Assembly: GCF_001042675.1 (NCBI RefSeq)
Contig: NZ_AP012333.1
Span: 1,798,001 to 1,862,000 of the forward strand
Source of the DNA: Parascardovia denticolens DSM 10105 = JCM 12538
GTDB lineage: Bacteria; Actinomycetota; Actinomycetes; Actinomycetales; Bifidobacteriaceae
Direction: 5' to 3'
Length of the DNA stretch: 64,000 nucleotides
In this document: one piece after another, positions 1 to 64,000 of the stretch
Position numbering within the stretch: position 1 is the first letter of the stretch
Layout: every line of letters starts with the position of its first letter
Made by a program: the position numbers and the translations under genes
The notes under the pieces: generated by a model
What the model was told of the DNA's origin: nothing
What the model saw: only the letters and a program-made list of their open reading frames with translations
Database searches by the model: none

Positions 1-176
1 ACGTCTTATCGTCTTCGTCTGCACAATTTCTTCACGAATGTTTTCCCCACTATAGCAGATGAACCTATAGCGGACAAATTCCCGATATACGGGGTGGAAA
101 AATCCTATAAATCCTAGAAAACCTAGAAACTCGGAAATCCATAAACCTAATAGGCCCTAGAAGTCCCGACAAGCCC

Positions 177-2219
177 CTAATAAGCCCCGTCGCCCGTGAA
201 AATGGTCTTGACCGTCTTCACCATGATGACGAAGTCCCCGGTCAAAGACCAGTTCTCCACATAGGAGACGTCCAGATACTCCGACTCCTCAGGGCCGAGG
301 TTGGACCGGCCGGACACCTGCCACAAGCCGGTGATGCCGGGCTTGACCAAAAGGCGGGTGGCGTAAAGGGTCCCGTACTGGTCAACCTCGTATTTCTGCT
401 GCGGCCGGGGGCCGACGATGCTCATGTCCCCCTTGAAGACGTTCCACAGCTGCGGGAGCTCGTCGATGGAAGTCTTGCGGATGAATCTGCCCACCCTGGT
501 GATGCGGGGGTCATCCTTGAGCTTGAAGAGGACCCCGTGCTCCTTGCCGGATTCGGCGGCCAGGGCGACGTCGCGTTTGTCTGCGTCCACATACATGGAA
601 CGGAACTTGTAGATGGTGAATGGCTTGCCGTACAGGCCCACCCGCTTCTGTTCGTAGATGGCCGGGCCGTGGTCTTCGACCTTGATGGCGATGGTGGCCA
701 GGAGCATGATCCAGGAAGTGAGGATCAGGCCAACGGTGGAGATGAGCAGGTCCACCAGCCGCTTGGCCAGGCGGAAAAGGGCCGAATACTGCGGCAGCTG
801 TGCGGTCAGGACCGGCACCTGGGTGTTGTGGCGCAAGTGGAGGGCGCTGGAGGCGATGTCAGCGGTGTCGGCCTCCATGGCCAGCTCCAGGCCTTGAGAG
901 CCGGCGGCCAGGGCCAGAGCGCGCATGAGTTCGGACTCACGGTCGATCACATCCACCACCATAAGGGTATGGGCGCCGGACTTCAAGGCGTTCTGCGGCA
1001 GATGCAGGTTGAAGGGGATGAGCAGGAGCTTCTCTTCCCCGGCGTTGCGGGGGAGGAATTCATCCGTGTAGATGCGGCGGTCTTGGGAGTCATAGACGAT
1101 GGGGCACACGGCGATGGGCCGGTAGCCGATGCTGGTGGTCGAGGCCAGCTTGTCGATCATCCGGCGGATTCCTGCCGGGGAGCCGACGATGACGGTCGTG
1201 TAATAATCCCGGCCATGCCTGCGCATGCCGTGAAGGAAGCGGCGCATGAGCCAACGTTCCACCAGGGCCAGCGCATAGGCGATGAGCATGGTCACCAGGA
1301 AGAGGCCGCGGGGAGGCTGCCAGCGGATGATGAACAAGGCGGCGCAGGAGATGAAGACCGCGGACAGGGCGGCGTTGGTGATGTTGGAATACATCTCCAT
1401 GCCTTCATCCATCACGTGGGTGGTATAAAGCTTGCAGACCCCGAAAGCGAGCAGCCAGGACAGGCAGATGATCAGGAAAAGCCAGGAAACGGCCGGACGA
1501 TGGGCCAAAGGGTTATGGAGGGAGGAGGGGCTGATCCAGCGCACGAGCAGCCAGGACAGGCCGAAGGAGACGGCGACCACGATTACATCCAGGAGGGCGA
1601 CGGCGATCATATAGTAGGGACGCCAGTCGGCCAGATGGGCCATCCTGGCCCCGGACGTGCGGGACGTGGCGAAGACCATGGGTTTGGTCCGCCGACCGCT
1701 CTCGCCCGCCGCCTCTTGCTGATTCCTCCTTTGCCGGTCCCCATCGCGCCGATTCCCGGCCTGGCCCCGGTCCCGCCCCTGCGGGCGGAACCAGGCGCTT
1801 CGCCCGGAGCCAGTCGGAACCACGGCCGAGGCGCCAGTTGGAATGCCAGCAGAGGCGTCAGCGGAAGCGCCGGCCAAAGGATCAGCGGAAGTGTCGATGG
1901 TCGGTTCGAAATCGGTCGGAGCGGACCCGTAAGGGTAGCGTTCCGTGCGGGTTTCATGCGCTACGAAGGAAGGGAAACTTTCGGATACCCGATCGATGGT
2001 CTCGGTGTCGGCCGCGGAGGCGCCATGGGAAGAATGAGGGGAAGGGCTCACGGAATCCCGCCCGTTGCCCACCTGCCCATCAAGCCCAGCCCGCGTCGAC
2101 TGAGCCTGCTGGCGGTTGCGGAAATCCACGATCGGGATGTCGGACGTGGAGAGAAACGAGCCGTCGAAGTAGCTCGCTTGCTCGCTGTGCGAACCCGCGG
2201 AAGTCGCGTCTTCGGACAC
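177..2219 (-). CDS. Undecaprenyl-phosphate glycosylphosphotransferase (EPS priming enzyme)
   Basis: Integral membrane enzyme of 680 residues that would transfer a hexose-1-phosphate from a nucleotide sugar to undecaprenyl phosphate, the first step of exopolysaccharide repeat-unit assembly. Residues 1 to about 195 are a Ser/Ala/Gly-rich low-complexity tail. About four membrane helices follow (roughly 205-335), then a cytosolic linker domain, then one more helix and the bacterial sugar transferase domain (about 485-680) with the motifs YKFRSM, DELPQLWNVFKGDMSIVGPRP and KPGITGLWQVSGRSNLG. The start is GTG, preceded by GGGGGA. It is downstream of the DUF4422 and DUF4012 genes on the same strand, so it looks like part of a surface-polysaccharide locus that may continue to the left. 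The sugar transferred cannot be deduced. Confidence 0.93.
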   Translation of the reverse strand: MSEDATSAGSHSEQASYFDGSFLSTSDIPIVDFRNRQQAQSTRAGLDGQVGNGRDSVSPSPHSSHGASAADTETIDRVSESFPSFVAHETRTERYPYGSAPTDFEPTIDTSADPLAGASADASAGIPTGASAVVPTGSGRSAWFRPQGRDRGQAGNRRDGDRQRRNQQEAAGESGRRTKPMVFATSRTSGARMAHLADWRPYYMIAVALLDVIVVAVSFGLSWLLVRWISPSSLHNPLAHRPAVSWLFLIICLSWLLAFGVCKLYTTHVMDEGMEMYSNITNAALSAVFISCAALFIIRWQPPRGLFLVTMLIAYALALVERWLMRRFLHGMRRHGRDYYTTVIVGSPAGIRRMIDKLASTTSIGYRPIAVCPIVYDSQDRRIYTDEFLPRNAGEEKLLLIPFNLHLPQNALKSGAHTLMVVDVIDRESELMRALALAAGSQGLELAMEADTADIASSALHLRHNTQVPVLTAQLPQYSALFRLAKRLVDLLISTVGLILTSWIMLLATIAIKVEDHGPAIYEQKRVGLYGKPFTIYKFRSMYVDADKRDVALAAESGKEHGVLFKLKDDPRITRVGRFIRKTSIDELPQLWNVFKGDMSIVGPRPQQKYEVDQYGTLYATRLLVKPGITGLWQVSGRSNLGPEESEYLDVSYVENWSLTGDFVIMVKTVKTIFTGDGAY

Positions 2220-2307
2220 TGGTCCCCCAATCTATACCTTTACACCCACCCTTACAAACTCTTATCAAATACTACTTAATAGTACCCTTCAGCCCGGAAA
2301 GACCTCT

Positions 2308-3240
2308 TCAGAAACTCTTTCCGTACTGCTTCCTGCCGAATTTGGCCGCTAGGAAGGAGGTTCCCTTCTTCCACCAGTCGACCCGCTCCGGGCTGACCAC
2401 CGGCAATACCGCATAAGAGCATCGGTTGGTGAGCAGCCAAACGTCCAGGAGCCTTTCGCTGATCCTCCCCAGGAAACGGGAGTCGAAGCCGTCGTACTGG
2501 GCCGGGTCGATCCGCCCGGCAAGCTCTTGCAGGACGGGGAAGAGGAAGGCGCAGTAGGAATCAAATTTATCGGCCTTCATGATGAACATGTTGAAGATGT
2601 GGGCGCTTCGGCCGGCCATCACCCAGTCGAAGGCGGGCAGGTACTGCGGGGCCAGCTCCTGCAGGATCCGCCGGGTGACGTCCAGCTGGCGGGCGCCGTC
2701 GTGCATGGTATGGGAGTAATGGGACTGGATAGTCTCGATGTAGTAGTTCCGCTTCCTGGGCAGGATGATATCGGTGGTCCTTAACAGACGGGCCACTTCC
2801 TCATAGGCGACGATCTGTCGTTTGAAGCCCTGCTGTACCCCTTGGCGACGCGTCCCGCTGGCGAAATGCCGGCGATAGTGGGCCAGCCCTTTGTAGGCGG
2901 AGGGGTCGTTCTTCCACATCCAGTAAAGGGCGGTCAGTTCGCTGTAGTAGGCATTCTGGGAGGAGATGTTGTCCCCGCTGTCATCCGGGGTGAACGGCCG
3001 ACCGGAGACCGGGTCAGCCAGCGAAAGGTCCGGATGCAGGGCCTTGCCCACCTGCATGGGCAGGTACAGTTCGTCCTGCGGCATGGGGTAAGGCTTATGG
3101 GCGGCCACGGCCACGCGGATGCGGGCGGGAGGCAAGGGGGCGGCCGCCTCTTGATCGCGCCCTGCCCTGTCTTGATCTTGTTCCATCGTCTCCTGCTGTT
3201 TCATGATGGGGACTCGCTTTCCTGAATCGTTGCCAATCAT
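2308..3240 (-). CDS. DUF4422 domain protein, probable polysaccharide glycosyltransferase
   Basis: Soluble protein of 310 residues matching the DUF4422 family, which is found in capsule and exopolysaccharide clusters and is believed to act as a glycosyltransferase. Family hallmarks are the opening strand with AAHKPY, the segment NISSQNAYYSELTALYWMWKN and the motif LAHYRRHF (about residues 100-130). The first 35 residues are hydrophilic and Gln/Asp-rich and probably outside the domain. Two starts are possible: the ATG used here, or an ATG at 3204 preceded by AGGAAAG; the latter removes 12 residues. It lies between the DUF4012 gene and the priming glycosylphosphotransferase, which supports a role in repeat-unit assembly. 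Donor and acceptor sugars are unknown. Confidence 0.85.
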   Translation of the reverse strand: MIGNDSGKRVPIMKQQETMEQDQDRAGRDQEAAAPLPPARIRVAVAAHKPYPMPQDELYLPMQVGKALHPDLSLADPVSGRPFTPDDSGDNISSQNAYYSELTALYWMWKNDPSAYKGLAHYRRHFASGTRRQGVQQGFKRQIVAYEEVARLLRTTDIILPRKRNYYIETIQSHYSHTMHDGARQLDVTRRILQELAPQYLPAFDWVMAGRSAHIFNMFIMKADKFDSYCAFLFPVLQELAGRIDPAQYDGFDSRFLGRISERLLDVWLLTNRCSYAVLPVVSPERVDWWKKGTSFLAAKFGRKQYGKSF

Positions 3241-3291
3241 GGGGGTCTGCGCCGGTCAGTGCGCCAGTGCGCCAATCTGTGCATCAGTACG

Positions 3292-5109
3292 TCAGTACTG
3301 ATAGGTGACTTGCGGATCCTCGATCCCCATGGGCGATTGGTCCAGGACCAGCTTCGATGAACCGGGGGCGCAAGTCACGTCATAGTCGATGGTGACCGAC
3401 TGGCCGGGCATGAGGGTGCTGGGGTCCGCCCGATAGATGGTCCGCCCGTCCAAGGGGAAGGACTTGAGCGTGGTCCCGTTGGAGAAGCGGACATTGCTGA
3501 GGTGGCCGCCTTTAGGTGGATAAATATACATTCTCAACCGGGATTGGCCGTCGAAATGCAAGGTGATGTATTTGGGCAGGGTCGGGGCGACGGACGGGCT
3601 GAGGGTGTTACGCACCACGCTGGTCACGTGATAGGTGGCGCCTTGGGGGTCGCTCCCCGTCTTCTTGATGGTCGTGGTGCGGCGGATGTACCAATCCATC
3701 TTGGAAGGGATCATCTCCTCGTTGTAGATGCCGGTCGCGTTGACGGTCGACTCCTGGTTGACCTCCCCGGTCACCCCCGCCTGACGGAGGGCGGACAGGT
3801 CCTCCTTGTGGAAGGACCAGACGTAAAGGTGACGCCACTGGGCGGATTCGGTCATGACGTCAGCCAGTTGGAGCATCTTCTTGGCCGTCATATGGGAGAA
3901 GGCGTTCTTGGTCACCTGGGAGACCACGGATTCGAAGTAAGCGTTCTGATAGGCCACCGGCACGTCTATGTAGACCTGGTTGAGCAGGTACTGGGCGGTG
4001 TCCTGGCCGGTCAGGACCTTGCCGTTGCCCATGGTCACGTTGCCGGTCACCCGGATGATCTTCTGCAGGGCCACCGGGTCGAGGGAGATCACCCCGTCGG
4101 CTGTGGTGTCGCCGAACCCTTGGTAGTTCCACATCTGCTTGACCAGGGCGGCGGTGTCGGGGAAGTTGGGGTTGACCGAAACGTCGTTGATGTAATGGCC
4201 GTACCAGGGGTATCCGTCGCAAACCAGGGCCTGGCATTGGGCGGGCGTCACCAAGTTGGAGACGGTCCCCCAGTTCTTGAACTCAGAGTTGGCGTGGAAG
4301 GCGCCGATGGTGATGACCCCCTTGTCGGCCTTCAAGGTCCCCACGGACCCGACCAGACCGCCGCCGGAACGGGCTTCGGATGAAGTCTGGGCGATGACCA
4401 GATAAGAACGGGCCTCGTTGACCCCCAGGAGGCTGGGCAAGGAGTTGGTCAGGCCGGTCACCGTGTTGATTTTGCCGCTCAGGCCCAGAATCGCCTTGCT
4501 GGCCTTTTGATTGGCTTTCTTGATTTGTGGGATCCGGGGCTGGGGCAGTTTGTTCAAGGCTGCCACCTGGGTCTGCAGGCTGGCATTAACGGAAGTCAGC
4601 TTGGCCCCCGTGGCCATGATGGGGGCCAGGTTGAGTTCGCCGTTGCCGGAAGAGAAGGAGGCCCCTTTCAGCCCTTGGACGATGCCGGTGAACTGGGGCA
4701 GGGAATCCGCGGCCAGGTTATGGGCGATATCGGTCAGGCCCTGCACGTTGACGATGTCGTTCCTGAGGAAGGGGATCCGGGAGGCGAAAGCCCACAGACG
4801 CCCGTGGGCGATGGTCTGGGCGGCCTTCGTTTCGTTCCGGGCTGTGGAGATGCTGGAATCGAGTTTTTTGAGGTCTTCGTCTCCTTGGGCGTTGATGAGG
4901 TTGGCCACATTGCCTTGGGAAGCGACGGATTGCAGGGCGGAGATGGCCTTCTGCTCATGGGCCTGCACCTGCTTGGCCTCTTTATAGAAGGTCAGGCCGC
5001 AGTAGGCTCCCCCCAGGAGGACCAAAAGCAGGATGATCAGCAGGATCCACCGGATGGGGTGATGCCTTTTCCCGCTTTTTTTCATCTGACCTTGGTTATG
5101 CATAGCCAT
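3292..5109 (-). CDS. DUF4012 domain membrane-anchored protein
   Basis: Protein of 605 residues with a short basic N-terminus, one membrane helix (about residues 22-44, IRWILLIILLLVLLGGAYCG) and a large domain that would lie outside the cell. The extracellular part matches DUF4012, a family of unknown function common in actinobacterial polysaccharide loci; a recognisable segment is NEARSYLVIAQTSSEARSGG (about 235-255). The ATG at 5109 was chosen because GAGGAG lies four bases upstream; an in-frame TTG at 5121 overlaps that ribosome site. It is the first gene of the minus-strand group with the DUF4422 and priming-transferase genes. A role in polymer attachment or chain handling is a guess from context (compare LytR-CpsA-Psr enzymes), not shown by motifs. 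Confidence 0.86.
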   Translation of the reverse strand: MAMHNQGQMKKSGKRHHPIRWILLIILLLVLLGGAYCGLTFYKEAKQVQAHEQKAISALQSVASQGNVANLINAQGDEDLKKLDSSISTARNETKAAQTIAHGRLWAFASRIPFLRNDIVNVQGLTDIAHNLAADSLPQFTGIVQGLKGASFSSGNGELNLAPIMATGAKLTSVNASLQTQVAALNKLPQPRIPQIKKANQKASKAILGLSGKINTVTGLTNSLPSLLGVNEARSYLVIAQTSSEARSGGGLVGSVGTLKADKGVITIGAFHANSEFKNWGTVSNLVTPAQCQALVCDGYPWYGHYINDVSVNPNFPDTAALVKQMWNYQGFGDTTADGVISLDPVALQKIIRVTGNVTMGNGKVLTGQDTAQYLLNQVYIDVPVAYQNAYFESVVSQVTKNAFSHMTAKKMLQLADVMTESAQWRHLYVWSFHKEDLSALRQAGVTGEVNQESTVNATGIYNEEMIPSKMDWYIRRTTTIKKTGSDPQGATYHVTSVVRNTLSPSVAPTLPKYITLHFDGQSRLRMYIYPPKGGHLSNVRFSNGTTLKSFPLDGRTIYRADPSTLMPGQSVTIDYDVTCAPGSSKLVLDQSPMGIEDPQVTYQY

Positions 5110-5268
5110 GGGGCTCCTCAATCCTGAAATTCTTCGGGTCTCCTTCGCGCCCGCGGGAAGCGGGCCGAATGCTGATCTCAGTCTATCCCCGCCCTTGGCC
5201 TTCTCCCCTTCCTGCGGACAGGCTAGACTTGATTCTTAGTATGTAAGGTGACCGGTAAAGGACGCAGA

Positions 5269-7197
5269 ATGACTATTTATCGTAAAGATGATGAGAATCT
5301 GGGCCGTGACGATTCCTTCCGCATGGCCGATTCCCCGGCCGACCCCTCGTCCGCATCCCTGACCCCATCCGAAGGGGTGGGCGAAACCACCCAGGCCATG
5401 GCCCCTTTGACCGATCCCGTGCTCATCACCCCCGAAGAAGCCGAAGAGCACAACCACGGAGGACTGGAAGCCAAAGGCCTCAACCCGGCCCCAAATCCGG
5501 AAGCGAACCAGAGCCCTGAGAAGGAAAGCCCGCTGGAGTCCACCCAGGCCTTCAATCCCTTCCAAGACGATGACTTCGCTCCCCTTCCCTCTCCCGGGCA
5601 GCCAAGGCAAGTAGGACAGTCCTCGCAAGAGAGCCAGGCCGCCGTATCCGGAGCGGGAACGGAGACCGGGGCAGCCACGGTCGAAGACCCTTCCTTGAAA
5701 CCCAGCGTCCTGCCCGACCCCGACTTCGAGACAGCCACCCTCCTCTTCCCTACTCTGACCATGCCGACTGGCGAGACGGGCGCCCCGAAGGCGGCGGCTG
5801 ATTCCGAACCCACCATGGTCAATCCCAGCCCGGCCGCAATGACCACCGCAACTGCAGCAACGGAAACGACTGCAGCGGCCACGGCGGCAACAACACCAAT
5901 GGCGGCCGCGAACCCGTCCCTTTCCGAAGAAACCACGAACCTTGCCCCTGTGGAGCAAGGCGACGAGGCCAGGGCCGCCGCGGACTCCGCAGAGACGGCC
6001 GCCTTGGGCGAAGACGCCTTAAGCCCCCAGGGGGAAGCCACGGCCAACACCCCGGACGACCAGCTGGACCCCACCTTGGAGCAACTGGTCACCGACTTCG
6101 GGGAAGACACCACCGACGGCTACAACTCCTTCGGAACCGCCGGGACCCGTGGGACTACCGGAGCGGCTGAACTCGGCGACGGCGGGGTATCAGCCGTGGA
6201 ACGCCGCGACGCGGACAACCAGCGCAAACTCATCATCGCCACCTTGGTCACCCTGGTGGCTGTCGTTGTCATCCTGGCCCTCACCTACGGGGGGTTGGCT
6301 ATCCGCCGGGCCATGCGTCAGACCGAACTGAGCAACGCCCTCTCCACCTGCCAGGCCACCATCGCCAACCTGAACACGGCCAGCGGCAAACTCAAGTCCC
6401 AGCTCACCAACGCCGAAAGCCTCAACTCTTCGGTCAGCGCCAGCGATGTGGACGATCCAGGCACGGTCAACGCCTTGAGCGACACCCTCACCTCGGCCCA
6501 GACCCTCACTTCGGAAATCGAGAAGGTCGAATCCTGCGATCCTTCCATGGCCGAAGAACGCCTGTCCGACATCACCAAGACCAGCCAGAGCCTGGCGGAC
6601 CGGGCCAACAAGACGGCCACCACCTTGAAATCCAACGCAGCGGCCGTGCAGAAGAGCCAGGCGGCCAAAGCCAAGTCCGACGCCAAGACCAGCCTGCAGA
6701 CCAAGGTGGACGACGCCAACCTCTTGTACACCTCCTCCAAAGACCGCGTCCAGGACGACCAGACCAGGGTCAACCTGAAAGCGGCCATTGATAAGGCTTC
6801 CACCCTGCTCAAGCGGCCGAAGAAGTCATTGGAGACCAGCGACTACACCGACGAGCAAAAGAACTTGGAGCAGGCGATGACAGCCGTCAACAACTCCGTC
6901 AGCGCCAAAGAGCAGGCCGACAAGGCCGAACGCGAGCGCCAGGAACAGCTCCGCCGCCAGCAGGAGGACCAGGCCCGCAGGAAGCAGGCGGAAGAGGACG
7001 CCCGCAAGAAGGCCCAGGACGATGACGGCGATCAGGGGGAGTCCCCGGGCGACGACTCTTCGGACGACCAAAGCGGGGATACTTCCAACGGCAACTCGGG
7101 GAATTCCTCCAGCCCCAGCCCGAACAACTCCTCCAACTCGAACGGCAACGGCTCCGGCAATTCAAGCAATTCCCATAGCCCAGCCTCCACCCACTGA
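5269..7197 (+). CDS. Large acidic single-pass membrane protein with coiled coil, function unknown
   Basis: Protein of 642 residues that I do not recognise. Residues 1 to about 315 are acidic, Pro/Ala/Thr-rich and probably disordered and cytosolic. A single membrane helix lies at about 320-345 (IIATLVTLVAVVVILALTYG). The remaining part would be extracellular: a helical, coiled-coil-like region from about 355 to 570 (Ala/Lys/Ser-rich, ending in a charged RRQQEDQARRKQ stretch), then a tail made almost only of Ser, Asn, Gly and Asp. The ATG at 5269 has AAAGGA at a good distance; an upstream in-frame GTG at 5248 lacks one. It is divergent from the DUF4012 gene and ends 11 bases before a permease gene. 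The shape suggests a wall-spanning or envelope-organising protein; that is inference. Confidence 0.8.
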   Translation: MTIYRKDDENLGRDDSFRMADSPADPSSASLTPSEGVGETTQAMAPLTDPVLITPEEAEEHNHGGLEAKGLNPAPNPEANQSPEKESPLESTQAFNPFQDDDFAPLPSPGQPRQVGQSSQESQAAVSGAGTETGAATVEDPSLKPSVLPDPDFETATLLFPTLTMPTGETGAPKAAADSEPTMVNPSPAAMTTATAATETTAAATAATTPMAAANPSLSEETTNLAPVEQGDEARAAADSAETAALGEDALSPQGEATANTPDDQLDPTLEQLVTDFGEDTTDGYNSFGTAGTRGTTGAAELGDGGVSAVERRDADNQRKLIIATLVTLVAVVVILALTYGGLAIRRAMRQTELSNALSTCQATIANLNTASGKLKSQLTNAESLNSSVSASDVDDPGTVNALSDTLTSAQTLTSEIEKVESCDPSMAEERLSDITKTSQSLADRANKTATTLKSNAAAVQKSQAAKAKSDAKTSLQTKVDDANLLYTSSKDRVQDDQTRVNLKAAIDKASTLLKRPKKSLETSDYTDEQKNLEQAMTAVNNSVSAKEQADKAERERQEQLRRQQEDQARRKQAEEDARKKAQDDDGDQGESPGDDSSDDQSGDTSNGNSGNSSSPSPNNSSNSNGNGSGNSSNSHSPASTH

Positions 7198-7208
7198 GAA
7201 TCGAGACC

Positions 7209-8675
7209 ATGAGGCAGAAAGATCCCGCCGGGCGGGGACAGAGCCAGTCCCTGCGCCAAGACCTGGAAAACCGCCATATCCAGCTCATCGCCTTGGGCGG
7301 GGCCATAGGGACCGGGCTTTTCTATGGGTCGGCCGAATCCATCAGCCTGGCCGGACCCTCCATCCTCCTGGCCTACCTGATCGGGGGATTCATCGTCTTC
7401 CTCATCATGCGGGCCTTGGGCGAGATGAGCGTCTACGATCCTAAAGCCGGGGCCTTCAGCTACTACGCCAGCCGTTACTGGCATCCGCGGGCCGGGTTCA
7501 TCTCCGGTTGGAATTACTGGGCCAACTACATCCTGGTCTCCATGGTGGAGCTGAGCATGGTGGGCACTTTCATCCAATACTGGTTCCCCTCCATCCCCGC
7601 CTGGGCCAGCGCCGCCGTCTTCATGGTCCTTATCACCGGGGCCAACCTCCTGGGAGTCAAGGCCTTCGGGGAAACGGAATTCTGGTTCGCCATCGTCAAG
7701 ATCGCCGCCGTCATAGCCATGGTGGTCGTCGGCATGACCCTCATCATCTTCGCCATTCCCAATTCCAGCAAGACCATCCCCTCCTTCGCCAACCTGGTGA
7801 ACCAGCCCGGAGGTTTCCTCCCCCACGGGGTCCTGAGCAGGACCAGCGCCGCATCGGGGGGAAGGGCTTCCTATGCCGGTCTGCTCATGGCCCTGGTCGT
7901 GGTCATGTTCTCCTTCGGTGGCACCGAGCTGATCGGCATCACCGCAACCGAGACCAGGGACCCCCGGACCACCATCCCCAAGGCCACCGATCAGATCGTC
8001 TGGCGCATCCTCCTGCTCTACGTGACCGGCCTAGCGGTCATCATAGCCGTCGTCCCCTGGCGGCGCATCGGCCAGCCGAACGCCAACGGGGTCGTCGTCT
8101 CCCCCTTCGTGCAGATCTTCGATACGGCCGGCTTCCGCCTGGCCGCGGGCCTGCTCAATTTCGTCTGTCTGACCGCCGTCATCTCCGTCTACAACTCCGG
8201 CCTCTACTCCAACTCCCGCATGCTCTATTCCCTCGCCAAACAAGGCAACGCCCCCGCCTACCTGGGGAAACTGAATGCGAGGGGAATCCCCGCCGCCGGA
8301 GTGCTCACCTCCGCCGCCATCACCGCCATCGCCGTGGTGGTCGTCTTCCTTTGGCCGAGTTTCGCCTTCAACTATCTCATGTCCATAGCCACTTTCGCGG
8401 CCTTGCTCAACTGGTCCATGATAGCGATCACCAATCTGATGTTCCGCAGGCGCATCGGCCAGCAAGCGGCGCGAAAGTTGGCTTTCAGGCTTCCCTGGGC
8501 TCGGGTTTCTCCCTGGGTCATCCTCGGCTTCATGGTCCTGCTTTACATCCTCATGTGGCTCTACCCCAGCTACCGGGTGGCGGCCATCCTAGGGCCGCTC
8601 TGGGTGGCCGTCCTGTATATAGCCTCGGGCATGGTCAGACGGAAAAAGCTGGTCTCCCCGGGTCGGCGCGATTAG
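7209..8675 (+). CDS. Amino-acid permease, APC superfamily (AAT type)
   Basis: Proton-coupled amino-acid importer of 488 residues with about 12 membrane helices. The N-terminal family signature is clear: RHIQLIALGGAIGTGLFYGS, then GPSILLAYLIGG and MRALGEMSVYDP. The segment GVKAFGETEFWFAIVKI and the later FSFGGTELIGITATETRDPR are also characteristic of the AAT/GABA-permease group. Substrate specificity (Lys, aromatic, GABA, Pro and so on) cannot be assigned from sequence reading. It follows the acidic coiled-coil gene by 11 bases, so the two may be co-transcribed, although no strong ribosome-binding site is visible ahead of its ATG. Confidence 0.93.
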   Translation: MRQKDPAGRGQSQSLRQDLENRHIQLIALGGAIGTGLFYGSAESISLAGPSILLAYLIGGFIVFLIMRALGEMSVYDPKAGAFSYYASRYWHPRAGFISGWNYWANYILVSMVELSMVGTFIQYWFPSIPAWASAAVFMVLITGANLLGVKAFGETEFWFAIVKIAAVIAMVVVGMTLIIFAIPNSSKTIPSFANLVNQPGGFLPHGVLSRTSAASGGRASYAGLLMALVVVMFSFGGTELIGITATETRDPRTTIPKATDQIVWRILLLYVTGLAVIIAVVPWRRIGQPNANGVVVSPFVQIFDTAGFRLAAGLLNFVCLTAVISVYNSGLYSNSRMLYSLAKQGNAPAYLGKLNARGIPAAGVLTSAAITAIAVVVVFLWPSFAFNYLMSIATFAALLNWSMIAITNLMFRRRIGQQAARKLAFRLPWARVSPWVILGFMVLLYILMWLYPSYRVAAILGPLWVAVLYIASGMVRRKKLVSPGRRD

Positions 8676-8703
8676 TGCGACTTCAGTGACGATTGGGCGC
8701 CGC

Positions 8704-9132
8704 TTATTGGGCGACGACCATTGTTTTACAGATCTTATCCGCGAATGTCTGCTTCTTCCGGTCCCAAAGGGCCCACAGAAAACCGAGGCAAATGAAAAGA
8801 AAATCAGGAAGGTGGGCAAGGTCCCTGAGGAACATATGAAAACCGTTGAGAGACTCCCCCTGGAGGGAAACCACACGGACCCGTAGGAGTCGGTGGGCCC
8901 ATGTCTGTCCATTTTTGACGGATATGGCGGAGACTGCCACCGAAATCAGGAATGATATGGCTGCGATGGCGGTGTTCTTCAAACTGTCTTGATAGGTGAC
9001 CGCTTCAAAAGACGAGCGTCCGAAAAAGATGGTTGAGAAAATCTGGGACAACAACGATGCCGGCACTATGATCCGAAGAAGGTATTCACAAACCCGCTTC
9101 CACCAAGGAGCGTATACAGGCCTATCCATCAT
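8704..9132 (-). CDS. RDD family membrane protein
   Basis: Protein of 142 residues with three or four membrane helices and the RDD-family layout: an N-terminal PVYAPWWKRVCEYLLR segment, a helical hairpin, a KNGQTWAHRLLRVRVV stretch and a terminal ADKICKTMVV. Function is unknown for most of the family; a transport role has been suggested for some members. Its ATG pair (9132/9129) overlaps the TGA of the upstream permease gene (ATGATG containing TGA), with AAGAAGG just ahead, so translation is probably coupled to the permease. It converges with the plus-strand permease that ends at 8675. Confidence 0.8.
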   Translation of the reverse strand: MMDRPVYAPWWKRVCEYLLRIIVPASLLSQIFSTIFFGRSSFEAVTYQDSLKNTAIAAISFLISVAVSAISVKNGQTWAHRLLRVRVVSLQGESLNGFHMFLRDLAHLPDFLFICLGFLWALWDRKKQTFADKICKTMVVAQ

Positions 9133-10625
9133 CGCGTCACCTTCTTCATATGGAAATGGCACCAGGTCCCGAAAACCAGGAACCAGACGATCCCTCCGAC
9201 GGCGGCCCAGAGCGTGTCCGGAGCCAGGAAGAGGGAGAGGTAGATAAGGACGAAGAAACCGATGGCGAGGGAGTCGAGGACTTTGTAAGCCGGCATCAGG
9301 AAGCCGTCGGCGCTGAAGTCAGCCGACTGCCGGTATTTCCAATGAGCGACCATGGTCAGGATGTAGATGAAGATGGTCACCGCCGAGGAGGCGGAGGAGA
9401 ACCAGGTGAAGGCCTGGGTGATGGCCGGGAAGACGCTGACCAAGGGGGACAGGAGGATGAAGATCCCGGAGAAGACGATGGCCCGGGCCGGAACCCGGTG
9501 GGAGGAGACCTGATCCAGGCTGAAAAAGCGCAAAGGCGAAGTCTGCGGGCTTTCCACGGCGACCTGGTAAAGGTGCCGACCAGCTGAGAAAAGTAGGGAA
9601 TTCAACGAGGAGCTGGCCGCGGTGATGACCACGAAGAAGACCAAGGCGGAGGCCCAGTCGATGCCGGCGTATTTGAAGACCATGATGAAAGGGGAGACGA
9701 ATTCGCCCGACTTGTCAGGAACGAAGTTGCGCCAAGGGACGATCGCCATGATGGCCAGAAGGGCCCCCACGTAGAAGATGAGGATCCGGTAGATGATCTG
9801 GTTGGTCGCCTTCTTAAGCACCGGCCGGGGGTTCTTGGTCTCGGAGACGGTCACCCCCACGAACTCGATCAACTCATAAGCGAAGAAGACCATGGGGAAG
9901 GCAATGGCGAAGTTGTACCATCCGTTCGGGGCCAGGGTGAAACCGTTGAAAATATTGGACAGGCTGGCCGTCCCCGCCCGGGTCCTGATGACCGAGCCGG
10001 TGGTCTGCACGGTGACGGCTGAATAATGGTAATGCATGATCACCATGACGATGGCCGTGGCTATCATGCCGATGATCAGGGTGATCTTGATCATCGCGAA
10101 CCAGAATTCCGCCTCTCCGAAGGCCTTGACCGCAATCAGGTTGATCATGACCAGGACGGCCAGGAAGGCGATCTCGATCAGCCATTTCCACGGGGACAAA
10201 TCCAGTCCGTAAGTCTTGAAAAACTCCACGAAGTAACGGGAGACGGCGGTCAGCTCGGTCATGCCTACCAGGACCAGAACGATCCAATAAGACCATTGAG
10301 CGTAATGGCCCCAGGCCTTGCCCACGTATTTGGAGATGAAGTTGATGAAAGTATGCTGACTGGGGTCCTGATACATGAGTTCGCCGATGGCCCTCATGAG
10401 GATGAACATGATCAGTCCGACCAGGATATAGACCAAGACGATGGAGGGGCCGGTCAGGGCGATGGACTTGCCAGATCCCAGGAAGAGGCCGGTGCCGATG
10501 GTCCCGCCGATGGCGATGAATTGGACGTGCCTGTTGCTCAGTCCTCTTTCCATGGCGTTATGGGAATCCAGCTGTTCCACGGAGTCGAGGGAACCCGCCC
10601 GTGAAGAATCCGCCTGCTGACTCAT
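9129..10625 (-). CDS. Amino-acid permease, APC superfamily (AAT/GABA-permease type)
   Basis: Importer of 498 residues with about 12 membrane helices. Signature segments are RHVQFIAIGGTIGTGLFLGS, GPSIVLVYILVG, MRAIGELMYQDPSQHTF and FAYELIEFVGVTVSETKNP. The ATG at 10625 (protein start MSQQADSS) was chosen because GAGGAAA lies just upstream; a longer reading frame to 10706 has no such site. About 30 hydrophilic residues precede the first helix. It shares the AAT fold with the permease at 7209-8675 but is clearly a different paralogue and is translationally coupled to the RDD gene downstream. Substrate not assignable. Confidence 0.93.
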   Translation of the reverse strand: MSQQADSSRAGSLDSVEQLDSHNAMERGLSNRHVQFIAIGGTIGTGLFLGSGKSIALTGPSIVLVYILVGLIMFILMRAIGELMYQDPSQHTFINFISKYVGKAWGHYAQWSYWIVLVLVGMTELTAVSRYFVEFFKTYGLDLSPWKWLIEIAFLAVLVMINLIAVKAFGEAEFWFAMIKITLIIGMIATAIVMVIMHYHYSAVTVQTTGSVIRTRAGTASLSNIFNGFTLAPNGWYNFAIAFPMVFFAYELIEFVGVTVSETKNPRPVLKKATNQIIYRILIFYVGALLAIMAIVPWRNFVPDKSGEFVSPFIMVFKYAGIDWASALVFFVVITAASSSLNSLLFSAGRHLYQVAVESPQTSPLRFFSLDQVSSHRVPARAIVFSGIFILLSPLVSVFPAITQAFTWFSSASSAVTIFIYILTMVAHWKYRQSADFSADGFLMPAYKVLDSLAIGFFVLIYLSLFLAPDTLWAAVGGIVWFLVFGTWCHFHMKKVTR

Positions 10626-10960
10626 GTTTTCCTCTGTCGTCACTTCGATTCCATTCTCCAGGCTCGGCTTGCTTCCGTGGCCAGCGGCCATGGATGACTC
10701 AATCAAAGTTCCACTCTAATGAGTTCCCTGGTCGAGACCCATCCTCTTCCGGCGATTTCCCCCAGTTTTGCACAATACAGCTTCTCTATCCCCAACAAAG
10801 TGCATTCCAAGCATCTGTCTTCGAATATTTCCGAACGAGCGCAACAATGTAACCGAACCTGCATGATAAGCGAAATTTGTGTAGTAAAGCGTGTATTATA
10901 ATCATATAATCGTCTTGTTTATCAAGCGAAATTTTTTTGATTATTCAGAAAGAGGAGATA
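10626..10960 (+). promoter_or_regulatory. Divergent intergenic region with AT-rich promoter-like element and 11-bp direct repeat
   Basis: No gene seen. The right part is strikingly AT-rich for this window. Two TATAAT boxes are visible at 10897-10902 and 10905-10910, and an 11-base direct repeat AAGCGAAATTT occurs at 10868-10878 and 10924-10934, bracketing those boxes. A well-placed -35 box is not evident. The arrangement suggests a promoter and perhaps a regulator site for the plus-strand gene starting at 10961, which has AGAGGAG ahead of its ATG. Visual inspection only. Confidence 0.35.
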
Positions 10961-11659
10961 ATGGACCAGCATCGTATCCAACACCGACTAAGTTCGCTTT
11001 TTACCCGGATTTTCGTAATTCTATTTTTAGCTTTAATAGCGCTCATGCTAAGTATGGTTCCTTCACCATTCGCGATGGCTAGCGAGAAGACTCCGGAAAT
11101 CATCTTGAAAGAGTCATCCGATCCCTATACAACACTTGAGAATATGAGCTCAGAACAAAAGAAGGCAATGGAGACATTCTTAGCTTCAGCAACGAATCGA
11201 CAGCTGGCAGCTACTTTTCAGAATACTAACCCAGCATAAACTGCAATCTGCCTCTTCATACGTAGGATATAATTATACTTCTCGAGTGTAAGGGAAAAAG
11301 CAGAATGCGTTATCCATGTTAGCGTACGAGGTTGCGAGCAAGGGGCAAAAGATGCATCTACAGCGAGTTCCGCAGCTGCAAAATACTTCAACCAATCTAC
11401 CCTACACAACGGTAGAGGAGACGCTTTTCGACACTGTTACTGGAATGCGTTAATGACACATCATATTGGCGCAGCGAACGCTGAGATTATTGCAACGAAT
11501 CACGAAAAATATAGTAAGGGCCCGAAGAGAGAAACGAACATGGATCTTGCGAATAATCGAACGGAAAGAACGGTTGGACGCCAAACAAAAACCTACTCTC
11601 AAGCATTAGCGAGATGTCGAGACCTTGCAAATCATGGAAAGCTGGTGACTCTCAAATGA
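10961..11659 (+). pseudogene. Secreted DUF6973-like protein, broken by two compensating frameshifts
   Basis: The first 92 codons encode a typical signal peptide (basic start, helix RIFVILFLALIALML, cleavage region AMAS) followed by a secreted segment, ending at TAA (11237). From about 11232 to 11285 the sequence makes sense in a different frame (reading HKLQSASSYVGYNYTSR), and from about 11285 to 11659 it returns to the first frame. That last part contains the conserved-looking core LHNGRGDAFRHCYWNALM and MDLANNRTERTVGR, which resembles the family annotated DUF6973 (function unknown). The original protein would be about 232 residues. It is AT-richer than its neighbours, pointing to transfer. 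If the two shifts are sequencing errors, the gene is intact; otherwise it is dead. Confidence 0.7.
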
Positions 11660-11697
11660 CAGTCAATGCCGATTGAAATCCACAAAATCATCAGCAA

Positions 11698-12159
11698 ATG
11701 GAAACGCATAAATCAAGAAGGGCAGCCCTTCTCATACTGGTTATCGGTTTTACCGTGATTTTAATCGCACTCGCGATATTCATAGCGATCCACATGGAAC
11801 GAAGTCGGCAAAACGAGCGGACCACAAGCGTTCAGAAGAATCTGACCAGTCAAGTAGAGGAGGGCAAAGATAAAGTGAAACTTCCACTCACTGTTAATAA
11901 TGCCGGTTGGACGCAAGCCCTCATCGTCTGCCCTTACAGCCAAGCGAAAAACTTGCCCGCCACATTCCGAAAAGCGGCGGCCAAAATCAATACCCAAGAC
12001 GAAGGCGCGCAATGGATCATCTTTTCGGACTCTAAAGGTCTAAGGACACAAAAAGTCTCAAGACAAACCATTGATTTCTGTTCCGCCACAGTGAAAGGCT
12101 GGATGGAGATCTCCCCAGGTCAAGAGATTCCCTATACGACATACGACGAAGAGCAATAA
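11698..12159 (+). CDS. Small single-pass membrane protein, function unknown
   Basis: Protein of 153 residues that I do not recognise. A short basic N-terminus (METHKSRR) is followed by one membrane helix (about residues 9-31) and a domain of about 120 residues that would lie outside the cell and contains two cysteines (in IVCPYSQ and DFCSAT), able to form a disulfide. It starts 39 bases after the DUF6973-like gene and shares its lower GC; no clear ribosome-binding site is visible, so it may rely on translation of the upstream gene. A strong terminator follows. It could be a partner or immunity protein for the secreted neighbour, but nothing beyond adjacency supports this. Confidence 0.62.
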   Translation: METHKSRRAALLILVIGFTVILIALAIFIAIHMERSRQNERTTSVQKNLTSQVEEGKDKVKLPLTVNNAGWTQALIVCPYSQAKNLPATFRKAAAKINTQDEGAQWIIFSDSKGLRTQKVSRQTIDFCSATVKGWMEISPGQEIPYTTYDEEQ

Positions 12160-12171
12160 GCTAAGTACAAG

Positions 12172-12227
12172 AAAGGCCCGTCTTCCGTTTGCCCTCATCA
12201 ATGAAAGCAAACGGAAGACGGGCCTTT
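12172..12227 (+). terminator. Strong intrinsic terminator, 21-bp perfect stem
   Basis: Arms at 12172-12192 and 12207-12227 are perfectly complementary over 21 bases with a 14-base loop; the left arm begins AAAGGCCCGTC and the right arm ends GGGCCTTT, followed by CTTT. The A-rich left side and T-rich right side mean it could work in both directions, stopping the plus-strand islet and also the minus-strand scrT remnant that ends at 12265. Confidence 0.88.
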
Positions 12228-12264
12228 CTTTACTCGCGATTCGGCGAAACCACCGTTTACTTGT

Positions 12265-13394
12265 TTACTTGACCTTCTTGATCTTCATGATCAAAGCCGC
12301 GGCGATGAGCACAAGCACGATGACCACGATGAAGATCCACATATAGGCCTGAGCGGAATAGCCGGAGGACTGATGCAGGATCGCACGAGCCACGACGGTG
12401 AGAACGGCGGAAGTGAAGAGGGAGCCAATCACCTGGGAAAGGGTGTTGGCTAGATTCAGGATACCCAGATCCTTACCGGCTTCGTCAGGGTTGGGCAGAA
12501 CAGCCACATTCAAGGCCTGGTCGATGGCGTTGTAAACGCCATAGCCGAATCCGGCGATGCCCGCGAACAGGTACATGCCCAAGGGGCTGCGGAAGATCAA
12601 AGGCATAGCCGCGCCCACGGCGAAGAGGCAGGAAGCCAGAGCCACGGGCAGCTTGCGCATATGGATCTTATCGGTGATGGGGCCAGCGGTCACAGCGGCC
12701 ACCAAGGAGACGACGAAGGTGATGACGGCCATGGTGGCGATCACGTCCGCCGCCCTGTCCTTGGCCTTGGGGTCACCCGCGAAAATGTAGTACTGGCAGA
12801 TGTAGAGCTGGTAGGAGTTGATCATCCAGTAGCCACCCATCATGATGGTGCGGCCGATCAAGGCGAAATAGAAATCGGGGGCGTGCATGGGAGGCCGGAA
12901 GGAGAGGAGGATCATCCTGAGGCTGAACTTGTCCCGGGGCTGATCCAGATTCGACTTGTCCGCCGGCCAGATGGCGACGGTGATGATGCCGATCAGGCTG
13001 AAGACGGCCAAGCCCATCATCCATCCGGAGAAGATGCCGGGCTCACCCAGCTTGATCAGGCGGGCGCCGACGAAGTTGCCCAAAGTCTGGCCGACGGCGA
13101 TGCCCGCCCCATAGAAGCCGGAGATGGTTCCACGGACTTTGTCGCGGATGCGGTCGATGCGTGGATGGACTGTACATCCGGGTTTTGCAGGCTTTCCGGG
13201 GTGGCGGGCTGGGCCCCGGGAATCGGCTCTGCCAGACGTTGGACGGAGACCTTCTCCTCTTCGCTCAAGGCGTTTTCGTAGTCCGGCCGGTCATCGATCC
13301 CCGGCCTGATGAAGCCATTACTGCCGCCCGTCGGAATGGGGACCTTCTCGGCATCCCCTTCGGTCAACTGATTGGAATCATCATTGGAAGACAT
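12265..13394 (-). pseudogene. scrT: Sucrose-type MFS permease (scrT-like), internal deletion removing helices 1-4
   Basis: The start is normal: ATG at 13394 with AAGGAAGG upstream, and a hydrophilic tail of about 77 residues (GGSNGFIRPGIDDRPDYENA, LSEEEKVSVQRLAEP). Near 13150 the reading frame changes and the sequence jumps straight into RIRDKVRGTISGFYGAGIAV, which in MFS carriers is the loop and start of helix 5. From there eight helices run in another frame to 12265. Helices 1-4, about 130 residues, are absent and the joint is out of frame, so no functional carrier can be made. It lies directly downstream of sucrose phosphorylase on the same strand, the place of the sucrose permease in bifidobacterial scr operons. 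An assembly collapse is the alternative explanation. Confidence 0.82.
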
Positions 13395-13415
13395 AAGTTT
13401 TTACCCTTCCTTGTG

Positions 13416-13450
13416 GAAGAGGCCGGCGGGCGCGCCCAACCGGCCTCTTC
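13416..13450 (-). repeat. Inverted repeat between scrP and scrT start (attenuator or terminator-like hairpin)
   Basis: Arms GAAGAGGCCGG (13416-13426) and CCGGCCTCTTC (13440-13450) form an 11-bp perfect stem with a GC-rich loop. It lies just upstream of the ribosome-binding site of the scrT remnant. On the minus strand no T-run follows, so it is more likely an mRNA stabiliser or attenuating hairpin separating expression of the phosphorylase and permease than a classical terminator. Confidence 0.5.
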
Positions 13451-13538
13451 CTCCATCGATTATTCTTTTTGATTTCCTCTTTTCTTTATCGCTTCAGCTT
13501 CGGGCGGCGGCACCGGGCGACGCGCCTCGGGCCGCGAA

Positions 13539-15047
13539 TCAGGCGACGGCCGGAGGCTCGGCGATCAGGTCATCTGTCTTATGATCGCCAGCGGAATCCT
13601 TCCACCGCAAAGAGCAGACCGGAGCTTCGTCCTTGCCGACGCCCTGGGCCGGGGTGAAGGTCAAAGTCGCTTCGGTCTCCTTGCCGGTCCAGGCGAAGGT
13701 CAGGGAATCCCCGTTCTGAGCGAAGGAGAAGTCCCCGTCAAAGGCTTCCAGGCCGTTACGGAAGCGACAGAGGGCGTTGAGGGCCTTGACGACTGGACGC
13801 TCCAGATTCTGGTCGATCTCCTCCAGGCTGTAGTAATGCCGGTTGATGTCACGACCGACATTGGTCTCCTTCAGCAACTGCATATCGTTCTCGCCGGCCA
13901 AGGCGCCCACATAATAGACCTGGGGGACGCCGGGCATGAAGAACTGGACGGCGCGGGCGGCGATGTACTTTTGGTCGTCGCAGCCCAAGGCCGAGTAATA
14001 GGTGCAGTTGACCTGGTAGAGGTCCAGGTTGGAGGCGGCGGCGCCGGTGGCGGCTGCGGATTCGCCGTGGGAGTTCTCCTTGATGGTCTCCACCAGCTGG
14101 TCCACTTCCTCGTCAGGGACCAGTCCTTTGAGGGAGCGATCCATCTGGTCGGAGCCGATGTCGATGACGCCGATGCCGTCATGGGTATCAAGCACGTTGA
14201 CCGCGTTCCCCGGGCGGACTTCCATCCACCGGGCCAGAGGGCCGGTCTTGCCGGTGGTCAAAGCATGCAGGAGCAGGCCAGGGATGGCGAAATCGTAGAC
14301 CCGATCCACTTTGCCGGCGATCTCCACCTGCTTCATGTAATGGGAATGAACTTCTATCAAGGTCTCCATGCCACGCTTGGCGGACTCCTCCTTGATGCGG
14401 CCGATCAGCTCGAAGGTCTTGGGGGTCATGAAGCAGGTCGTCTTGGCCTGTTTGGCTCCGTAGCCAACCGCGTCCAGACGGATGAAGGAGACGTGGGACT
14501 GGGACATCTGGTCCAGGATGGACATGAGGTAGTCCCAGCCCTCGATGGAATCCGTGTTGATGTCCACCTGCTGGGGAGTGAAGGTGGTCCAGACCAGGCG
14601 GGTCTTGCCGCCCCAATTATAGTGGGTGAAAGGCAGACCCGGACGGGGACGGTAGATCCCTGCCAGATCCTCTTCCGTGGCCCCGTCGGGGAAGACGGCG
14701 GACATGGTCAGGAACATGCCATAGTAGGGAGAGGCTTCGCCATTCTTCATGACATCCTGGAATTGCTTGGATTCCCACGACATGTGGTTGACGATGGCGT
14801 CGACCATGATGTCGTGCGTCTTGGAAAGCTCGGCGATGTCATCCCATGTCCCCAAGCGAGGATCCACCTTGGTGTGGTCGATGGGGTCAAAACCGGCGTC
14901 CGCCCCATCGAAAGGAGTGAAGAAGGGGAGAATATGGACCCCCTCATAAACGCCATCGAACCGGGTGCGAAGCACATCGGTCAGAGATCGTATCGTCCCT
15001 TCCCCGAAGCGATTCGCATAGGTGATCAGCTGCACCTTGTTTTTCAT
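13539..15047 (-). CDS. scrP: Sucrose phosphorylase (GH13_18)
   Basis: Cytosolic enzyme of 502 residues that converts sucrose and phosphate to alpha-glucose-1-phosphate and fructose, feeding the bifid shunt with one ATP saved. The length is that of the bifidobacterial family. Catalytic elements are present: the nucleophile Asp in FIRLDAVGYG, the acid/base Glu in IEVHSHY and the third Asp in VLDTHDGIG. The opening MKNKVQLITYANRFGEGTI is typical of the family. The gene is intact while its downstream permease gene is deleted, so sucrose would have to enter by another route. No LacI-type scrR gene is seen nearby. The upstream 240 bases contain no other gene. Confidence 0.97.
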   Translation of the reverse strand: MKNKVQLITYANRFGEGTIRSLTDVLRTRFDGVYEGVHILPFFTPFDGADAGFDPIDHTKVDPRLGTWDDIAELSKTHDIMVDAIVNHMSWESKQFQDVMKNGEASPYYGMFLTMSAVFPDGATEEDLAGIYRPRPGLPFTHYNWGGKTRLVWTTFTPQQVDINTDSIEGWDYLMSILDQMSQSHVSFIRLDAVGYGAKQAKTTCFMTPKTFELIGRIKEESAKRGMETLIEVHSHYMKQVEIAGKVDRVYDFAIPGLLLHALTTGKTGPLARWMEVRPGNAVNVLDTHDGIGVIDIGSDQMDRSLKGLVPDEEVDQLVETIKENSHGESAAATGAAASNLDLYQVNCTYYSALGCDDQKYIAARAVQFFMPGVPQVYYVGALAGENDMQLLKETNVGRDINRHYYSLEEIDQNLERPVVKALNALCRFRNGLEAFDGDFSFAQNGDSLTFAWTGKETEATLTFTPAQGVGKDEAPVCSLRWKDSAGDHKTDDLIAEPPAVA

Positions 15048-15287
15048 TCAGGCCTCCTTGACTGAACCGGCGCCCGTCGATGGGAAAGCCGGATAGCTGT
15101 CTGGCAATTGCTTCGGAATGCGCTCCGCTTCTCGTCCAATCCTGCTCCATCAATGCGCAGCCTGGCCAGGGAGGCGCCCACCACGATGTAAATTGCGTCA
15201 CTTCTGACTTTAACACGCAGAAAAACACGGCATGTCTCAAAATGGGGACCGTTTTATGCAATATGCCACATTTCGGAGACGAAATCC

Positions 15288-16136
15288 CTATCTGCCCGCT
15301 GGGGCGGAGCCTCGGTGAGCCAGCAGGTGGACCCCCGACCCAAGAATGGCCCCGAGGACGCAAGCCAACAAAGAGAGGGACGGAGCCACGACGGGGTCTC
15401 CTCCCGCGGGGTAGATGTAGGTTGCCAAGGCCACGAGGGAGCAAAGGAAGGCGAGGACCATGAACAGGCGCGAATCAGGATGGACGGCCATGAGGATCAA
15501 AGAAGAGACCGCCAGCAGAGGCAGACCGATGTACAGAAGCGGCTGGAGCGGCCCGTATTTCGTCAAGGCCTCGAAGCGCCGCGCGACAAGGAACGTGGCC
15601 GGATGAACCAGAATCAGCCAAAGGACGAAGAAGACCGCAGGGGCTGTACGAACGGTGGAGAAGGCAGCGGACAACACCTTGCCGGCCGCCGCGAAGCCTT
15701 TCTTGCCGGAACCGTCCTCGGCGGACTCATCCTGACCGGTCAGGGCCCACACGGCCCTTAAGGCGCAGGCCAAACCGGACCCCACCAGGAGGAAGACCAG
15801 GCTGGGAACGAGGTCCATGAGGAGGATGCCGCCTTCAGCCATGGAACGGCTGACGAAAAACCAGATGATTTCATTGATCACCGCTATGCAGAGAACATCC
15901 AGCAGGAACAAATAGACGATTGTGGACCATCGCGGATATTTGAAGGTGACGACCAAGGCCATGGCCCCGACCAGGGACGAATAGAGAACCAGGACCAAGC
16001 CCGGCACGGAATACACATCTACTGCCAGAGATATGGCGCACGCCACCAAGGGGATGACCGTCGCCGCCAGGAAAACCGCAAGCGCGGTCAAGGCCGCCCC
16101 TTTGCGACCCATATGTTTGCCAAGATCAGAGAACAT
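15288..16136 (-). CDS. Multi-pass membrane protein, function unknown
   Basis: Protein of 282 residues with about eight hydrophobic segments and one central hydrophilic loop (DESAEDGSGKKG) between the two halves; no family motif that I recognise. The ATG at 16136 (MFSDLGKHMGRKG) was chosen because GGGAGGGA lies upstream; an in-frame start 33 bases earlier lacks one. It is divergent from a decayed lipoprotein gene and upstream of the scrP gene on the same strand, with 240 bases between them. Base composition is like the rest of the chromosome. Confidence 0.75.
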   Translation of the reverse strand: MFSDLGKHMGRKGAALTALAVFLAATVIPLVACAISLAVDVYSVPGLVLVLYSSLVGAMALVVTFKYPRWSTIVYLFLLDVLCIAVINEIIWFFVSRSMAEGGILLMDLVPSLVFLLVGSGLACALRAVWALTGQDESAEDGSGKKGFAAAGKVLSAAFSTVRTAPAVFFVLWLILVHPATFLVARRFEALTKYGPLQPLLYIGLPLLAVSSLILMAVHPDSRLFMVLAFLCSLVALATYIYPAGGDPVVAPSLSLLACVLGAILGSGVHLLAHRGSAPAGR

Positions 16137-16475
16137 CTTTATTCCCTCCCATTTATTGTCGAAAAGCAACTTTCATATGCAAAAAACATATTTCCCCTCT
16201 ATTCTATCAGCAAAAAAGCAAACAAGGTTTTGTTTCTTTCCTCCTCTCGGCTCGCCACACGAATAGTCGCCGATCCGTGAACAAAGGTACGGGGACACAA
16301 GGGATACAAGGAAAGAGTCGTGGAAGGACTGGGGGAAACGCAGGCATTTGCCAATAGCACACATCTCTGTTATCCTAAAATCATCCTTGGGAAGCATAGG
16401 TAAAGACGCTTATGCAAAGGACGGAAAGGTTGGCGAAGACGCCAATTATGAAGAAGATTCAGGAATCACGGGGAA
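16137..16475. other. Gene-free divergent intergenic region
   Basis: About 340 bases between a minus-strand membrane protein gene and the plus-strand lipoprotein pseudogene. It is AT-rich in its left half (runs of A around 16175-16225) and should hold the two divergent promoters. I see no convincing coding frame, hairpin or repeat in it. Confidence 0.5.
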
Positions 16476-17747
16476 ATGCTGAAATCACGCTTTAAGGAAA
16501 TCCTGACGCGATTGCTGCCTCTTACTCTGATTCCGCCAGCCTTAGCCTCTTGCAGCCCTCCAGTCGAACATCAAGGGGAAACCTTTCATCTCTTTCTTCT
16601 CCATCAAAATCGAGACTTACCGATTCGCCCTCTTCGCCAGCCCTGAATGGACAAGCGGCAAGCCATTCCCCTCTGCCTATACGGTTCTGGTGAAGGAAGA
16701 TGGGGGTTACGTCATCCACAAACACGCGCAGATGGACAGCGGAAAACTATCGTGGACAAAGCGTGGCCTCTTCTATTCCGACCGCTATGCGGATTATCGG
16801 CTCACCGACCAAGCGAAACCCCAAAGACGGAGCGTCCCCAAACCGAATGTGGAAGACGGCCTGGCTACCCTCGCTGATGAATCCACCACGGTCGGGATCT
16901 ACAACGGGAGATTCACGGGAAAGGGAATGGATTACAACGAGCAAATCATCATTTCAACCCGTGGCCGATCCCCATCGTTACGATCCCATCGCCAATACGG
17001 CACCACCTTCGCCTATGGAAATGACGTTTACAACATCTCCGATGGAAAGAACCCCGATGGTCGCGGATACAACCAGCTCGACCGGACCGTGCGAAACAAA
17101 CGCTTCTCCCTCTCCCGCATCCTTATACGCCAGGCTCCTCTCAGTGAGGCTGGCAGCCCGGTCACCAACGCCTCATGCTCCGGAGATGAGGCCGGCTTCC
17201 TGGGTTCACATCCGATTTTAAGCGAGGTCAAACCATTGGGAGGAAAAGAGAGCGAAAGTCTGCTGAGAGTGAAACAGAAAGATGAGACCGGCGTGGAAAT
17301 CGCCCAGACGGTGGAAATCATCGATACCCGCCATCGGCGGTGGAAATCCCTTCCCCTGCTGAACCCGAATAAAACAGCCTTTGCCTCGCCCTATGCGAAA
17401 TTCATCTACTCGCGCCAAGTGCCTCTTTCCTTGCGCGGACGCTTCCTCAACTGGCTGCATGGCGATGGCGTCTCCTGAAAACAGACATAAGGACAGGAAC
17501 CACAACCATCGTGAACGCGGATTTATACGAAGGGAAAAGACGAGGAAGGTCCTCCCAGTATCACCTCGCGTTCAGTGATGATCGTGCGGCTATTTTGGAA
17601 GAGGACGCAGACTCCCCCGAACGAGACCTCACCATACACATCGTCGATCTGAAAACCGAGAAGATGGAGAAGACCATCCCCCTGCATGGACTAGGGAAGA
17701 AGCTTGACTCAACTATGGTCGTCACCGATTTCGCAGTCCGGCCCTGA
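16476..17747 (+). pseudogene. Lipoprotein gene broken by several frameshifts
   Basis: A lipoprotein signal peptide opens at ATG 16476 (MLKSRFKEILTRLLPLTL, lipobox LASC). After about 16600 the meaningful reading moves to another frame (TYRFALFASPEWTSGKPF, YVIHKHAQMDSGKLSWTKRG). The middle part (17000-17200) alternates between two frames, and the end (TDIRTGTTTIVNADLYEG to VVTDFAVRP, stop 17745-17747) is in the first frame again. At least three shifts are needed to join the parts into one protein of about 420 residues. The repeated short strand-rich segments and phrases such as YHLAFSDDRAAIL suggest a beta-propeller-like extracellular domain, but I do not recognise the family. Individual pieces should not be annotated as separate genes. 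Confidence 0.75.
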
Positions 17748-17801
17748 TCCAGGCGAGTTTATATATAACTCATCTATAAATAAGTATAAATAATGTATAC
17801 C

Positions 17802-19730
17802 CTAAAGCCGATAGACGAAGGCCTCCCACGGGGATAGCTTGCCGATGAGCAGGGAGGCCGTCGTCTCCTCCTCCTTATAAGTGGACAGGAGGATCTGGTC
17901 AGCCCCGGCGTGGCCTCCCAGCAGGGCCCGCGTCTGAGCCGGGACCTTCGCCGGCCGGGAAGAGGCGTTGACGACGACCAGGAGCTTATGCCCTTCGGCC
18001 TCTTTGATTCCCGCCGCCTGCTCCGCGGGCAGGCTGCGAGTGAAAGCGTACACCTGTTCGTCCTCCGGATCCAGCAGGTCCCATTCCCCTGCGGACACCA
18101 GAACGTCACTGTGGCGGAGCTCGATGAGCCGCTGGTAGAAGGAGAAGACGGAATCGGGATCGCGCACCTGGCTGGCCGCATTGATTTGGTCTTTATTGGG
18201 ATTGACGGGGATCCACGGCTCGCGGGGGGCGTATTCAGCGGTGAAACCCGCGTACTTGCCGTCATCCCACTGCATGGGGGTGCGGGAATTGTCCCTGCTC
18301 ATGGCGGCCAAGCCGGCCAGCATCCTCTCGCCGCTGACGACCCCCGCCTGGTCCACCCGCTGATGGTAAAGATTGATGGATTCCAGGTCTCGGTACTGGT
18401 CCAAGCGGGTGAAACCGGCGTTGGTCATGCCCAGTTCCTCCCCCTGGTAAATATAAGGGGTCCCCCGGTGCATATGCATGAGCAAGGCCAGGGCCTTGGC
18501 GGACAGGACCCGCAGCCGGTCGGTGCTGGTATCCCCCCAACGGGAGACGGACCGGGGCTGGTCATGGTTGTCGAAGAATAGGCTGGCCCAGCCGGCCTGG
18601 GCCACAGCCCGCTGGTGACGGCCCAAGGTCTTCTTGAGGTCGGTCAACTTCCAAGGGACCACATCCCACTTGCTTTCCGGGCCATGGTCGATGTCCGTGT
18701 GCTCGAACAGGAACAGCATGTCCAGCTCGTGGTTGGCCGGATTGGTGATGAACTCGTCCCGGACCGGGCTGATTCCAGGGGCCTCGCCTACCGTCATGTA
18801 ACCATGGCGGCCGTCGAAAACCTCGCGGTGCATCTCTTGCAGGAACTCATCCAGCCGAGGGCCGTCCTGACACAGCGGCCCCGGGTTGGAATAACCCTCC
18901 GGGCCGACCGGCCCCGCGGACATGGTGGAGCGGCCGACTCCGGGCAGCTCCCCATCCGCGTCCACATGCTTGGAGATGAGGGTGATCACGTCCATGCGGA
19001 AGCCATCGATCCCCCGGTCCAGCCACCAATTCATCATGGCGTACACGGCCTGCCGCATCCGCGGGTTCTCCCAGTTCAAATCCGGCTGCTTCTTGGAGAA
19101 CTGATGGAAGTAGTATTCGCCCCGCTGGGGGTCATACTCCCAAGCCGAGCCGCCGAAGTAGGACCCCCAACTGTTGGGCTCCGCCCCCGGGGTGCCGGGC
19201 TCATGCCCCTCCTTGGCCGGCCGCCACCAATACCAGTCGGCATGAGGGTCTTGCGGGTCGCGAGAGGCCTGGAACCAGGCGTGTTCGTCGGACGTATGGT
19301 TGACCACCAGGTCCATGACCACTTTCAGCCCCCGTTGATGGGCTTCGGCCAGCAACCGGTCCATATCGGACAGAGTCCCGAACATGGGGTCGATGTCCTG
19401 GTAATCGGAGATGTCATAACCGTTGTCATCCTGGGGGGACTTGTAAACCGGGGAAAGCCAGAGGACATCCACCCCCAGGTCAGCCAGATAATCCAACCGG
19501 GAGGTGATGCCGGGCAGGTCCCCGCAGCCGTCCCCATTGGTGTCCTGGAAGGAGCGGGGGTAGATCTGATAGACCACGGCGTTGGCCCACCAGGGGTTAT
19601 GGTTGCCTTGGGGGGCCGAGGACTCCCCAGAGGCGTCCGAAGATGCCCCGGAAGGCGCGGCCGCGGGAGCCGCCACAGGGGCGTTGGTGCGCACTTGGTC
19701 GGGGACGCGGGGGCGGTTGAAATCTGTCAT
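17802..19730 (-). CDS. GH13 alpha-glucosidase / oligo-1,6-glucosidase
   Basis: Cytosolic glycoside hydrolase of 642 residues acting on short alpha-glucosides such as isomaltose-type sugars or the sucrose part of raffinose breakdown products. Conserved GH13 regions are visible: DLVVNHTSDEH, the nucleophile Asp in DGFRMDVITLISK, the acid/base Glu in TVGEAPG and the transition-state Asp in FFDNHDQPR; QPDLNWENP is typical of the oligo-1,6-glucosidase subfamily. The first 40 residues are an Ala/Ser/Pro-rich extension not found in most relatives. The ATG has AAAGGAG upstream. It is the last gene of the sugar transport cluster, separated from the permeases by 150 bases that contain a hairpin. Confidence 0.93.
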   Translation of the reverse strand: MTDFNRPRVPDQVRTNAPVAAPAAAPSGASSDASGESSAPQGNHNPWWANAVVYQIYPRSFQDTNGDGCGDLPGITSRLDYLADLGVDVLWLSPVYKSPQDDNGYDISDYQDIDPMFGTLSDMDRLLAEAHQRGLKVVMDLVVNHTSDEHAWFQASRDPQDPHADWYWWRPAKEGHEPGTPGAEPNSWGSYFGGSAWEYDPQRGEYYFHQFSKKQPDLNWENPRMRQAVYAMMNWWLDRGIDGFRMDVITLISKHVDADGELPGVGRSTMSAGPVGPEGYSNPGPLCQDGPRLDEFLQEMHREVFDGRHGYMTVGEAPGISPVRDEFITNPANHELDMLFLFEHTDIDHGPESKWDVVPWKLTDLKKTLGRHQRAVAQAGWASLFFDNHDQPRSVSRWGDTSTDRLRVLSAKALALLMHMHRGTPYIYQGEELGMTNAGFTRLDQYRDLESINLYHQRVDQAGVVSGERMLAGLAAMSRDNSRTPMQWDDGKYAGFTAEYAPREPWIPVNPNKDQINAASQVRDPDSVFSFYQRLIELRHSDVLVSAGEWDLLDPEDEQVYAFTRSLPAEQAAGIKEAEGHKLLVVVNASSRPAKVPAQTRALLGGHAGADQILLSTYKEEETTASLLIGKLSPWEAFVYRL

Positions 19731-19786
19731 TTTTTCTCCTTTGAACGTTCTTATCGCTTATCTTCCCATGATAGCGGGAAAGGGAA

Positions 19787-19810
19787 GGGGACGTCCCGAA
19801 GGACGTCCCC
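19787..19810 (-). repeat. Hairpin between sugar permease and GH13 genes (probable terminator or attenuator)
   Basis: GGGGACGTCC, a CGAA loop, then GGACGTCCCC: a 10-bp perfect stem with a stable tetraloop. Read on the minus strand it follows the MalG-type permease gene and is succeeded by a T/C-rich stretch before the GH13 start. It probably reduces transcription from the transporter genes into the glucosidase gene, which may also have its own promoter. Confidence 0.6.
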
Positions 19811-19881
19811 GATGTTCCAAGCCGGACCGGCTTATGCTTATGCTTGGCTTATGTTCAAGCCGGACATACGCTTTGCTCGCC

Positions 19882-20814
19882 TTACTTGACGGCGCCTCGC
19901 ATGACTCCGGATACGACCCAACGCTGAGCGAAGATGTAAACGATCAGCACCGGGGCCATGGCCATGAGGTAGGAGGCGAAGGCGACCGGGTAGTTGGTGG
20001 CGAACTGGGAGGAGAAGACGTACTGGGAGAGCTGGATGGTGGAGTCCTGCTGGTTGGTCAGGATGATCAAAGGCAACATGAAGTCGTTCCAGACCCAGAG
20101 CACGGTCATGATGGCGATGGTGGCGTTGATGGGGCCCATCAAGGGGAAGATGATGGTCCAGAAGACGCGCCAGGTGGAAGCGCCGTCCATGCGGGCGGCC
20201 TCCTCCAGGGAAATGGGGATGGACCGGATGAAGCCGATCCCGATGAAGAGATTGGTGCCCAGGCCCAGGACCGTGTAAAGGATGATCAGACCCAGCTGGT
20301 TATCCAGGTGGAGCATGCCCATCTGGCGGGCCAGAGGAAGCATGATTACGGTGAAAGGCACGAACATGGCCGCCACGAAGAAGTAATAGAGGAACTTGAA
20401 GAAAGGACGGTCCATATTACGGGCGATGGCGTAGGCCACGAAGGTGTTGGACAGGAGGGTCAGCACGGTCGCGAAGACGGTGATGATCAGGGTGGTCCAG
20501 GCGGCGCGGGGGTAGTTGACCATGTTCCAGGCCTGGGCGTAGTTGTCCCAGTTCCACTTGGTCGGCAGCTCGAATCCGCCGATGCTGGCGTTGTCCTTCA
20601 AGGAGGACACGATGGCGAAGTAGAGCGGGACCAGGATGGTCAGGGAGAAGATGGCGGCCAGGATGGTCAAAGGCCAGCTGACCCGGTTCTGCTTGGAGAG
20701 CTTGATCTTCTCATGCTCGGCATCGTAGCGCTTGGCGGCGCCCACGTTATGGCCTTGGCGGCCCATGGAGCCGACAGGGCTCTTGCTTGATTTCTTTTCT
20801 GTGACGTCACTCAT
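19882..20814 (-). CDS. Sugar ABC transporter permease, MalG family
   Basis: Inner-membrane subunit of 310 residues with six predicted helices after a hydrophilic N-terminal stretch of about 50. The cytosolic EAA loop that contacts the ATPase is visible: SLEEAARMDGASTWRVFWTIIFPLMGP. It pairs with the upstream MalF-type permease, whose TGA overlaps this ATG by one base (TGATG), a sign of coupled synthesis. The cluster has no ATPase gene; in bifidobacteria such importers are commonly energised by a shared MsmK-type ATPase encoded elsewhere. Confidence 0.94.
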   Translation of the reverse strand: MSDVTEKKSSKSPVGSMGRQGHNVGAAKRYDAEHEKIKLSKQNRVSWPLTILAAIFSLTILVPLYFAIVSSLKDNASIGGFELPTKWNWDNYAQAWNMVNYPRAAWTTLIITVFATVLTLLSNTFVAYAIARNMDRPFFKFLYYFFVAAMFVPFTVIMLPLARQMGMLHLDNQLGLIILYTVLGLGTNLFIGIGFIRSIPISLEEAARMDGASTWRVFWTIIFPLMGPINATIAIMTVLWVWNDFMLPLIILTNQQDSTIQLSQYVFSSQFATNYPVAFASYLMAMAPVLIVYIFAQRWVVSGVMRGAVK

Positions 20815-21731
20815 CAGATCTGCTCCCTCTTAGAGAAGAACTTCAATTGGATGAAGGCGATGATGGCCAGGAGGATGAAGTAGATGACTGCATCCGCAGT
20901 CTGGTAGGCGTACTCACCGCCGGTAAGACCGTTGTTGTAGATCAGGTAGGAGACCGTCTCGGTGGCCGAATCAGGGCCGCCGCCGGTCAAAGCGACAATC
21001 TGGTCGAAGGCCCCCAGAGTGTTCTTCAGGGAGAGGACGGCGTTGATGGTCACGAAAGGTCCCAACAAGGGGAAGGTGATCTGCCAGAAGCCCTGCCAGG
21101 CGTTGGCCCCGTCGATCTCGGCGGCCTCGTAGACCTCCTGGTCGATGGTCTGCAGACCGGCTAAATAGAGCAGGGTGTTGTAAGCCACGGACTGCCAGAC
21201 TGTCAGGAAGACGATGGGGACCCAGGCCAGGTGGGCGTTGGTGATCATGGACTCGCTCAGCCATCCGATGTGCAAGGCCTGACCCAAGGCGGGCAGGGGA
21301 ACCATGAAGATGTACTTGAAGACGTAGCCGATGACCAAAACGGCCAGGGTGTAAGGGATGAAGAAGATGGCCCGGAAGCCGTTCTTGAAGGCGATGCGGG
21401 AGTTGAGCAAGACCGCCAGGAACATGGCGATCAGGTTGATCAGGATCGAGCAGACGACGGCGATGAAGATGGAGAATCCATAAGCATGCCAGACGCGGCT
21501 GTCCTGGAAAAGCGCCCCGTAGTTCTTGAAACCGATCCACTTATAGGAGCCGAAGCCTTGGGAATTAGTGAAGGAGTAAAGGACGCCCTGCACGAAGGGC
21601 AGGTAAAGGAAAAAGGCGAAGATAATCGCCGCAGGGACCGTCATCCAGTAATAGGTGCGGTCGAACTTGAGTTTCTTCGGCGCGCTGGAGGCCTGGGAGA
21701 CCCGGCGCGGGGACGATGTGGCGGATGTCAT
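20814..21731 (-). CDS. Sugar ABC transporter permease, MalF family
   Basis: Inner-membrane subunit of 305 residues with six helices. It opens with a basic N-terminus followed by the helix at about 29-50 and carries the EAA loop YEAAEIDGANAWQGFWQITF. It starts 12 bases after the solute-binding protein gene and overlaps the next permease gene by one base. Together with the binding protein it forms a CUT1-type importer for oligosaccharides; the nearby alpha-galactosidase suggests raffinose, melibiose or related sugars. Confidence 0.94.
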   Translation of the reverse strand: MTSATSSPRRVSQASSAPKKLKFDRTYYWMTVPAAIIFAFFLYLPFVQGVLYSFTNSQGFGSYKWIGFKNYGALFQDSRVWHAYGFSIFIAVVCSILINLIAMFLAVLLNSRIAFKNGFRAIFFIPYTLAVLVIGYVFKYIFMVPLPALGQALHIGWLSESMITNAHLAWVPIVFLTVWQSVAYNTLLYLAGLQTIDQEVYEAAEIDGANAWQGFWQITFPLLGPFVTINAVLSLKNTLGAFDQIVALTGGGPDSATETVSYLIYNNGLTGGEYAYQTADAVIYFILLAIIAFIQLKFFSKREQI

Positions 21732-21742
21732 TCTTATATCTC

Positions 21743-23023
21743 CTACTCGAAGTTCCTGACTTGCACCTTATCCCATTCAGTCTGCATGGAATCGGTGAAC
21801 CGCTTGGTGTTGCCCGTGGAGACTAGGGTCTGCAGGAAGCCGGCTAGGTTGATGGATGAAGGAATCGAGTGATCGCAGAAGTCCACGATGCGACCGGACT
21901 TGAAGAAGGGCAGGACGGAGGCGATCTCCCTGCCGCCGGCCTCGGTGTTCTTCAGGGGGGTGAAGGCGTATTGGGCCTTGGCGTATTCGGCCACGTTCTT
22001 CTCGTTCAGGAGGAACTCGATGAACATGCGGGCTTCCTTCTCATGCCTGGTGTTGGCCCCCATGGTGATGAGCACGTCATCGCCGGCGGTCAGCTTCTGG
22101 GCCTTGGCGTCGTTGGTGGCGGGCATGTTGGCGAAGCGCAGGTTGATCTTCTTGTTGACCGAAGTCACTTGCGGGATGGCGTAAGTGCCCAAGGGCAGGA
22201 TGCCGGCCTTGCCTTTGGCGAAGTCCTGGGTGGCCTGCTGATAGGTGATGCCTTTGGTGGGCTGGGCGTAGGTGTAGAGCTGGTACTCTTTCCGGGCGAC
22301 GTCCGTCCAGATCTTGCTGAAGCTGGTCGTGCCCTTCTTCAGGTCCGTGTACTTGCTCAGGGGGACCATGGTCCCGGCCAGGGAGGCCAGGGGGGCCTGA
22401 AGGGTCCAGGTGTCGGCCCAGGAGGCCTCGACCGGGGTGATGCCGGCAGCCTTGAGCTTCTTCAAGGCGGCGAGGAAGGAATCCCAGGTCTGGGGAGGGT
22501 TGGAGGGGTCAAGGCCGGCCTTCTTCCACAGGTCCACGTTGATGATGTAACCGGAGGCGTTGCCCGCGTAAGGAAGGGCGTAAAGCTTCTTCTTGGAGGC
22601 GTCGGTGGTCTGCACCAGGCTGCGGGAGATGTTCAGCATGCCGGGGTTGAGTTTCTTGGTGATGGGGTCGCCTTCCCAATTGTGGTAGACCCCGGAAAAG
22701 GCGAACATGCCATAGGAAATGTCGCCGTTGAGGGTGATGACGTCAGGGACGCGGCCTTTGACCAGGCGGGTGCGCATATCGGTCTGGGCGTTGGCCGTGT
22801 TGTTGATGTTGATTGTGATGTTCGGATGCAGTTTCTCGAATTCACGCGACTTCGCGGTGAACCAGGAAGCGGCCTCCGCCTTAAACTGGAAGAAATCCAA
22901 GGTGACGGTCCGCGAATTGGACGTGCCGCAGGCGGCCAAAGAACCCGCCAGGGCGACAGTCGCGACCAGAGCGACCAGTTTTCCCAGATATTTCTTCACT
23001 GTCAGGGTGCCATTTCTCATCAT
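21743..23023 (-). CDS. Oligosaccharide-binding lipoprotein of ABC transporter (family 1)
   Basis: Lipid-anchored extracellular sugar receptor of about 426 residues. The N-terminus has a basic start, hydrophobic helix and lipobox (SLAACGTSN), and the mature part follows the family 1 binding-protein pattern ([16 protein letters not shown] near the start, a late [15 protein letters not shown] segment). Start: AAAGGAG precedes a double ATG at about 23023, so the longer frame to 23101 was rejected. It heads the importer operon and is divergent from the ROK regulator, the usual arrangement for sugar-induced control. The exact sugar cannot be read from the sequence. Confidence 0.92.
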
Positions 23024-23097
23024 GACTCCTTTGAGTGGCTCTCCGGTCCAATCCCCACCGGCTGCCTCACCGGCGGAAGACTCAACCTTTATCCCTT

Positions 23098-23162
23098 CCA
23101 TTATAATTTTTTGTCCTTTATATTCGATTTAGCGGCATGTTTGCTGGCCTAAGAAAGTAAAC
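23098..23162. promoter_or_regulatory. Divergent promoter/operator region between binding protein and ROK regulator
   Basis: A TATAAT box for the minus-strand transporter genes lies at about 23100-23105 (read on the minus strand). An imperfect palindrome GTTTGCT...AGTAAAC spans 23139-23162 (8 of 12 positions symmetric), and a second GTTTTC...GGAAAC half-site pair lies at about 23175-23188 at the very start of the ROK reading frame. Both are reasonable operator candidates for the ROK repressor. Assignments are by eye. Confidence 0.45.
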
Positions 23163-23171
23163 AGTGGTAAT

Positions 23172-24386
23172 TTGGTTTTCGTGGAAACTATTTTCTCCGT
23201 CCGCCGCATCCCTTTATGGTTTAATCGGTCGGAAAACACGCATGCCATCGTTACCGATATCATGAAGCACGGCCCCCTGTCCCGCTCCCAGCTGGCCGTC
23301 ACCCACCGCCTCTCCCAGGGGACCCTGTCCAAGATCACCAACAGTCTCATCGAAGCCGAGATCCTCAGAGAGGAAGGCCCCCGGGAGGAGCCCAGCGGCC
23401 TGAAGAACCCGGCCAACCGGGGCCGGCCCCAGACCGCCTTGAGCATCAATGCCGCAGCCCGCACCTACATCGGGGTCAACGTGCGGACACACGAATGCGT
23501 CCTGGTCCTGACCAACGCCATGTGCCAGGCCCTGGCCCCCCACATCACCCTGCATTACGTGGACAACAGGCCCGACATGGTCACCCAGACCATCGCCGAC
23601 GGGGTGGACCAGATCCTGTACACGGTCAAACGGCAGGGCCTGCCCTTCCCCAGCGCCATCGGGGTGACCGTCGGTGGGCACGTGACCTCGGGCAACACCG
23701 TCACCGCCGCCCCCTTCCTTCAATGGAACGGGGCCGTCAACCTGGCCGACATGATCTCCAAAGCCTGCCAGATACCGACGGCCATCTTCAACGACCTGGA
23801 TTCCCTCCTGATCTACGAATCCTGGTTCGGGGCCGGACGAAACGTGGACCGTTTCGCCATGCTCACCATCGGCCTGGGAATCGGCTACTCCTTGTGCGAG
23901 AACGGGCGGGAAGTCGACTATCCGGACAAAAGCTACGGCCTGGCCAGCCACATCCTGGTGGACCCGGAAGGACCCACCTGTTACGCCGGCCACAAAGGCT
24001 GCTCCCAATGCCTGACCACCACCTCCATGGCCGTCCAATACACCAACCTCATGCGGGAGCCGGAGACCTTCGACAGCTTCAAACGCGACCTGGACGCCGG
24101 CAACCCCATCGCCCAGCAACTGATGAACCTGACCTGCTTCCGGGTGGGGGCCTTCATCGCCACCATAGCCAACCTGGTCATGCCTCAGAAAATCCTGATC
24201 GGGGGAGAATCGGCCCAGCTGACCCTGACCTCCCTGGAATCCATCAGAAACGGTATCGCCCGCTACCGGCACAGCCGGGCGGGGGAAGTGAACTTCGAGA
24301 TCCTGCAGAACGAATGGGAACGCTGGTCCCTGAGCGGGGCCGCCCGGGTGATCTCCCAATCGGTGATCAAACGGCCGGGCGAATGA
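23172..24386 (+). CDS. ROK family transcriptional regulator
   Basis: Cytosolic regulator of about 404 residues. The N-terminal winged helix-turn-helix is seen at about 22-65 (IVTDIMKHGPLSRSQLAVTH, LSQGTLSKITNSLIEAEIL), followed by the ROK sugar-kinase-like domain with AIGVTVGGHV and a zinc-type Cys motif (GHKGCSQCLTT). The classic DxGxTK ATP site is replaced by IGVNVRTHE, as in pure regulators. It is divergent from the importer operon and convergent with alpha-galactosidase, so it probably represses this locus until the sugar is present. The start is uncertain: TTG at 23172 or GTG at 23181, neither with a strong ribosome site. Confidence 0.88.
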   Translation: MVFVETIFSVRRIPLWFNRSENTHAIVTDIMKHGPLSRSQLAVTHRLSQGTLSKITNSLIEAEILREEGPREEPSGLKNPANRGRPQTALSINAAARTYIGVNVRTHECVLVLTNAMCQALAPHITLHYVDNRPDMVTQTIADGVDQILYTVKRQGLPFPSAIGVTVGGHVTSGNTVTAAPFLQWNGAVNLADMISKACQIPTAIFNDLDSLLIYESWFGAGRNVDRFAMLTIGLGIGYSLCENGREVDYPDKSYGLASHILVDPEGPTCYAGHKGCSQCLTTTSMAVQYTNLMREPETFDSFKRDLDAGNPIAQQLMNLTCFRVGAFIATIANLVMPQKILIGGESAQLTLTSLESIRNGIARYRHSRAGEVNFEILQNEWERWSLSGAARVISQSVIKRPGE

Positions 24387-24414
24387 GCCCGGCCAGACGG
24401 CGGAGAAAGCGGCC

Positions 24415-24453
24415 GGCCAGTCAGCCAGGTCAGGCTACCGGCCAGTCAACCAG
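24415..24453. repeat. Short direct repeat between rok and alpha-galactosidase genes
   Basis: GGCCAGTCAGCCAG (24415-24428) and GGCCAGTCAACCAG (24440-24453) are 14-base copies differing at one position, in the 79-base gap between convergent genes. Function unknown; it could be a remnant of a tandem duplication. Confidence 0.5.
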
Positions 24454-24465
24454 ATAAGGCGCCGG

Positions 24466-26778
24466 TCAGACACGTTCGACGGTGAAGATGACGGCCTGGG
24501 CCGGGTAAAGCTGAGGAGGCCGGACCCCGAAATTCATCAAGGACCAGGCATCCAGGACCACGCCCGCGGAAGTCCACCAATACAGAGGGCTCTGGCCGTT
24601 GCCGATGCCGGTCAGGTCTTCGCAGGGCTTGAGGGGACGGATCCGGTAAGAGGCATGGAGGTCCAGGCCGGGCAGACGGACAGGCTGGACCGGGTAATTG
24701 GGGGACGTGGTCACCTGGGTGAAGCGGAAATAGCCGAAGGACTGGTCTTCGGTCATGGCCCCGTCCAATCTGACGGCCTCGTCGTTCACGTCGGAATGGA
24801 ACAAGGACCCCCCTCCCACCTTGACCCGGGCCTTCTTGTACTCGTCGATCCAGGAAGTCAACTCCGCCCGCTGGTGTTTGTCGACCTTGTTGAGGTCCCA
24901 CTCCACCCCCATATGGCCGAAGAAGGACATGGCGGCCCGCATCTGCAAGGAGGCGGAACGCAAAGTGGTATGGGCCGGGGAGGCCCCGATGTGTTCGCCG
25001 ATCATCTCCGGGGCAACCAGAAGGGAGGTGTAAGGCTGGATGCTGGCCCTTTCCACCGGGTCCACGCAGTCGGAGGCCCAGATGCGATCGCAGCGTGAAA
25101 GGATGCCCATATCCACCCGGCCGCCGCCGGAGCTGCAGGATTCGATCTCCAGACCCGGATGCCTCAGCTTCAAGGCGTCGAAGATGGCATAGACCGCTTC
25201 GGTCTGCCGGTGGACGGCCGGGAGCCCCGATTTGCGGGAGACGGCTTCGGTAACCATCTTGTTGTGGTCCCACTTGATGTAGTCGATCCCCACTTCCCCG
25301 ACCAGGGAGTCCATGGCTTTGAAGATGTAAGAGAGCACTTCGTCATTGGTCAGATCGATCGCCTGCTGGAATCGTCCTTCCAGGGCCAGGCGGCTGTGAG
25401 TGGGTCCCAGCATCCAGTCAGGATGCGCCCTGGCCACCTCGGAGTTGGGGTTGACCATCTCCGGCTCGAACCAGAGACCGAACTCCATGCCCAGGCTATG
25501 CACGTAATCGGCCAGAGGCCCCAGGCCCTGAGGCCAGACCTCTCGGGAGACCTGCCAGTCCCCCAGGCCGGAAGTCTCGCTGCGGCGGGAACCGAACCAG
25601 CCGTCATCCACCACGAAACGTTCCACCCCGCATTCCTGGGCATGGTCGGCCAAGGCCTTGAGGGCCTCGAAGGAATGATTGAAATAGACGGCCTCCCAGG
25701 TGTTGAGGATGACCGGGCGGGGCTTGGTCCGCAGGTTGGGGTGCAGCTCGCGTTGCAGGTGATGGAAGCGTTGGGCCACCTGATTGAGGCCACGCCCGTA
25801 AGAGCCGTAGACCCAGGGGGTGGTGTAAGCCCCGTCTTCGTCCAGATCGGCTTCGCCCCCGAAGAGGAATTCGCCTCCGCCAAGCAAGGGCAGGGAGAAA
25901 GGAGTGGAATCCACGGACAGGGTGCTGTTGCCGGACCAGCCCACATGGGCGGACCAGACATCCCCTTCCTCGAAACCGAAACCGGCCGTACCCACGCTCA
26001 TGAGCAAGGTGGCGTCGAAATCGGGTCGGCCCATGACACAATTTTTCTCATACCGGCCTTTGGTCAGCTTCTGCCTTTGGGGGGACCGCTCGCGCAGATG
26101 ATGGCCGGTGGTGGTCATGACTTCGGTGGCCACAGCGGGCAGGGGGAACCCCAGCTCCACCATCTGCACGGACAGGACGGAATCGGAGGCCAGATTCCTG
26201 ACCGTGGCCTTCTGTCTGACCAGGCCGGAATTCAGGACCTGCAGCTCCCAGACAAGCTCCACGCCCTGCTCTTTGTCCTGGCCGACGGCCACCACCCGGG
26301 GGACCAGGCCCTGATGGGGGTAGGTGGGGTTGTTGTCCTGGGCCAGACGGATCCTCTCGTCCGTCATCCCGGTCAGGCGCCGGGCCTGGTCGGACAGGCC
26401 GTCCACGGTCTCCCCTTCCAGGTCGGTGGTGAAACTGACCATCTCGAACTTGCAGAAGAGCTCCACCCCAGCGCGGCGGACCACGAAACGGGAGCGGCCC
26501 GACCAGGCCTCGGCCTGGACCGGCATGATGCTGGGGAAGGGGGTCTTGTCCAAGTTCCCCGAGACCCTCTGGGGGTGCAGGGCGTCATAAAGGTTGACGG
26601 CCGTGTCCGGGTTGGACAGGGGCTCCCCCCAGTGGACCAGATGGGGCAGGTTGTTCTCCCGGGAGACCAGCACCACGCTGATCCCGCCGTTCTCCATATA
26701 GATGGTGTGCAAAGGGGATCCCATGACGGATCGGGAATCATAGGTCTTGACCATGGCTTCATGACGGCAGTTTGTCAT
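24466..26778 (-). CDS. aga: Alpha-galactosidase (GH36)
   Basis: Cytosolic enzyme of 770 residues that removes terminal alpha-galactose from raffinose-family oligosaccharides and melibiose. An N-terminal beta-sandwich (to about 330) precedes the catalytic barrel. The nucleophile Asp is in YIKWDHNKM, and the acid/base Asp is in ASDCVDPVERASIQ; FVVDDGWFGSRR, GLWFEPEMVNPNS and ESCSSGGGRVDMG are strong GH36 markers. The lack of a signal peptide fits uptake of intact sugar by the ABC importer next door. The ATG used has AAGGAAAG nine bases upstream; a second in-frame ATG follows 24 bases later. Monomer or tetramer state not deducible. Confidence 0.96.
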   Translation of the reverse strand: MTNCRHEAMVKTYDSRSVMGSPLHTIYMENGGISVVLVSRENNLPHLVHWGEPLSNPDTAVNLYDALHPQRVSGNLDKTPFPSIMPVQAEAWSGRSRFVVRRAGVELFCKFEMVSFTTDLEGETVDGLSDQARRLTGMTDERIRLAQDNNPTYPHQGLVPRVVAVGQDKEQGVELVWELQVLNSGLVRQKATVRNLASDSVLSVQMVELGFPLPAVATEVMTTTGHHLRERSPQRQKLTKGRYEKNCVMGRPDFDATLLMSVGTAGFGFEEGDVWSAHVGWSGNSTLSVDSTPFSLPLLGGGEFLFGGEADLDEDGAYTTPWVYGSYGRGLNQVAQRFHHLQRELHPNLRTKPRPVILNTWEAVYFNHSFEALKALADHAQECGVERFVVDDGWFGSRRSETSGLGDWQVSREVWPQGLGPLADYVHSLGMEFGLWFEPEMVNPNSEVARAHPDWMLGPTHSRLALEGRFQQAIDLTNDEVLSYIFKAMDSLVGEVGIDYIKWDHNKMVTEAVSRKSGLPAVHRQTEAVYAIFDALKLRHPGLEIESCSSGGGRVDMGILSRCDRIWASDCVDPVERASIQPYTSLLVAPEMIGEHIGASPAHTTLRSASLQMRAAMSFFGHMGVEWDLNKVDKHQRAELTSWIDEYKKARVKVGGGSLFHSDVNDEAVRLDGAMTEDQSFGYFRFTQVTTSPNYPVQPVRLPGLDLHASYRIRPLKPCEDLTGIGNGQSPLYWWTSAGVVLDAWSLMNFGVRPPQLYPAQAVIFTVERV

Positions 26779-26918
26779 CGGGCATCGCTTTCCTTGGTGA
26801 TCGCTTCCGGCCGAGCCGGTGGATTACTTTATTTCAGTTATCTTTTTACCGGGATCCATCACCGGTCCGATGTCTACCAACTATAACCAAAATGAGGAAG
26901 AAAACAGGCTTAGTTTCA

Positions 26919-27395
26919 TCACTCGGGCGTGGCTCTGCGAGCGCGAAAGAAATTCGTCAGCAGGCTCTGGCATTCCGCCTCCCCCACTCCCCCGACGACT
27001 TCGGGCTGGAAGCCGATATGAGGGTCCCGGGGGATGTCCCAGACCGACCCGCAGGCCCCCATCTTCTGATCCCAGGCTCCGAAGACGATGCGGCCCAGAT
27101 GGGCGCTGACCGCGGCCCCGGCGCACATGGGGCAGGGTTCCAGGGTGACCACCAGGGTGCAGCCCTCCAGATTCCAGCTCCCCCAGGCGGCGGCCCCGGC
27201 CTGCATGACTTCGATTTCGGCGTGGGACAAAGGCCCCTTTCCCCTTTGCCGGCCATTGCCGCTTTGGGCCAGGACCTTCCCTTGCGGGTCCACCAGAACG
27301 GCCCCGACTGGGACGTCCCCTGCCAGGCCGGCCGCCCGGGCCTGGGCCTGAGCCAGAGCCATGAAGGGGAACCAGGGGGAAGGGGAGTCGATCAT
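26919..27395 (-). CDS. tadA: tRNA-specific adenosine deaminase
   Basis: Zinc enzyme of 158 residues that converts adenosine 34 to inosine in the tRNA-Arg(ACG) anticodon. The catalytic HAE motif (SHAEIEVMQ) and the zinc-binding PCPMCAGA motif are present with normal spacing. It starts four bases after the XRE regulator gene on the same strand, so the two are probably one transcript. Length and motifs are typical; the gene should be essential. Confidence 0.95.
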   Translation of the reverse strand: MIDSPSPWFPFMALAQAQARAAGLAGDVPVGAVLVDPQGKVLAQSGNGRQRGKGPLSHAEIEVMQAGAAAWGSWNLEGCTLVVTLEPCPMCAGAAVSAHLGRIVFGAWDQKMGACGSVWDIPRDPHIGFQPEVVGGVGEAECQSLLTNFFRARRATPE

Positions 27396-27399
27396 GAGG

Positions 27400-27747
27400 C
27401 TATTTTACCGGTTTTCCTTGATTTTGCGAACCTGCCAGGCCGGCGCCTGGCCGTCTCCTTCTCTTTTTATTCTCTTTGTCGCGCAGGCCTTCCTTGTCCC
27501 GCAAAAGCTTCTCCTGGGCCATGGCCTGGGTGAAAAGCTCCACGGGGCTGACCTCCAGGGCCTGACAGATCTGCCAGATCTTGTCCACGCTCATGGCCGC
27601 CTCCCCACGTTCGATCCTGCCCAGATAAGAGCGGTCGACCGCGGCCTCCAAGGCCAAATCCTCCTGGCTGAGCCGACGATTGGCGCGCAAACGCCGCAAG
27701 GCGTCCCCCAGAGCCCTTCTTTTGCGCAGTTTGTCGTCAGAGTCCAT
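27400..27747 (-). CDS. XRE family helix-turn-helix DNA-binding protein
   Basis: Protein of 115 residues with a HTH_3 domain at about 12-70 (LGDALRRLRANRRLSQEDLALEA, VDRSYLGRIERGEAAMSVDK) and a basic Lys/Arg/Gly-rich tail of about 30 residues (KENKKRRRRPG). Immediately upstream of tadA with a four-base gap. Target and effector unknown; the tail could be an additional DNA-contacting segment. Confidence 0.88.
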   Translation of the reverse strand: MDSDDKLRKRRALGDALRRLRANRRLSQEDLALEAAVDRSYLGRIERGEAAMSVDKIWQICQALEVSPVELFTQAMAQEKLLRDKEGLRDKENKKRRRRPGAGLAGSQNQGKPVK

Positions 27748-28034
27748 GCGGATTATCGTCCGTCAGCCCGGGCAATCTTTCAACGGATTATAAGCCGCAA
27801 TTCCTCCTGCCTTTCCGGGATCACGGGAGGGAAAAGTAAAAGAATCGCAAGAAGAAGGGGATAGGGAGGGTTCAGAAGAAAAGACTTTGCAATAATTTCC
27901 CCTGTATAAGGGGCAGTGAATCCTTTTGTTTTTAGGATGTAGACGTATGCGTAGGCAGACCGATGGAGTCAGTGGGCCCTATTCCCCGTCACCATCGGTC
28001 AGCGCGCAGTGCGTCTGTGCGACCAGGAAGGACT

Positions 28035-28739
28035 ATGATGGGCTTTCTCGACAAATTCGAAAAAAGCATCGGAGGCGCCGTCAACGGCGTATTCTCCAAG
28101 TTTGGCTCCAAGGACCTGCAGCCGGTAGACCTTTCCAGCGCCTTGGAACGCGAAATCGACTCCCAGGCCATGGCCGTGCGCGGAGACAGGACCGTGGCCC
28201 CCAATGAATACCGGTTCAAACTGTCCACCCCCGACTTCGACCATATCGAACAGTGGGGGTCCGAGACCCTGGCCAACGAGCTGGCCGACAATCTGACCAA
28301 ATACGCCGAAAGCCAGCATTACGCCTTCGTGGGATCGGTCGTGGTCATCTTCGAGGAGGACTTGAACCTGGCCCGGGGCGACTACAAACTGACCAGCGAA
28401 TCCGTGCAGGGGAACGCCGCCCCGGTGACCACCGACAGCGACAACAAGGATTGCCCGATTCTGGAAATCAACGGGCGCCAGTACCTGCTGACGGCCGACA
28501 AGACCGTCATCGGCCGCGGGTCCAACTGCGACATCGTCATCGACGACCCCGGCATCTCCCGTCACCATCTGGAGATCGACATCACCGACAAAGGGGTGAT
28601 CGCCCGCGACATGGGGTCCACCAACGGGACCTTCGTGGAAGGGCATCAGGTGCCGGCTGCTACACTGGTGGATGGAAACACCATCACCATTGGCCGCACC
28701 CGCATCCTCTTCTGGGCTTCCTCCCAGGTGCAGCAGTAG
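28035..28739 (+). CDS. fhaA: FHA domain protein FhaA (DUF3662 plus FHA)
   Basis: Cytosolic phosphothreonine-binding adaptor of 234 residues in the Ser/Thr kinase operon. The N-terminal DUF3662 domain (about 1-120: FLDKFEKSIGGAVNGVFSKF onward) is followed by an FHA domain (about 145-230) with the diagnostic GRGSNCDIVI, ISRHHLEI and GSTNGTFV. In mycobacteria the homologue binds phosphorylated MviN and regulates lipid II export. Start: AGGAAGG lies just before the ATG pair at 28035/28038; a longer upstream frame was rejected. First gene of the fhaA-fhaB-pstP-rodA-pbpA-pknA-pknB group. Confidence 0.95.
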   Translation: MMGFLDKFEKSIGGAVNGVFSKFGSKDLQPVDLSSALEREIDSQAMAVRGDRTVAPNEYRFKLSTPDFDHIEQWGSETLANELADNLTKYAESQHYAFVGSVVVIFEEDLNLARGDYKLTSESVQGNAAPVTTDSDNKDCPILEINGRQYLLTADKTVIGRGSNCDIVIDDPGISRHHLEIDITDKGVIARDMGSTNGTFVEGHQVPAATLVDGNTITIGRTRILFWASSQVQQ

Positions 28740-28775
28740 GCCTTTAGGCGGTACAGGCTCCCACACAAGGCCCTT

Positions 28776-29384
28776 ATGATGACAGATTTAACCTTCGCCG
28801 TGATGAAGTACGGGTTCCTCATCCTCTTGTGGATATTCGTCTTCCTGGCCATTCAGTCCCTGCGCAAGGACGTGGCACAGATGAGTCCGGCGCCCCGCAA
28901 ACGCGCCGAGCGGAACAAGTCGTCCCAATCCTTGCCGCGAGCGGGTTCCAACGCCGGCCAGGACATGGGCGCCGGCGCCGCGCCCACCCCCGATCGGCCG
29001 GTGACCCCCAGCATGCCTTATGACGAATCCGGGCCCCGGTCCACCAGCCGGACGACGGCCCCGGCTGCCAACGGGCCAACCCCCGTGCGCAAGGCCAGCG
29101 TCCTCACCATCATCGACGGGCCCCTCTCGGGTACCACGTATACTTTGGGCTCCCAGCCGATCACCATCGGCCGGGCCCCTGACAACACCGTCATCCTCAA
29201 AGACGAATTCGCCTCCTCCCACCATGCCCGAGTCTACATCGACCCCACCAGCGGCCGATGGGCCATCGAAGACCTCGGCTCCACCAACGGGACCGTGGTC
29301 GACGGCATGCGCATGACTCAACCGGTCATCCTCCCCTCCGGAGTGCCCGTCCGCATTGGCGGAACGACCTTCGAGTTGAGATAG
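28776..29384 (+). CDS. fhaB: FHA domain protein FhaB
   Basis: Protein of 202 residues with an N-terminal membrane helix (about 6-26, VMKYGFLILLWIFVFLAIQS), a Pro/Ala-rich linker and a C-terminal FHA domain (about 110-200) with GRAPDNTVIL, SSHHARVYI and GSTNGTVVDG. The homologue in other actinobacteria (FipA/FhaB) links kinase signalling to FtsZ and septum proteins. It lies 36 bases after fhaA and 14 bases before the phosphatase gene. Confidence 0.93.
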   Translation: MMTDLTFAVMKYGFLILLWIFVFLAIQSLRKDVAQMSPAPRKRAERNKSSQSLPRAGSNAGQDMGAGAAPTPDRPVTPSMPYDESGPRSTSRTTAPAANGPTPVRKASVLTIIDGPLSGTTYTLGSQPITIGRAPDNTVILKDEFASSHHARVYIDPTSGRWAIEDLGSTNGTVVDGMRMTQPVILPSGVPVRIGGTTFELR

Positions 29385-29398
29385 GAGACCAGCGTCCC

Positions 29399-31012
29399 AT
29401 GGCATCGTTACCCCTCATCCTGAGTTCCAGCACCGTATCCGACATCGGCTACGTGCGGCACGACAACCAAGACTCCTCCTTCGCCGGGGAGCATCTGGTG
29501 ACCGTGTGCGACGGCATGGGCGGGCACGCGGGAGGCGACACGGCCTCCACCATCGCCATCCGGTCCCTGGCCCACATCGAAGGGGTAACCGGGGTCAACC
29601 CCAATGGCATGGCGGACATGATGGTCACCTCCATCATCGCCGCCCACGACGCCATCGTGGGCAAGGCCAAACGCGAACGCAAGCTGGCCGGCATGGGGAC
29701 CACCGTCGTGGCCTTGCGAATGGTCGACGATTTCTGGGTCCTGGCCCATATCGGCGACTCTCGGGCCTACCTCTTGCGGGAGGGAAAACTCATCCGCGGC
29801 ACCAAAGACCACAGCTACGTGCAACACTTGGTGGATACCGGCCGGATCACCCCCGAACAGGCGAAAAGCCACTCCCAGCGCAACGTGGTCATGCGGGTCC
29901 TGGGCGATTTCGACATCGACCCCCGGCCTGATGTCTCCATCCGCACCGCCCTGCCCGGCGACCGGTGGATGCTCTGTTCCGACGGCCTGTGCGGGGTCTT
30001 GGAGGACGCCACCATCCGCGAGGTCCTCCTGGGGACCCCGGACCTGCAGAAATGCGCGCAGAAACTGGTCTCCATGGCTTTGAAGGCCGGCAGCACCGAC
30101 AACGTGACCATAGCCATCGTGGAGGCCCATCAGGCGGCCAACAGCGAAGACGCCACCCGACCCCACCAAGTCCCCCTATTGGGAGGGGCGGCCAGCAAGG
30201 CCCCCCAGCCCATAGCGGACATCATCGATTCCCCGGTGGCCATCGCCCCTCCTTTGCGGGAGAATGAAGACTCCCCCGCTTCCCGGGCGGCGGCCTTAGC
30301 GCACACAAGGCCTCACGCCGACTCCGGTTCTTCATCCTCTTCATCCTCAGCGGGGTCCGGTGCGGCGGAAGGAAACGAGAGAAGCCGCGAATCAAAGACG
30401 GAAGGGTCAAAGGGAAGCCCTGCGGATAAGGTCCTGCAAATCACCCTCCCCCACAGCGCCCATGAGGAAGGGGCCGTGCCAGAAACGGGCGAAATCCCCA
30501 TAGTCCAGAAGGCGAACGGGATTCTATCCGACGACCCCCATGACCCTCAGGTCAAGGAAGCGGTCAGAGTGGAGGCCAGCAAGGCGGCCCGGAAGGCCCA
30601 TAAACACAAGGTCGTCACCCGAACCGGCAAGGCCTTGGGGACCCTGCTTCTCATCGCCGCCCTCGCCTTGGGGGCCATGGGAACCTACCGGTGGTTCCAA
30701 CAGCGTTATTATCTGGGCGAAGCGGATGGGGTGGTCGCCATCTACCGGGGCGTGCCTACCAACATCTTCGGTTTCAGCCTGTCCCGGGTGGAAGAGAAGA
30801 CGGACATCCAGGTGTCCGACCTGCCTTCCGCCTGGCAGGACCAACTGGAAAGAGGGATTTCTGTGGATTCCCTGGCGGCGGCTTACGACCACATCAAACC
30901 GATCGAAAAGGAAGCAAAGGCCAACAAGGCCAACCAATCCAAGAAGACGACGGCCTCCCCCTCGCCTTCCGGCAAGCGATCCCCTTCGTCAAAGTCAACG
31001 AGCAAGTCATAG
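29399..31012 (+). CDS. pstP: PP2C-type Ser/Thr protein phosphatase
   Basis: Membrane-bound phosphatase of 537 residues that would reverse PknA/PknB phosphorylation. The PP2C domain (about 1-240) has the metal-binding motifs VCDGMGGHAGGDTAS, IGDSRAYLLREG, CSDGLCGVLED and STDNVTIAIVE. A Ser-rich, poorly structured linker of about 170 residues follows, then a membrane helix (about 412-432, LLLIAALALGAMGTYRWF) and an external tail of about 100 residues. The ATG at 29399 has AGGAGA upstream; the frame is open further left but overlaps fhaB there. Confidence 0.95.
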   Translation: MASLPLILSSSTVSDIGYVRHDNQDSSFAGEHLVTVCDGMGGHAGGDTASTIAIRSLAHIEGVTGVNPNGMADMMVTSIIAAHDAIVGKAKRERKLAGMGTTVVALRMVDDFWVLAHIGDSRAYLLREGKLIRGTKDHSYVQHLVDTGRITPEQAKSHSQRNVVMRVLGDFDIDPRPDVSIRTALPGDRWMLCSDGLCGVLEDATIREVLLGTPDLQKCAQKLVSMALKAGSTDNVTIAIVEAHQAANSEDATRPHQVPLLGGAASKAPQPIADIIDSPVAIAPPLRENEDSPASRAAALAHTRPHADSGSSSSSSSAGSGAAEGNERSRESKTEGSKGSPADKVLQITLPHSAHEEGAVPETGEIPIVQKANGILSDDPHDPQVKEAVRVEASKAARKAHKHKVVTRTGKALGTLLLIAALALGAMGTYRWFQQRYYLGEADGVVAIYRGVPTNIFGFSLSRVEEKTDIQVSDLPSAWQDQLERGISVDSLAAAYDHIKPIEKEAKANKANQSKKTTASPSPSGKRSPSSKSTSKS

Positions 31013-31022
31013 GAGGGCTGAA

Positions 31023-32675
31023 ATGATCGTCAATCGAGTCAAACAGTTCTTCTGGCTGCTTTTCGTCATCCTCATCTCCGCCTTGGGCCTCTTCCAGATG
31101 TTCATGCGGACCGAGGGGACCATCCCCCACAACTACCTGGTCGCCTTCGGCCTCCTCCTGCTGGTGATCGTCGCCTCTTGGATCGTCCTGGCCATCAGGC
31201 AGAAGTACGCCTCGCACATCATCTTCTTCTGCGTCCTCTTGCTGGCCTTGACCGGGATAACCGAGATCGTCCGCATCGACAGCGAAGACCGCTTCCTGGG
31301 CAGCGGGCCGACCAAGGCGGGGATGAACCAGATCGTCTGGCTGATCCTGGCCCTGGTCCTCTGCTCCTGCCTGGCCGCGGCCCTGCGCAACTACCGGATC
31401 CTGCGCAAATTCACCTATACCAGCATGGTCATCGGTCTCCTGCTCATGTTCTCCCCCCTGGTCCCGGGCCTGGGCAAGACCATCAACGGAGCCCGCATCT
31501 GGATCGGCTTCGGCTCCCGCACGGTGCAGCCGGCCGAATTCGCCAAGCTTTTCATCGCCATCTTCTTCGCCGGCTACCTCTTCGACCATAGGGACCAATT
31601 GGCCGTGGGAGGCAAGAAGTTCCTAGGCCTGCGCTTCCCCCGCCTGCGCGACTTCGGCCCCATCCTGGTGGTCTGGGCCGCCTGCATGGGGGTCCTGGTC
31701 ATGCAGAGGGACCTGGGCACGGCCCTGCTTTTCTTCGCCATGTTCATCTGCATGCTTTACGTGGCCACCGGCCATTCCAGCTGGATCCTCATCGGCCTCA
31801 TCTTTTTCGCCCTGTCCGCCTTCATAGCCAGCAGGCTTTTCGGGCATGTGCAGAACCGCATCACCGGCTGGCTCCACCCCTTCGACCCGGCCGTCTACGG
31901 GGCACCGGGCGGGTCCGAACAGCTGGTGACCGGCATCTTCGGCCTGGCCGCCGGGGGGGCCTTCGGCACCGGCCTGGGCCACGGATACCCGGCCCTGACC
32001 CCCATGGCCAATTCCGACTTCATCTACTCCTCCTTGGGCGAGGAGCTGGGCCTGGTCGGCCTGCTGGGCATCCTCTGCCTTTACCTGATCATCATCTGCG
32101 CCGGGATCGTCACCGCCATGCGGATCAAGGACGGCTTCGGCAAACTGCTCATCTCCGGCCTGGTCTTCACCATGGCCTTCCAGGTCTTCATCGTGGTCGG
32201 GGGGATCACCCTGGTCATCCCCATGACCGGCCTGACCTTGCCTTTCATGGCCGCCGGCGGGTCCAGCCTGACCGCCAACATGCTCCTCATCTTCCTGGTC
32301 CTGGTCATCTCCAACGACGCCCACAAACCCCCACAGGACAAAATGTCCGACACCGTGGCCATGGAGGCCCTCCAGGCCCTGCAGGCCAACGAGCGCAGGC
32401 GGGAGCGGGAGGAAGCCTTGCGGGCTCAGCGGGAAGAGGACCTCAAATCGCAAGGAGCCCACTCCCCCAAGGTCATCGACGCCACGGAAGACAGCCGACC
32501 CACCCAGGCCTTGCCTTTGGTCGCCACCCATCAGGTCCCCCGGCCCGACGCCCAGGATGGCCCGGCCGAGACAGGCCCGGAGGTTGAGCAGGCAGAAGCC
32601 GGAAGCGAGACCGAGGTCATCGCCCAGGACGGGACCACGAACGAATTCACGGAGGTGAGAGCGGATGAACAATAA
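31023..32675 (+). CDS. rodA: RodA/FtsW-family peptidoglycan glycosyltransferase
   Basis: SEDS-family membrane protein of 550 residues that polymerises lipid II into glycan strands, working with the transpeptidase encoded next. About 12 helices occupy residues 1-435; SEDS signatures are QPAEFAKLFIAIFFAGYL, QRDLGTALLFF, YSSLGEELGLVGLLGI and TLPFMAAGGSSLTANM. A hydrophilic tail of about 115 residues, rich in Glu and Arg, follows. AGGAGGGC precedes the ATG. Its last 11 bases overlap pbpA, so the pair is translationally coupled. Confidence 0.96.
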   Translation: MIVNRVKQFFWLLFVILISALGLFQMFMRTEGTIPHNYLVAFGLLLLVIVASWIVLAIRQKYASHIIFFCVLLLALTGITEIVRIDSEDRFLGSGPTKAGMNQIVWLILALVLCSCLAAALRNYRILRKFTYTSMVIGLLLMFSPLVPGLGKTINGARIWIGFGSRTVQPAEFAKLFIAIFFAGYLFDHRDQLAVGGKKFLGLRFPRLRDFGPILVVWAACMGVLVMQRDLGTALLFFAMFICMLYVATGHSSWILIGLIFFALSAFIASRLFGHVQNRITGWLHPFDPAVYGAPGGSEQLVTGIFGLAAGGAFGTGLGHGYPALTPMANSDFIYSSLGEELGLVGLLGILCLYLIIICAGIVTAMRIKDGFGKLLISGLVFTMAFQVFIVVGGITLVIPMTGLTLPFMAAGGSSLTANMLLIFLVLVISNDAHKPPQDKMSDTVAMEALQALQANERRREREEALRAQREEDLKSQGAHSPKVIDATEDSRPTQALPLVATHQVPRPDAQDGPAETGPEVEQAEAGSETEVIAQDGTTNEFTEVRADEQ

Positions 32676-34131
32676 TCTTCGCCGGATTTTCAACATCGTC
32701 ATCGCCCTCATCGTGATCCTGGGCATCTCCAGCAGCCTCATGACGGTGGTCTTCTCCAACCGGCTCAACGCCGATTCCCGCAATTCCCGCGCCTTATACA
32801 GCGAATTCGCCACCGACCGCGGCCCCATCCTGGCCGGGGACGGGGAGACCGTCCTGGCCCAGTCGGTCAAGGTCAAAGACGCCTACCAATACCAACGCCA
32901 GTACCCGGCGGGAGAGGTCTACGCCCCCATCACCGGTTTCTTCTCCGTCACCCAAAGGGCCCGGTACGGGGTGGAAGCCAGCCGGAACCAACAGCTGAGC
33001 GGGATGAGCGACAGCCTCTGGCTGGGCCGGCTCAAGGCCCTGATCGAAGGCCAGGCCAACCGGGGGGCCATCGTGGAGACCTCCATCAACCCCAAGCTGC
33101 AGAACCTGGCCTACCAGCTCCTGCAAGGCCGGTCCGGGGCCGTCGTGGCCATCGAACCTTCCACCGGCCGCATCCTGGCCATGGTGAGCACCCCCAGCTA
33201 CAACCCCAACCTCCTGGCCAGCCACAACGGGGGAAGCGCCAACGAGGCTTGGAACCGCCTGGCCGCAGGGTCCACCAGCCCCATCATCAACAAGGCCACC
33301 CGGCAGCTGTACGCCCCGGGCTCCACCTTCAAGATCGTCGTGGCCGCCGCCGCCCTGGAAAGCGGCAAATACACCATGGACTCCCAGATCCCGGCCGGCT
33401 CCTCCTTCACCCTGCCCAACACTTCGACCAAACTGATCAACGCCACCCCCTCGGCGGACGGGGTCGGGGGCAAGATCTCCCTGGCCGACGCCCTGGCTTA
33501 TTCCTCCAACACGGCCTTCGCCCAACTGGCCATCGCCTTGGGCAAGGACGCCGTGGCCTCTGAGGCCAAGAAACTGGGCTTCGGCTCCTCCATCACCATC
33601 GATGGCACCGAGACGGGCGGCACCCCCATGCGGTCCGTCCCCGCGGTCTTCCCCGACGTCACCGGCGACGACCGCCTGGCCCTCGCCTCCATCGGTCAGG
33701 GGGACACCCTGGAGACCCCCCTGCTCAACGCCATGATCGCCGCCACCGTGGCCAACAAAGGCGTCATGCTCCATCCCACCCTGGTGGACCGGGTCCGTTC
33801 CAGCGACCTGTCCATCATTTCGGAACGTTCCACCACCACCATGTCCGAAGGCTTCTCGACCAAGACCGCGGACACCTTGACCACCATGATGCAAGGGGTC
33901 GTCACCAAGGAAAGCACGAACCTGACCATCCCCGGGATCTCCGTGGCCGCCAAGACCGGGACCGCCCAGGTGGGGGTCAACAACTCCTCCATCAACGCCT
34001 GGGTGAGCGGCTTCGCCCCGGCCGACAACCCCAAGATCGCCATCTCCGTCCTGGTCGCCAATGCCGGCGATTTTGGCGCCCTGTCCGCCGGGCCTATCAT
34101 GAAACAGATGATGGAGGCCTACCTGAAATGA
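32665..34131 (+). CDS. pbpA: Class B penicillin-binding protein (transpeptidase)
   Basis: Membrane-anchored D,D-transpeptidase of 488 residues that cross-links peptidoglycan made by the RodA partner. One N-terminal helix (about 8-30) precedes the dimerisation domain, then the transpeptidase domain. The three active-site motifs are present: SxxK in APGSTFKIVVAAAALES, SxN in YSSNTAF and KTG in AAKTGTAQVG. Its final ATGA overlaps the pknA start. Homologous to PbpA of mycobacteria, which is regulated by PknB. Confidence 0.96.
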   Translation: MNNNLRRIFNIVIALIVILGISSSLMTVVFSNRLNADSRNSRALYSEFATDRGPILAGDGETVLAQSVKVKDAYQYQRQYPAGEVYAPITGFFSVTQRARYGVEASRNQQLSGMSDSLWLGRLKALIEGQANRGAIVETSINPKLQNLAYQLLQGRSGAVVAIEPSTGRILAMVSTPSYNPNLLASHNGGSANEAWNRLAAGSTSPIINKATRQLYAPGSTFKIVVAAAALESGKYTMDSQIPAGSSFTLPNTSTKLINATPSADGVGGKISLADALAYSSNTAFAQLAIALGKDAVASEAKKLGFGSSITIDGTETGGTPMRSVPAVFPDVTGDDRLALASIGQGDTLETPLLNAMIAATVANKGVMLHPTLVDRVRSSDLSIISERSTTTMSEGFSTKTADTLTTMMQGVVTKESTNLTIPGISVAAKTGTAQVGVNNSSINAWVSGFAPADNPKIAISVLVANAGDFGALSAGPIMKQMMEAYLK

Positions 34132-35195
34132 GACTTGTAGAAGGACAACTGATCCACCGCCGTTACCGGCTGGACCGCCGCCTGGCCCAAGGGGGCATGG
34201 GCGAAGTCTGGAAAGGGTACGACATCGAGCTGCGCCGGCCCGTGGCCATCAAGGCCTTGCGCAGCGACCTGTCCGAAGAGGATTCCAAGCTGCAACGTCT
34301 GCGCATCGAAGCGCATAATTCGGCCAATCTGGCTCACCCCAACATCGCCGCCTTGTTCGAGTATTACGAGAACGACGGGATCGGCTACATCATCATGGAA
34401 TACATCCCCAGCCCCTCCCTGTCCGACATCTACAAGGCCCGGGGGGCCATCAAGCCCACCCGGCTCCTGCCCGTCCTCATCCAGACCGCCCGGGGGCTCT
34501 ACGTGGCCCACAGCCACGGGGTCATCCACCGCGACGTGAAGCCGGCCAACGTCATGGTCTCCCACGAAGGCGAAGTGAAGATCACCGATTTCGGGGTCTC
34601 CCGATCCACCGACCAGGGGCAGATCACCCAGGACGGCATGGTGGTGGGCACGGCCCAATACATCTCCCCGGAACAGGCCCAAGGCGACCCGGCCACCCCC
34701 CAATCCGACATCTACTCCTTGGGCGTGGTGGCTTATGAAGGCCTCTGCGGCCACCGGCCTTTCACCGGCCGGACCCCGGTGGACATTGCGGCCGCCCACG
34801 TGAATTCGCCCGTCCCCCCCATGCCCGACACGATCGACAAGGAACTGCGGGACTACGTGATGCGCATGCTGGCCAAAGACCCCCATGACCGCCCCAAGAC
34901 GGCCCTGGACGTGGCCCGCAGCCTGGGGAAGATCGAACGCCGCCTCCTGGACGAAGAGGCCCACGAAGCCACGGGGGAGTTCACCCAGTTAACCAACGGC
35001 TTGATTCCCCGCACGACCAAGAGCGATTTCGTGATCCCCCGCTACCTTATGCTGCGCGATGGGACCATCGTGGACCAATACGAAAACACCGTCGTCGACC
35101 GGGCCCAGCTGGAACCCGGCTCAGCCCCTGCGAATGGCCTGAGGAAAGACACTGAAGACGCGGACAGGCTGACAGAAAGGGAAGGTGCGCAATGA
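34128..35195 (+). CDS. pknA: Ser/Thr protein kinase, PknA type
   Basis: Hanks-type kinase of 355 residues. Glycine loop LAQGGMGEVWKGYD, catalytic Lys in VAIKALR, catalytic loop HRDVKPANVM, DFG in ITDFGVSR and activation segment GTAQYISPEQAQ are all intact. Unlike mycobacterial PknA, I see no membrane helix after the kinase domain; the last 75 residues are hydrophilic (TKSDFVIPRYLMLRDG). It therefore looks cytosolic. It overlaps pbpA and pknB by four bases each (ATGA), so the three proteins are made together. Confidence 0.95.
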   Translation: MRLVEGQLIHRRYRLDRRLAQGGMGEVWKGYDIELRRPVAIKALRSDLSEEDSKLQRLRIEAHNSANLAHPNIAALFEYYENDGIGYIIMEYIPSPSLSDIYKARGAIKPTRLLPVLIQTARGLYVAHSHGVIHRDVKPANVMVSHEGEVKITDFGVSRSTDQGQITQDGMVVGTAQYISPEQAQGDPATPQSDIYSLGVVAYEGLCGHRPFTGRTPVDIAAAHVNSPVPPMPDTIDKELRDYVMRMLAKDPHDRPKTALDVARSLGKIERRLLDEEAHEATGEFTQLTNGLIPRTTKSDFVIPRYLMLRDGTIVDQYENTVVDRAQLEPGSAPANGLRKDTEDADRLTEREGAQ

Positions 35196-37348
35196 GTATG
35201 TTTATCCCCCAATCCTTGGCAGGAGGCCGCTACACCGTCGGCGAGCTGATCGGCCACGGCGGCATGGCCCAGGTGCACATCGGCACCGACACCCGTCTGG
35301 GCCGCACGGTGGCCATCAAAATCATGAGGTCCGACCTGGCCGAAGACAAGATCTTCCTGACCCGCTTCCGCCGCGAGGCCCGGGCGGTGGCCCAGCTGAA
35401 CAATCCCAACATCGTCTCCATCTACGACTCCGGCGAGGAACTCCTGCAGGACGCGGCCGGCCGGCAGGTCCGGGTGCCTTACATCGTCATGGAATACATC
35501 AAAGGCCGCACCCTGAGGGATATCATCAAGCTGTCCGGCTCTTTGAGCCCCCAGGACGCCGAACAGGTGATGATCGGGGTTCTCAACGCCTTGGATTACT
35601 CCCACAGGATGGGGATCATCCACCGGGATATCAAGCCCGGAAACATCATGATCAGCGACCAAGGCACGGTCAAGGTGATGGATTTCGGCATCGCCCGGGC
35701 CCTGGACGATTCCTCGGCCACCATGACCCAGAATCAGGGGGTGGTGGGCACGGCCCAGTACCTGAGCCCCGAGCAGGCCCGGGGCGAGCAGGTGGGGACC
35801 AAGTCCGACATCTATTCGGCCGGCTGCGTCCTCTATGAGATGCTGACCGGCAAGCCTCCTTTCACCGGGGACTCGGCTGTGGCCATCGCCTATCAGCATG
35901 TATCCGAAACGGCCACCCCGCCCAGCACCCTGGTTCCGGGGCTGGATAAGCGGTGGGACGCCATCGCGGCTCGGGCCATGAGCAAGGACACGTCCACCCG
36001 TTATGACGACGCGGCCACTTTCCGCCAAGACATCATCACCATGGCCCATGGAGGCGTTCCCATGGCGGCCGTCGCCTCCCCCTTGTCCGACCTTGCCAAG
36101 GACTCCTCCGCCCAGGCCCAGACCCAAACCGCCGTCGCCCCGGTCGACATGCCTCTGCCCGGTTCCTCCGACCAACCTCTGGAAGCGACCTCGGCCCTGC
36201 CGGCTGCCATCCAACCGGAGACAGGCGCCATGGCTGTCCTGGAAGACGGCCAGTCGGAAGACGACCGGCCCCGGGCCCTGCGCCGGCAGGAAGAAGAGGC
36301 CGCCCAGAAGAAGAGACGGAACAAGAAAATCGCCATCGCCGCCATCATCGGCCTTCTGGCCTTGGCTGGGGTCATGTTCGGCCTCTGGTATTACTTCAAC
36401 TCCCAAAGCCAGCTGGTCAGCGTGCCGACCATCGAGACCAGCATGTCCCGTACGGCCGCCAAGGAAGCTGTGGAATCCGCCGGCCTCAAGTTCCAAGCCG
36501 TGGATGACAACGATTCCAGCGCCGCCAAAGGCACCTTCACCAAGCAAGACCCCCGGGGAGGCACCAAGCTGAAGAAAGGATCGACCGTGCGCGTCTGGTT
36601 CTCCACCGGCCCCAAATCCGGGACCGTCCCCGACGTCTCCGGCCTCAGCCAGACCCGGGCCCGCGAAGTCCTGACCAAGGCCGGCTTCACCATCACCCAG
36701 ACCTCCACCGAGAATTCGGACACCGTGGCCAAAGACATGGTCATCAGGACCGACCCGGCCGCCGGCACCCAGCAGGCGGAAGGGACCTCGGTCATCCTTT
36801 ACATCTCCACCGGACAGACCACCGTCCCCTCGGGCTTGGTGGGCAAAAGCCAGGCCAGCGTGGTCAAGACCTTGAACCGCAAGGGGTTCAGCACCAACAT
36901 CATGCAGGAGGAATCGGAGACGGTCCCTTCGGGAAGCGTGACCCGGGTCGACCCGGCCGAGGGGACCACGGTCTCCCAGGGATCGACGATTACGGTCTAC
37001 GTGTCCACCGGCCCCAAGCAGGTTTCGGTGCCTTCCTCCTCTGACGACCTGAGCTCCACCAACGGGCAAAGCGTGAAAAAGACCTTCACCAACGCCGGCT
37101 TCACCTCGGTGAGCGTTCACGGGAGCGCTTCCGACCCGGTGAAATCGGTGACGATCAACGGCAAATCATGGGATTCGGCGCAAGGGACGTCCGTCCCGGC
37201 CAACAGCCCGGTTGTGATCACCACCGAGCCGGCCAGCTCACCCTCCCCCAGCGACACCCCCGGCGGCGGGAGCGGAAACTCCGGGTCCAGCGGTTCCTCG
37301 TCAGGCTCAGGAAGCGGGGGCGGCTCAGGGTCAGGGAACAATCCGTGA
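35192..37348 (+). CDS. pknB: PASTA-domain Ser/Thr protein kinase PknB
   Basis: Membrane kinase of 718 residues sensing cell-wall precursors or fragments. The kinase domain (about 12-275) has GHGGMAQVHIG, VAIKIMRS, HRDIKPGNIM, DFGIAR and GTAQYLSPEQARG. After a linker there is one membrane helix (about 372-394), then four PASTA repeats (about 398-640, each ending in a VxxSTG-like strand; the fourth is divergent), and a Gly/Ser-rich tail (GGGSGNSGSSGSSSGSG). It is the final gene of the operon and converges with the sortase gene. Confidence 0.97.
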   Translation: MSMFIPQSLAGGRYTVGELIGHGGMAQVHIGTDTRLGRTVAIKIMRSDLAEDKIFLTRFRREARAVAQLNNPNIVSIYDSGEELLQDAAGRQVRVPYIVMEYIKGRTLRDIIKLSGSLSPQDAEQVMIGVLNALDYSHRMGIIHRDIKPGNIMISDQGTVKVMDFGIARALDDSSATMTQNQGVVGTAQYLSPEQARGEQVGTKSDIYSAGCVLYEMLTGKPPFTGDSAVAIAYQHVSETATPPSTLVPGLDKRWDAIAARAMSKDTSTRYDDAATFRQDIITMAHGGVPMAAVASPLSDLAKDSSAQAQTQTAVAPVDMPLPGSSDQPLEATSALPAAIQPETGAMAVLEDGQSEDDRPRALRRQEEEAAQKKRRNKKIAIAAIIGLLALAGVMFGLWYYFNSQSQLVSVPTIETSMSRTAAKEAVESAGLKFQAVDDNDSSAAKGTFTKQDPRGGTKLKKGSTVRVWFSTGPKSGTVPDVSGLSQTRAREVLTKAGFTITQTSTENSDTVAKDMVIRTDPAAGTQQAEGTSVILYISTGQTTVPSGLVGKSQASVVKTLNRKGFSTNIMQEESETVPSGSVTRVDPAEGTTVSQGSTITVYVSTGPKQVSVPSSSDDLSSTNGQSVKKTFTNAGFTSVSVHGSASDPVKSVTINGKSWDSAQGTSVPANSPVVITTEPASSPSPSDTPGGGSGNSGSSGSSSGSGSGGGSGSGNNP

Positions 37349-37370
37349 GCCCAGGCTCCGCCGGACCGGC

Positions 37371-38564
37371 TTAATTCACCGATACGTAATTGGACGAGAA
37401 CCTCAGATAGGGGATGTTCGCCGCCGCCCAAGGGTAGCCCCATTGGAAGAGGGCGGCGACCAGGCCCACCACCAGGAGGATGAGCAGGACCGCCCGGATG
37501 GCCGCAGGGCCGGGTTGCAGACGGTTGATCCAGCTGAAGAGGCTGAAAAGAGGGCGGTCTTCGGCCGGGGTCCGCAGATGTGCGCGCAAAGCCCCGTATC
37601 GCAGGGAGAAAGCAGCGGCCAGGTAAGTCACGGTGTAGGCCAGGAAGGCGATCAAGGCGATCTTGCCCGTGTCCGGCAAGGCGGCAAAAGAGGTGGTCAG
37701 GCTGGGCTTCTCCTCCTGGCTGAAAGTAACCTGGCCATTGGCGTCTTTCCCGGCCAAGGCGGCTGGGATGCCTTCGGACACGTTGGACCAAGAAGACAGC
37801 TTCCCGTAAGAGACCCACCGGTGGGTGGCCGTGCTGTAACGAGGCTCGCAGGTGGTCAGTGTGATGAGCCGCTGAGTCGGGGTCTGGCCGGCTTGGTGGG
37901 GCACGGGGGCCACCACTTCCGCCTGGTCGGGGGTGACTATTTCATGACTGGTGTAATCATAGACGTACCAATAGTGGGCGGTCCGCACGATGATCTTGTC
38001 CCCGGTCTTGAATTCATCCACATGGGCCAGGGGTTCGCCATACCCGGCCCGGTGGCCCGCGGCCGCGAAATTGCCCACGGCCCCCGCTTTCTGCGAGGTC
38101 TCGTAATGGCCAAGCCCATGTAGGTTCAGGTCCTCCTGGCTGGTGCCTTCGACGACGTTCCTCGCCCAGCGAGCCCCGAACCGGGGGATGTAGATCTTCG
38201 CTATGACGCTCCCGCGGATGTAGGACCCGCTTTCCACCGGGGCCGTAGCGGCTTCGTGGGCGGGGGCCACCTTATAGGAGCCGGCTTGTTTGGCCGAGGT
38301 CCAGGAAGAGGTATAGGCCTGGGCGTCCTGCTCCTGGGTCTGTTGGGAGACCACGCCCGTCCACCAGAGCTGCCAGACCACATACAGGGCGATGACTACG
38401 GCGACGACCAAGAGGATCTCGCCGATGGAACCGATCACCCCGCCCACGACCTTGCGGGCCGTGCTCTTTCGCTTCTGCCGCGGCCGGTGGCTCCTCCGTT
38501 TTTCCGCCTGAGAATGCCGTCCTTTCATCCCTCTACCCCCGTTCCTTTCACTTTCGAAGCTCAT
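37371..38564 (-). CDS. Class E sortase with an internal LPDTG segment and extra C-terminal helices
   Basis: Membrane cysteine transpeptidase of 397 residues. A basic N-terminus and one helix (about 40-62) precede the sortase domain (about 110-260) with the catalytic His in AAAGHRAGYG, Cys in TLTTC and Arg in EPRYS. Class E sortases anchor secreted proteins to peptidoglycan. Unusually, the part after the domain reads ALPDTGKIALIAFLAYTV followed by a second helix end and Arg-rich RYGALRAHLR, just like a cell-wall sorting signal (LPxTG, helix, positive tail), then another helix near the C-terminus. The ATG at 38564 has AGGAGG upstream. It follows the DUF881 gene by 23 bases. Confidence 0.9.
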   Translation of the reverse strand: MSFESERNGGRGMKGRHSQAEKRRSHRPRQKRKSTARKVVGGVIGSIGEILLVVAVVIALYVVWQLWWTGVVSQQTQEQDAQAYTSSWTSAKQAGSYKVAPAHEAATAPVESGSYIRGSVIAKIYIPRFGARWARNVVEGTSQEDLNLHGLGHYETSQKAGAVGNFAAAGHRAGYGEPLAHVDEFKTGDKIIVRTAHYWYVYDYTSHEIVTPDQAEVVAPVPHQAGQTPTQRLITLTTCEPRYSTATHRWVSYGKLSSWSNVSEGIPAALAGKDANGQVTFSQEEKPSLTTSFAALPDTGKIALIAFLAYTVTYLAAAFSLRYGALRAHLRTPAEDRPLFSLFSWINRLQPGPAAIRAVLLILLVVGLVAALFQWGYPWAAANIPYLRFSSNYVSVN

Positions 38565-38587
38565 GCCCGTCCTCCTGCTTGCCGCTT

Positions 38588-39379
38588 TCACTCGCCCTTA
38601 TTTCCCACGGTGGACGCGTATTTCAGGGTCTGCGTGGTCATGGACGTCTTCGCGAAACGCAAAGATTTCACTTTCTTGGCCGAATATCCCAGACCATCCG
38701 CCTCAACATACTCCAAATAAGTGCGGATGGCGGGCGAAGAGTTGAGGGAGACCATGAGCTGGTCAGGGTCCCCGATGGCGCTGATGGTATAAGGAGGGGC
38801 GAACTGTTTGCCTTCGATCAGAAGGACGTTGCCGACGCAGCGCACGCTCGTGGAGGCGTTGACCCTCTGCCCCTGGATGGTCATGGCTTCCGCTCCCCCG
38901 GCCCACAAAGCGTTGACCACGGCCTCGATGTCCTGCTGATGGACCACGTAATCATTGGCGTTATCCGTAGTGCCGGCGTTGCCCCTCACATGTTGGCTCC
39001 ACAAAGGGGAGTCATTGAGGGTGACGGTGACCCCCGGCCCTTGCAAGGCGGGCAGGACCGTTTGGGTCGAGTTGGAATTGGCGTTGGCTTCGGACGAGGC
39101 GTTCACATCGGAGGCCAGGTTCTTTTTGAGGACGTCGATCTGGTTGGTCAAAGATTTCACGTCGTTGGTGAGGGCGTTCACCGTCTGCCCCCGCTTGGCC
39201 AGGAGCCCTTCGGTGTTGGTGCTGGGATCATAGGAGGAGTTGGAATCGACGTTGATGAAGAAGAGCCATCCGACGAGGGAGAAAATTACGATGGTGACCA
39301 AGGTCATGTACCAGGGAGTCTGGTCCCTGTGCGAATGCACCCTCTGGGAGGAGGGCTGTCTCCTTGAGAAAAATGCCAT
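38588..39379 (-). CDS. DUF881 family membrane-anchored protein
   Basis: Protein of 263 residues with an N-terminal helix (about 25-43, LVTIVIFSLVGWLFFIN), a coiled-coil-like stretch (LTNDVKSLTNQIDVLKKNL) and the DUF881 domain (GPGVTVTLNDSP, VVNALWAGGAEAMTIQGQRV, IRCVGN-like SVRCVGNVLLIEG). Function is unknown; the gene is widely found beside crgA, sortase and pknB in actinobacteria, and similar ORFs in firmicutes lie near division genes. Probably co-transcribed with the sortase gene and divergent from crgA. Confidence 0.92.
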   Translation of the reverse strand: MAFFSRRQPSSQRVHSHRDQTPWYMTLVTIVIFSLVGWLFFINVDSNSSYDPSTNTEGLLAKRGQTVNALTNDVKSLTNQIDVLKKNLASDVNASSEANANSNSTQTVLPALQGPGVTVTLNDSPLWSQHVRGNAGTTDNANDYVVHQQDIEAVVNALWAGGAEAMTIQGQRVNASTSVRCVGNVLLIEGKQFAPPYTISAIGDPDQLMVSLNSSPAIRTYLEYVEADGLGYSAKKVKSLRFAKTSMTTQTLKYASTVGNKGE

Positions 39380-39533
39380 GCCCGACGCCCCTATCTATCG
39401 TTGGGAACCATTTTATATGCAGGTGTCTATCCGGCCCGGACAGGCCCTTTTCTTCCAGCATAACCAGTAGAATGGCTTCTGGAATTTTGTGTGAGACTTC
39501 CGGATAATCTCGCGGATGGCCCTAAGGAGAACA

Positions 39534-40193
39534 ATGGCAGACGAAGAGCAGACAAACGAGACCCTCAAGGATCAGACTGCTTCTGATGCGGCTGAGCAGA
39601 CAGAGGATGAGACCGTAGACAAGGCCGAGGAAGAAACGACCGATACGACGGAAACGACGGAAGCGGCCGATCAAGCCAGCGAAGCCGAAGAAACCGAAGA
39701 GTCCGACGAAACAGGCGAAGCGGCCGAAGCCGACGACGAGGATAAAGCGGATACGAAGGAGGCGGAAGAGGCGGAAGACAAGGACGAGACCGCGGGCAAA
39801 GACTCACGCAAGAACTCCGGCAAGCCCTCCCTCCTAGGCCGCTCCAACAAGAAAAAGTACGAGTTCAAGCCCGAAAACCCCGAAGCCGTGGAAGAGGCCG
39901 TCAAGCGTCTGCAGGAAGGCATCAGCGACGAGAACATGACCCCTCAGATGGAAAAGATCATGCGTCGCCAGGAAGACCAGACCAAACGCGTGGAGAAGGC
40001 CATCGGAGAGACCCACGCCAACCCCCGTTGGTTCGTCCCCGCCTTCAGCTTCCTCCTGATCCTGGGCCTACTATGGGTGGTCGTCTACTACATCACCGGC
40101 CTGTACCCCATCCCGGCCGTAGGGGCTTGGAACCTGGCCATCGGCGCCGGAATCTCCTTCATCGGCTTCATCATGCTCATGTGGTGGCACTGA
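39534..40193 (+). CDS. crgA: Cell division protein CrgA with long acidic N-terminal extension
   Basis: CrgA helps recruit FtsI and other late septum proteins. The canonical domain occupies the last 85-90 residues: NPRWFVPAFSFLLILGLLWV and a second helix ending in GFIMLMWWH. The first 105 residues are highly acidic (Glu/Asp/Thr/Ala repeats) and are followed by a short Lys-rich switch (GRSNKKKYEFKPENPE). Total 219 residues against about 80-95 for most CrgA proteins. ATG chosen because AAGGAGA precedes it. Divergent from the DUF881/sortase pair. Confidence 0.93.
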   Translation: MADEEQTNETLKDQTASDAAEQTEDETVDKAEEETTDTTETTEAADQASEAEETEESDETGEAAEADDEDKADTKEAEEAEDKDETAGKDSRKNSGKPSLLGRSNKKKYEFKPENPEAVEEAVKRLQEGISDENMTPQMEKIMRRQEDQTKRVEKAIGETHANPRWFVPAFSFLLILGLLWVVVYYITGLYPIPAVGAWNLAIGAGISFIGFIMLMWWH

Positions 40194-40384
40194 TTCCGTC
40201 TCCCCCCTTCAACATCGAACACCCCTCTTGTGTCCTTCATGCAAGAGTGGAACTGTGCCCGCCAGGCCTATATGCCGTCGTTCTTCCGCGTCTGACAAAC
40301 CAACCAATGCCGCTGACGGCCAGAGCGACTGAAAGCGAAGAGACGACGAAGAGACGATGGGGGAGGCGGTAAAAGCCGACGAAC

Positions 40385-41185
40385 TCAGATGGTCAAGACC
40401 CTGACCAGCCATATGGCGAGCAAGAGCAGGGCCATGCCGCCCCCATACAGCCCCATCCTGAATCCGATGGACTTCCCCCGCAAAGAGGGGACCCCGTCCG
40501 TCATCAGCCAACTCAGAAGCGCCCCCACGGCGAAGCCGCCCAAGTGAGCCTGCCAGGCGACGCCTGAGCCAAAAAGCATGGGGACGACGAGGATCAGACC
40601 GAGGAAAACCACCATGCTCCAGGCGTTCTGCCGGCCGGGGCTCTTCAAGGCGGTCACCACCATGGCCCCGAACAGGCCGAAGATGGCCCCGGAGGCGCCA
40701 ATCATGCTGGCCACAGCCGAGCTAGGCCCCGAGGCCAAAGCGGACAAAAGGAAGGCGACCGAAGCCCCCAAGCCCGAGACCAGGTAAAGGGCGAGGAATT
40801 CCCAGTGCCCCAGCATTCTCTCCAAAGACAGGCCCGCCAGATAAAGGGAGACCATGTTGAAGAAGATATGCGAGATGTCGATGGAATGCATGAAGAGGAC
40901 GGTCAGCAGGGTCCAGGGGTGGGCCAGGGACTGGTCGGACCGGAGCACGAAAGCGCTTTCGTAAACGGCCAAGGCCGGCCGGTTGGTAAAGTAGAGGATT
41001 CCGGCGATCAGCCAGAAGAAGACGCATAAGGCTATGAGGATCACCGTCATGTTGGTCCCCCCATTGCGCCATTCGTAGAGCCACTTCCTGCGGCGGACGC
41101 GGAAAGACTGGCGGCGTTCGTCCTTGCTTTTGCGCGGGCGGCCCGAGGGGTTCTCGAAAGGATTCTGGTTTCCGTTATAAGCCAT
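40385..41185 (-). CDS. Rhomboid family intramembrane serine protease
   Basis: Membrane protease of 266 residues with six or seven helices after a basic N-terminus of about 45. The catalytic Ser is in the GASGAIFGLFGAM motif, the catalytic His in AWQAHLGGFAVG, and the helix-2 motif SHIFFNMVSLYLAG is normal. It would cleave membrane-embedded substrates; none can be named. It converges with crgA; the 190 bases between them hold nothing I can identify. Confidence 0.95.
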   Translation of the reverse strand: MAYNGNQNPFENPSGRPRKSKDERRQSFRVRRRKWLYEWRNGGTNMTVILIALCVFFWLIAGILYFTNRPALAVYESAFVLRSDQSLAHPWTLLTVLFMHSIDISHIFFNMVSLYLAGLSLERMLGHWEFLALYLVSGLGASVAFLLSALASGPSSAVASMIGASGAIFGLFGAMVVTALKSPGRQNAWSMVVFLGLILVVPMLFGSGVAWQAHLGGFAVGALLSWLMTDGVPSLRGKSIGFRMGLYGGGMALLLLAIWLVRVLTI

Positions 41186-41404
41186 GCCTCTATCCTATAT
41201 CAGGATTGCAACACCCTGGCTTCGCTCTGGTTTCAGGAGCGCAACACGCCGGGACACGCCTGAAATACCGGTGATAATAGCCCCTGGGAAAAATTCTCAG
41301 GCCGGAGACGGCGTGTTGTCACCACTTTCCCATAATTTCAGCATAGAATGAATACCAACGATGCCATGGCAGGTCATGCGCGTCTTAAACCGAAAGGAGC
41401 CATT

Positions 41405-41644
41405 ATGGACGATCACAAGTCAGGAAACGGCTGGAAGTTTTTTGCACTGGTTTTCGGCGCCTTGCTCGCAGGCTTGGTCGGCTTTTACATCTACAAGCAA
41501 CAGAACCCTGAGTATGACCCGTGGGAAGAACCATGGGAGAACAGCTCGTCTCCTGTAGACCTCGGTCTCACCGATGAGGATGAGGATGAGGACGCCGCGG
41601 ATGAGGAAGCTGAAGCAGCCGAGGCTGCGGCCGACGAGAAGTAA
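41405..41644 (+). CDS. Small acidic single-pass membrane protein
   Basis: Protein of 79 residues: short N-terminus, one helix (about 10-30, FFALVFGALLAGLVGFYIY), then a tail with Asp/Glu making up most of the last 30 residues (EDEDEDAADEEAEAAEAA). AAAGGAG precedes the ATG; the longer open frame to the left was not used. A terminator follows at 41701. Unknown function. The acidic cytosolic or external tail resembles in composition the CrgA extension encoded 1.2 kb away. Confidence 0.75.
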   Translation: MDDHKSGNGWKFFALVFGALLAGLVGFYIYKQQNPEYDPWEEPWENSSSPVDLGLTDEDEDEDAADEEAEAAEAAADEK

Positions 41645-41700
41645 ACCCTTCAGTCTTCTTCCTGTATACGTCTTTTCACATTTATCAACCTTTATCACAG

Positions 41701-41735
41701 AGGAAAAGCCCAGGTGCCGAACCCGGGCTTTTCCT
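41701..41735 (+). terminator. Intrinsic terminator after the small acidic membrane protein gene
   Basis: AGGAAAAGCCC (41701-41711) pairs with GGGCTTTTCCT (41725-41735) over 11 bases with a 13-base loop, followed by TTAAG. Its placement just after the stop at 41644 supports termination of that gene. Confidence 0.82.
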
Positions 41736-41917
41736 TTAAGCGGATCGGAAACACCAGGATGGGATCAGTTGAATGAACCGGCAAGATACTAGCCAATGAG
41801 CCGTTAACCGTCAACCGACAAGCCGATGACCAGCTAAAAAGATAAAAATCACGAATCGACCGAATCAAGAGACCAACTGAACCAATAAGGAACCAATAAG
41901 ACAGAATCGAGGAATCC

Positions 41918-43528
41918 ATGCCAGACAAAGACGCAGTGGACCAGAAAACACAGACCCCGCAAGGCCAGATCCCGCAAGGAGACCAAGCAAGGCCAAGCGA
42001 CCAAACCCAGAAGAACAACGGTATGCCGGACGAAGCCGAGACCGTCAGCCGTCACAAGACCACCATCCAAGGAAAGCAAGTCAGCTATGACGCCGTCTGC
42101 GGCAACATCTGGGTGGAAACGAAAGAAGTGAAACCAGCCGCTTCCGTCTTCCATGTGGACTTCGTCAAGGTGGACGAAAGCGGCAAGAGCGATTCCACCC
42201 GCCCCGTCACCTTCATCTTCAACGGCGGTCCCGGGTCCTCCACCACCTTCCTGCTCATGGGGTCCTTCGGCCCCCGCCGGATCGACACCGGCGAAGTTGC
42301 CCAAGGCCTGTCCGCCCCCTACCAGGTAGTGGACAACGACTACTCCATGCTCCCCTTCTCGGACCTGGTCTTCATCGACGCCCCCGGGGCCGGCTTCTCC
42401 GACGTGGCGGACAAGGCCAAGAAGGAGATCTGGAGCGTGGACGGGGACGTGGCCGCCTTCAGCCAGTTCATCCGCCGTTGGTGCAGCAAGAACCACCGCT
42501 GGAATTCGCCCAAGTACCTCTTCGGCGAATCCTACGGAACCGTCCGCGGGGCCGCCCTGGCCCTGAAGATGCAAGTGGATGGCGCCTCCCTGACCGGGGT
42601 CACCCTCATCTCCAACATCCTGGATTACGCCCACACCTTCAGCGGGGACGACCAGCTTTACATCGGTTACTTCCCCACCTTCGCCGCCACCGCCCACTAC
42701 CATGGCAAGGCCGGGGCCGGGGAAGACGCGGCCGCCTTCATCCAGAAGGCCCGTGAATTCGCGAATGGCGAATACAGCAAGGCCCTGGCCTTGGGAGACA
42801 GACTCAGCTCCGAAGACCTGGATAAGGTGGCCCATGACTACGCCCAGCTGACCGGCCTGAGCGAGGACTACGTCAAGCGCAACAACCTGCGGGTTCCTAT
42901 GGAACGGTTCAGCAAGGAGCTCCTCCACGAGGAAGACAAGGTGGTCGGAGTATATGATGGCCGCGTGACCGGCTATGACCTGGATCCGGCTCGCAGCGAG
43001 GAGACCTACGCCGCCGACGACGCCTATCTGGACCCGGCTTACACCTCCGCCTGTGAGAATTACCTGCGGGAAGAGCTGGGGGTCAAGGACCACCGTCTGC
43101 GTCGGGGCTTCGCCGATTTCGACCTGGGCGGCACCGAGCCCGGCAAATCCTGGAACTGGCACCACACCCTGCCCGATTCCTCGGTCACCAAGGCCCTGGC
43201 CTCGAGCTTCGTCCCCTTCCCCCGCGTGATCGATGACCTGGCCTGCGCCATCAGCCACGAGCCAGGGCTCAAGGTACTGATCGGCAACGGCTGGTACGAC
43301 CTGTGCACGCCTATGTCCCAGACGGAGTACGACATCGACCATCTTGGCCTGCCTAAGCCGCTGCGGGCGAACGTGGCTTTGACCTACTACCCCTCCGGCC
43401 ACATGATCTACACGGCCCCACAGGCCCTGGCCAAGATCTGGAAGGACCTGGCGGCTTTCTATGCGGCCGATGCCTCCCAAGTCGCCCAGCTGGATGAGCG
43501 GCAGCGCCTGCCTGGCGCCTTCGCCTAG
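41918..43528 (+). CDS. Serine carboxypeptidase, peptidase family S10
   Basis: Alpha/beta-hydrolase of 536 residues that would remove C-terminal amino acids from peptides. The catalytic triad motifs are clear: Ser in FGESYGTVRG, Asp in IGNGWYDLCTP and His in YYPSGHMIY; FNGGPGSST forms the oxyanion region. No signal peptide or membrane helix is visible; the N-terminus is hydrophilic and Gln-rich (about 45 residues), so it is probably cytosolic, unlike eukaryotic relatives. It stands alone between two terminators, so it is a single-gene unit. Role could be peptide scavenging. Confidence 0.93.
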   Translation: MPDKDAVDQKTQTPQGQIPQGDQARPSDQTQKNNGMPDEAETVSRHKTTIQGKQVSYDAVCGNIWVETKEVKPAASVFHVDFVKVDESGKSDSTRPVTFIFNGGPGSSTTFLLMGSFGPRRIDTGEVAQGLSAPYQVVDNDYSMLPFSDLVFIDAPGAGFSDVADKAKKEIWSVDGDVAAFSQFIRRWCSKNHRWNSPKYLFGESYGTVRGAALALKMQVDGASLTGVTLISNILDYAHTFSGDDQLYIGYFPTFAATAHYHGKAGAGEDAAAFIQKAREFANGEYSKALALGDRLSSEDLDKVAHDYAQLTGLSEDYVKRNNLRVPMERFSKELLHEEDKVVGVYDGRVTGYDLDPARSEETYAADDAYLDPAYTSACENYLREELGVKDHRLRRGFADFDLGGTEPGKSWNWHHTLPDSSVTKALASSFVPFPRVIDDLACAISHEPGLKVLIGNGWYDLCTPMSQTEYDIDHLGLPKPLRANVALTYYPSGHMIYTAPQALAKIWKDLAAFYAADASQVAQLDERQRLPGAFA

Positions 43529-43578
43529 GCTCGATATTCACATCGGTGATATTCACATAGGAATAACGAAAAATAACG

Positions 43579-43620
43579 AGGGGGGAGGGGCTCGGCTCTG
43601 ATACCGGGTTCCTCCCCCCT
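43579..43620 (+). terminator. Intrinsic terminator after the S10 carboxypeptidase gene
   Basis: AGGGGGGAGG (43579-43588) pairs with CCTCCCCCCT (43611-43620); a GTTT follows. It sits between convergent genes (carboxypeptidase and glycogen phosphorylase) and may serve both. Confidence 0.75.
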
Positions 43621-43679
43621 GTTTACAAGTTCCCTTGCTATAACTGAGGAAAACTTAGCCTTGTTGGCCTTACGAAGCC

Positions 43680-46172
43680 TTAGTCCTCGCGGGACTTGAG
43701 CTTCTCGTCCTCAGGCAGAGGACCTGTCAGCCAGACGCGCTCCAGGTAATCGGCGATGGAGCGGTCGGAGCTGAAGTAGCCGGAACGGGCCGTGTTGAGC
43801 AAGGCCTTGCGGAACCAGGTCTTCTCGTCCGCGTAGGTCTTCTCGATCTCGGCCTGGATGCCCACATAGGCCCTGAAATCAGCCAGGGTCATGAAGTAAT
43901 CCTTGTTCAGCCAGTCATTGACCAGGTTCTGATAGGTAGACTTGTCTCCGTTGGAGAAAGTGCCGTCAGCGACCATGTCGATGGCCTGCTTGAGGCGGGG
44001 GTCGGACTCGTAGTACTGGCGGCTCATGCCCTTGTCATAGCCCTTGGCGTACAGGTCCTCGACCTCATCCACAGTCATGCCGAAGAGGAAGAAGTTCTCA
44101 TGGCCCACCCGGTCGCGGATTTCCACGTTGGCCCCGTCCAAAGTACCCACTGTCAAGGCGCCGTTGAGGGCGAACTTCATGTTGCCGGTGCCGGAAGCCT
44201 CCTTGCCGGCCTGGGAGATCTGCTCATCCAGTTCGGTGGCGGGGATCAGGTTCTGGGCCAGCTCGATGTTGTAGTTCCATGGGAAAAGGACGTTGAGCTT
44301 GCCTTCCACCTCGGGGTCGTTGTTGATCACGCGGGAGACGTTGTTGATCAGCTGGATGGTCTCCTTGGCCAAAGCGTAGCCGGGGGCGGCCTTGGCGCCG
44401 AAGATGACCGTGCGGGGAGTGAAGTCCTCCAGCTTGGTCTGCCCAGACTTCAAGGAAGCGTAGCGAGAGATGACGGCCAGGATCTTCAAGGACTGGCGCT
44501 TGTACTCATGCAGACGCTTGATCATGGAGTCGAACATGGTGTTGGGGTTGACTTCGAAACCGTAGCGTTCCTTGGCGAAGGCGGCGAAGTCGCGCTTGTT
44601 GGCACGCTTGACTTCGGCGAAGCGATGAACGAACTCATCGTCATCGGCCAAAGGAACCAGACCTTCCAGCTTGGACAGGTCGGAAACCCAGGAGTCGGTG
44701 CCCAGGCCTTCGGTGATCAGGTCGGACAGACGAGGGTTGGCGATGCGGACGAAACGACGGGGAGTCACGCCATTGGTCACGTTGGTGAACTTGGCGGGGA
44801 AGAGGTCGTTGAAGTCGCGCAGGGTCACGTCCTTGAGCAGCTGGGAGTGGAGTTCGGCCACGCCGTTCACGTGGGAGCCGCCGGCGGTGGCTAGGTAAGC
44901 CATCCGGACCTGCTGGTTGTCGCCTTCGGTCACGATGCGCATGCGATCGATCTTGGCCTGGTCGTCGGTCAAAGAGGAGAGAAGCTTGACGAAGTTCTCG
45001 TTGATCTTCCTGATGATCTCCAGATGACGGGGCAGGAGCTTGCCTATCAGGTCCGCAGGCCACACTTCCAAGGCCTCGGGCAAGAGGGTATGGCAGGTGT
45101 AGTTGAAGGTACGGGTGGTGACGTCCCAGGCGGTGTCCCAATCATAGCCGTACTCATCCATGAGGATCCGCATGAGCTCGGGGATGCCGATCACGGGATG
45201 GGTGTCGTTGAGCTGGAAGGTGATCTTGGTGGGGAAGGTGGTCAGATCAGGCTTCTCCTGGCCGGGATAGAAGGTGCGGATGGCGTCGTGCAAAGAGGCG
45301 GACACGAAGAAGTACTGCTGCTGCAGGCGCAATTCCTTGCCTTGGGGGGTGGAGTCCTCCGGATAGAGGATCTTGGTGATGTCTTCGGCCTGGATCTGGT
45401 TGTGGACGGCGCCATAGTAGTCGCCGCGGTTGAAGGTGCGCAGGTCGATCTCGTGATAGGCCTTGGCGGTCCACAGACGCAGGGTGTTCACCCGGCCGGA
45501 TTCATAGCCGGGAACCAGGTAATCCACGGGGATGGCGCGGACGGACCAGTCGGGGACCCATACCCGCTTGCCATCCTTCTCTTGGACGGACCCGCCGAAG
45601 TTCACGCGCACGTCGCGGTTGTAATCGGTGTGCCCCCAAGGATTCTCGTTGGTCAGCCAATAATCGGCCCGCTCGTACTGGCGGCCCTGATCATCGAATT
45701 CCTGACGGAAGATGCCGTACTGGTACTGGATGCCATAACCGAAGGCGGGCACCCCCAAAGAAGCCAAAGAGTCCACGAAGCAGGCAGCGAGGCGGCCAAG
45801 ACCACCATTGCCCAGACCGGGTTCGGGTTCGGAGAAGACGACCTCGTTGGCGTCGAAGCCCAGCTCGGCCATGGCCTTGGAGAACTGCTCGCTCAGGCCG
45901 GCGTCGAGCAGGCTGTTGCGCAGCTGACGGCCCAGGAGGAATTCTGCGCTCAGATAGCCGACCGCCTTGGTGTTCCCCTTGACCATGTCGGCCCTGGTCT
46001 TGGCCCAGGCGGGTACCAGATGGTTGCGGGTCGCCTTGGCGGTGGCCACATAGACATCCTTGACGGTCGCCTCTTGCGGGGTCACGCCTTGCTCGGTGAG
46101 CAAATAATTACGGATTTCATCTGCAAAAGCCTCAGCGGTGATTGGGGCATGAGGCGCAGTCATTTGTGTCAT
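43680..46172 (-). CDS. glgP: Glycogen/starch/maltodextrin phosphorylase (GT35)
   Basis: Cytosolic PLP enzyme of 830 residues that releases glucose-1-phosphate from glycogen or maltodextrin. Family motifs: GYLSAEFLLGRQLRNS, GNGGLGRLAACFVDS and the PLP-site segment GTGNMKFALNGALTVGTLDG, with the Lys in EASGTGNMKF. The ATG at 46172 (MTQMTAPHA) was chosen because an AAGGAA element lies upstream; the frame is open nine codons further. Product enters glycolysis or sugar-nucleotide synthesis. No glycogen gene neighbours are present here. Confidence 0.96.
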   Translation of the reverse strand: MTQMTAPHAPITAEAFADEIRNYLLTEQGVTPQEATVKDVYVATAKATRNHLVPAWAKTRADMVKGNTKAVGYLSAEFLLGRQLRNSLLDAGLSEQFSKAMAELGFDANEVVFSEPEPGLGNGGLGRLAACFVDSLASLGVPAFGYGIQYQYGIFRQEFDDQGRQYERADYWLTNENPWGHTDYNRDVRVNFGGSVQEKDGKRVWVPDWSVRAIPVDYLVPGYESGRVNTLRLWTAKAYHEIDLRTFNRGDYYGAVHNQIQAEDITKILYPEDSTPQGKELRLQQQYFFVSASLHDAIRTFYPGQEKPDLTTFPTKITFQLNDTHPVIGIPELMRILMDEYGYDWDTAWDVTTRTFNYTCHTLLPEALEVWPADLIGKLLPRHLEIIRKINENFVKLLSSLTDDQAKIDRMRIVTEGDNQQVRMAYLATAGGSHVNGVAELHSQLLKDVTLRDFNDLFPAKFTNVTNGVTPRRFVRIANPRLSDLITEGLGTDSWVSDLSKLEGLVPLADDDEFVHRFAEVKRANKRDFAAFAKERYGFEVNPNTMFDSMIKRLHEYKRQSLKILAVISRYASLKSGQTKLEDFTPRTVIFGAKAAPGYALAKETIQLINNVSRVINNDPEVEGKLNVLFPWNYNIELAQNLIPATELDEQISQAGKEASGTGNMKFALNGALTVGTLDGANVEIRDRVGHENFFLFGMTVDEVEDLYAKGYDKGMSRQYYESDPRLKQAIDMVADGTFSNGDKSTYQNLVNDWLNKDYFMTLADFRAYVGIQAEIEKTYADEKTWFRKALLNTARSGYFSSDRSIADYLERVWLTGPLPEDEKLKSRED

Positions 46173-46563
46173 AACAATTTTTCCTTCTGTCGTTAACACA
46201 CTCCATTATGCCTGACCTTATCTACCTTGGGTCCTTATGGCAGTAGCTCGTCGCCTCTGTCTTCCCGGTCCCCCGCCTAGGGGCTGGCCCGGTGGGTAAG
46301 CAGGCTGGATGGAACCGGTCATTTACCATCTGCGGCTTCCACCCATCGTTTCCGCCCTGGCCCTGGGGCCCGGTCGGCTTTCTCGCGATTCCATCAGACC
46401 GTGCTTTTTCTCGGTATTCCCGTGATTTTCACGTTCTAAAACGCTCACTATATATTACATGCAGATAAGCACAAGGCAAGCCGGCCAAGTCGCATCCGTC
46501 GCAGCCCCTTCACCGTTTCCTCTTTATTTCCTCTTTATGCCCTCCCCGTGCCAGAATCAAGGC
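46173..46563. other. Gene-free divergent intergenic region
   Basis: About 390 bases between glgP and the SCP-like gene. It should contain both promoters; a short AT-rich TATATATT run near 46449-46456 is the only promoter-like element noticed. The GC-rich segment around 46268-46300 shows weak self-complementarity but no convincing structure. No gene is supported: frames opening upstream of 46564 lack ribosome sites. Confidence 0.45.
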
Positions 46564-47013
46564 ATGGCAGTAATCAGGAATTCCGACATCCTTCAAGGAG
46601 AGAAGGCTTTGATGGCTTGGGCTAGGGAAGCCAGGCATCAAGCCGGCTGGCAGGAAGGAGAAGAAAAACGATACCCGAAAAGTCTGGACGAGCGTCTGCT
46701 GATCGACCCGCCCCTGGCTCGTCGGGACTACGCCATGGCCGTGCGTTATTCCCTATATCTGATGGAAAAGCTCGTCCCCGGGCCGGGAGTCGAATTGCGC
46801 GTCGCCCCCTTCGGGGCGATCAAGATCCTGGAAGGGCCCAGAAGCGATCCCCACAATCTGACCCCTCCGGACGTCATTGAGGTGGATCCTCCCGTCTGGC
46901 TCCGCCTCGCCTGTGGAATCACCACCTGGCAGGAAGAGAAGGAAGCCGGACGCATCGGCGCCGTCGGCCCCCGAGACGACCTATCCCCCTACTTGCCCCT
47001 CCCTTTGGATTGA
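46564..47013 (+). CDS. Sterol carrier-like family protein (bacterial SCP orthologue)
   Basis: Protein of 149 residues. The C-terminal 100 residues fit the small actinobacterial SCP-like family: DYAMAVRYSLYLMEKLVPGPGV, then VRVxPFGA-like LRVAPFGAIKILEGP, PPDVIEVDPPVWLRLACG and the terminal GAVGPRDDLSPYLPLPL. The name implies lipid or hydrophobic ligand binding, but biochemical function is not established. The ATG at 46564 fits the domain; the 35 upstream residues of the open frame look non-coding. A terminator follows at 47106. Confidence 0.82.
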   Translation: MAVIRNSDILQGEKALMAWAREARHQAGWQEGEEKRYPKSLDERLLIDPPLARRDYAMAVRYSLYLMEKLVPGPGVELRVAPFGAIKILEGPRSDPHNLTPPDVIEVDPPVWLRLACGITTWQEEKEAGRIGAVGPRDDLSPYLPLPLD

Positions 47014-47105
47014 GCTCGGAAGCTCAGCTGGAAGCTCAAGTTCGGACGCGGCTTGGGTCTTGGGTTTGAGTTCGGCTGCGAACAGGAATCCGGCCAACAA
47101 TTAAG

Positions 47106-47131
47106 AACCCCGGTGGAGAAACACCGGGGTT
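47106..47131. terminator. Hairpin between convergent SCP-like and cysE genes
   Basis: AACCCCGGTG, a GAGAAA loop, then CACCGGGGTT: a 10-bp perfect stem. No long T-run follows in either direction, but its position between convergent stops favours a shared terminator. Confidence 0.7.
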
Positions 47132-47245
47132 GAGAGAGAAGAGAGAAGAAGGGTTCAGTTATCAGGCTTAAAACCTGGTCAGCAATACTGACATGTTCAA
47201 TACTACAGAAATGCCGGACAAAATCAAGCGGATTTTGTCGGCGTG

Positions 47246-48127
47246 TCACAATCTCGAGGAATTTTTCTGGCCGACCAGGACCTTTTGACCGGCCGGGACG
47301 GAATGCGTCACCCAGACATCGGCCCCGATCACGCAGTCATCCCCGATCACCGTGTCGCCCCCCAGAACGGTGGCATTGGCGTAGATAGTCACCCGAGAGC
47401 CCACATTCGGATGCCGTTTCCCCCCTTTGACGACGGCGCCGGCGGAATCCCGCTTGAAGGACCGGGCGCCGAGGGTCACCCCCTGGTAAAGCTTCACGTG
47501 GTCGCCCAAGCGGGCGGTCTGACCGATGACAATCCCCGTCCCGTGGTCGATGCAGAAGCTGGTACCGATCCGGGCGCCGGGGTTGATGTCAATCCCGGTC
47601 TTTTCGTGGGCGTATTCGCTCATGATCCTCGGCAGGAAGGGGACGTCCAGTTGGTAAAGGACATGGGCGATGCGATAGATGAAAGTCGCGTAAAACCCCG
47701 GATAACAGATGACGATCTCCTGCAGGGAGGGGGCGGAGGGGTCGCCTTCGTAGATGGCCTGGATGTCCGTGAGGACCTCGGCCTTGATCCGGGGCAGCTG
47801 TTCGAGAAAGACCCGGCTTTTCTCCCTGCAGGACGAGCAATCCCTCTTCTGAAGCTGGAGGGCCAAGCGAATCTGGTTCTCCAGACGGTGAGAGAGCTCT
47901 TGCAAAGAACGGGCCTGATCCCAATCCTTGAACCGGTAGAAGCGGGGAAGGAGGACGGTCTGCACCAGCTTGAGCAGGACGACCGTGCTTTTCCGGTCCG
48001 GAACGGGGATGGGGGTGTCCAAGGCGGACGCATCGATGGCGTTGATCCGATCCAGCAGCCGGCCAAGATCCTCGTCTTGGCTGACCTTCTCGGTATCATT
48101 GACGGTTCCGTTCGCGCATGTCAACAT
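47246..48127 (-). CDS. cysE: Serine O-acetyltransferase
   Basis: Enzyme of 293 residues making O-acetylserine from serine and acetyl-CoA. The C-terminal left-handed beta-helix shows hexapeptide repeats (IDINPGARIGTSFCIDHGTG, IVIGQTARLGDHVKLYQGVT) with the catalytic His in DHGTG. The N-terminal helical half (about 1-165) is longer than in E. coli CysE and has a CxxC pair (DCSSCREK), like the EpsC/SAT group. It follows cysK on the same strand after 140 bases; product is the CysK substrate. Confidence 0.94.
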   Translation of the reverse strand: MLTCANGTVNDTEKVSQDEDLGRLLDRINAIDASALDTPIPVPDRKSTVVLLKLVQTVLLPRFYRFKDWDQARSLQELSHRLENQIRLALQLQKRDCSSCREKSRVFLEQLPRIKAEVLTDIQAIYEGDPSAPSLQEIVICYPGFYATFIYRIAHVLYQLDVPFLPRIMSEYAHEKTGIDINPGARIGTSFCIDHGTGIVIGQTARLGDHVKLYQGVTLGARSFKRDSAGAVVKGGKRHPNVGSRVTIYANATVLGGDTVIGDDCVIGADVWVTHSVPAGQKVLVGQKNSSRL

Positions 48128-48266
48128 AAATCACCCCACAGTCCCCGATCAGGACTTCACACCTGTTTCATCTTACCGGCTTAACCCATTTTGGCGCCCA
48201 TAATCACGCCGAATTCAGCGCCTAATAACCCAATAAGACTGACCCGGCTTAAAACCCGAGCCCCCG

Positions 48267-49196
48267 TCAGCCGGCGAAAAGGGCAGTGGACAGATACCGG
48301 TCGCCGGAATCAGGCAGGACCACGACGATCTTCTTGCCTTCATTCGCCGGACCCGCGGCCAGGTCCAGAGCCACCTTCAGGGCCGCCCCGGAAGAGATGC
48401 CAGCCAGGATTCCTTCCTTTCGGCCCAGCTCGGCCCCGGTGGCGAAGGCATCTTCGTTGGTCACGCGGACCACCTGGTCATAGACGGAGGTATCGAGAGC
48501 CTCCGGGACAAAGCCGGTCCCAATGCCTTGGATTTTATGGGCTCCAGGCTTGTCCCCGGAAAGGACGGCGGAAGCGTCGGGCTCCACGGCGACCACGCGC
48601 ACCTGCGGGTTTTGCTCCTTCAGATAACGACCTGCCCCGGAGATGGTCCCGCCGGTGCCCACACCGGCCACCAAGATATCGACCTGGCCGTCGGTATCGC
48701 TCCAGATCTCAGGGCCAGTGGTCTTGTAATGGGCCTGGGGGTTCGCCTGATTGGCGAACTGATTCGGCATGAAGGAGCCGTCAATCTCGTCCAGCATCTC
48801 GGCGGCCTTCTTGATGGATCCGGAAATGCCTTGGGCCCCGGGGGTGAGAACGAGCTCGGCCCCATAGGCCTTCATGAGGCGCTGGCGTTCCACGGACATG
48901 GTGTCCGGCATGACGATGATCACCCGGTAGCCTTTGGCGGTGCCGATGGCGGACAAAGCGATGCCGGTGTTGCCGGAAGTGGGCTCTATGATGGTGGAGC
49001 CTGGCTTGAGCTTGCCTTCGCGCTCGGCGGCCTCGACCATGAAGAGGGCCGCCCGGTCCTTAGTGGACCCGGTCAGGTTGAAGGCTTCCACTTTGGCGTA
49101 GACGGAGGCCTTCAGCCCCTTATCCTTTTCCAAATGGGTCAATTCCAAAAGGGGGGTGTTGCCAATGAGTTGGGTGATGGATGTGTTGATTTTCAT
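48267..49196 (-). CDS. cysK: Cysteine synthase A (O-acetylserine sulfhydrylase)
   Basis: PLP enzyme of 309 residues producing cysteine from O-acetylserine and sulfide. The PLP Lys is in NLTGSTKDRAALFM (the usual motif is NPGGSVKDR, so two residues before it differ), the substrate loop is EPTSGNTGIALS and the phosphate-binding loop GVGTGGTISGAGRYL. The variant start of the active-site helix (TGSTKDR) is also seen in other firmicute/actinobacterial enzymes as far as I recall. Functional pair with cysE downstream. Confidence 0.95.
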   Translation of the reverse strand: MKINTSITQLIGNTPLLELTHLEKDKGLKASVYAKVEAFNLTGSTKDRAALFMVEAAEREGKLKPGSTIIEPTSGNTGIALSAIGTAKGYRVIIVMPDTMSVERQRLMKAYGAELVLTPGAQGISGSIKKAAEMLDEIDGSFMPNQFANQANPQAHYKTTGPEIWSDTDGQVDILVAGVGTGGTISGAGRYLKEQNPQVRVVAVEPDASAVLSGDKPGAHKIQGIGTGFVPEALDTSVYDQVVRVTNEDAFATGAELGRKEGILAGISSGAALKVALDLAAGPANEGKKIVVVLPDSGDRYLSTALFAG

Positions 49197-49534
49197 GGTG
49201 CTCCCTCAGATCGTGAAAATTCGTTAACGATTGATGTCGATCATTGATGCCGGTTTTATCAGCACGAGGACCAACTCAGGCCGAGGGGGAAACCATACCG
49301 ATCCTATCCTGAGTATCTCTACAGGCATAAAACCCGATCCGCCTATCAGGAGGAAGCGAAGACCGGGTTGGGGGGGTTGGGAAGACATCCATAGATATTC
49401 ATGGACGTTCATAAGGCAAACCGCAGGCGTTTCTGCCCCTTTCAGTAGAATGAGAGCTTGACAAGCCTGTCTGGACCCGCCTGAATCGGCGGGGATGGCG
49501 GAAGGCAGACGGATACCGAACAACGGGGGCAAGA
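49197..49534. other. Gene-free divergent intergenic region
   Basis: Between cysK and the first acyltransferase gene. A TTGACA hexamer at about 49457-49462 with a weak CTGAAT 17 bases later could be the plus-strand promoter. A weak interrupted stem (AACCCG...CGGGTT, around 49327-49368) was examined and not judged an RNA gene. No open frame in this region looks coding. Confidence 0.4.
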
Positions 49535-50569
49535 ATGATCATTGGCGGAGACAAACACGAGGTGGTCATGAACATTCGTCATGCCATCGAGAACAAGACG
49601 CCTTACAAGTCGGTGGAGACCGAAGACCCCGTCATCGACAGGGCAGTCGTCCGCAAAATGGCCGATGACCAGATCCAGTTCATGCGCACCCGCCGCTTCC
49701 ATTTCATGAATCATGCCGTCCGCGGGGTCATGAGCCTGATTGAGCTGATTTTCAGCCATTCCACCACCATCGAAGGCCTGGATAAGATCAAAGGCATGGG
49801 GGGCGGGGTTCTGGTGGCCCCGAATCACTTCAATCCGTTGGAGAACCTGGCCGTCCGCAAGACCCTGAAGAAGGCCGGATGGAAGCGCCCCTTCGTGGTC
49901 AGCCAGGCCCTCAATCTGGGCATGACCGGTTGGGTAGGCATGATTTTCAAGTATTTCGACACCATCCCCATCATCAAGGACCACGAATTCCTCTCCACCA
50001 CCTTCCCTGACGCCCTCAACCGGGTCTTCCAGGGCGGGGACGCGGTCATCATCTACCCGGAAGAACAGATGTGGTTCAACTACAGGCGGCCACGCCCCGG
50101 GCGTCACGGGGTCTATGATTACGCCGCCGCTTTGGGTGTCCCCATCATCTCCCTCTACACCGAGGCGATCGATACCGGCAAACCGGAACGGAGCACCAAG
50201 GAGTTCGACAAGACACATTACGTGGTCCATGTGCTCGATACCCTCTACCCCGACATGTCCCTTCCCCAGGCGGAACGGAGCAAGGCCTTGCGCGAGGCCG
50301 ATGACGCCCAGAAGAAAGCCTTCTTCGAAGAGCATTTCCACATGCCCATCGACGCCCCCTTCGAAGTGGCGGACATCGTCGGCTGGCATCCTGAGCGGCG
50401 GGAAGACCAGGAAGAACGCAAATCCGGCTCTCCAGCCGATGCCTCCCCTGTCGACGGAAGTGAGACCGGCGCCTCCTCTGCCAACAGGGTCGAAGCCAAC
50501 GGAAGTGAGACCGATGGACCCCAGGCTGAGAAAGCCCCAGCTGAGGAAGCCCCCAAGGATGCCGAATAA
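49535..50569 (+). CDS. PlsC-like 1-acylglycerol-3-phosphate acyltransferase family protein
   Basis: Protein of 344 residues with a PlsC domain (about 80-250). The acyltransferase box is APNHFNPLENLAV, a variation of NHxxxxD with Glu replacing Asp; the second box is IYPEEQMWFNYRRPRP. A Ser/Glu-rich tail of about 60 residues ends the protein. It may transfer an acyl chain from acyl-ACP/CoA to a glycerol phosphate or related acceptor. The next acyltransferase gene overlaps its end by 11 bases. The Glu substitution makes catalysis uncertain. Confidence 0.82.
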   Translation: MIIGGDKHEVVMNIRHAIENKTPYKSVETEDPVIDRAVVRKMADDQIQFMRTRRFHFMNHAVRGVMSLIELIFSHSTTIEGLDKIKGMGGGVLVAPNHFNPLENLAVRKTLKKAGWKRPFVVSQALNLGMTGWVGMIFKYFDTIPIIKDHEFLSTTFPDALNRVFQGGDAVIIYPEEQMWFNYRRPRPGRHGVYDYAAALGVPIISLYTEAIDTGKPERSTKEFDKTHYVVHVLDTLYPDMSLPQAERSKALREADDAQKKAFFEEHFHMPIDAPFEVADIVGWHPERREDQEERKSGSPADASPVDGSETGASSANRVEANGSETDGPQAEKAPAEEAPKDAE

Positions 50570-51416
50570 GACCTTCACCTATCAGTCGGCGGCGGACGAC
50601 CTGGTCGAGTCACCCAATCAAGACTACCGGATCAATGAGAACCACGTCTGGTTCAGGCATGGTCCGGTCTTCCGCTTCTTCTTTTCAATCGCTTACACCA
50701 TCCTTTTCCTGATTTCCTGGTTCTACGTCCGTTTCCGGCTGCGGGCGCGGATCATCGGCGAAGAAAAGCTCAAGCCTTACCGGGGCAAAAGCTTCTTCAT
50801 CTATGGCAACCATACCCTGACTTTCGGGGATGTGGCCCTGACCATCGTCATCAATTATCCCCGGCCGGTGTCGGCCATGATGAGCCAGGCGAATTTCGGC
50901 ATCCCCGTGGTCGGGAAAGTGCTGGAATGGGCCAACATGCTGCCCGTCCCCCACACCCCGGCCGAACATGAAGGCTTCCACCGCGAAATGGACGCCTTGG
51001 CCAAGCAGGGAACGGCCATCGCCATCTATCCTGAGGCCCATGTCTGGCCGTATTACACCAAGATCCGTCCCTTCAGCGACCGGTCTTTCTCCTACCCGGC
51101 CCGGTACGGGCTCCCCGTCTTCTCCTCCACGGTCACCTACCAGAAGCCACGCTTGGGACGTTTCCCCCGCGTGACCGTCTACATCGACGGCCCCTTCCTC
51201 CCCCAAGGGCTGGCTGACCCCGCTATGACGGAGGGTCTCTCTGGGGAAAACGCAGGGAAGGAAGGAAACGAAGGCGGCAAGCGGAAGCAGGATGCGGAGG
51301 CGATGGCCAAGAGGAAGAGCGCCGAGGCCGCTTCTCTTCGAAATCAGGTGGCATCGGCTATGATGGACAGAGTTCAGCTGTCCACTTATGAATACGTGCG
51401 CTACAGAAAGGCATAA
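50559..51416 (+). CDS. Second PlsC-like acyltransferase, overlapping the first
   Basis: Protein of 285 residues with one or two N-terminal helices (FRFFFSIAYTILFLISWFYV) and a PlsC domain. The first box reads GNHTLTFGDVAL, so the His-Asp spacing is one longer than the usual HxxxxD; the later box is IYPEAHVWPYYTKIRPFSDRS. Starts at ATG 50559 inside the end of the previous gene; the longer open frame is antisense/shadow. A Lys/Glu-rich insert near 225-255 is low-complexity. Substrate unknown; pairing of two PlsC-like proteins suggests two consecutive or alternative acylations. Confidence 0.8.
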   Translation: MPNKTFTYQSAADDLVESPNQDYRINENHVWFRHGPVFRFFFSIAYTILFLISWFYVRFRLRARIIGEEKLKPYRGKSFFIYGNHTLTFGDVALTIVINYPRPVSAMMSQANFGIPVVGKVLEWANMLPVPHTPAEHEGFHREMDALAKQGTAIAIYPEAHVWPYYTKIRPFSDRSFSYPARYGLPVFSSTVTYQKPRLGRFPRVTVYIDGPFLPQGLADPAMTEGLSGENAGKEGNEGGKRKQDAEAMAKRKSAEAASLRNQVASAMMDRVQLSTYEYVRYRKA

Positions 51417-51419
51417 TCT

Positions 51420-52553
51420 ATGGATCTTCTTTACTGCGGCGACGAACATATGCGCGACGGCCTCCTCATCTCCCTTCTTTCCTTACTGGAGCACACCACC
51501 GTTCCGCTGAACGTCCACGTGCTCACCGCCACCATCGACGTTGATGGCGAGCAGTGGAGCCCCTTAAAGCAGGAGGACATCGACTACCTGGACCGCCTGG
51601 TCCGACAATCGCCTTACTCGGGCGGCGTCGAGCTGATCGACGTGACCGAACAGTTCAAGGCACAGCCGCCGACGGCGAATCTGAAAACCCGCTTCTCCCC
51701 TTATTGCATGCTTCGTCTTTACGCGGATCTGGTGGACCTGCCGGACCGAATCCTTTACTTGGACACGGACGTGGTCTGCAAGAGCGATCCCAGCGAATTG
51801 TGGCAGGCGGATATGCATAATCGCCAGATCGCCGGCGTCCCCGACCACTTCGGTTTCATCCTCCCCACCGCCAATTGGTTCACCAAACCCTTCTGCTACC
51901 TGAACTCCGGGGTCTTGCTCCTCAACATGCCCTACATCCGTGAGACGGGTCTGTTCGCCAAGTGCCGCGACCTCTGCTCCCGCAAACGGATGTTCCTGTG
52001 CGACCAGACCGCCATCAACCGCCTGGCCCGTAAGCGAAGGGTCCTCCCCCGCCGTTTCAACGAGCAAATCAAAACAAGGCCCGATACGATCCTGCGGCAT
52101 TTCACCACGACCTTGCACATGACCAAGCCCCATACGATCACTGTCAAGCCTTGGGATGTGCCCCGCATGCATAGCGTCTTGGATGAGCACGCCTACGATA
52201 CGCTTCTTCAGCAGTACCAGTACCATATCGCCCGGATGGACGATGGCTTGGACGATGATTCAGGCGACAATTTCAGCAAGAACCTGGACGGCAACCCAGG
52301 CGACGATCTGGGCGACAATCCAAACAACGGCCTGGACCTGCAGGGTCAAACGGGTTTGGCACTCCTTCAAGAGGAGGGGCCGAAAGAACCAGAGGGAACA
52401 GAGCCAGAGGTTCTGGAATCAGCGGCGCTGGAGGGAGAGGAAGAACCGAGGGAATCTGAATCTGAAGTTTTGGCGGAGGAGCCGAAGACCGAACCGCTCA
52501 CCGAACCAATACCAGAGTCGATGTCGGAGCCTGCCGCGGAACCGATTCGGTAA
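51420..52553 (+). CDS. Glycosyltransferase family 8 protein with acidic C-terminal tail
   Basis: Retaining glycosyltransferase-like protein of 377 residues. The GT8 domain (about 1-245) has the opening LLYCGDEHMRDGLLISLLSL, the metal-binding DxD in ILYLDTDVV, FCYLNSGVLLLNMP and FLCDQTAINR. The last 120 residues are hydrophilic, first Asp/Asn-rich repeats then Glu/Pro-rich, and probably disordered. It follows the second acyltransferase by three bases and is the third gene of that operon, so the acceptor may be a lipid. Start has AAAGG upstream. Confidence 0.88.
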   Translation: MDLLYCGDEHMRDGLLISLLSLLEHTTVPLNVHVLTATIDVDGEQWSPLKQEDIDYLDRLVRQSPYSGGVELIDVTEQFKAQPPTANLKTRFSPYCMLRLYADLVDLPDRILYLDTDVVCKSDPSELWQADMHNRQIAGVPDHFGFILPTANWFTKPFCYLNSGVLLLNMPYIRETGLFAKCRDLCSRKRMFLCDQTAINRLARKRRVLPRRFNEQIKTRPDTILRHFTTTLHMTKPHTITVKPWDVPRMHSVLDEHAYDTLLQQYQYHIARMDDGLDDDSGDNFSKNLDGNPGDDLGDNPNNGLDLQGQTGLALLQEEGPKEPEGTEPEVLESAALEGEEEPRESESEVLAEEPKTEPLTEPIPESMSEPAAEPIR

Positions 52554-52603
52554 TCATAACCACCCCAGAACCTGTCCGAGCCCAAGAAAAGGAAGGCCGA
52601 CCG

Positions 52604-52840
52604 TCATCGGTTAGTTCCTTTCCTTTTCCCCACTTTCTTCAACAACCACTTGTCCCGCCTGATTTCCACGACGCTCAGGGTGAGGGCGGCGGCCGCCAAG
52701 GCGGCGATCAAGAGGGAATCCACCAAAGGCATATCGACGACGATCCGGAAAAGGACGGAAAGCAAGGCATACACGGCCAAGGCCAAAATCACCTTCTCCC
52801 ACTTCCCGGATAAGAATTCTCTATGATTTTTATCCTTCAA
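52604..52840 (-). CDS. Small two-helix membrane protein with TTG start
   Basis: Protein of 78 residues: basic/hydrophilic N-terminus, two hydrophobic helices (about 17-37, ILALAVYALLSVLFRIVV, and 39-58, DSLLIAALAAAALTLSV), and a Lys/Arg-rich tail. The initiator is TTG with an excellent AAGGAGG upstream, which is the main argument for a real gene. Converges with the GT8 gene. Function unknown. Confidence 0.65.
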   Translation of the reverse strand: MKDKNHREFLSGKWEKVILALAVYALLSVLFRIVVDMPLVDSLLIAALAAAALTLSVVEIRRDKWLLKKVGKRKGTNR

Positions 52841-53333
52841 GAGTCCTCCTTATGCCTGCGACTCAAGCTCTGGCTATCATTCATTCCTTTGCGGGATGGG
52901 ATGGTTATTCTTCAATTTCTCGAAACAAGCCACAGCCAGTTGAGCAATATCATACATTTTACTGCATGACTAGTACACATCATAGTCCGCAAGGATGAAA
53001 AGGAGGCGAAAAAACGCAAATCTTCCAACGAATACCGCTAGAAGCAAAACCGTCAGACAATCAAATACGGTCCGGGAGACGGGGAGGGAGAAAAGAAAAG
53101 CCCGGTCGCTAGACCGGGCTATCAGAGAGAAGGAGAGAAGAAAGGTTTCAATTATTAAGAGTGGGTATCTCTTAACCAACATCAGGTTGGTAGTTATTAT
53201 TAAAGGGCCCAATCCTTAAGGCTTTCCCTGTGTGTTCCTGAGAAATCGCTGGGAATTGTGCCCTTTTTGTAAAAAACAGCCCTAAGAACTCCCCTTTCGA
53301 ATCATTCGCGGATCATTCGCAGGGCTTTTGCGG
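52841..53333. other. Gene-poor stretch downstream of metG
   Basis: About 490 bases, AT-richer than average. An open frame at 52995-53219 encodes a very basic low-complexity peptide that lacks a ribosome site and crosses the terminator hairpin, so I do not call it. A small inverted repeat CCAAC/GTTGG lies near 53175-53190. The clear element is the terminator at 53099-53120. Confidence 0.5.
53099..53120 (-). terminator. Intrinsic terminator reading on the minus strand
   Basis: AGCCCGGTC, a GCTA loop, then GACCGGGCT: a nine-base perfect stem. On the minus strand it is followed by TTTTCTTTTC, the U-rich tail expected for termination of metG transcription. Confidence 0.75.
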
Positions 53334-55205
53334 CTATTCATCCTTCCGGGTGAGCTTTTCCTGCTCCGATTTCAACCGGGCTTCCTCTTTGGCTTGACGG
53401 GCGGATAGCTCCTTTTCGAACCGATCCAATTCCTCCTCCACAGCTTCGGGAGGGATCTTCTGGAAGAGGGGGCTGGGCTTGGCGATGGGAGTACCTGGCC
53501 GGAGTTCCTCCCGTTCCCAGGCATGGACGGTCTCCCCCAGTCTATAGTTTCCGGTGATGATCGGGTACGAGAAATCAGGATCATCCAAATCGGTCACTTC
53601 CTCCACATGCGGAAGCGGGGAGAAAGTCCCGGTGCCGCCCAAGGTCTCATACACCTTCTGGGCAGAATGCGGCAGGAAAGGAGCCAACATGGTGTTGGCA
53701 TCCATCACGGCCTGGGCGGATGTATACAAGATCGCAGCCAGACGGGCGGGATCGTCCTTCACCTTCCACGGTTCGGTGGCCGAGATGTACTTGTTGATTT
53801 CCTGGACGATGCGCATGGCCTCTGTCAGGGCCGCCTTTTGCCGATGATCCTCAATCAGGCCGCCCACGGAGGCGAACCCCTCTTCGGTCATCTTCAGCAA
53901 GGCCTTATCCTCCTCCTGGAAATCGGAAGGATCGACGGCGGGGATCTGACCGAAATTCTTATGCAAAAGCACGGCCACGCGGTTGACCAGATTGCCCCAC
54001 GAGGAAACCAGCTCATCGTTGTTATGGCGGACGAATTCAGCCCAAGTGAAATCGGAGTCTGACGTCTCCGGGCCGGCGATGGAGATGTAATACCTGACGG
54101 CATCCACCTGATAGCGGGCGAGGATGTCTTTGACGTAAATCACGATGCCACGGGAAGAGCTGAATTTCTTGCCCTCCATGGACAGGAATTCAGAGGCTAC
54201 CACCTGGGTGGGCATGTTCAGCTCGCCGAACTCGCCCGGCTCGCCTCCTTTGCTGCCTTGACCGTTATAGCCCAGGATCTCCGAAGGCCAAATCTGCGAA
54301 TGGAAGGTGATGTTGTCCTTCCCCATGAAATAGTAAGCCGGGGATTGGGGGTCATTCCACCACTGACGCCACAAATCCGGGTCCCCTTGGCGTCGGGCCC
54401 ACTCGATGGAGGCGGACAGATAGCCAATCACGGCGTCGAACCAGACGTAAAGCCGTTTATTCGGGTTATCGATCCAGCCATCCACTGGGATGGGGATGCC
54501 CCAATTGATGTCCCTAGTGATGGCACGAGGCTCCACCTCGTTGAACAGTCCCAGAGAGAAGTTGATGACGTTGGTCCTCCATCCTTGGCGGGTCTTGAGC
54601 CAAGCGTAATTCGCCTCGGCCAAGGCGGGGAGATCCAGGAAGTAATGTTCCGTTTCCTGGAAGACCGGGGTCTCACCGTTGATTTTGGAGCGGGGGTTGA
54701 TGAGATCGATGGGGTCCAACTCGTTGCCGCAATTGTCGCATTGATCGCCGCGAGCCCCATCCGCACCGCAAATCGGACATGTCCCTTCAATATAGCGGTC
54801 AGGCAGGGTACGCCCGGTGGAGGGGGAGATGGCCACCATCTGCGTGCCCTTGTAGATGTAACCGTTCTTCAGGCACTGTTTGAACATCTCCTGGACCACG
54901 TTTTCGTGGTTCTTGGTGGTGGTCCGGGTGAAAAGGTCGTAGCTCAAACCCAAGTTGCACAAATCCTGGGCGATGACGCGGTTATACCGATCCGCCAGTT
55001 CCTGGGCGCTCACCCCTTCGGCGTCGGCCTGGACCAGAATGGGGGTCCCGTGCTCATCCGTCCCCGAAACCATGAGGACCTCATTCCCCTTCATACGTTC
55101 GTATCGGGCATAAACATCGGAGGGGACGCCGAAACCGGCCACGTGGCCGATATGGCGAGGGCCGTTGGCATAAGGCCAGGCAACAGCTACTAATACATGA
55201 GTCAT
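53334..55205 (-). CDS. metG: Methionyl-tRNA synthetase
   Basis: Class I aminoacyl-tRNA synthetase of 623 residues charging methionine. HIGH region in [18 protein letters not shown], a zinc-knuckle pair of CxxC motifs ([18 protein letters not shown]) and the KMSKS-like KKFSSSRG are present. The start ATG at 55205 begins [14 protein letters not shown], close to the catalytic fold as in family members; the frame is open 39 codons further upstream but that part does not look coding. C-terminal basic/acidic helix tail. Confidence 0.97.
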
Positions 55206-55477
55206 AAGGCACATTATCCCTAGTAATCCTGACAAAGCAAGCGTTTTTCGATGAGGTGAGTTATTCACTTTTCCTGCTCGAATGGTTGGGGACAAGGATG
55301 GTGGATTCATGTGGATCGTCACCCGCCGGCTGGGTATAAGTCAGGACTTATCCACCCTGTCCACAATTTCCTGACCTCCTCTTGCCTTCCCGGCCTGGCT
55401 GGATACACTGTGATTTACCCCTTGCGAAGACGGGGCGCCGTCGTCCCGGATGCGCAAGGAAGAAGGAAGGACATCCC

Positions 55478-56335
55478 ATGAGAACCGAAATCGTACCCAC
55501 CATGTACGGGTTGAGAGGCAGCGTAGCCAGCGGCCGGACGCCCATATTCCGCACCTGCGGCATCAGCGGGCAAGCGGGCATCTACCGGTTGGTCCACGCC
55601 GGGGTCATCACCCGGCTCGACGAGCAATCTTTCTTCCTGACCACGCAAGCGTCCGACGTCCCCGGCCGGGCGCGGATCATCCGCGGAATCCTTCCTTACA
55701 ACACTGTCGCCAGCGTCTGGCTGGCCGCATGGATCTGGGTTGGAGGGGATTTCCCCTTCGTCATCGATTTGATTTCCTCGTCCCATTTCCGCTCCCCCAT
55801 CCTCGGCAGATCGGTCAGGGTATCCAACCGTTACCTGTCGGATGAAACCATCGCCCATATCGGGGTGCAGAAATTGACCACTCCGGTGCGTACCGCCTGT
55901 GAAATCGCCTGTTTAGGCGAAAAGGAAAGACGAGAGGGGAAAGCCTATTCCGTCATCGGGAAACTGGCCCAGGACTTCGACTTCACCCATAAGGATTGCT
56001 TGCGTTTTCTGGACGCCAATCCTCGCTGGCCCGGCCATGACGACGCCACGGTCGCCTTCCACAACACCAACCTGCAGGCCCATATGCGCCTTCGCCCGGC
56101 GAAGGAACAGACCAGGGAGACCACCTTGCTTTTGGAAGGTCCACAAGGAAGGGACCAGGTGGAGGATTTGACTGGTCTATATGACGGACAGGATGCGGGC
56201 GGCCATCATATCGGGCAGGAGGCCAAGGGGTCGGCCAAGCGGGAGACCAAACGAGATTCAAGGAGGGATGTGGGGCAGGAGGCCGAATGGCAACTCCAAC
56301 AGGGAACCGAGCGCAGGCATGCTCTCCGATTATGA
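55478..56335 (+). CDS. AbiEi antitoxin-like winged-helix protein
   Basis: Protein of 285 residues. The first 170 residues fit the pattern of actinobacterial AbiEi-antitoxin-like proteins: an N-terminal winged-helix segment (ISGQAGIYRLVHAGVITRLD), then LPYNTVASVWLAAWIWVGG and LTTPVRTACEIACLGEKERR. The last 75 residues are low-complexity, rich in Gly, Gln, Lys, Arg. AAGGAAGGA precedes the ATG. No AbiEii-type nucleotidyltransferase toxin follows, so it is probably an orphan relative, whose partner is lost or not needed. Confidence 0.65.
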   Translation: MRTEIVPTMYGLRGSVASGRTPIFRTCGISGQAGIYRLVHAGVITRLDEQSFFLTTQASDVPGRARIIRGILPYNTVASVWLAAWIWVGGDFPFVIDLISSSHFRSPILGRSVRVSNRYLSDETIAHIGVQKLTTPVRTACEIACLGEKERREGKAYSVIGKLAQDFDFTHKDCLRFLDANPRWPGHDDATVAFHNTNLQAHMRLRPAKEQTRETTLLLEGPQGRDQVEDLTGLYDGQDAGGHHIGQEAKGSAKRETKRDSRRDVGQEAEWQLQQGTERRHALRL

Positions 56336-56588
56336 CGGGTTCCAGTTAGATCCCCTTCCCTCCCTTCCTCAGCCGCCCCCGCCACCGCTGAAACTGACCG
56401 CTTATCTGGCAGCCAGCAGCGACCGGGAAGAGGTGCTGACCTATATCGCCGAGAACCGGCCGGATCTGCGTTGTTGGATCATAGCCAACCCACACGCTTC
56501 GACCCGGTTGTTGGAGCGCATCTCTCAATTAGGAGGACCTCATGTCAAGGATTGCTTTGATCTTCTTTTTGATTTTCTGGGCCTTTAG
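56319..56588 (+). CDS. Small variant leucine-rich-repeat protein
   Basis: Protein of 89 residues. After a Pro-rich stretch (PSLPQPPPPP) it has the helical variant-LRR pattern: LTAYLAASSDREEVLTYIA, NRPDLRCWIIANPHASTRLL. Such repeats are found in actinobacterial proteins of unknown function, often many copies; here only about one and a half. It starts inside the end of the AbiEi-like gene (ATG 56319), without a strong ribosome site, suggesting coupling. Stop is 17 bases before the convergent rsmI end. Confidence 0.6.
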   Translation: MLSDYDGFQLDPLPSLPQPPPPPLKLTAYLAASSDREEVLTYIAENRPDLRCWIIANPHASTRLLERISQLGGPHVKDCFDLLFDFLGL

Positions 56589-56604
56589 CCGCCTGCGACG
56601 GGAA

Positions 56605-57489
56605 TCATTCCTTCCCCTGGAGGGCGAGCACGGCGCTGTAGACCTCTTTGCGATTCGGCAAAGAACCATCAGGCAAAGGATGCTCGGAGACCACTTGGGC
56701 TATGGCCTCTTTCACTTTCATCCCTCCCTCTTGCGAGCGCTCAAAGGAAAGCCGGGCCAAATCGGCGAGGGACAGGACGGTGGCCGAAGCGCTCGCGGCT
56801 TCCGCGATGCTGGCTCCTGCGATGACCAAGACGATCTCCCCTCGTGGCGGGTCGGTTTCAACGCCTCGTCTGATACCCGCGATCGGGCCCCGCCTGACCT
56901 CCTCATAATCCTTCGTCAATTCACGGGCCAAAGCCATGGGCCGATCATGACCAAAGACCGCTTCCAAATCCTGGATGGACTCTCCTATGCGGTGAGGGGT
57001 CTCGTAAAACACGATGGTGCGCATCTCAGCTTTCAAAGACCGCAAGGCCTGCATACGTTCACTGTGTTTGCGGGGAAGGAAACCCTCATAGCAGAAGCGG
57101 TCCGTCGGCAGGCCGGACAAGACCAAGGCGTCAAGGACCGCTGAAGGGCCAGGAGCGCAGGTGACCGGAAGGCCACGGTCAATCGCCTGCCGGACAATGG
57201 CCAATCCAGGGTCGTTGATGGTGGGCATTCCGGCGTCGGACACGACCAGCACGGTCTCCCCCTGCTCCACCTGGTCCAAAAGCCCCGAAGCCTTAACCCG
57301 CTCATTGTGGTCATGATAAGCGACGACTCTGCCCGAGACCTTCACCCCCATACGATTGGCCAAATCGTAGAGACGACGGGTATCTTCGGCGGCAACGACG
57401 TCTGCCATCTCCAGCAAGGCGGCCAGACGGGCGGACCCGTCCCCGATGTTCCCTATAGGGGTCGCAGCCAAGACGACCTTGCCTTTCAT
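56605..57489 (-). CDS. rsmI: 16S rRNA (cytidine-1402-2'-O)-methyltransferase
   Basis: SAM-dependent methyltransferase of 294 residues that modifies C1402 in the decoding centre of 16S rRNA. Family motifs: VVLAATPIGNIGD, AEDTRR, VVSDAGMPTINDPG, PGPSAVLDALVLSGLP and FYEGFLPRK-like CYEGFLPRKHSER. Start placed at ATG 57489 by comparison of length; the frame stays open to an ATG at 57579, adding 30 residues. Adjacent and divergent from the protein mannosyltransferase gene, as in mycobacteria. Confidence 0.95.
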   Translation of the reverse strand: MKGKVVLAATPIGNIGDGSARLAALLEMADVVAAEDTRRLYDLANRMGVKVSGRVVAYHDHNERVKASGLLDQVEQGETVLVVSDAGMPTINDPGLAIVRQAIDRGLPVTCAPGPSAVLDALVLSGLPTDRFCYEGFLPRKHSERMQALRSLKAEMRTIVFYETPHRIGESIQDLEAVFGHDRPMALARELTKDYEEVRRGPIAGIRRGVETDPPRGEIVLVIAGASIAEAASASATVLSLADLARLSFERSQEGGMKVKEAIAQVVSEHPLPDGSLPNRKEVYSAVLALQGKE

Positions 57490-57786
57490 AGGCTCGTACC
57501 ATTTCTCTAAATTGTCAGGGTTGGCCCAGGAAGTGGTAGTGGAGGCTGGCCCCAGCGGTTCGACGAACTCATCAGTCATACTTGTAAACCTACCATGCGG
57601 CGAAAACGCAGGGCGAAGGCCGTACTCTGCGAAGATTGGTGAAAGATGGAAGCCAAGACCGGACCTGTCTTGGTTTGGCTGCCTAAGATACGAAAAGAGC
57701 GATAGTACCGATATGCATCAAGACGACATACCCTCAGAACTCGTCGAGACGACGAGGGATCCGCTAAGGAAGATATGGGAGGCGCG

Positions 57787-59601
57787 ATGGCGGCGAAAAC
57801 GCAGATGGACAAGAAGGACGATGAAACCAGAGAAGCCATAAAGACGCCGAAAGACGGGTATATGCCTATTCTTCACGGCAAGTCCGCAGGGGATGGACGC
57901 AGAATCAACCGGCTGCCTAGTCTGGGCGGGAGAGGTTCAGCGCCTACGCAGTATCCCCGGCCTTCCCAGTCTTCGCAACCACCTTCGCGGTCTTCCCAAC
58001 TTTCCCACTCTTCCCAACCCGCTACGTCCGCCAAGGCGGCCCAAGCGTCCCTACCTGCCGTGCGACCAATCGGAAGACAGGAGACCCGGCTTAGCTGGCT
58101 CATCACCGCCTTGGTCACCATCTTCGGCGGCATGCTCAGATTCATTCGACTGGACCAGCCCCACGGCATCGTCTTCGACGAGACCTACTACGTCAAGGAC
58201 GCCTGGACCATGCTTCTGACCGGAGAGGCGCGGGACTGGCCCAAGAAGATCGGGACGACCTCAGTCAACGACCTTTTCGCCTTCGGCAGCACCAACCACT
58301 GGAAATCCACGGCTGAATACGTCGTGCACCCTCCTTTCGGCAAATGGCTGATCGCATTGGGCCTCAAATTCTTCGGAGGGGCCTATAACATCGCCGCTTG
58401 GCGCATCTCCACCGCCATCGCTGGAACCATCGCAATCCTCCTCCTGTGCAGGGTGGCTTTCCGCCTCTTCCGGAGTATTCCCCTCATGGCCATCGCCGGC
58501 CTGCTCATGAGCGTGGACGGTCTGGGAATAGTCATGAGCAGGACAGGAATCCTGGATAACTTCCTCATGGTCCTGGTCCTGGCCGCCTTCCTTTGCCTGC
58601 TTCGCCACCGGGATTGGGCCATTCATCGGCTGAGCACCGCCAGGGATTCCGCGGCAGGCAAGGCCGCCCTGGGGGCTGGGCCCCGTCTTTTCTTCTCCTG
58701 GTGGCGACTCGCGGCCGCGATCTTGCTTGGTCTCAGCTGCTCGGTGAAATGGTCCGGCATTTACTTCTTCGCCGCCTTCGCCGTCATCTCCGTCCTTTGG
58801 GATGCCTGCAACAGGCATGAATTCGGTTTCCGCGGATGGTTCGCGAGCGCCATCCTGCGCGATGGCCTACCTGCGGCCTTATACATGATCCCCACCGTTT
58901 TCCTGACTTATCTGGCAACTTGGGCCGGCTGGTTCATCCACCCTGATTCCTACATGCATCAGTGGGCATCGGCCCATCCAAGCCAAGGGATCGCATGGCT
59001 TCCGGAAGGCCTGCGCTCTTTCGTCGAATATCATCGGCAGATGTGGATCTTCCATACCGGTTTGGATACCCCGCATACATACATGGCCAACGCCTGGCTT
59101 TGGCCTTTGCAGATCCGTCCGACCAGCTTCTGGTGGACCGACCATATAGATGGGTCCCCCGCGCTCTGCTCTCTCTCGCACGGACCCGCCTCTAATTGCG
59201 TGACCGATGTGGTCGCCTTGGGCAATCCCCTCATCTGGTGGCTGGGAACCCTATGCGCCATCCTGGTGGTCGATATCGCCGTCATCGCCCGTCAAGGCGA
59301 TTGGAAGGCAGTGGCGGTCCTGGCCGGATGGCTGGGCGGATGGCTGCCCTGGATCCAATACACGCATCGCACCACCTTCAACTTCTATGCCATCGTCATC
59401 CTGCCTTGGCTGATCCTTTCCATCATCTACCTGCTTGACTGGTTGCGGCAGACGATCCGGGTCCGGGCTTACAGAATCACGGTGGGAATCCTCTTGACCA
59501 CCATCATCGCCATTTCCATCTTCTTCTACCCCATCTGGACCGCCATCCCTGTCACCTATGACTTCTGGCGGGCCCATATGTGGTTCACCACATGGATCTA
59601 G
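57787..59601 (+). CDS. pmt: Dolichyl/polyprenyl-phosphate-mannose protein mannosyltransferase (GT39)
   Basis: Membrane enzyme of 604 residues that transfers mannose from polyprenyl-phosphate-mannose to Ser/Thr of proteins crossing the membrane with Sec. The first 100 residues are Ser/Pro/Gln-rich (SQSSQPPSRSSQLSHSSQ). About ten helices follow; the catalytic DE pair lies in IVFDETYYVKD, and HPPFGKWLIALG and the later LSCSVKWSGIYFF are typical. Start is the ATG preceded by GGGAGG; another ATG 12 bases upstream has AAGGAAG but too close. Signals an active O-mannosylation pathway. Confidence 0.94.
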   Translation: MAAKTQMDKKDDETREAIKTPKDGYMPILHGKSAGDGRRINRLPSLGGRGSAPTQYPRPSQSSQPPSRSSQLSHSSQPATSAKAAQASLPAVRPIGRQETRLSWLITALVTIFGGMLRFIRLDQPHGIVFDETYYVKDAWTMLLTGEARDWPKKIGTTSVNDLFAFGSTNHWKSTAEYVVHPPFGKWLIALGLKFFGGAYNIAAWRISTAIAGTIAILLLCRVAFRLFRSIPLMAIAGLLMSVDGLGIVMSRTGILDNFLMVLVLAAFLCLLRHRDWAIHRLSTARDSAAGKAALGAGPRLFFSWWRLAAAILLGLSCSVKWSGIYFFAAFAVISVLWDACNRHEFGFRGWFASAILRDGLPAALYMIPTVFLTYLATWAGWFIHPDSYMHQWASAHPSQGIAWLPEGLRSFVEYHRQMWIFHTGLDTPHTYMANAWLWPLQIRPTSFWWTDHIDGSPALCSLSHGPASNCVTDVVALGNPLIWWLGTLCAILVVDIAVIARQGDWKAVAVLAGWLGGWLPWIQYTHRTTFNFYAIVILPWLILSIIYLLDWLRQTIRVRAYRITVGILLTTIIAISIFFYPIWTAIPVTYDFWRAHMWFTTWI

Positions 59602-59748
59602 CCCCCGCTTGGCCTCTTCTTCCCCCACCCCGTGATTTGTCAGGATTTTGTCGAGCTTCCCGCCTCCTGGCTCCTCGAGAGGCCACAGGAAAAGTCCTCA
59701 TGTTAGACTTAGCTCAGCGGTTTTGCCTACAGATAAGCAAGGAGCAGC

Positions 59749-60483
59749 ATGCAGGTCATCCACTTTTTCGTCAATCTTCTTAAAGATCCCCGCACCGCTA
59801 TCGCCGGCTGGATCACGACTTTGGGGCTCGGCCCGACCTATGCGATCATCTTCCTGATCATCTTCATCGAGACAGGCGTGGTCTTCTTCCCTTTCCTGCC
59901 GGGCGATTCCCTGCTTTTCGCCGCTGGATACTTCGCCGCCGACCCCAAATATCCGATCACCATCGGCGCCTTGCTGCCTATCGTTTGGCTCGCTCCGATT
60001 CTTGGCGATGAATGCAACTACTTCATCGGCCGTTTCTTCGGCCGCCGAATCGTGGAATCCGGCAAGGTCAAGTCCATGACCCCTGAGCGCATCGCCAAAA
60101 CCGAAGGCATGATCGACCGCTGGGGGCCTCTGGCCGTTTTCCTCGGCCGCTTCTTCCCCTTCATCCGCACCTTCATGCCTTTCTTCGCGGGCATCACCGG
60201 GATGAAATGGCGCCGGTTCGCTCCGTTCAGCATCTTGGGCGGTCTGACTTGGAGCTCCATCTTCACCCTTCTCGGCTACTTCTTCGGCGGCATCCCCACC
60301 GTTCAGCGGCATTTCGAGCTAGTGATCGTGGGGATTCTGCTCATCTCCCTGATTCCCACCTTCGTAGGACTGATCAAGGCCAAGACGAACTCCTCCAAGA
60401 GAAAGAAGGCCGCTCAAGCGGTCGCCAATGACTCCGAGGCTGCTGAAGAAGCCGAAGCCACTGCTGCCTCCGATATCGCCTAA
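59749..60483 (+). CDS. DedA family membrane protein
   Basis: Protein of 244 residues with four to six helices. Characteristic elements are FIETGVVFFPFLPGDSLLF, the segment GDECNYFIGRFFGRR, and GRFFPFIRTFMPFFAGITGM. DedA proteins are required for proton-motive-force homeostasis and some recycle undecaprenyl phosphate. AAGGAG precedes the ATG. The last 35 residues are a Lys/Ala/Glu-rich tail. A tRNA-Ala gene follows 138 bases downstream. Confidence 0.95.
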   Translation: MQVIHFFVNLLKDPRTAIAGWITTLGLGPTYAIIFLIIFIETGVVFFPFLPGDSLLFAAGYFAADPKYPITIGALLPIVWLAPILGDECNYFIGRFFGRRIVESGKVKSMTPERIAKTEGMIDRWGPLAVFLGRFFPFIRTFMPFFAGITGMKWRRFAPFSILGGLTWSSIFTLLGYFFGGIPTVQRHFELVIVGILLISLIPTFVGLIKAKTNSSKRKKAAQAVANDSEAAEEAEATAASDIA

Positions 60484-60621
60484 GGTTTCATGTAAGGTCT
60501 TATGTAATGCCTCGCAGGAGGCCTCGCCTAAGGAACACAGGCCGAAGCGGAAGCGGGAAACCCTCAGTGGCGGCAAGGACTGGGGGCTGGTGTACCATAG
60601 GTGACGTTGGCTTTCAAGCTT

Positions 60622-60694
60622 GGGGCTGTAGCGCAGTTGGTAGCGCGCTTCGTTCGCATCGAAGAGGTCGGGAGTTCGACTCTCCTCAGCTCCA
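60622..60694 (+). tRNA. tRNA-Ala (anticodon CGC)
   Basis: A complete 73-base cloverleaf. The 7-bp acceptor stem GGGGCTG pairs with CAGCTCC (one G-U), D stem GCGC/GCGC, anticodon stem CTTCG/CGAAG with loop TTCGCAT giving anticodon CGC at 60655-60657, and T arm with TTCGACT loop. Discriminator base is A; the CCA end is not encoded. It reads the GCG codon. Confidence 0.96.
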
Positions 60695-60909
60695 CTCCGT
60701 GATGCGGGGTAACCGATGCCCCTGCCCCATCGGTCTTCTTATCGATTTATCGATATTCTTCACTTGTCCAGGCGGCTTTTACGCGGCTGACATGCGGATC
60801 GGTCATCGTCATTGCTTTGCCCGCACATGGTGCTACAACGATTACTGTCATTCCGATCGCTTATGGCTTCGGACGCAAAATTCAAATAAGGTTTATTCAA
60901 AGGCAGGAA

Positions 60910-61641
60910 ATGTTCGAGAGTCTTTCCGACGAAACGATGCTCATAGCGGTGGACATCATCATAATCATGACGATTTCAGCTCTCCTCGGATATACAGCCT
61001 ACCGCATCCTCCGCAACCCTTTTCGCTACCCATATTTCGTTTATACTTTCGACGTATCCTATAAAAGGAATGTTGACATCACAGACTACGTTGATGGATT
61101 CCTGTGCGATGAACGCAATTGGGACATGCTCATCGCCCATCAGCGAAACATCATCGATTGGAAGGAGACGACCGAGGATTACCTGGCATCCTGCGTTCTG
61201 AAGAAGCACCGGACAAAACAGTACCGGGAAATCCTGGATGATCAGCGCGCTTTCCAGTTCGAGACGGTACGCGGGCAGACGCGTTACCGGCAACGGAATT
61301 ATATAAGGTCGTCATATCGGGTCCCTGTTTCGGATAAAAGGCTGGTGGCCAATTGGCAATGGCTCCTCCAACGTCATTACGCGTTATCACAAATCGGATA
61401 TGAGACGACACTCAAAAATTACAGCAGGAAGAACCAGCGTAAGTTGATGACTGCGGCTTTACGCCGACGAATTATGGAACGCGACAACTATACGTGCAGA
61501 CATTGTGGGAAGTATATGCCAGATGAGGTCGGGCTCCACATCGATCACATCATCCCCATCGCGAAAGGCGGCAGAACCATTCCATCGAATCTGCAGGTGC
61601 TCTGCTCAAAATGCAACGGGCGCAAAGGATCCCGAGGCTAG
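60910..61641 (+). CDS. Membrane-anchored HNH endonuclease
   Basis: Protein of 243 residues. A single N-terminal helix (about 13-33, VDIIIIMTISALLGYTAYRI) is followed by a helical domain of about 130 residues unlike anything I recognise, and then a C-terminal HNH domain (about 190-243) with CxxC (TCRHCGKYM), the His of HIDHIIPIAKGG and the terminal CSKCNGRKG zinc-binding pair. The second helix domain has Tyr/Arg-rich segments (YRQRNYIRSSYR). The gene is AT-richer than its neighbours and sits just after tRNA-Ala, a common insertion point, though no integrase is visible. ATG chosen because AAAGG lies upstream. Confidence 0.85.
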   Translation: MFESLSDETMLIAVDIIIIMTISALLGYTAYRILRNPFRYPYFVYTFDVSYKRNVDITDYVDGFLCDERNWDMLIAHQRNIIDWKETTEDYLASCVLKKHRTKQYREILDDQRAFQFETVRGQTRYRQRNYIRSSYRVPVSDKRLVANWQWLLQRHYALSQIGYETTLKNYSRKNQRKLMTAALRRRIMERDNYTCRHCGKYMPDEVGLHIDHIIPIAKGGRTIPSNLQVLCSKCNGRKGSRG

Positions 61642-61677
61642 CCACCCACCCTGGCGGCAGGATCTCGGTGCCGGATT

Positions 61678-62886
61678 TCAGAGCCTGATCCCTCTTTGCC
61701 GGCAATAGGAGACCAACGACTGCGGGTAGACCAAAGACGCCGAACTCCTCAGGTCCTGTATATCGCGTACCCCCAAAAGGGCCATCAGAAGGCGGATATG
61801 TTCTTTCCACTCGTCAACCAGCGCAACGGTTCCCTCCACGCCTTCCTCCTGAATGGCTTTGAGGAAGAATCCGGACAAGCCCACGCAGTCGGCTCCTGAT
61901 GCCAGATATTTCACCACGTCAAGCGGGTTCCGCACTCCCCCTGAGGCGATGATGTGCAGATCGCCGAAACGCTCGCCGACGCTGCGGGCTTCCAGCAAGG
62001 ATCGCAAAGTGCTGATCCCCCAGGAACGAAGATAGGAAAAATCGAGGGAGTCTGCATGAGCTGAACCGTGTAGTTGAAGTTCATTTCGAGCCTCGCCTTG
62101 GCAGCCGAGGCGGCGCAACGCTTCCTTCCGCCGCTCATTTTCGATGCGGATAAAATTCGTTCCCCCCTTACCGGCGAGATCAACCCAGCGAACTCCCAGG
62201 GAATAAAGCCGTTCCACCGTTTCCCGGCTCAAGCCGAACCCCACCTCTTTGACGATGACCGGAACGCCTTTCTTGTCCATGGCGTCCACGATGCGGCCGA
62301 TATGGTCCGTCCAGCCGCGGAAATCACGGGATCCTTCCGGCATCACTATTTCCTGGGCGGCATTGAGATGCAGCTGCAAAGCCTGAGCGTCCACCGTCTC
62401 CACCACCAGCTGAGCCGCCTCAACCGAGTGCTCCGCCCCAAGGTTGGCGATGAAATTCACGTTCGGGTTATCCTTGCGCAAGGTCCGATAAAAACCCTGC
62501 ACTTCCGGTTTCTTGACCAGAATGCTCATGGACCCCAGAGCCATGGCCACACCCGTCCTGGAAGCGACGGCGGCCAGCTGGGAATTCAAAGCGTTGGTCC
62601 CAACAGTCCCTCCTGTCATCGCGTTGATGAAGAAAGGGGAAGACTGGGCGATGCCAGCCACAGTGGAGCTGATGTCAACCTGGTCCACGGCGATTTCCGG
62701 CAAAGCCTGATGAATGAACTCGCATTGATCCAGCTCGTCCCAGACCGCCAGTTGATAAGGCTCGACCTCCTGGGAGCGAATACGGGCGGCCAGGCGAACG
62801 TGGTCGTCTTTCCGGCTGGAGATAGTGGCCCGGTCGTCCACCAGCTCCTGATGAGAACGACCTGGGTTTATCGTAGGCTTGGTCAT
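61678..62886 (-). CDS. fni: Type 2 isopentenyl-diphosphate delta-isomerase
   Basis: FMN- and NADPH-dependent enzyme of about 402 residues converting IPP to DMAPP for polyprenol synthesis. Motifs: SSRKDDHVRLA near the N-terminus, FINAMTGGTVGTN, GSMSILVKKPE, ANLGAEHSV, QLHLNAAQEIVMPEGSRDF and WVDLAGKGGTNFIRIE, plus ASGGVRNPLDVVKYLASGA for phosphate/FMN binding. The protein is about 50 residues longer than common type 2 enzymes, at both ends. Start at ATG 62886. It relates to the pmt and cell-wall genes in this window by supplying polyprenyl carriers. Confidence 0.95.
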   Translation of the reverse strand: MTKPTINPGRSHQELVDDRATISSRKDDHVRLAARIRSQEVEPYQLAVWDELDQCEFIHQALPEIAVDQVDISSTVAGIAQSSPFFINAMTGGTVGTNALNSQLAAVASRTGVAMALGSMSILVKKPEVQGFYRTLRKDNPNVNFIANLGAEHSVEAAQLVVETVDAQALQLHLNAAQEIVMPEGSRDFRGWTDHIGRIVDAMDKKGVPVIVKEVGFGLSRETVERLYSLGVRWVDLAGKGGTNFIRIENERRKEALRRLGCQGEARNELQLHGSAHADSLDFSYLRSWGISTLRSLLEARSVGERFGDLHIIASGGVRNPLDVVKYLASGADCVGLSGFFLKAIQEEGVEGTVALVDEWKEHIRLLMALLGVRDIQDLRSSASLVYPQSLVSYCRQRGIRL

Positions 62887-62936
62887 GCTTGTCCCTGCTT
62901 TCCTTGGAAAACAGCCATGGGCGGTCCCGCCCATGC

Positions 62937-63209
62937 TTATTCTTCTGGTTTGATTTTTTTGATTTCCTCGTGGTATTTGTCTGTGATGGCTGTGCTGTAT
63001 TTGCCTTCCATGGCTTTGTTGAGGCGGGAGACGATGCTGGTCAGATGGGTGGAGGCGTCGGTTTCCAAAGGGGTGAGCGTGGTCGTGGCCTTTCTTTTCA
63101 GGGCGGCCAGATCAGTGCCAAGAATAATGGTGACGTTTTTGCGGGCGAGGGCGGTGGCAATCTTGTCTTTGGGAAGTCCCTCGGATTGGATTTCCTTTGT
63201 CATTACCAT
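62937..63209 (-). CDS. 90-residue protein, function unknown
   Basis: Short, mostly helical, charged protein without membrane helix; I do not recognise it. The N-terminal half is basic (LARKNVTIILGTDLAALKRK), and the C-terminal part is amphipathic helix (LTSIVSRLNKAMEGKYSTAI, EEIKKIKPEE). AAGGAGG lies seven bases before the ATG, a strong site. It is the third member of a coupled group with the mini-ORF at 63203-63265 and the hydrolase-like gene. It could be an accessory, chaperone or immunity protein; not established. Confidence 0.72.
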   Translation of the reverse strand: MVMTKEIQSEGLPKDKIATALARKNVTIILGTDLAALKRKATTTLTPLETDASTHLTSIVSRLNKAMEGKYSTAITDKYHEEIKKIKPEE

Positions 63210-63265
63210 GCGTGTTCCTCCTTGCTTATGATGGCCTCTCCCGGGCGGAAGCGATTGTTGTTCAT
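63203..63265 (-). CDS. 20-codon coupling ORF between hydrolase-like gene and 90-aa gene
   Basis: A reading frame too short for normal calls: its ATG overlaps the TGA of the upstream gene (ATGA), it has AGGAAGA at a good distance, and it reads MNNNRFRPGEAIISKEEHAW. Its TAA lies within the start of the 90-residue gene (ATGGTAATG). The AAGGAGG that serves the next gene is part of it. It is best explained as a translational bridge; the peptide itself may have no role. Confidence 0.4.
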   Translation of the reverse strand: MNNNRFRPGEAIISKEEHAW

Positions 63266-64000
63266 AGGTTGTCTTCCTGGTGGTCGAGTTGGGTGTCCCA
63301 TTGGCGGAACCGGGTGGCCAGGTGGGCGTCCTTGTCCAGGAGGGTCTTCAGGGCGGCGCTGGTTGTGCGTGTCAGCTCGTCCAGGTTCTCATGGGCTTTC
63401 TTCACCCGATCCCGGTAGGCGTCCATGCTGGCGGTGGCCTGCTGGATGAACCGTTGCTTGGAGTGGCCTTCCTGGGTGGCGATGTCGACCAGGTCGTCGC
63501 GGGAAAGATCGCCGACGGAGGTGAACTGGTAGACGTAGATGTCGGTGATGTCCTTCTCCCACACGTCCCCGGCGGTGGCGGCCTGATGCTTCCTGGCGGC
63601 GGCGACCAGCGCGTCGGTGCGCCCCATCTCCTGGCTGACGGCGGTCAGCAGGCTCATCGCCTGCTGGTAGTCCAGGTAGATCTTCTGCCCGGCGGACAAC
63701 GCCCCGCCGTCCTTCTCCCACTGGGAGCGCAGGTTCTTGAGGGCTGTGTCCGTGCGTAGCTGCGTGGCGTCGATGGTCTGTTCGGTGAGGGCCAGGCTGC
63801 CGTCGGAAGCCCACTGGTAGCCGCCCCAGGAGTGTTGCTTGCCGATATGGTCCATCGGGTTGGAGCCTCCCGCGTCCGTGGATTCCACGTGCCGCACCTG
63901 GCCGACGGCCTGCTTGTCGTCCCGATAGCCGATGGGCACGAGGTCCTGGGAATCCACGTAGTTCTTCACCCGGCTGCCGTAGGAGCGGGCGCGCTTCTTC
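63262..64000 (-). CDS. C-terminal part of a hydrolase-like protein with long helical tail (cut by the window edge)
   Basis: The frame is open to the window end, so the true start lies to the right. The first visible residues (RARSYGSRVKNYVDSQDLVP) and the segment GKQHSWGGYQWASDGS look like the last strand and catalytic-His region of an alpha/beta-hydrolase of the DUF2974/DUF6792 lipase-like kind. The remaining 180 residues form a mostly helical, charged region (for example ALKNLRSQWEKDGGALSAGQ), reminiscent of the long helices in secreted effector proteins. Family assignment is tentative. Followed by the coupling ORF and the 90-residue protein. Confidence 0.7.
   Translation of the reverse strand, partial: KKRARSYGSRVKNYVDSQDLVPIGYRDDKQAVGQVRHVESTDAGGSNPMDHIGKQHSWGGYQWASDGSLALTEQTIDATQLRTDTALKNLRSQWEKDGGALSAGQKIYLDYQQAMSLLTAVSQEMGRTDALVAAARKHQAATAGDVWEKDITDIYVYQFTSVGDLSRDDLVDIATQEGHSKQRFIQQATASMDAYRDRVKKAHENLDELTRTTSAALKTLLDKDAHLATRFRQWDTQLDHQEDNL

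Follow-up and report, generated by a model that had tools for sequence, protein, structure and literature searches.

A predicted membrane-anchored HNH nuclease encoded at a variable tRNA-Ala site in Parascardovia denticolens

Near the end of the 1.89-Mb single-contig genome of Parascardovia denticolens (family Bifidobacteriaceae), a gene of lower GC content follows a tRNA-Ala gene, and the question is what its product is and what it might do for the bacterium. The window analysed here is the whole stretch of 64,000 nucleotides around it (G000:C1:1798001-1862000). An earlier note on this DNA had described the product as a membrane-anchored HNH nuclease of a kind typical of some defence systems. 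Here, we found that this observation is real and that its main point stands, whereas the coordinates and the type of one domain are corrected. The features of the locus are as follows.

60622..60695, + strand: tRNA-Ala (anticodon CGC), found by ARAGORN; chromosomal landmark of the variable site
60910..61641, + strand: gene of the predicted membrane-anchored HNH nuclease, 243 aa (ORF list, Pfam and family alignment A2)
60928..61011, + strand: predicted N-terminal transmembrane helix, residues 7-34 (AlphaFold model and hydrophobic 19-mers)
61015..61413, + strand: middle domain, residues 36-168, modelled as mixed alpha/beta with a long beta-hairpin; no Pfam match and no significant PDB fold match
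61435..61638, + strand: HNH nuclease domain, approximately residues 176-243 (Pfam and fold matches)

The range 60622-61641 had previously been given for the gene. Its end was right, but 60622 is the start of the tRNA, and the open reading frame covers 60910-61641. Similarly, the gene does lie downstream of tRNA-Ala(CGC), the sole tRNA gene that ARAGORN found in the window, but not directly after it, as 214 nt separate the tRNA end from the ATG. Possible alternative starts are ATG 60937 (residue 10), where the Aeriscardovia relatives begin in the alignment, and TTG 60817; every candidate start retains the membrane helix. A scan for promoters and terminators found none, with about one expected by chance. 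The lower GC content noticed earlier was reproduced, with values of 0.48-0.49 in 500-base windows across the gene and of 0.55-0.62 in most such windows from 53250 to 62750; a second dip, to 0.45, lies at 52750-53249. A convergent gene, named IDI-2/fni-type by eye from its translation, is found 36 nt away (61678-62934). Beside it, the stretch 62937-63999 holds two minus-strand ORFs, one of which runs off the window, and the GC content is 0.64-0.66 over 63250-63999.

A scan of 84,980 species genomes yielded 56 loci related to this gene. The family alignment (A2) comprises 53 members including the window protein; three truncated sequences (L084, L090 and L093) and one that is an HNH fragment only (L095) were left out, and one open at a contig edge (L073) and one with a degenerate HNH end (L091) were kept. 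The 52 other full or nearly full-length relatives are 35-63% identical to the window protein and, as judged by record titles and tree labels, belong mostly to Bacillota, many of them from gut and rumen samples. Outside this phylum we found three Coriobacteriia (L041, L042 and L057), five Aeriscardovia MAGs and one Methanomicrobium MAG, the copy in the last being possibly misbinned. Thirteen loci on the minus strand were read, 12 of which gave a readable HNH ORF. The layout of hydrophobic N-terminus, middle domain and HNH domain is common to all 53 aligned members. Values of dN/dS were 0.02-0.11 in six of eight pairs of relatives (dS being saturated in some) and 0.21 and 0.35 in the remaining two, the latter on very little synonymous change; the window gene is in none of these pairs. 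Because 52 other sequences share its invariant residues and dN/dS among relatives is low, which shows constraint on the protein sequence, the window gene is, as judged from sequence comparison, more than a chance ORF.

The C-terminal part of the protein matches Pfam HNH (4e-14, above the cut-off) and HNH_5 (8e-15) at residues 196-242, and the HNH domain read there by eye is thus confirmed. By analogy, D212-H213, N227 and K239 would be the catalytic residues, all of which are intact, and Cys 196, 199, 232 and 235 would be zinc ligands. All eight residues are present in 52 of the 53 members; the exception, L091, has lost four of them. An AlphaFold model of the window protein was built with alignment A2 (mean pLDDT 94.8). 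Its HNH part aligned with the Gme HNH nicking endonuclease 4h9d (Z 9.0 over 81 aligned residues, rmsd 4.1), and further fold matches were EcoKMcrA, Cap5 and the HNH domain of IscB. By sequence and modelled fold, the window protein is a nuclease of the HNH superfamily (His-Me finger) with predicted DNA cleavage.

The membrane anchor is likewise a prediction that both sequence and model back. The best 19-mer has a Kyte-Doolittle value of 2.31 at residue 9, and residues 7-34 form a helix in the model. All 53 aligned members, the window protein included, have a hydrophobic 19-mer of at least 2.1 close to the N-terminus; that of L057 begins at residue 75 because its ORF is over-extended. Lys and Arg are richer on the C-terminal side of the helix in 44 of the 53 members, with seven ties and two reversed cases. 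This bias, like the four conserved cysteines, favours a cytoplasmic nuclease: one helix would lie in the cytoplasmic membrane, with the HNH domain on its cytoplasmic side.

Between these two parts, the earlier note had seen an unknown helical domain of about 130 residues. Some 130 residues without annotation are indeed present, but the domain is not simply helical. In the whole-protein model, the helix at 7-34 is followed by a strand (43-48), three helices (57-66, 68-94 and 98-108), two strands pairing as a hairpin (115-129 and 132-147), a helix (149-161) and then the HNH domain. This gives a beta-alpha-alpha-alpha-beta-beta-alpha order with a hairpin of 15 and 16 residues, and the middle domain modelled alone showed the same elements (pLDDT 96.2). 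Beyond the HNH domain proper, six residues are invariant across A2 (W84, Y136, L159, I162, Q176 and R177), and the conserved residues of the middle domain include W84, R125, Y126 and Y136. The domain carries a net positive charge in 47 of the 53 members.

In database searches, this region had no Pfam match and no significant PDB fold match. At E up to 10, Pfam lists six families in all for the window protein, none of them with a match before residue 177, and PADLOC profile matches begin at residue 160 or beyond. Among the best 25 of 48 PHROGs matches, most fall within the HNH part and the residues immediately preceding it, but a few begin at residues 100-146; a PHROGs search with the middle domain itself gave no consistent match. 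An NCBIfam IscB match starting at residue 99 scored 43 bits vs a cut-off of 175. Foldseek found no match of the middle domain in the PDB at E <= 0.001 (best 0.39), the best VIA-align hit was not meaningful (PhiC31 integrase, Z 3.5 over 68 residues), and a profile search against PDB sequences reached only chance level (best E 0.03). A BFVD search, for which the whole protein was the query, was filled by HNH-type matches. The absence of a PDB match does not prove a new fold.

How did this gene come to be in P. denticolens? Its distribution is patchy: it is found in one of the three genomes of the genus, in six of 189 genomes of the Bifidobacteriaceae and in three of 396 genomes of a phylum sample (own genome counted). 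Among the 189 Bifidobacteriaceae genomes, only the six with the whole protein were found to have the middle domain. Three of 140 genomes had a match in the family of G341, one of them in the HNH part only; Olsenella uli An820 has what reads as the same protein as G341. In the maximum-likelihood tree, the window protein groups with Olsenella and Collinsella and with one Oscillospiraceae and one Hominifimenecus sequence (support 95/81, then 98/90). This tree includes both L041 and L119, whose proteins read the same, and 19 of its 52 inner branches are unresolved. A single clade of the window protein and the five Aeriscardovia sequences was rejected (lnL 70.5 lower, p-AU 0.00028); the clade is a taxonomic group, but was named after the tree had been inspected. 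As the window protein groups away from the Aeriscardovia members of its own family, horizontal transfer is most likely, and the gene was probably gained from unrelated bacteria.

In Aeriscardovia itself, five of seven genomes have the gene, and in the four with flanks compared it occupies one syntenic place. A GNAT-like gene stands just before the HNH gene in those four loci, and one to four genes after it follows a protein gene whose copy in L053 matches HSDR_N. The synteny and the presence in five of seven genomes imply that the gene can be retained once acquired. At this conserved chromosomal place (L053:10699-11874, plus neighbours in L065, L071 and L083), the HNH gene thus has the GNAT-like gene on one side and the HSDR_N-type protein gene on the other.

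The site beside the tRNA, the variability of which the earlier note had suggested checking, was found to be variable. A DedA-type gene precedes tRNA-Ala(CGC) in all three genomes of the genus, and in the window the tRNA is followed by the HNH gene and fni. The two other genomes carry different genes there, so that the HNH gene is not universally conserved in the genus; moreover, no relative resembled a housekeeping protein. In G001, a sister species, a stretch of nearly 8 kb, read by eye as a sugar-uptake cluster, lies between the tRNA and fni; by eye, its genes (L115:1854-9372) encode an ABC transporter for sugar, a protein of the alpha-glucosidase type and a regulator of the LacI type. In a second sister species (G002), a lone gene of 279 aa (L116:9648-10487) stands right after the tRNA, and fni is about 53 kb off. 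Of 50,697 phage records, a single one matches its protein (43% identity, with 90% of the protein covered), and this record is an unverified and unannotated fecal phage sequence. By eye, one stretch of the 279-aa protein resembles a PD-(D/E)XK nuclease. Solitary mobile genes may use the tRNA-Ala(CGC) site as a landing spot. The tRNA 3' end is not repeated within the window as an att repeat or integration scar would be, and no integrase-like gene was noticed by eye between the DedA-type gene and fni.

We then considered the neighbours of the relatives. When 838 neighbour proteins of 55 loci were clustered, no conserved operon partner recurred. The top cluster (12 loci) was rejected as a partner, consisting of assorted ABC ATPases, and several further clusters with steady position derive from the Aeriscardovia loci. 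Clustering with defence genes, which had been suggested as a check, does not hold as a rule. Using PADLOC (E <= 1e-10) on 93 and 92 near proteins (51 loci) and 128 farther ones, in batches without four of the five Aeriscardovia loci and without duplicate viral loci, we found no family listed more than four times per batch, and near proteins matched much as far ones did; in two of the three batches this refers to the first 25 of 85 and the first 25 of 67 families listed. For example, mad3 was counted 2 and 4 times near and twice far, mad2 once near and 3 times far, and a type I RM set was far. Many relatives adjoin housekeeping or unrelated genes. Individual loci do fit a defence or mobile context, as they have an AbiEii, HSDR_N-protein, serine resolvase or relaxase gene nearby or, in one case, lie in a prophage.

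Several of these cases are informative on their own. The Lactimicrobium copy (L045) lies inside a prophage, between a phage helicase and a large terminase that match 2,323 and 2,610 phage records, respectively, and it is identical in an IMG/VR contig of 81.8 kb (L096). A Lachnospiraceae copy (L034) is the first gene of a prophage record, with an excisionase gene 2.5 kb on. In the same record, 2.7 kb on from the family gene (L034:3467-5722), a gene resembles by eye one for a PrrC/RloC-type AAA protein. In L082, a serine resolvase gene overlaps the called start of the family gene by 4 nt. In G534, two TM-HNH genes stand in tandem (L121:1067-1450, 127 aa, and 1483-2211, the family gene; G534:C1 approximately 1040000-1041150) and face an AbiEii gene (Pfam 6e-29). 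A relaxase-like protein is encoded about 3 kb from there, and its N-terminal ~270 residues are ~26% identical to plasmid proteins; it matched 63 plasmid records, the best 8 of which are annotated as relaxase or mobilization proteins.

The closest known parallel is SNIPE, a protein with a TM, DUF4041 and GIY-YIG arrangement, which is membrane-bound and is reported to cut phage DNA during injection and to bind the tape measure protein (Saxton et al. 2026, PMC13190303). According to that paper, conservation is lower in DUF4041 than in the nuclease, and the N-terminal region varies greatly; its text does not contain the word HNH (PMC13190303). This word is likewise absent from a 2026 review of anti-phage nucleases, which places Zorya, Kiwa and SNIPE under membrane localization (PMC12904381), and from a 2022 screen in which a DUF4041 protein anchored in the membrane was described (PMC9519451). 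In literature titles and abstract openings, with most subscription papers and bioRxiv outside the scope, we found no membrane-anchored HNH nuclease of this kind. Like SNIPE, the window family is encoded by a single gene, is scattered over many bacterial clades and joins a predicted membrane helix at the N-terminus to its own middle domain and a C-terminal nuclease. Unlike SNIPE, its nuclease is HNH, its ~130-residue middle domain has invariant positions, and its hosts are mostly Bacillota. With no GIY-YIG and no DUF4041 in the complete Pfam list (six families, E up to 10), membership in SNIPE was rejected, and that the window protein works like SNIPE could be proposed only by inference.

Other HNH systems share less. 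Stand-alone HNH endonucleases (Pfam HNH/HNH_5, 4h9d and EcoKMcrA) have the same C-terminal fold and residues, but their best structural matches lie in the HNH part and none extends to the helix or the middle domain of the window protein. Zorya ZorE and Septu PtuB share the HNH domain, with profile matches limited to that part. Zorya type II ZorE was rejected by score (13.7 bits vs an equivalog cut-off of 600). Septu was also rejected, as the flanking genes were read by eye as DedA-type and IDI-2/fni-type and not as PtuA; nor are they ZorAB by eye. No R-M methyltransferase was seen by eye beside the window gene or listed in the near-neighbour tallies, one batch of which covers the first 25 of 85 families.

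What, then, could the protein do? We give about even chances to a single-gene, horizontally transferred, membrane-tethered nuclease of defence or exclusion that would attack DNA at entry. One N-terminal helix would hold the protein in the cytoplasmic membrane with the remainder in the cytoplasm, and the middle domain would recognise something specific to DNA entry, either the entry apparatus or naked entering DNA. The HNH domain, whose fold and residues are seen, would then nick or cut the entering DNA beside the membrane. The tether would keep the nuclease off most of the host chromosome, so that self would be spared, as reported for the differently built SNIPE. A prophage-borne copy could serve the prophage against competing phages. 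That the protein would act on entering DNA, as proposed in the earlier note, is an inference from the architecture and from the SNIPE precedent (PMC13190303). In favour of this defence reading we count the architecture in 53 of 53 members, the confident model, the catalytic residues, the Lys/Arg bias in 44 of 53 members, the four conserved cysteines, the net positive middle domain in 47 of 53, the patchy spread, the placement in the tree, the variable site, the mobile contexts and the low dN/dS in six of eight pairs of relatives. Against it stand the lack of a systematic association with defence genes, the Aeriscardovia synteny, which is steadier than for many defence genes, the missing att repeat, the nine of 53 members without Lys/Arg bias and the degenerate L091. 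In addition, a prophage-borne gene could serve the phage's own life cycle.

Extended to the whole family, the last point would make this a captured phage gene that works for the phage, in superinfection exclusion or in degradation or processing of DNA at the membrane, with the chromosomal copies domesticated or left over. The copy well inside a prophage between helicase and large terminase, the one that comes first in a prophage record, and the lone gene with a phage-record relative (90% coverage) at the same tRNA site in G002 argue for it. However, viral contigs yielded only two of the 56 genome loci (L045 and L080), of the 102 phage records with a match only one spans 80% of the window protein, and many relatives lie among housekeeping or unrelated genes, so we regard it as unlikely. 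A suicide effector, in which a membrane sensor of phage or envelope damage would unleash the HNH domain on the cell's own DNA (abortive infection), would fit the AbiEii neighbour in G534 and the match of the HNH fold to the CBASS effector Cap5. But neither a partner sensor gene nor an antitoxin-like gene recurs beside the family gene, and such a role seems quite improbable. EndA combines an N-terminal anchor with a His-Me-finger nuclease, and a membrane-held enzyme of this competence type would cut outside DNA for food or transformation. The general layout agrees, and many record titles of relatives point to gut or rumen, which are rich in free DNA. On the other hand, the Lys/Arg bias (44/53) would put the nuclease in the cytoplasm, which the four conserved cysteines also suit, the presence is patchy and no neighbour of any kind recurs. 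The DNA/RNA non-specific endonuclease family is absent from the Pfam matches of the window protein, and we hold DNA uptake or scavenging to be very unlikely. Finally, a role as an HNH packaging protein or as a homing endonuclease, selfish and free-standing, would fit the match of the HNH domain to many phage HNH families. Neither is known to require a membrane helix, but the helix is kept in all 53 members, and the middle domain is confined to the six whole-protein genomes of 189 searched; we see hardly any chance for either.

Within the reading of a tethered defence nuclease, a broader proposal is more tentative, and we put it somewhat below an even chance: the family may form a new, independent single-gene immunity class in anaerobic gut-type bacteria, in which a tethered HNH nuclease is joined to an unannotated domain that would sense DNA entry, convergent with SNIPE and one branch of a modular set. 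If the protein works as proposed, entry-point protection by a tethered nuclease would not be peculiar to SNIPE and would have been reached more than once, with Bifidobacteriaceae, Coriobacteriia and Clostridia as the hosts of this solution. The protein would also be a compact test case for how a nuclease can distinguish entering DNA from the chromosome purely by location, and would be a barrier to weigh when these bacteria are transformed or treated with phages. To us, the most interesting parts are the middle domain, unannotated but confidently modelled, and a tethered nuclease that apparently arose by convergence.

The modular set is suggested by other HNH proteins of membrane type. Two proteins of genus g5 in the same family (L010 and L011) and one from G709, in the family of G341 (L123), have hydrophobic N-termini with values of 1.76, 2.08 and 2.62, respectively, the first being below the cut-off of 1.9. 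Their C-terminal HNH module is related to that of the window protein, at 51% over 70 columns in L011 and 33% over 96 in L123. By profile comparison, the middle region of L011 is unrelated to that of the window family, and the L123 alignment is confined to the HNH part and what immediately precedes it. The 127-aa protein of the G534 tandem, in which a hydrophobic stretch and an HNH domain were seen by eye, is too short for the middle domain. These cases suggest that one HNH module may have been combined with several membrane or sensor parts.
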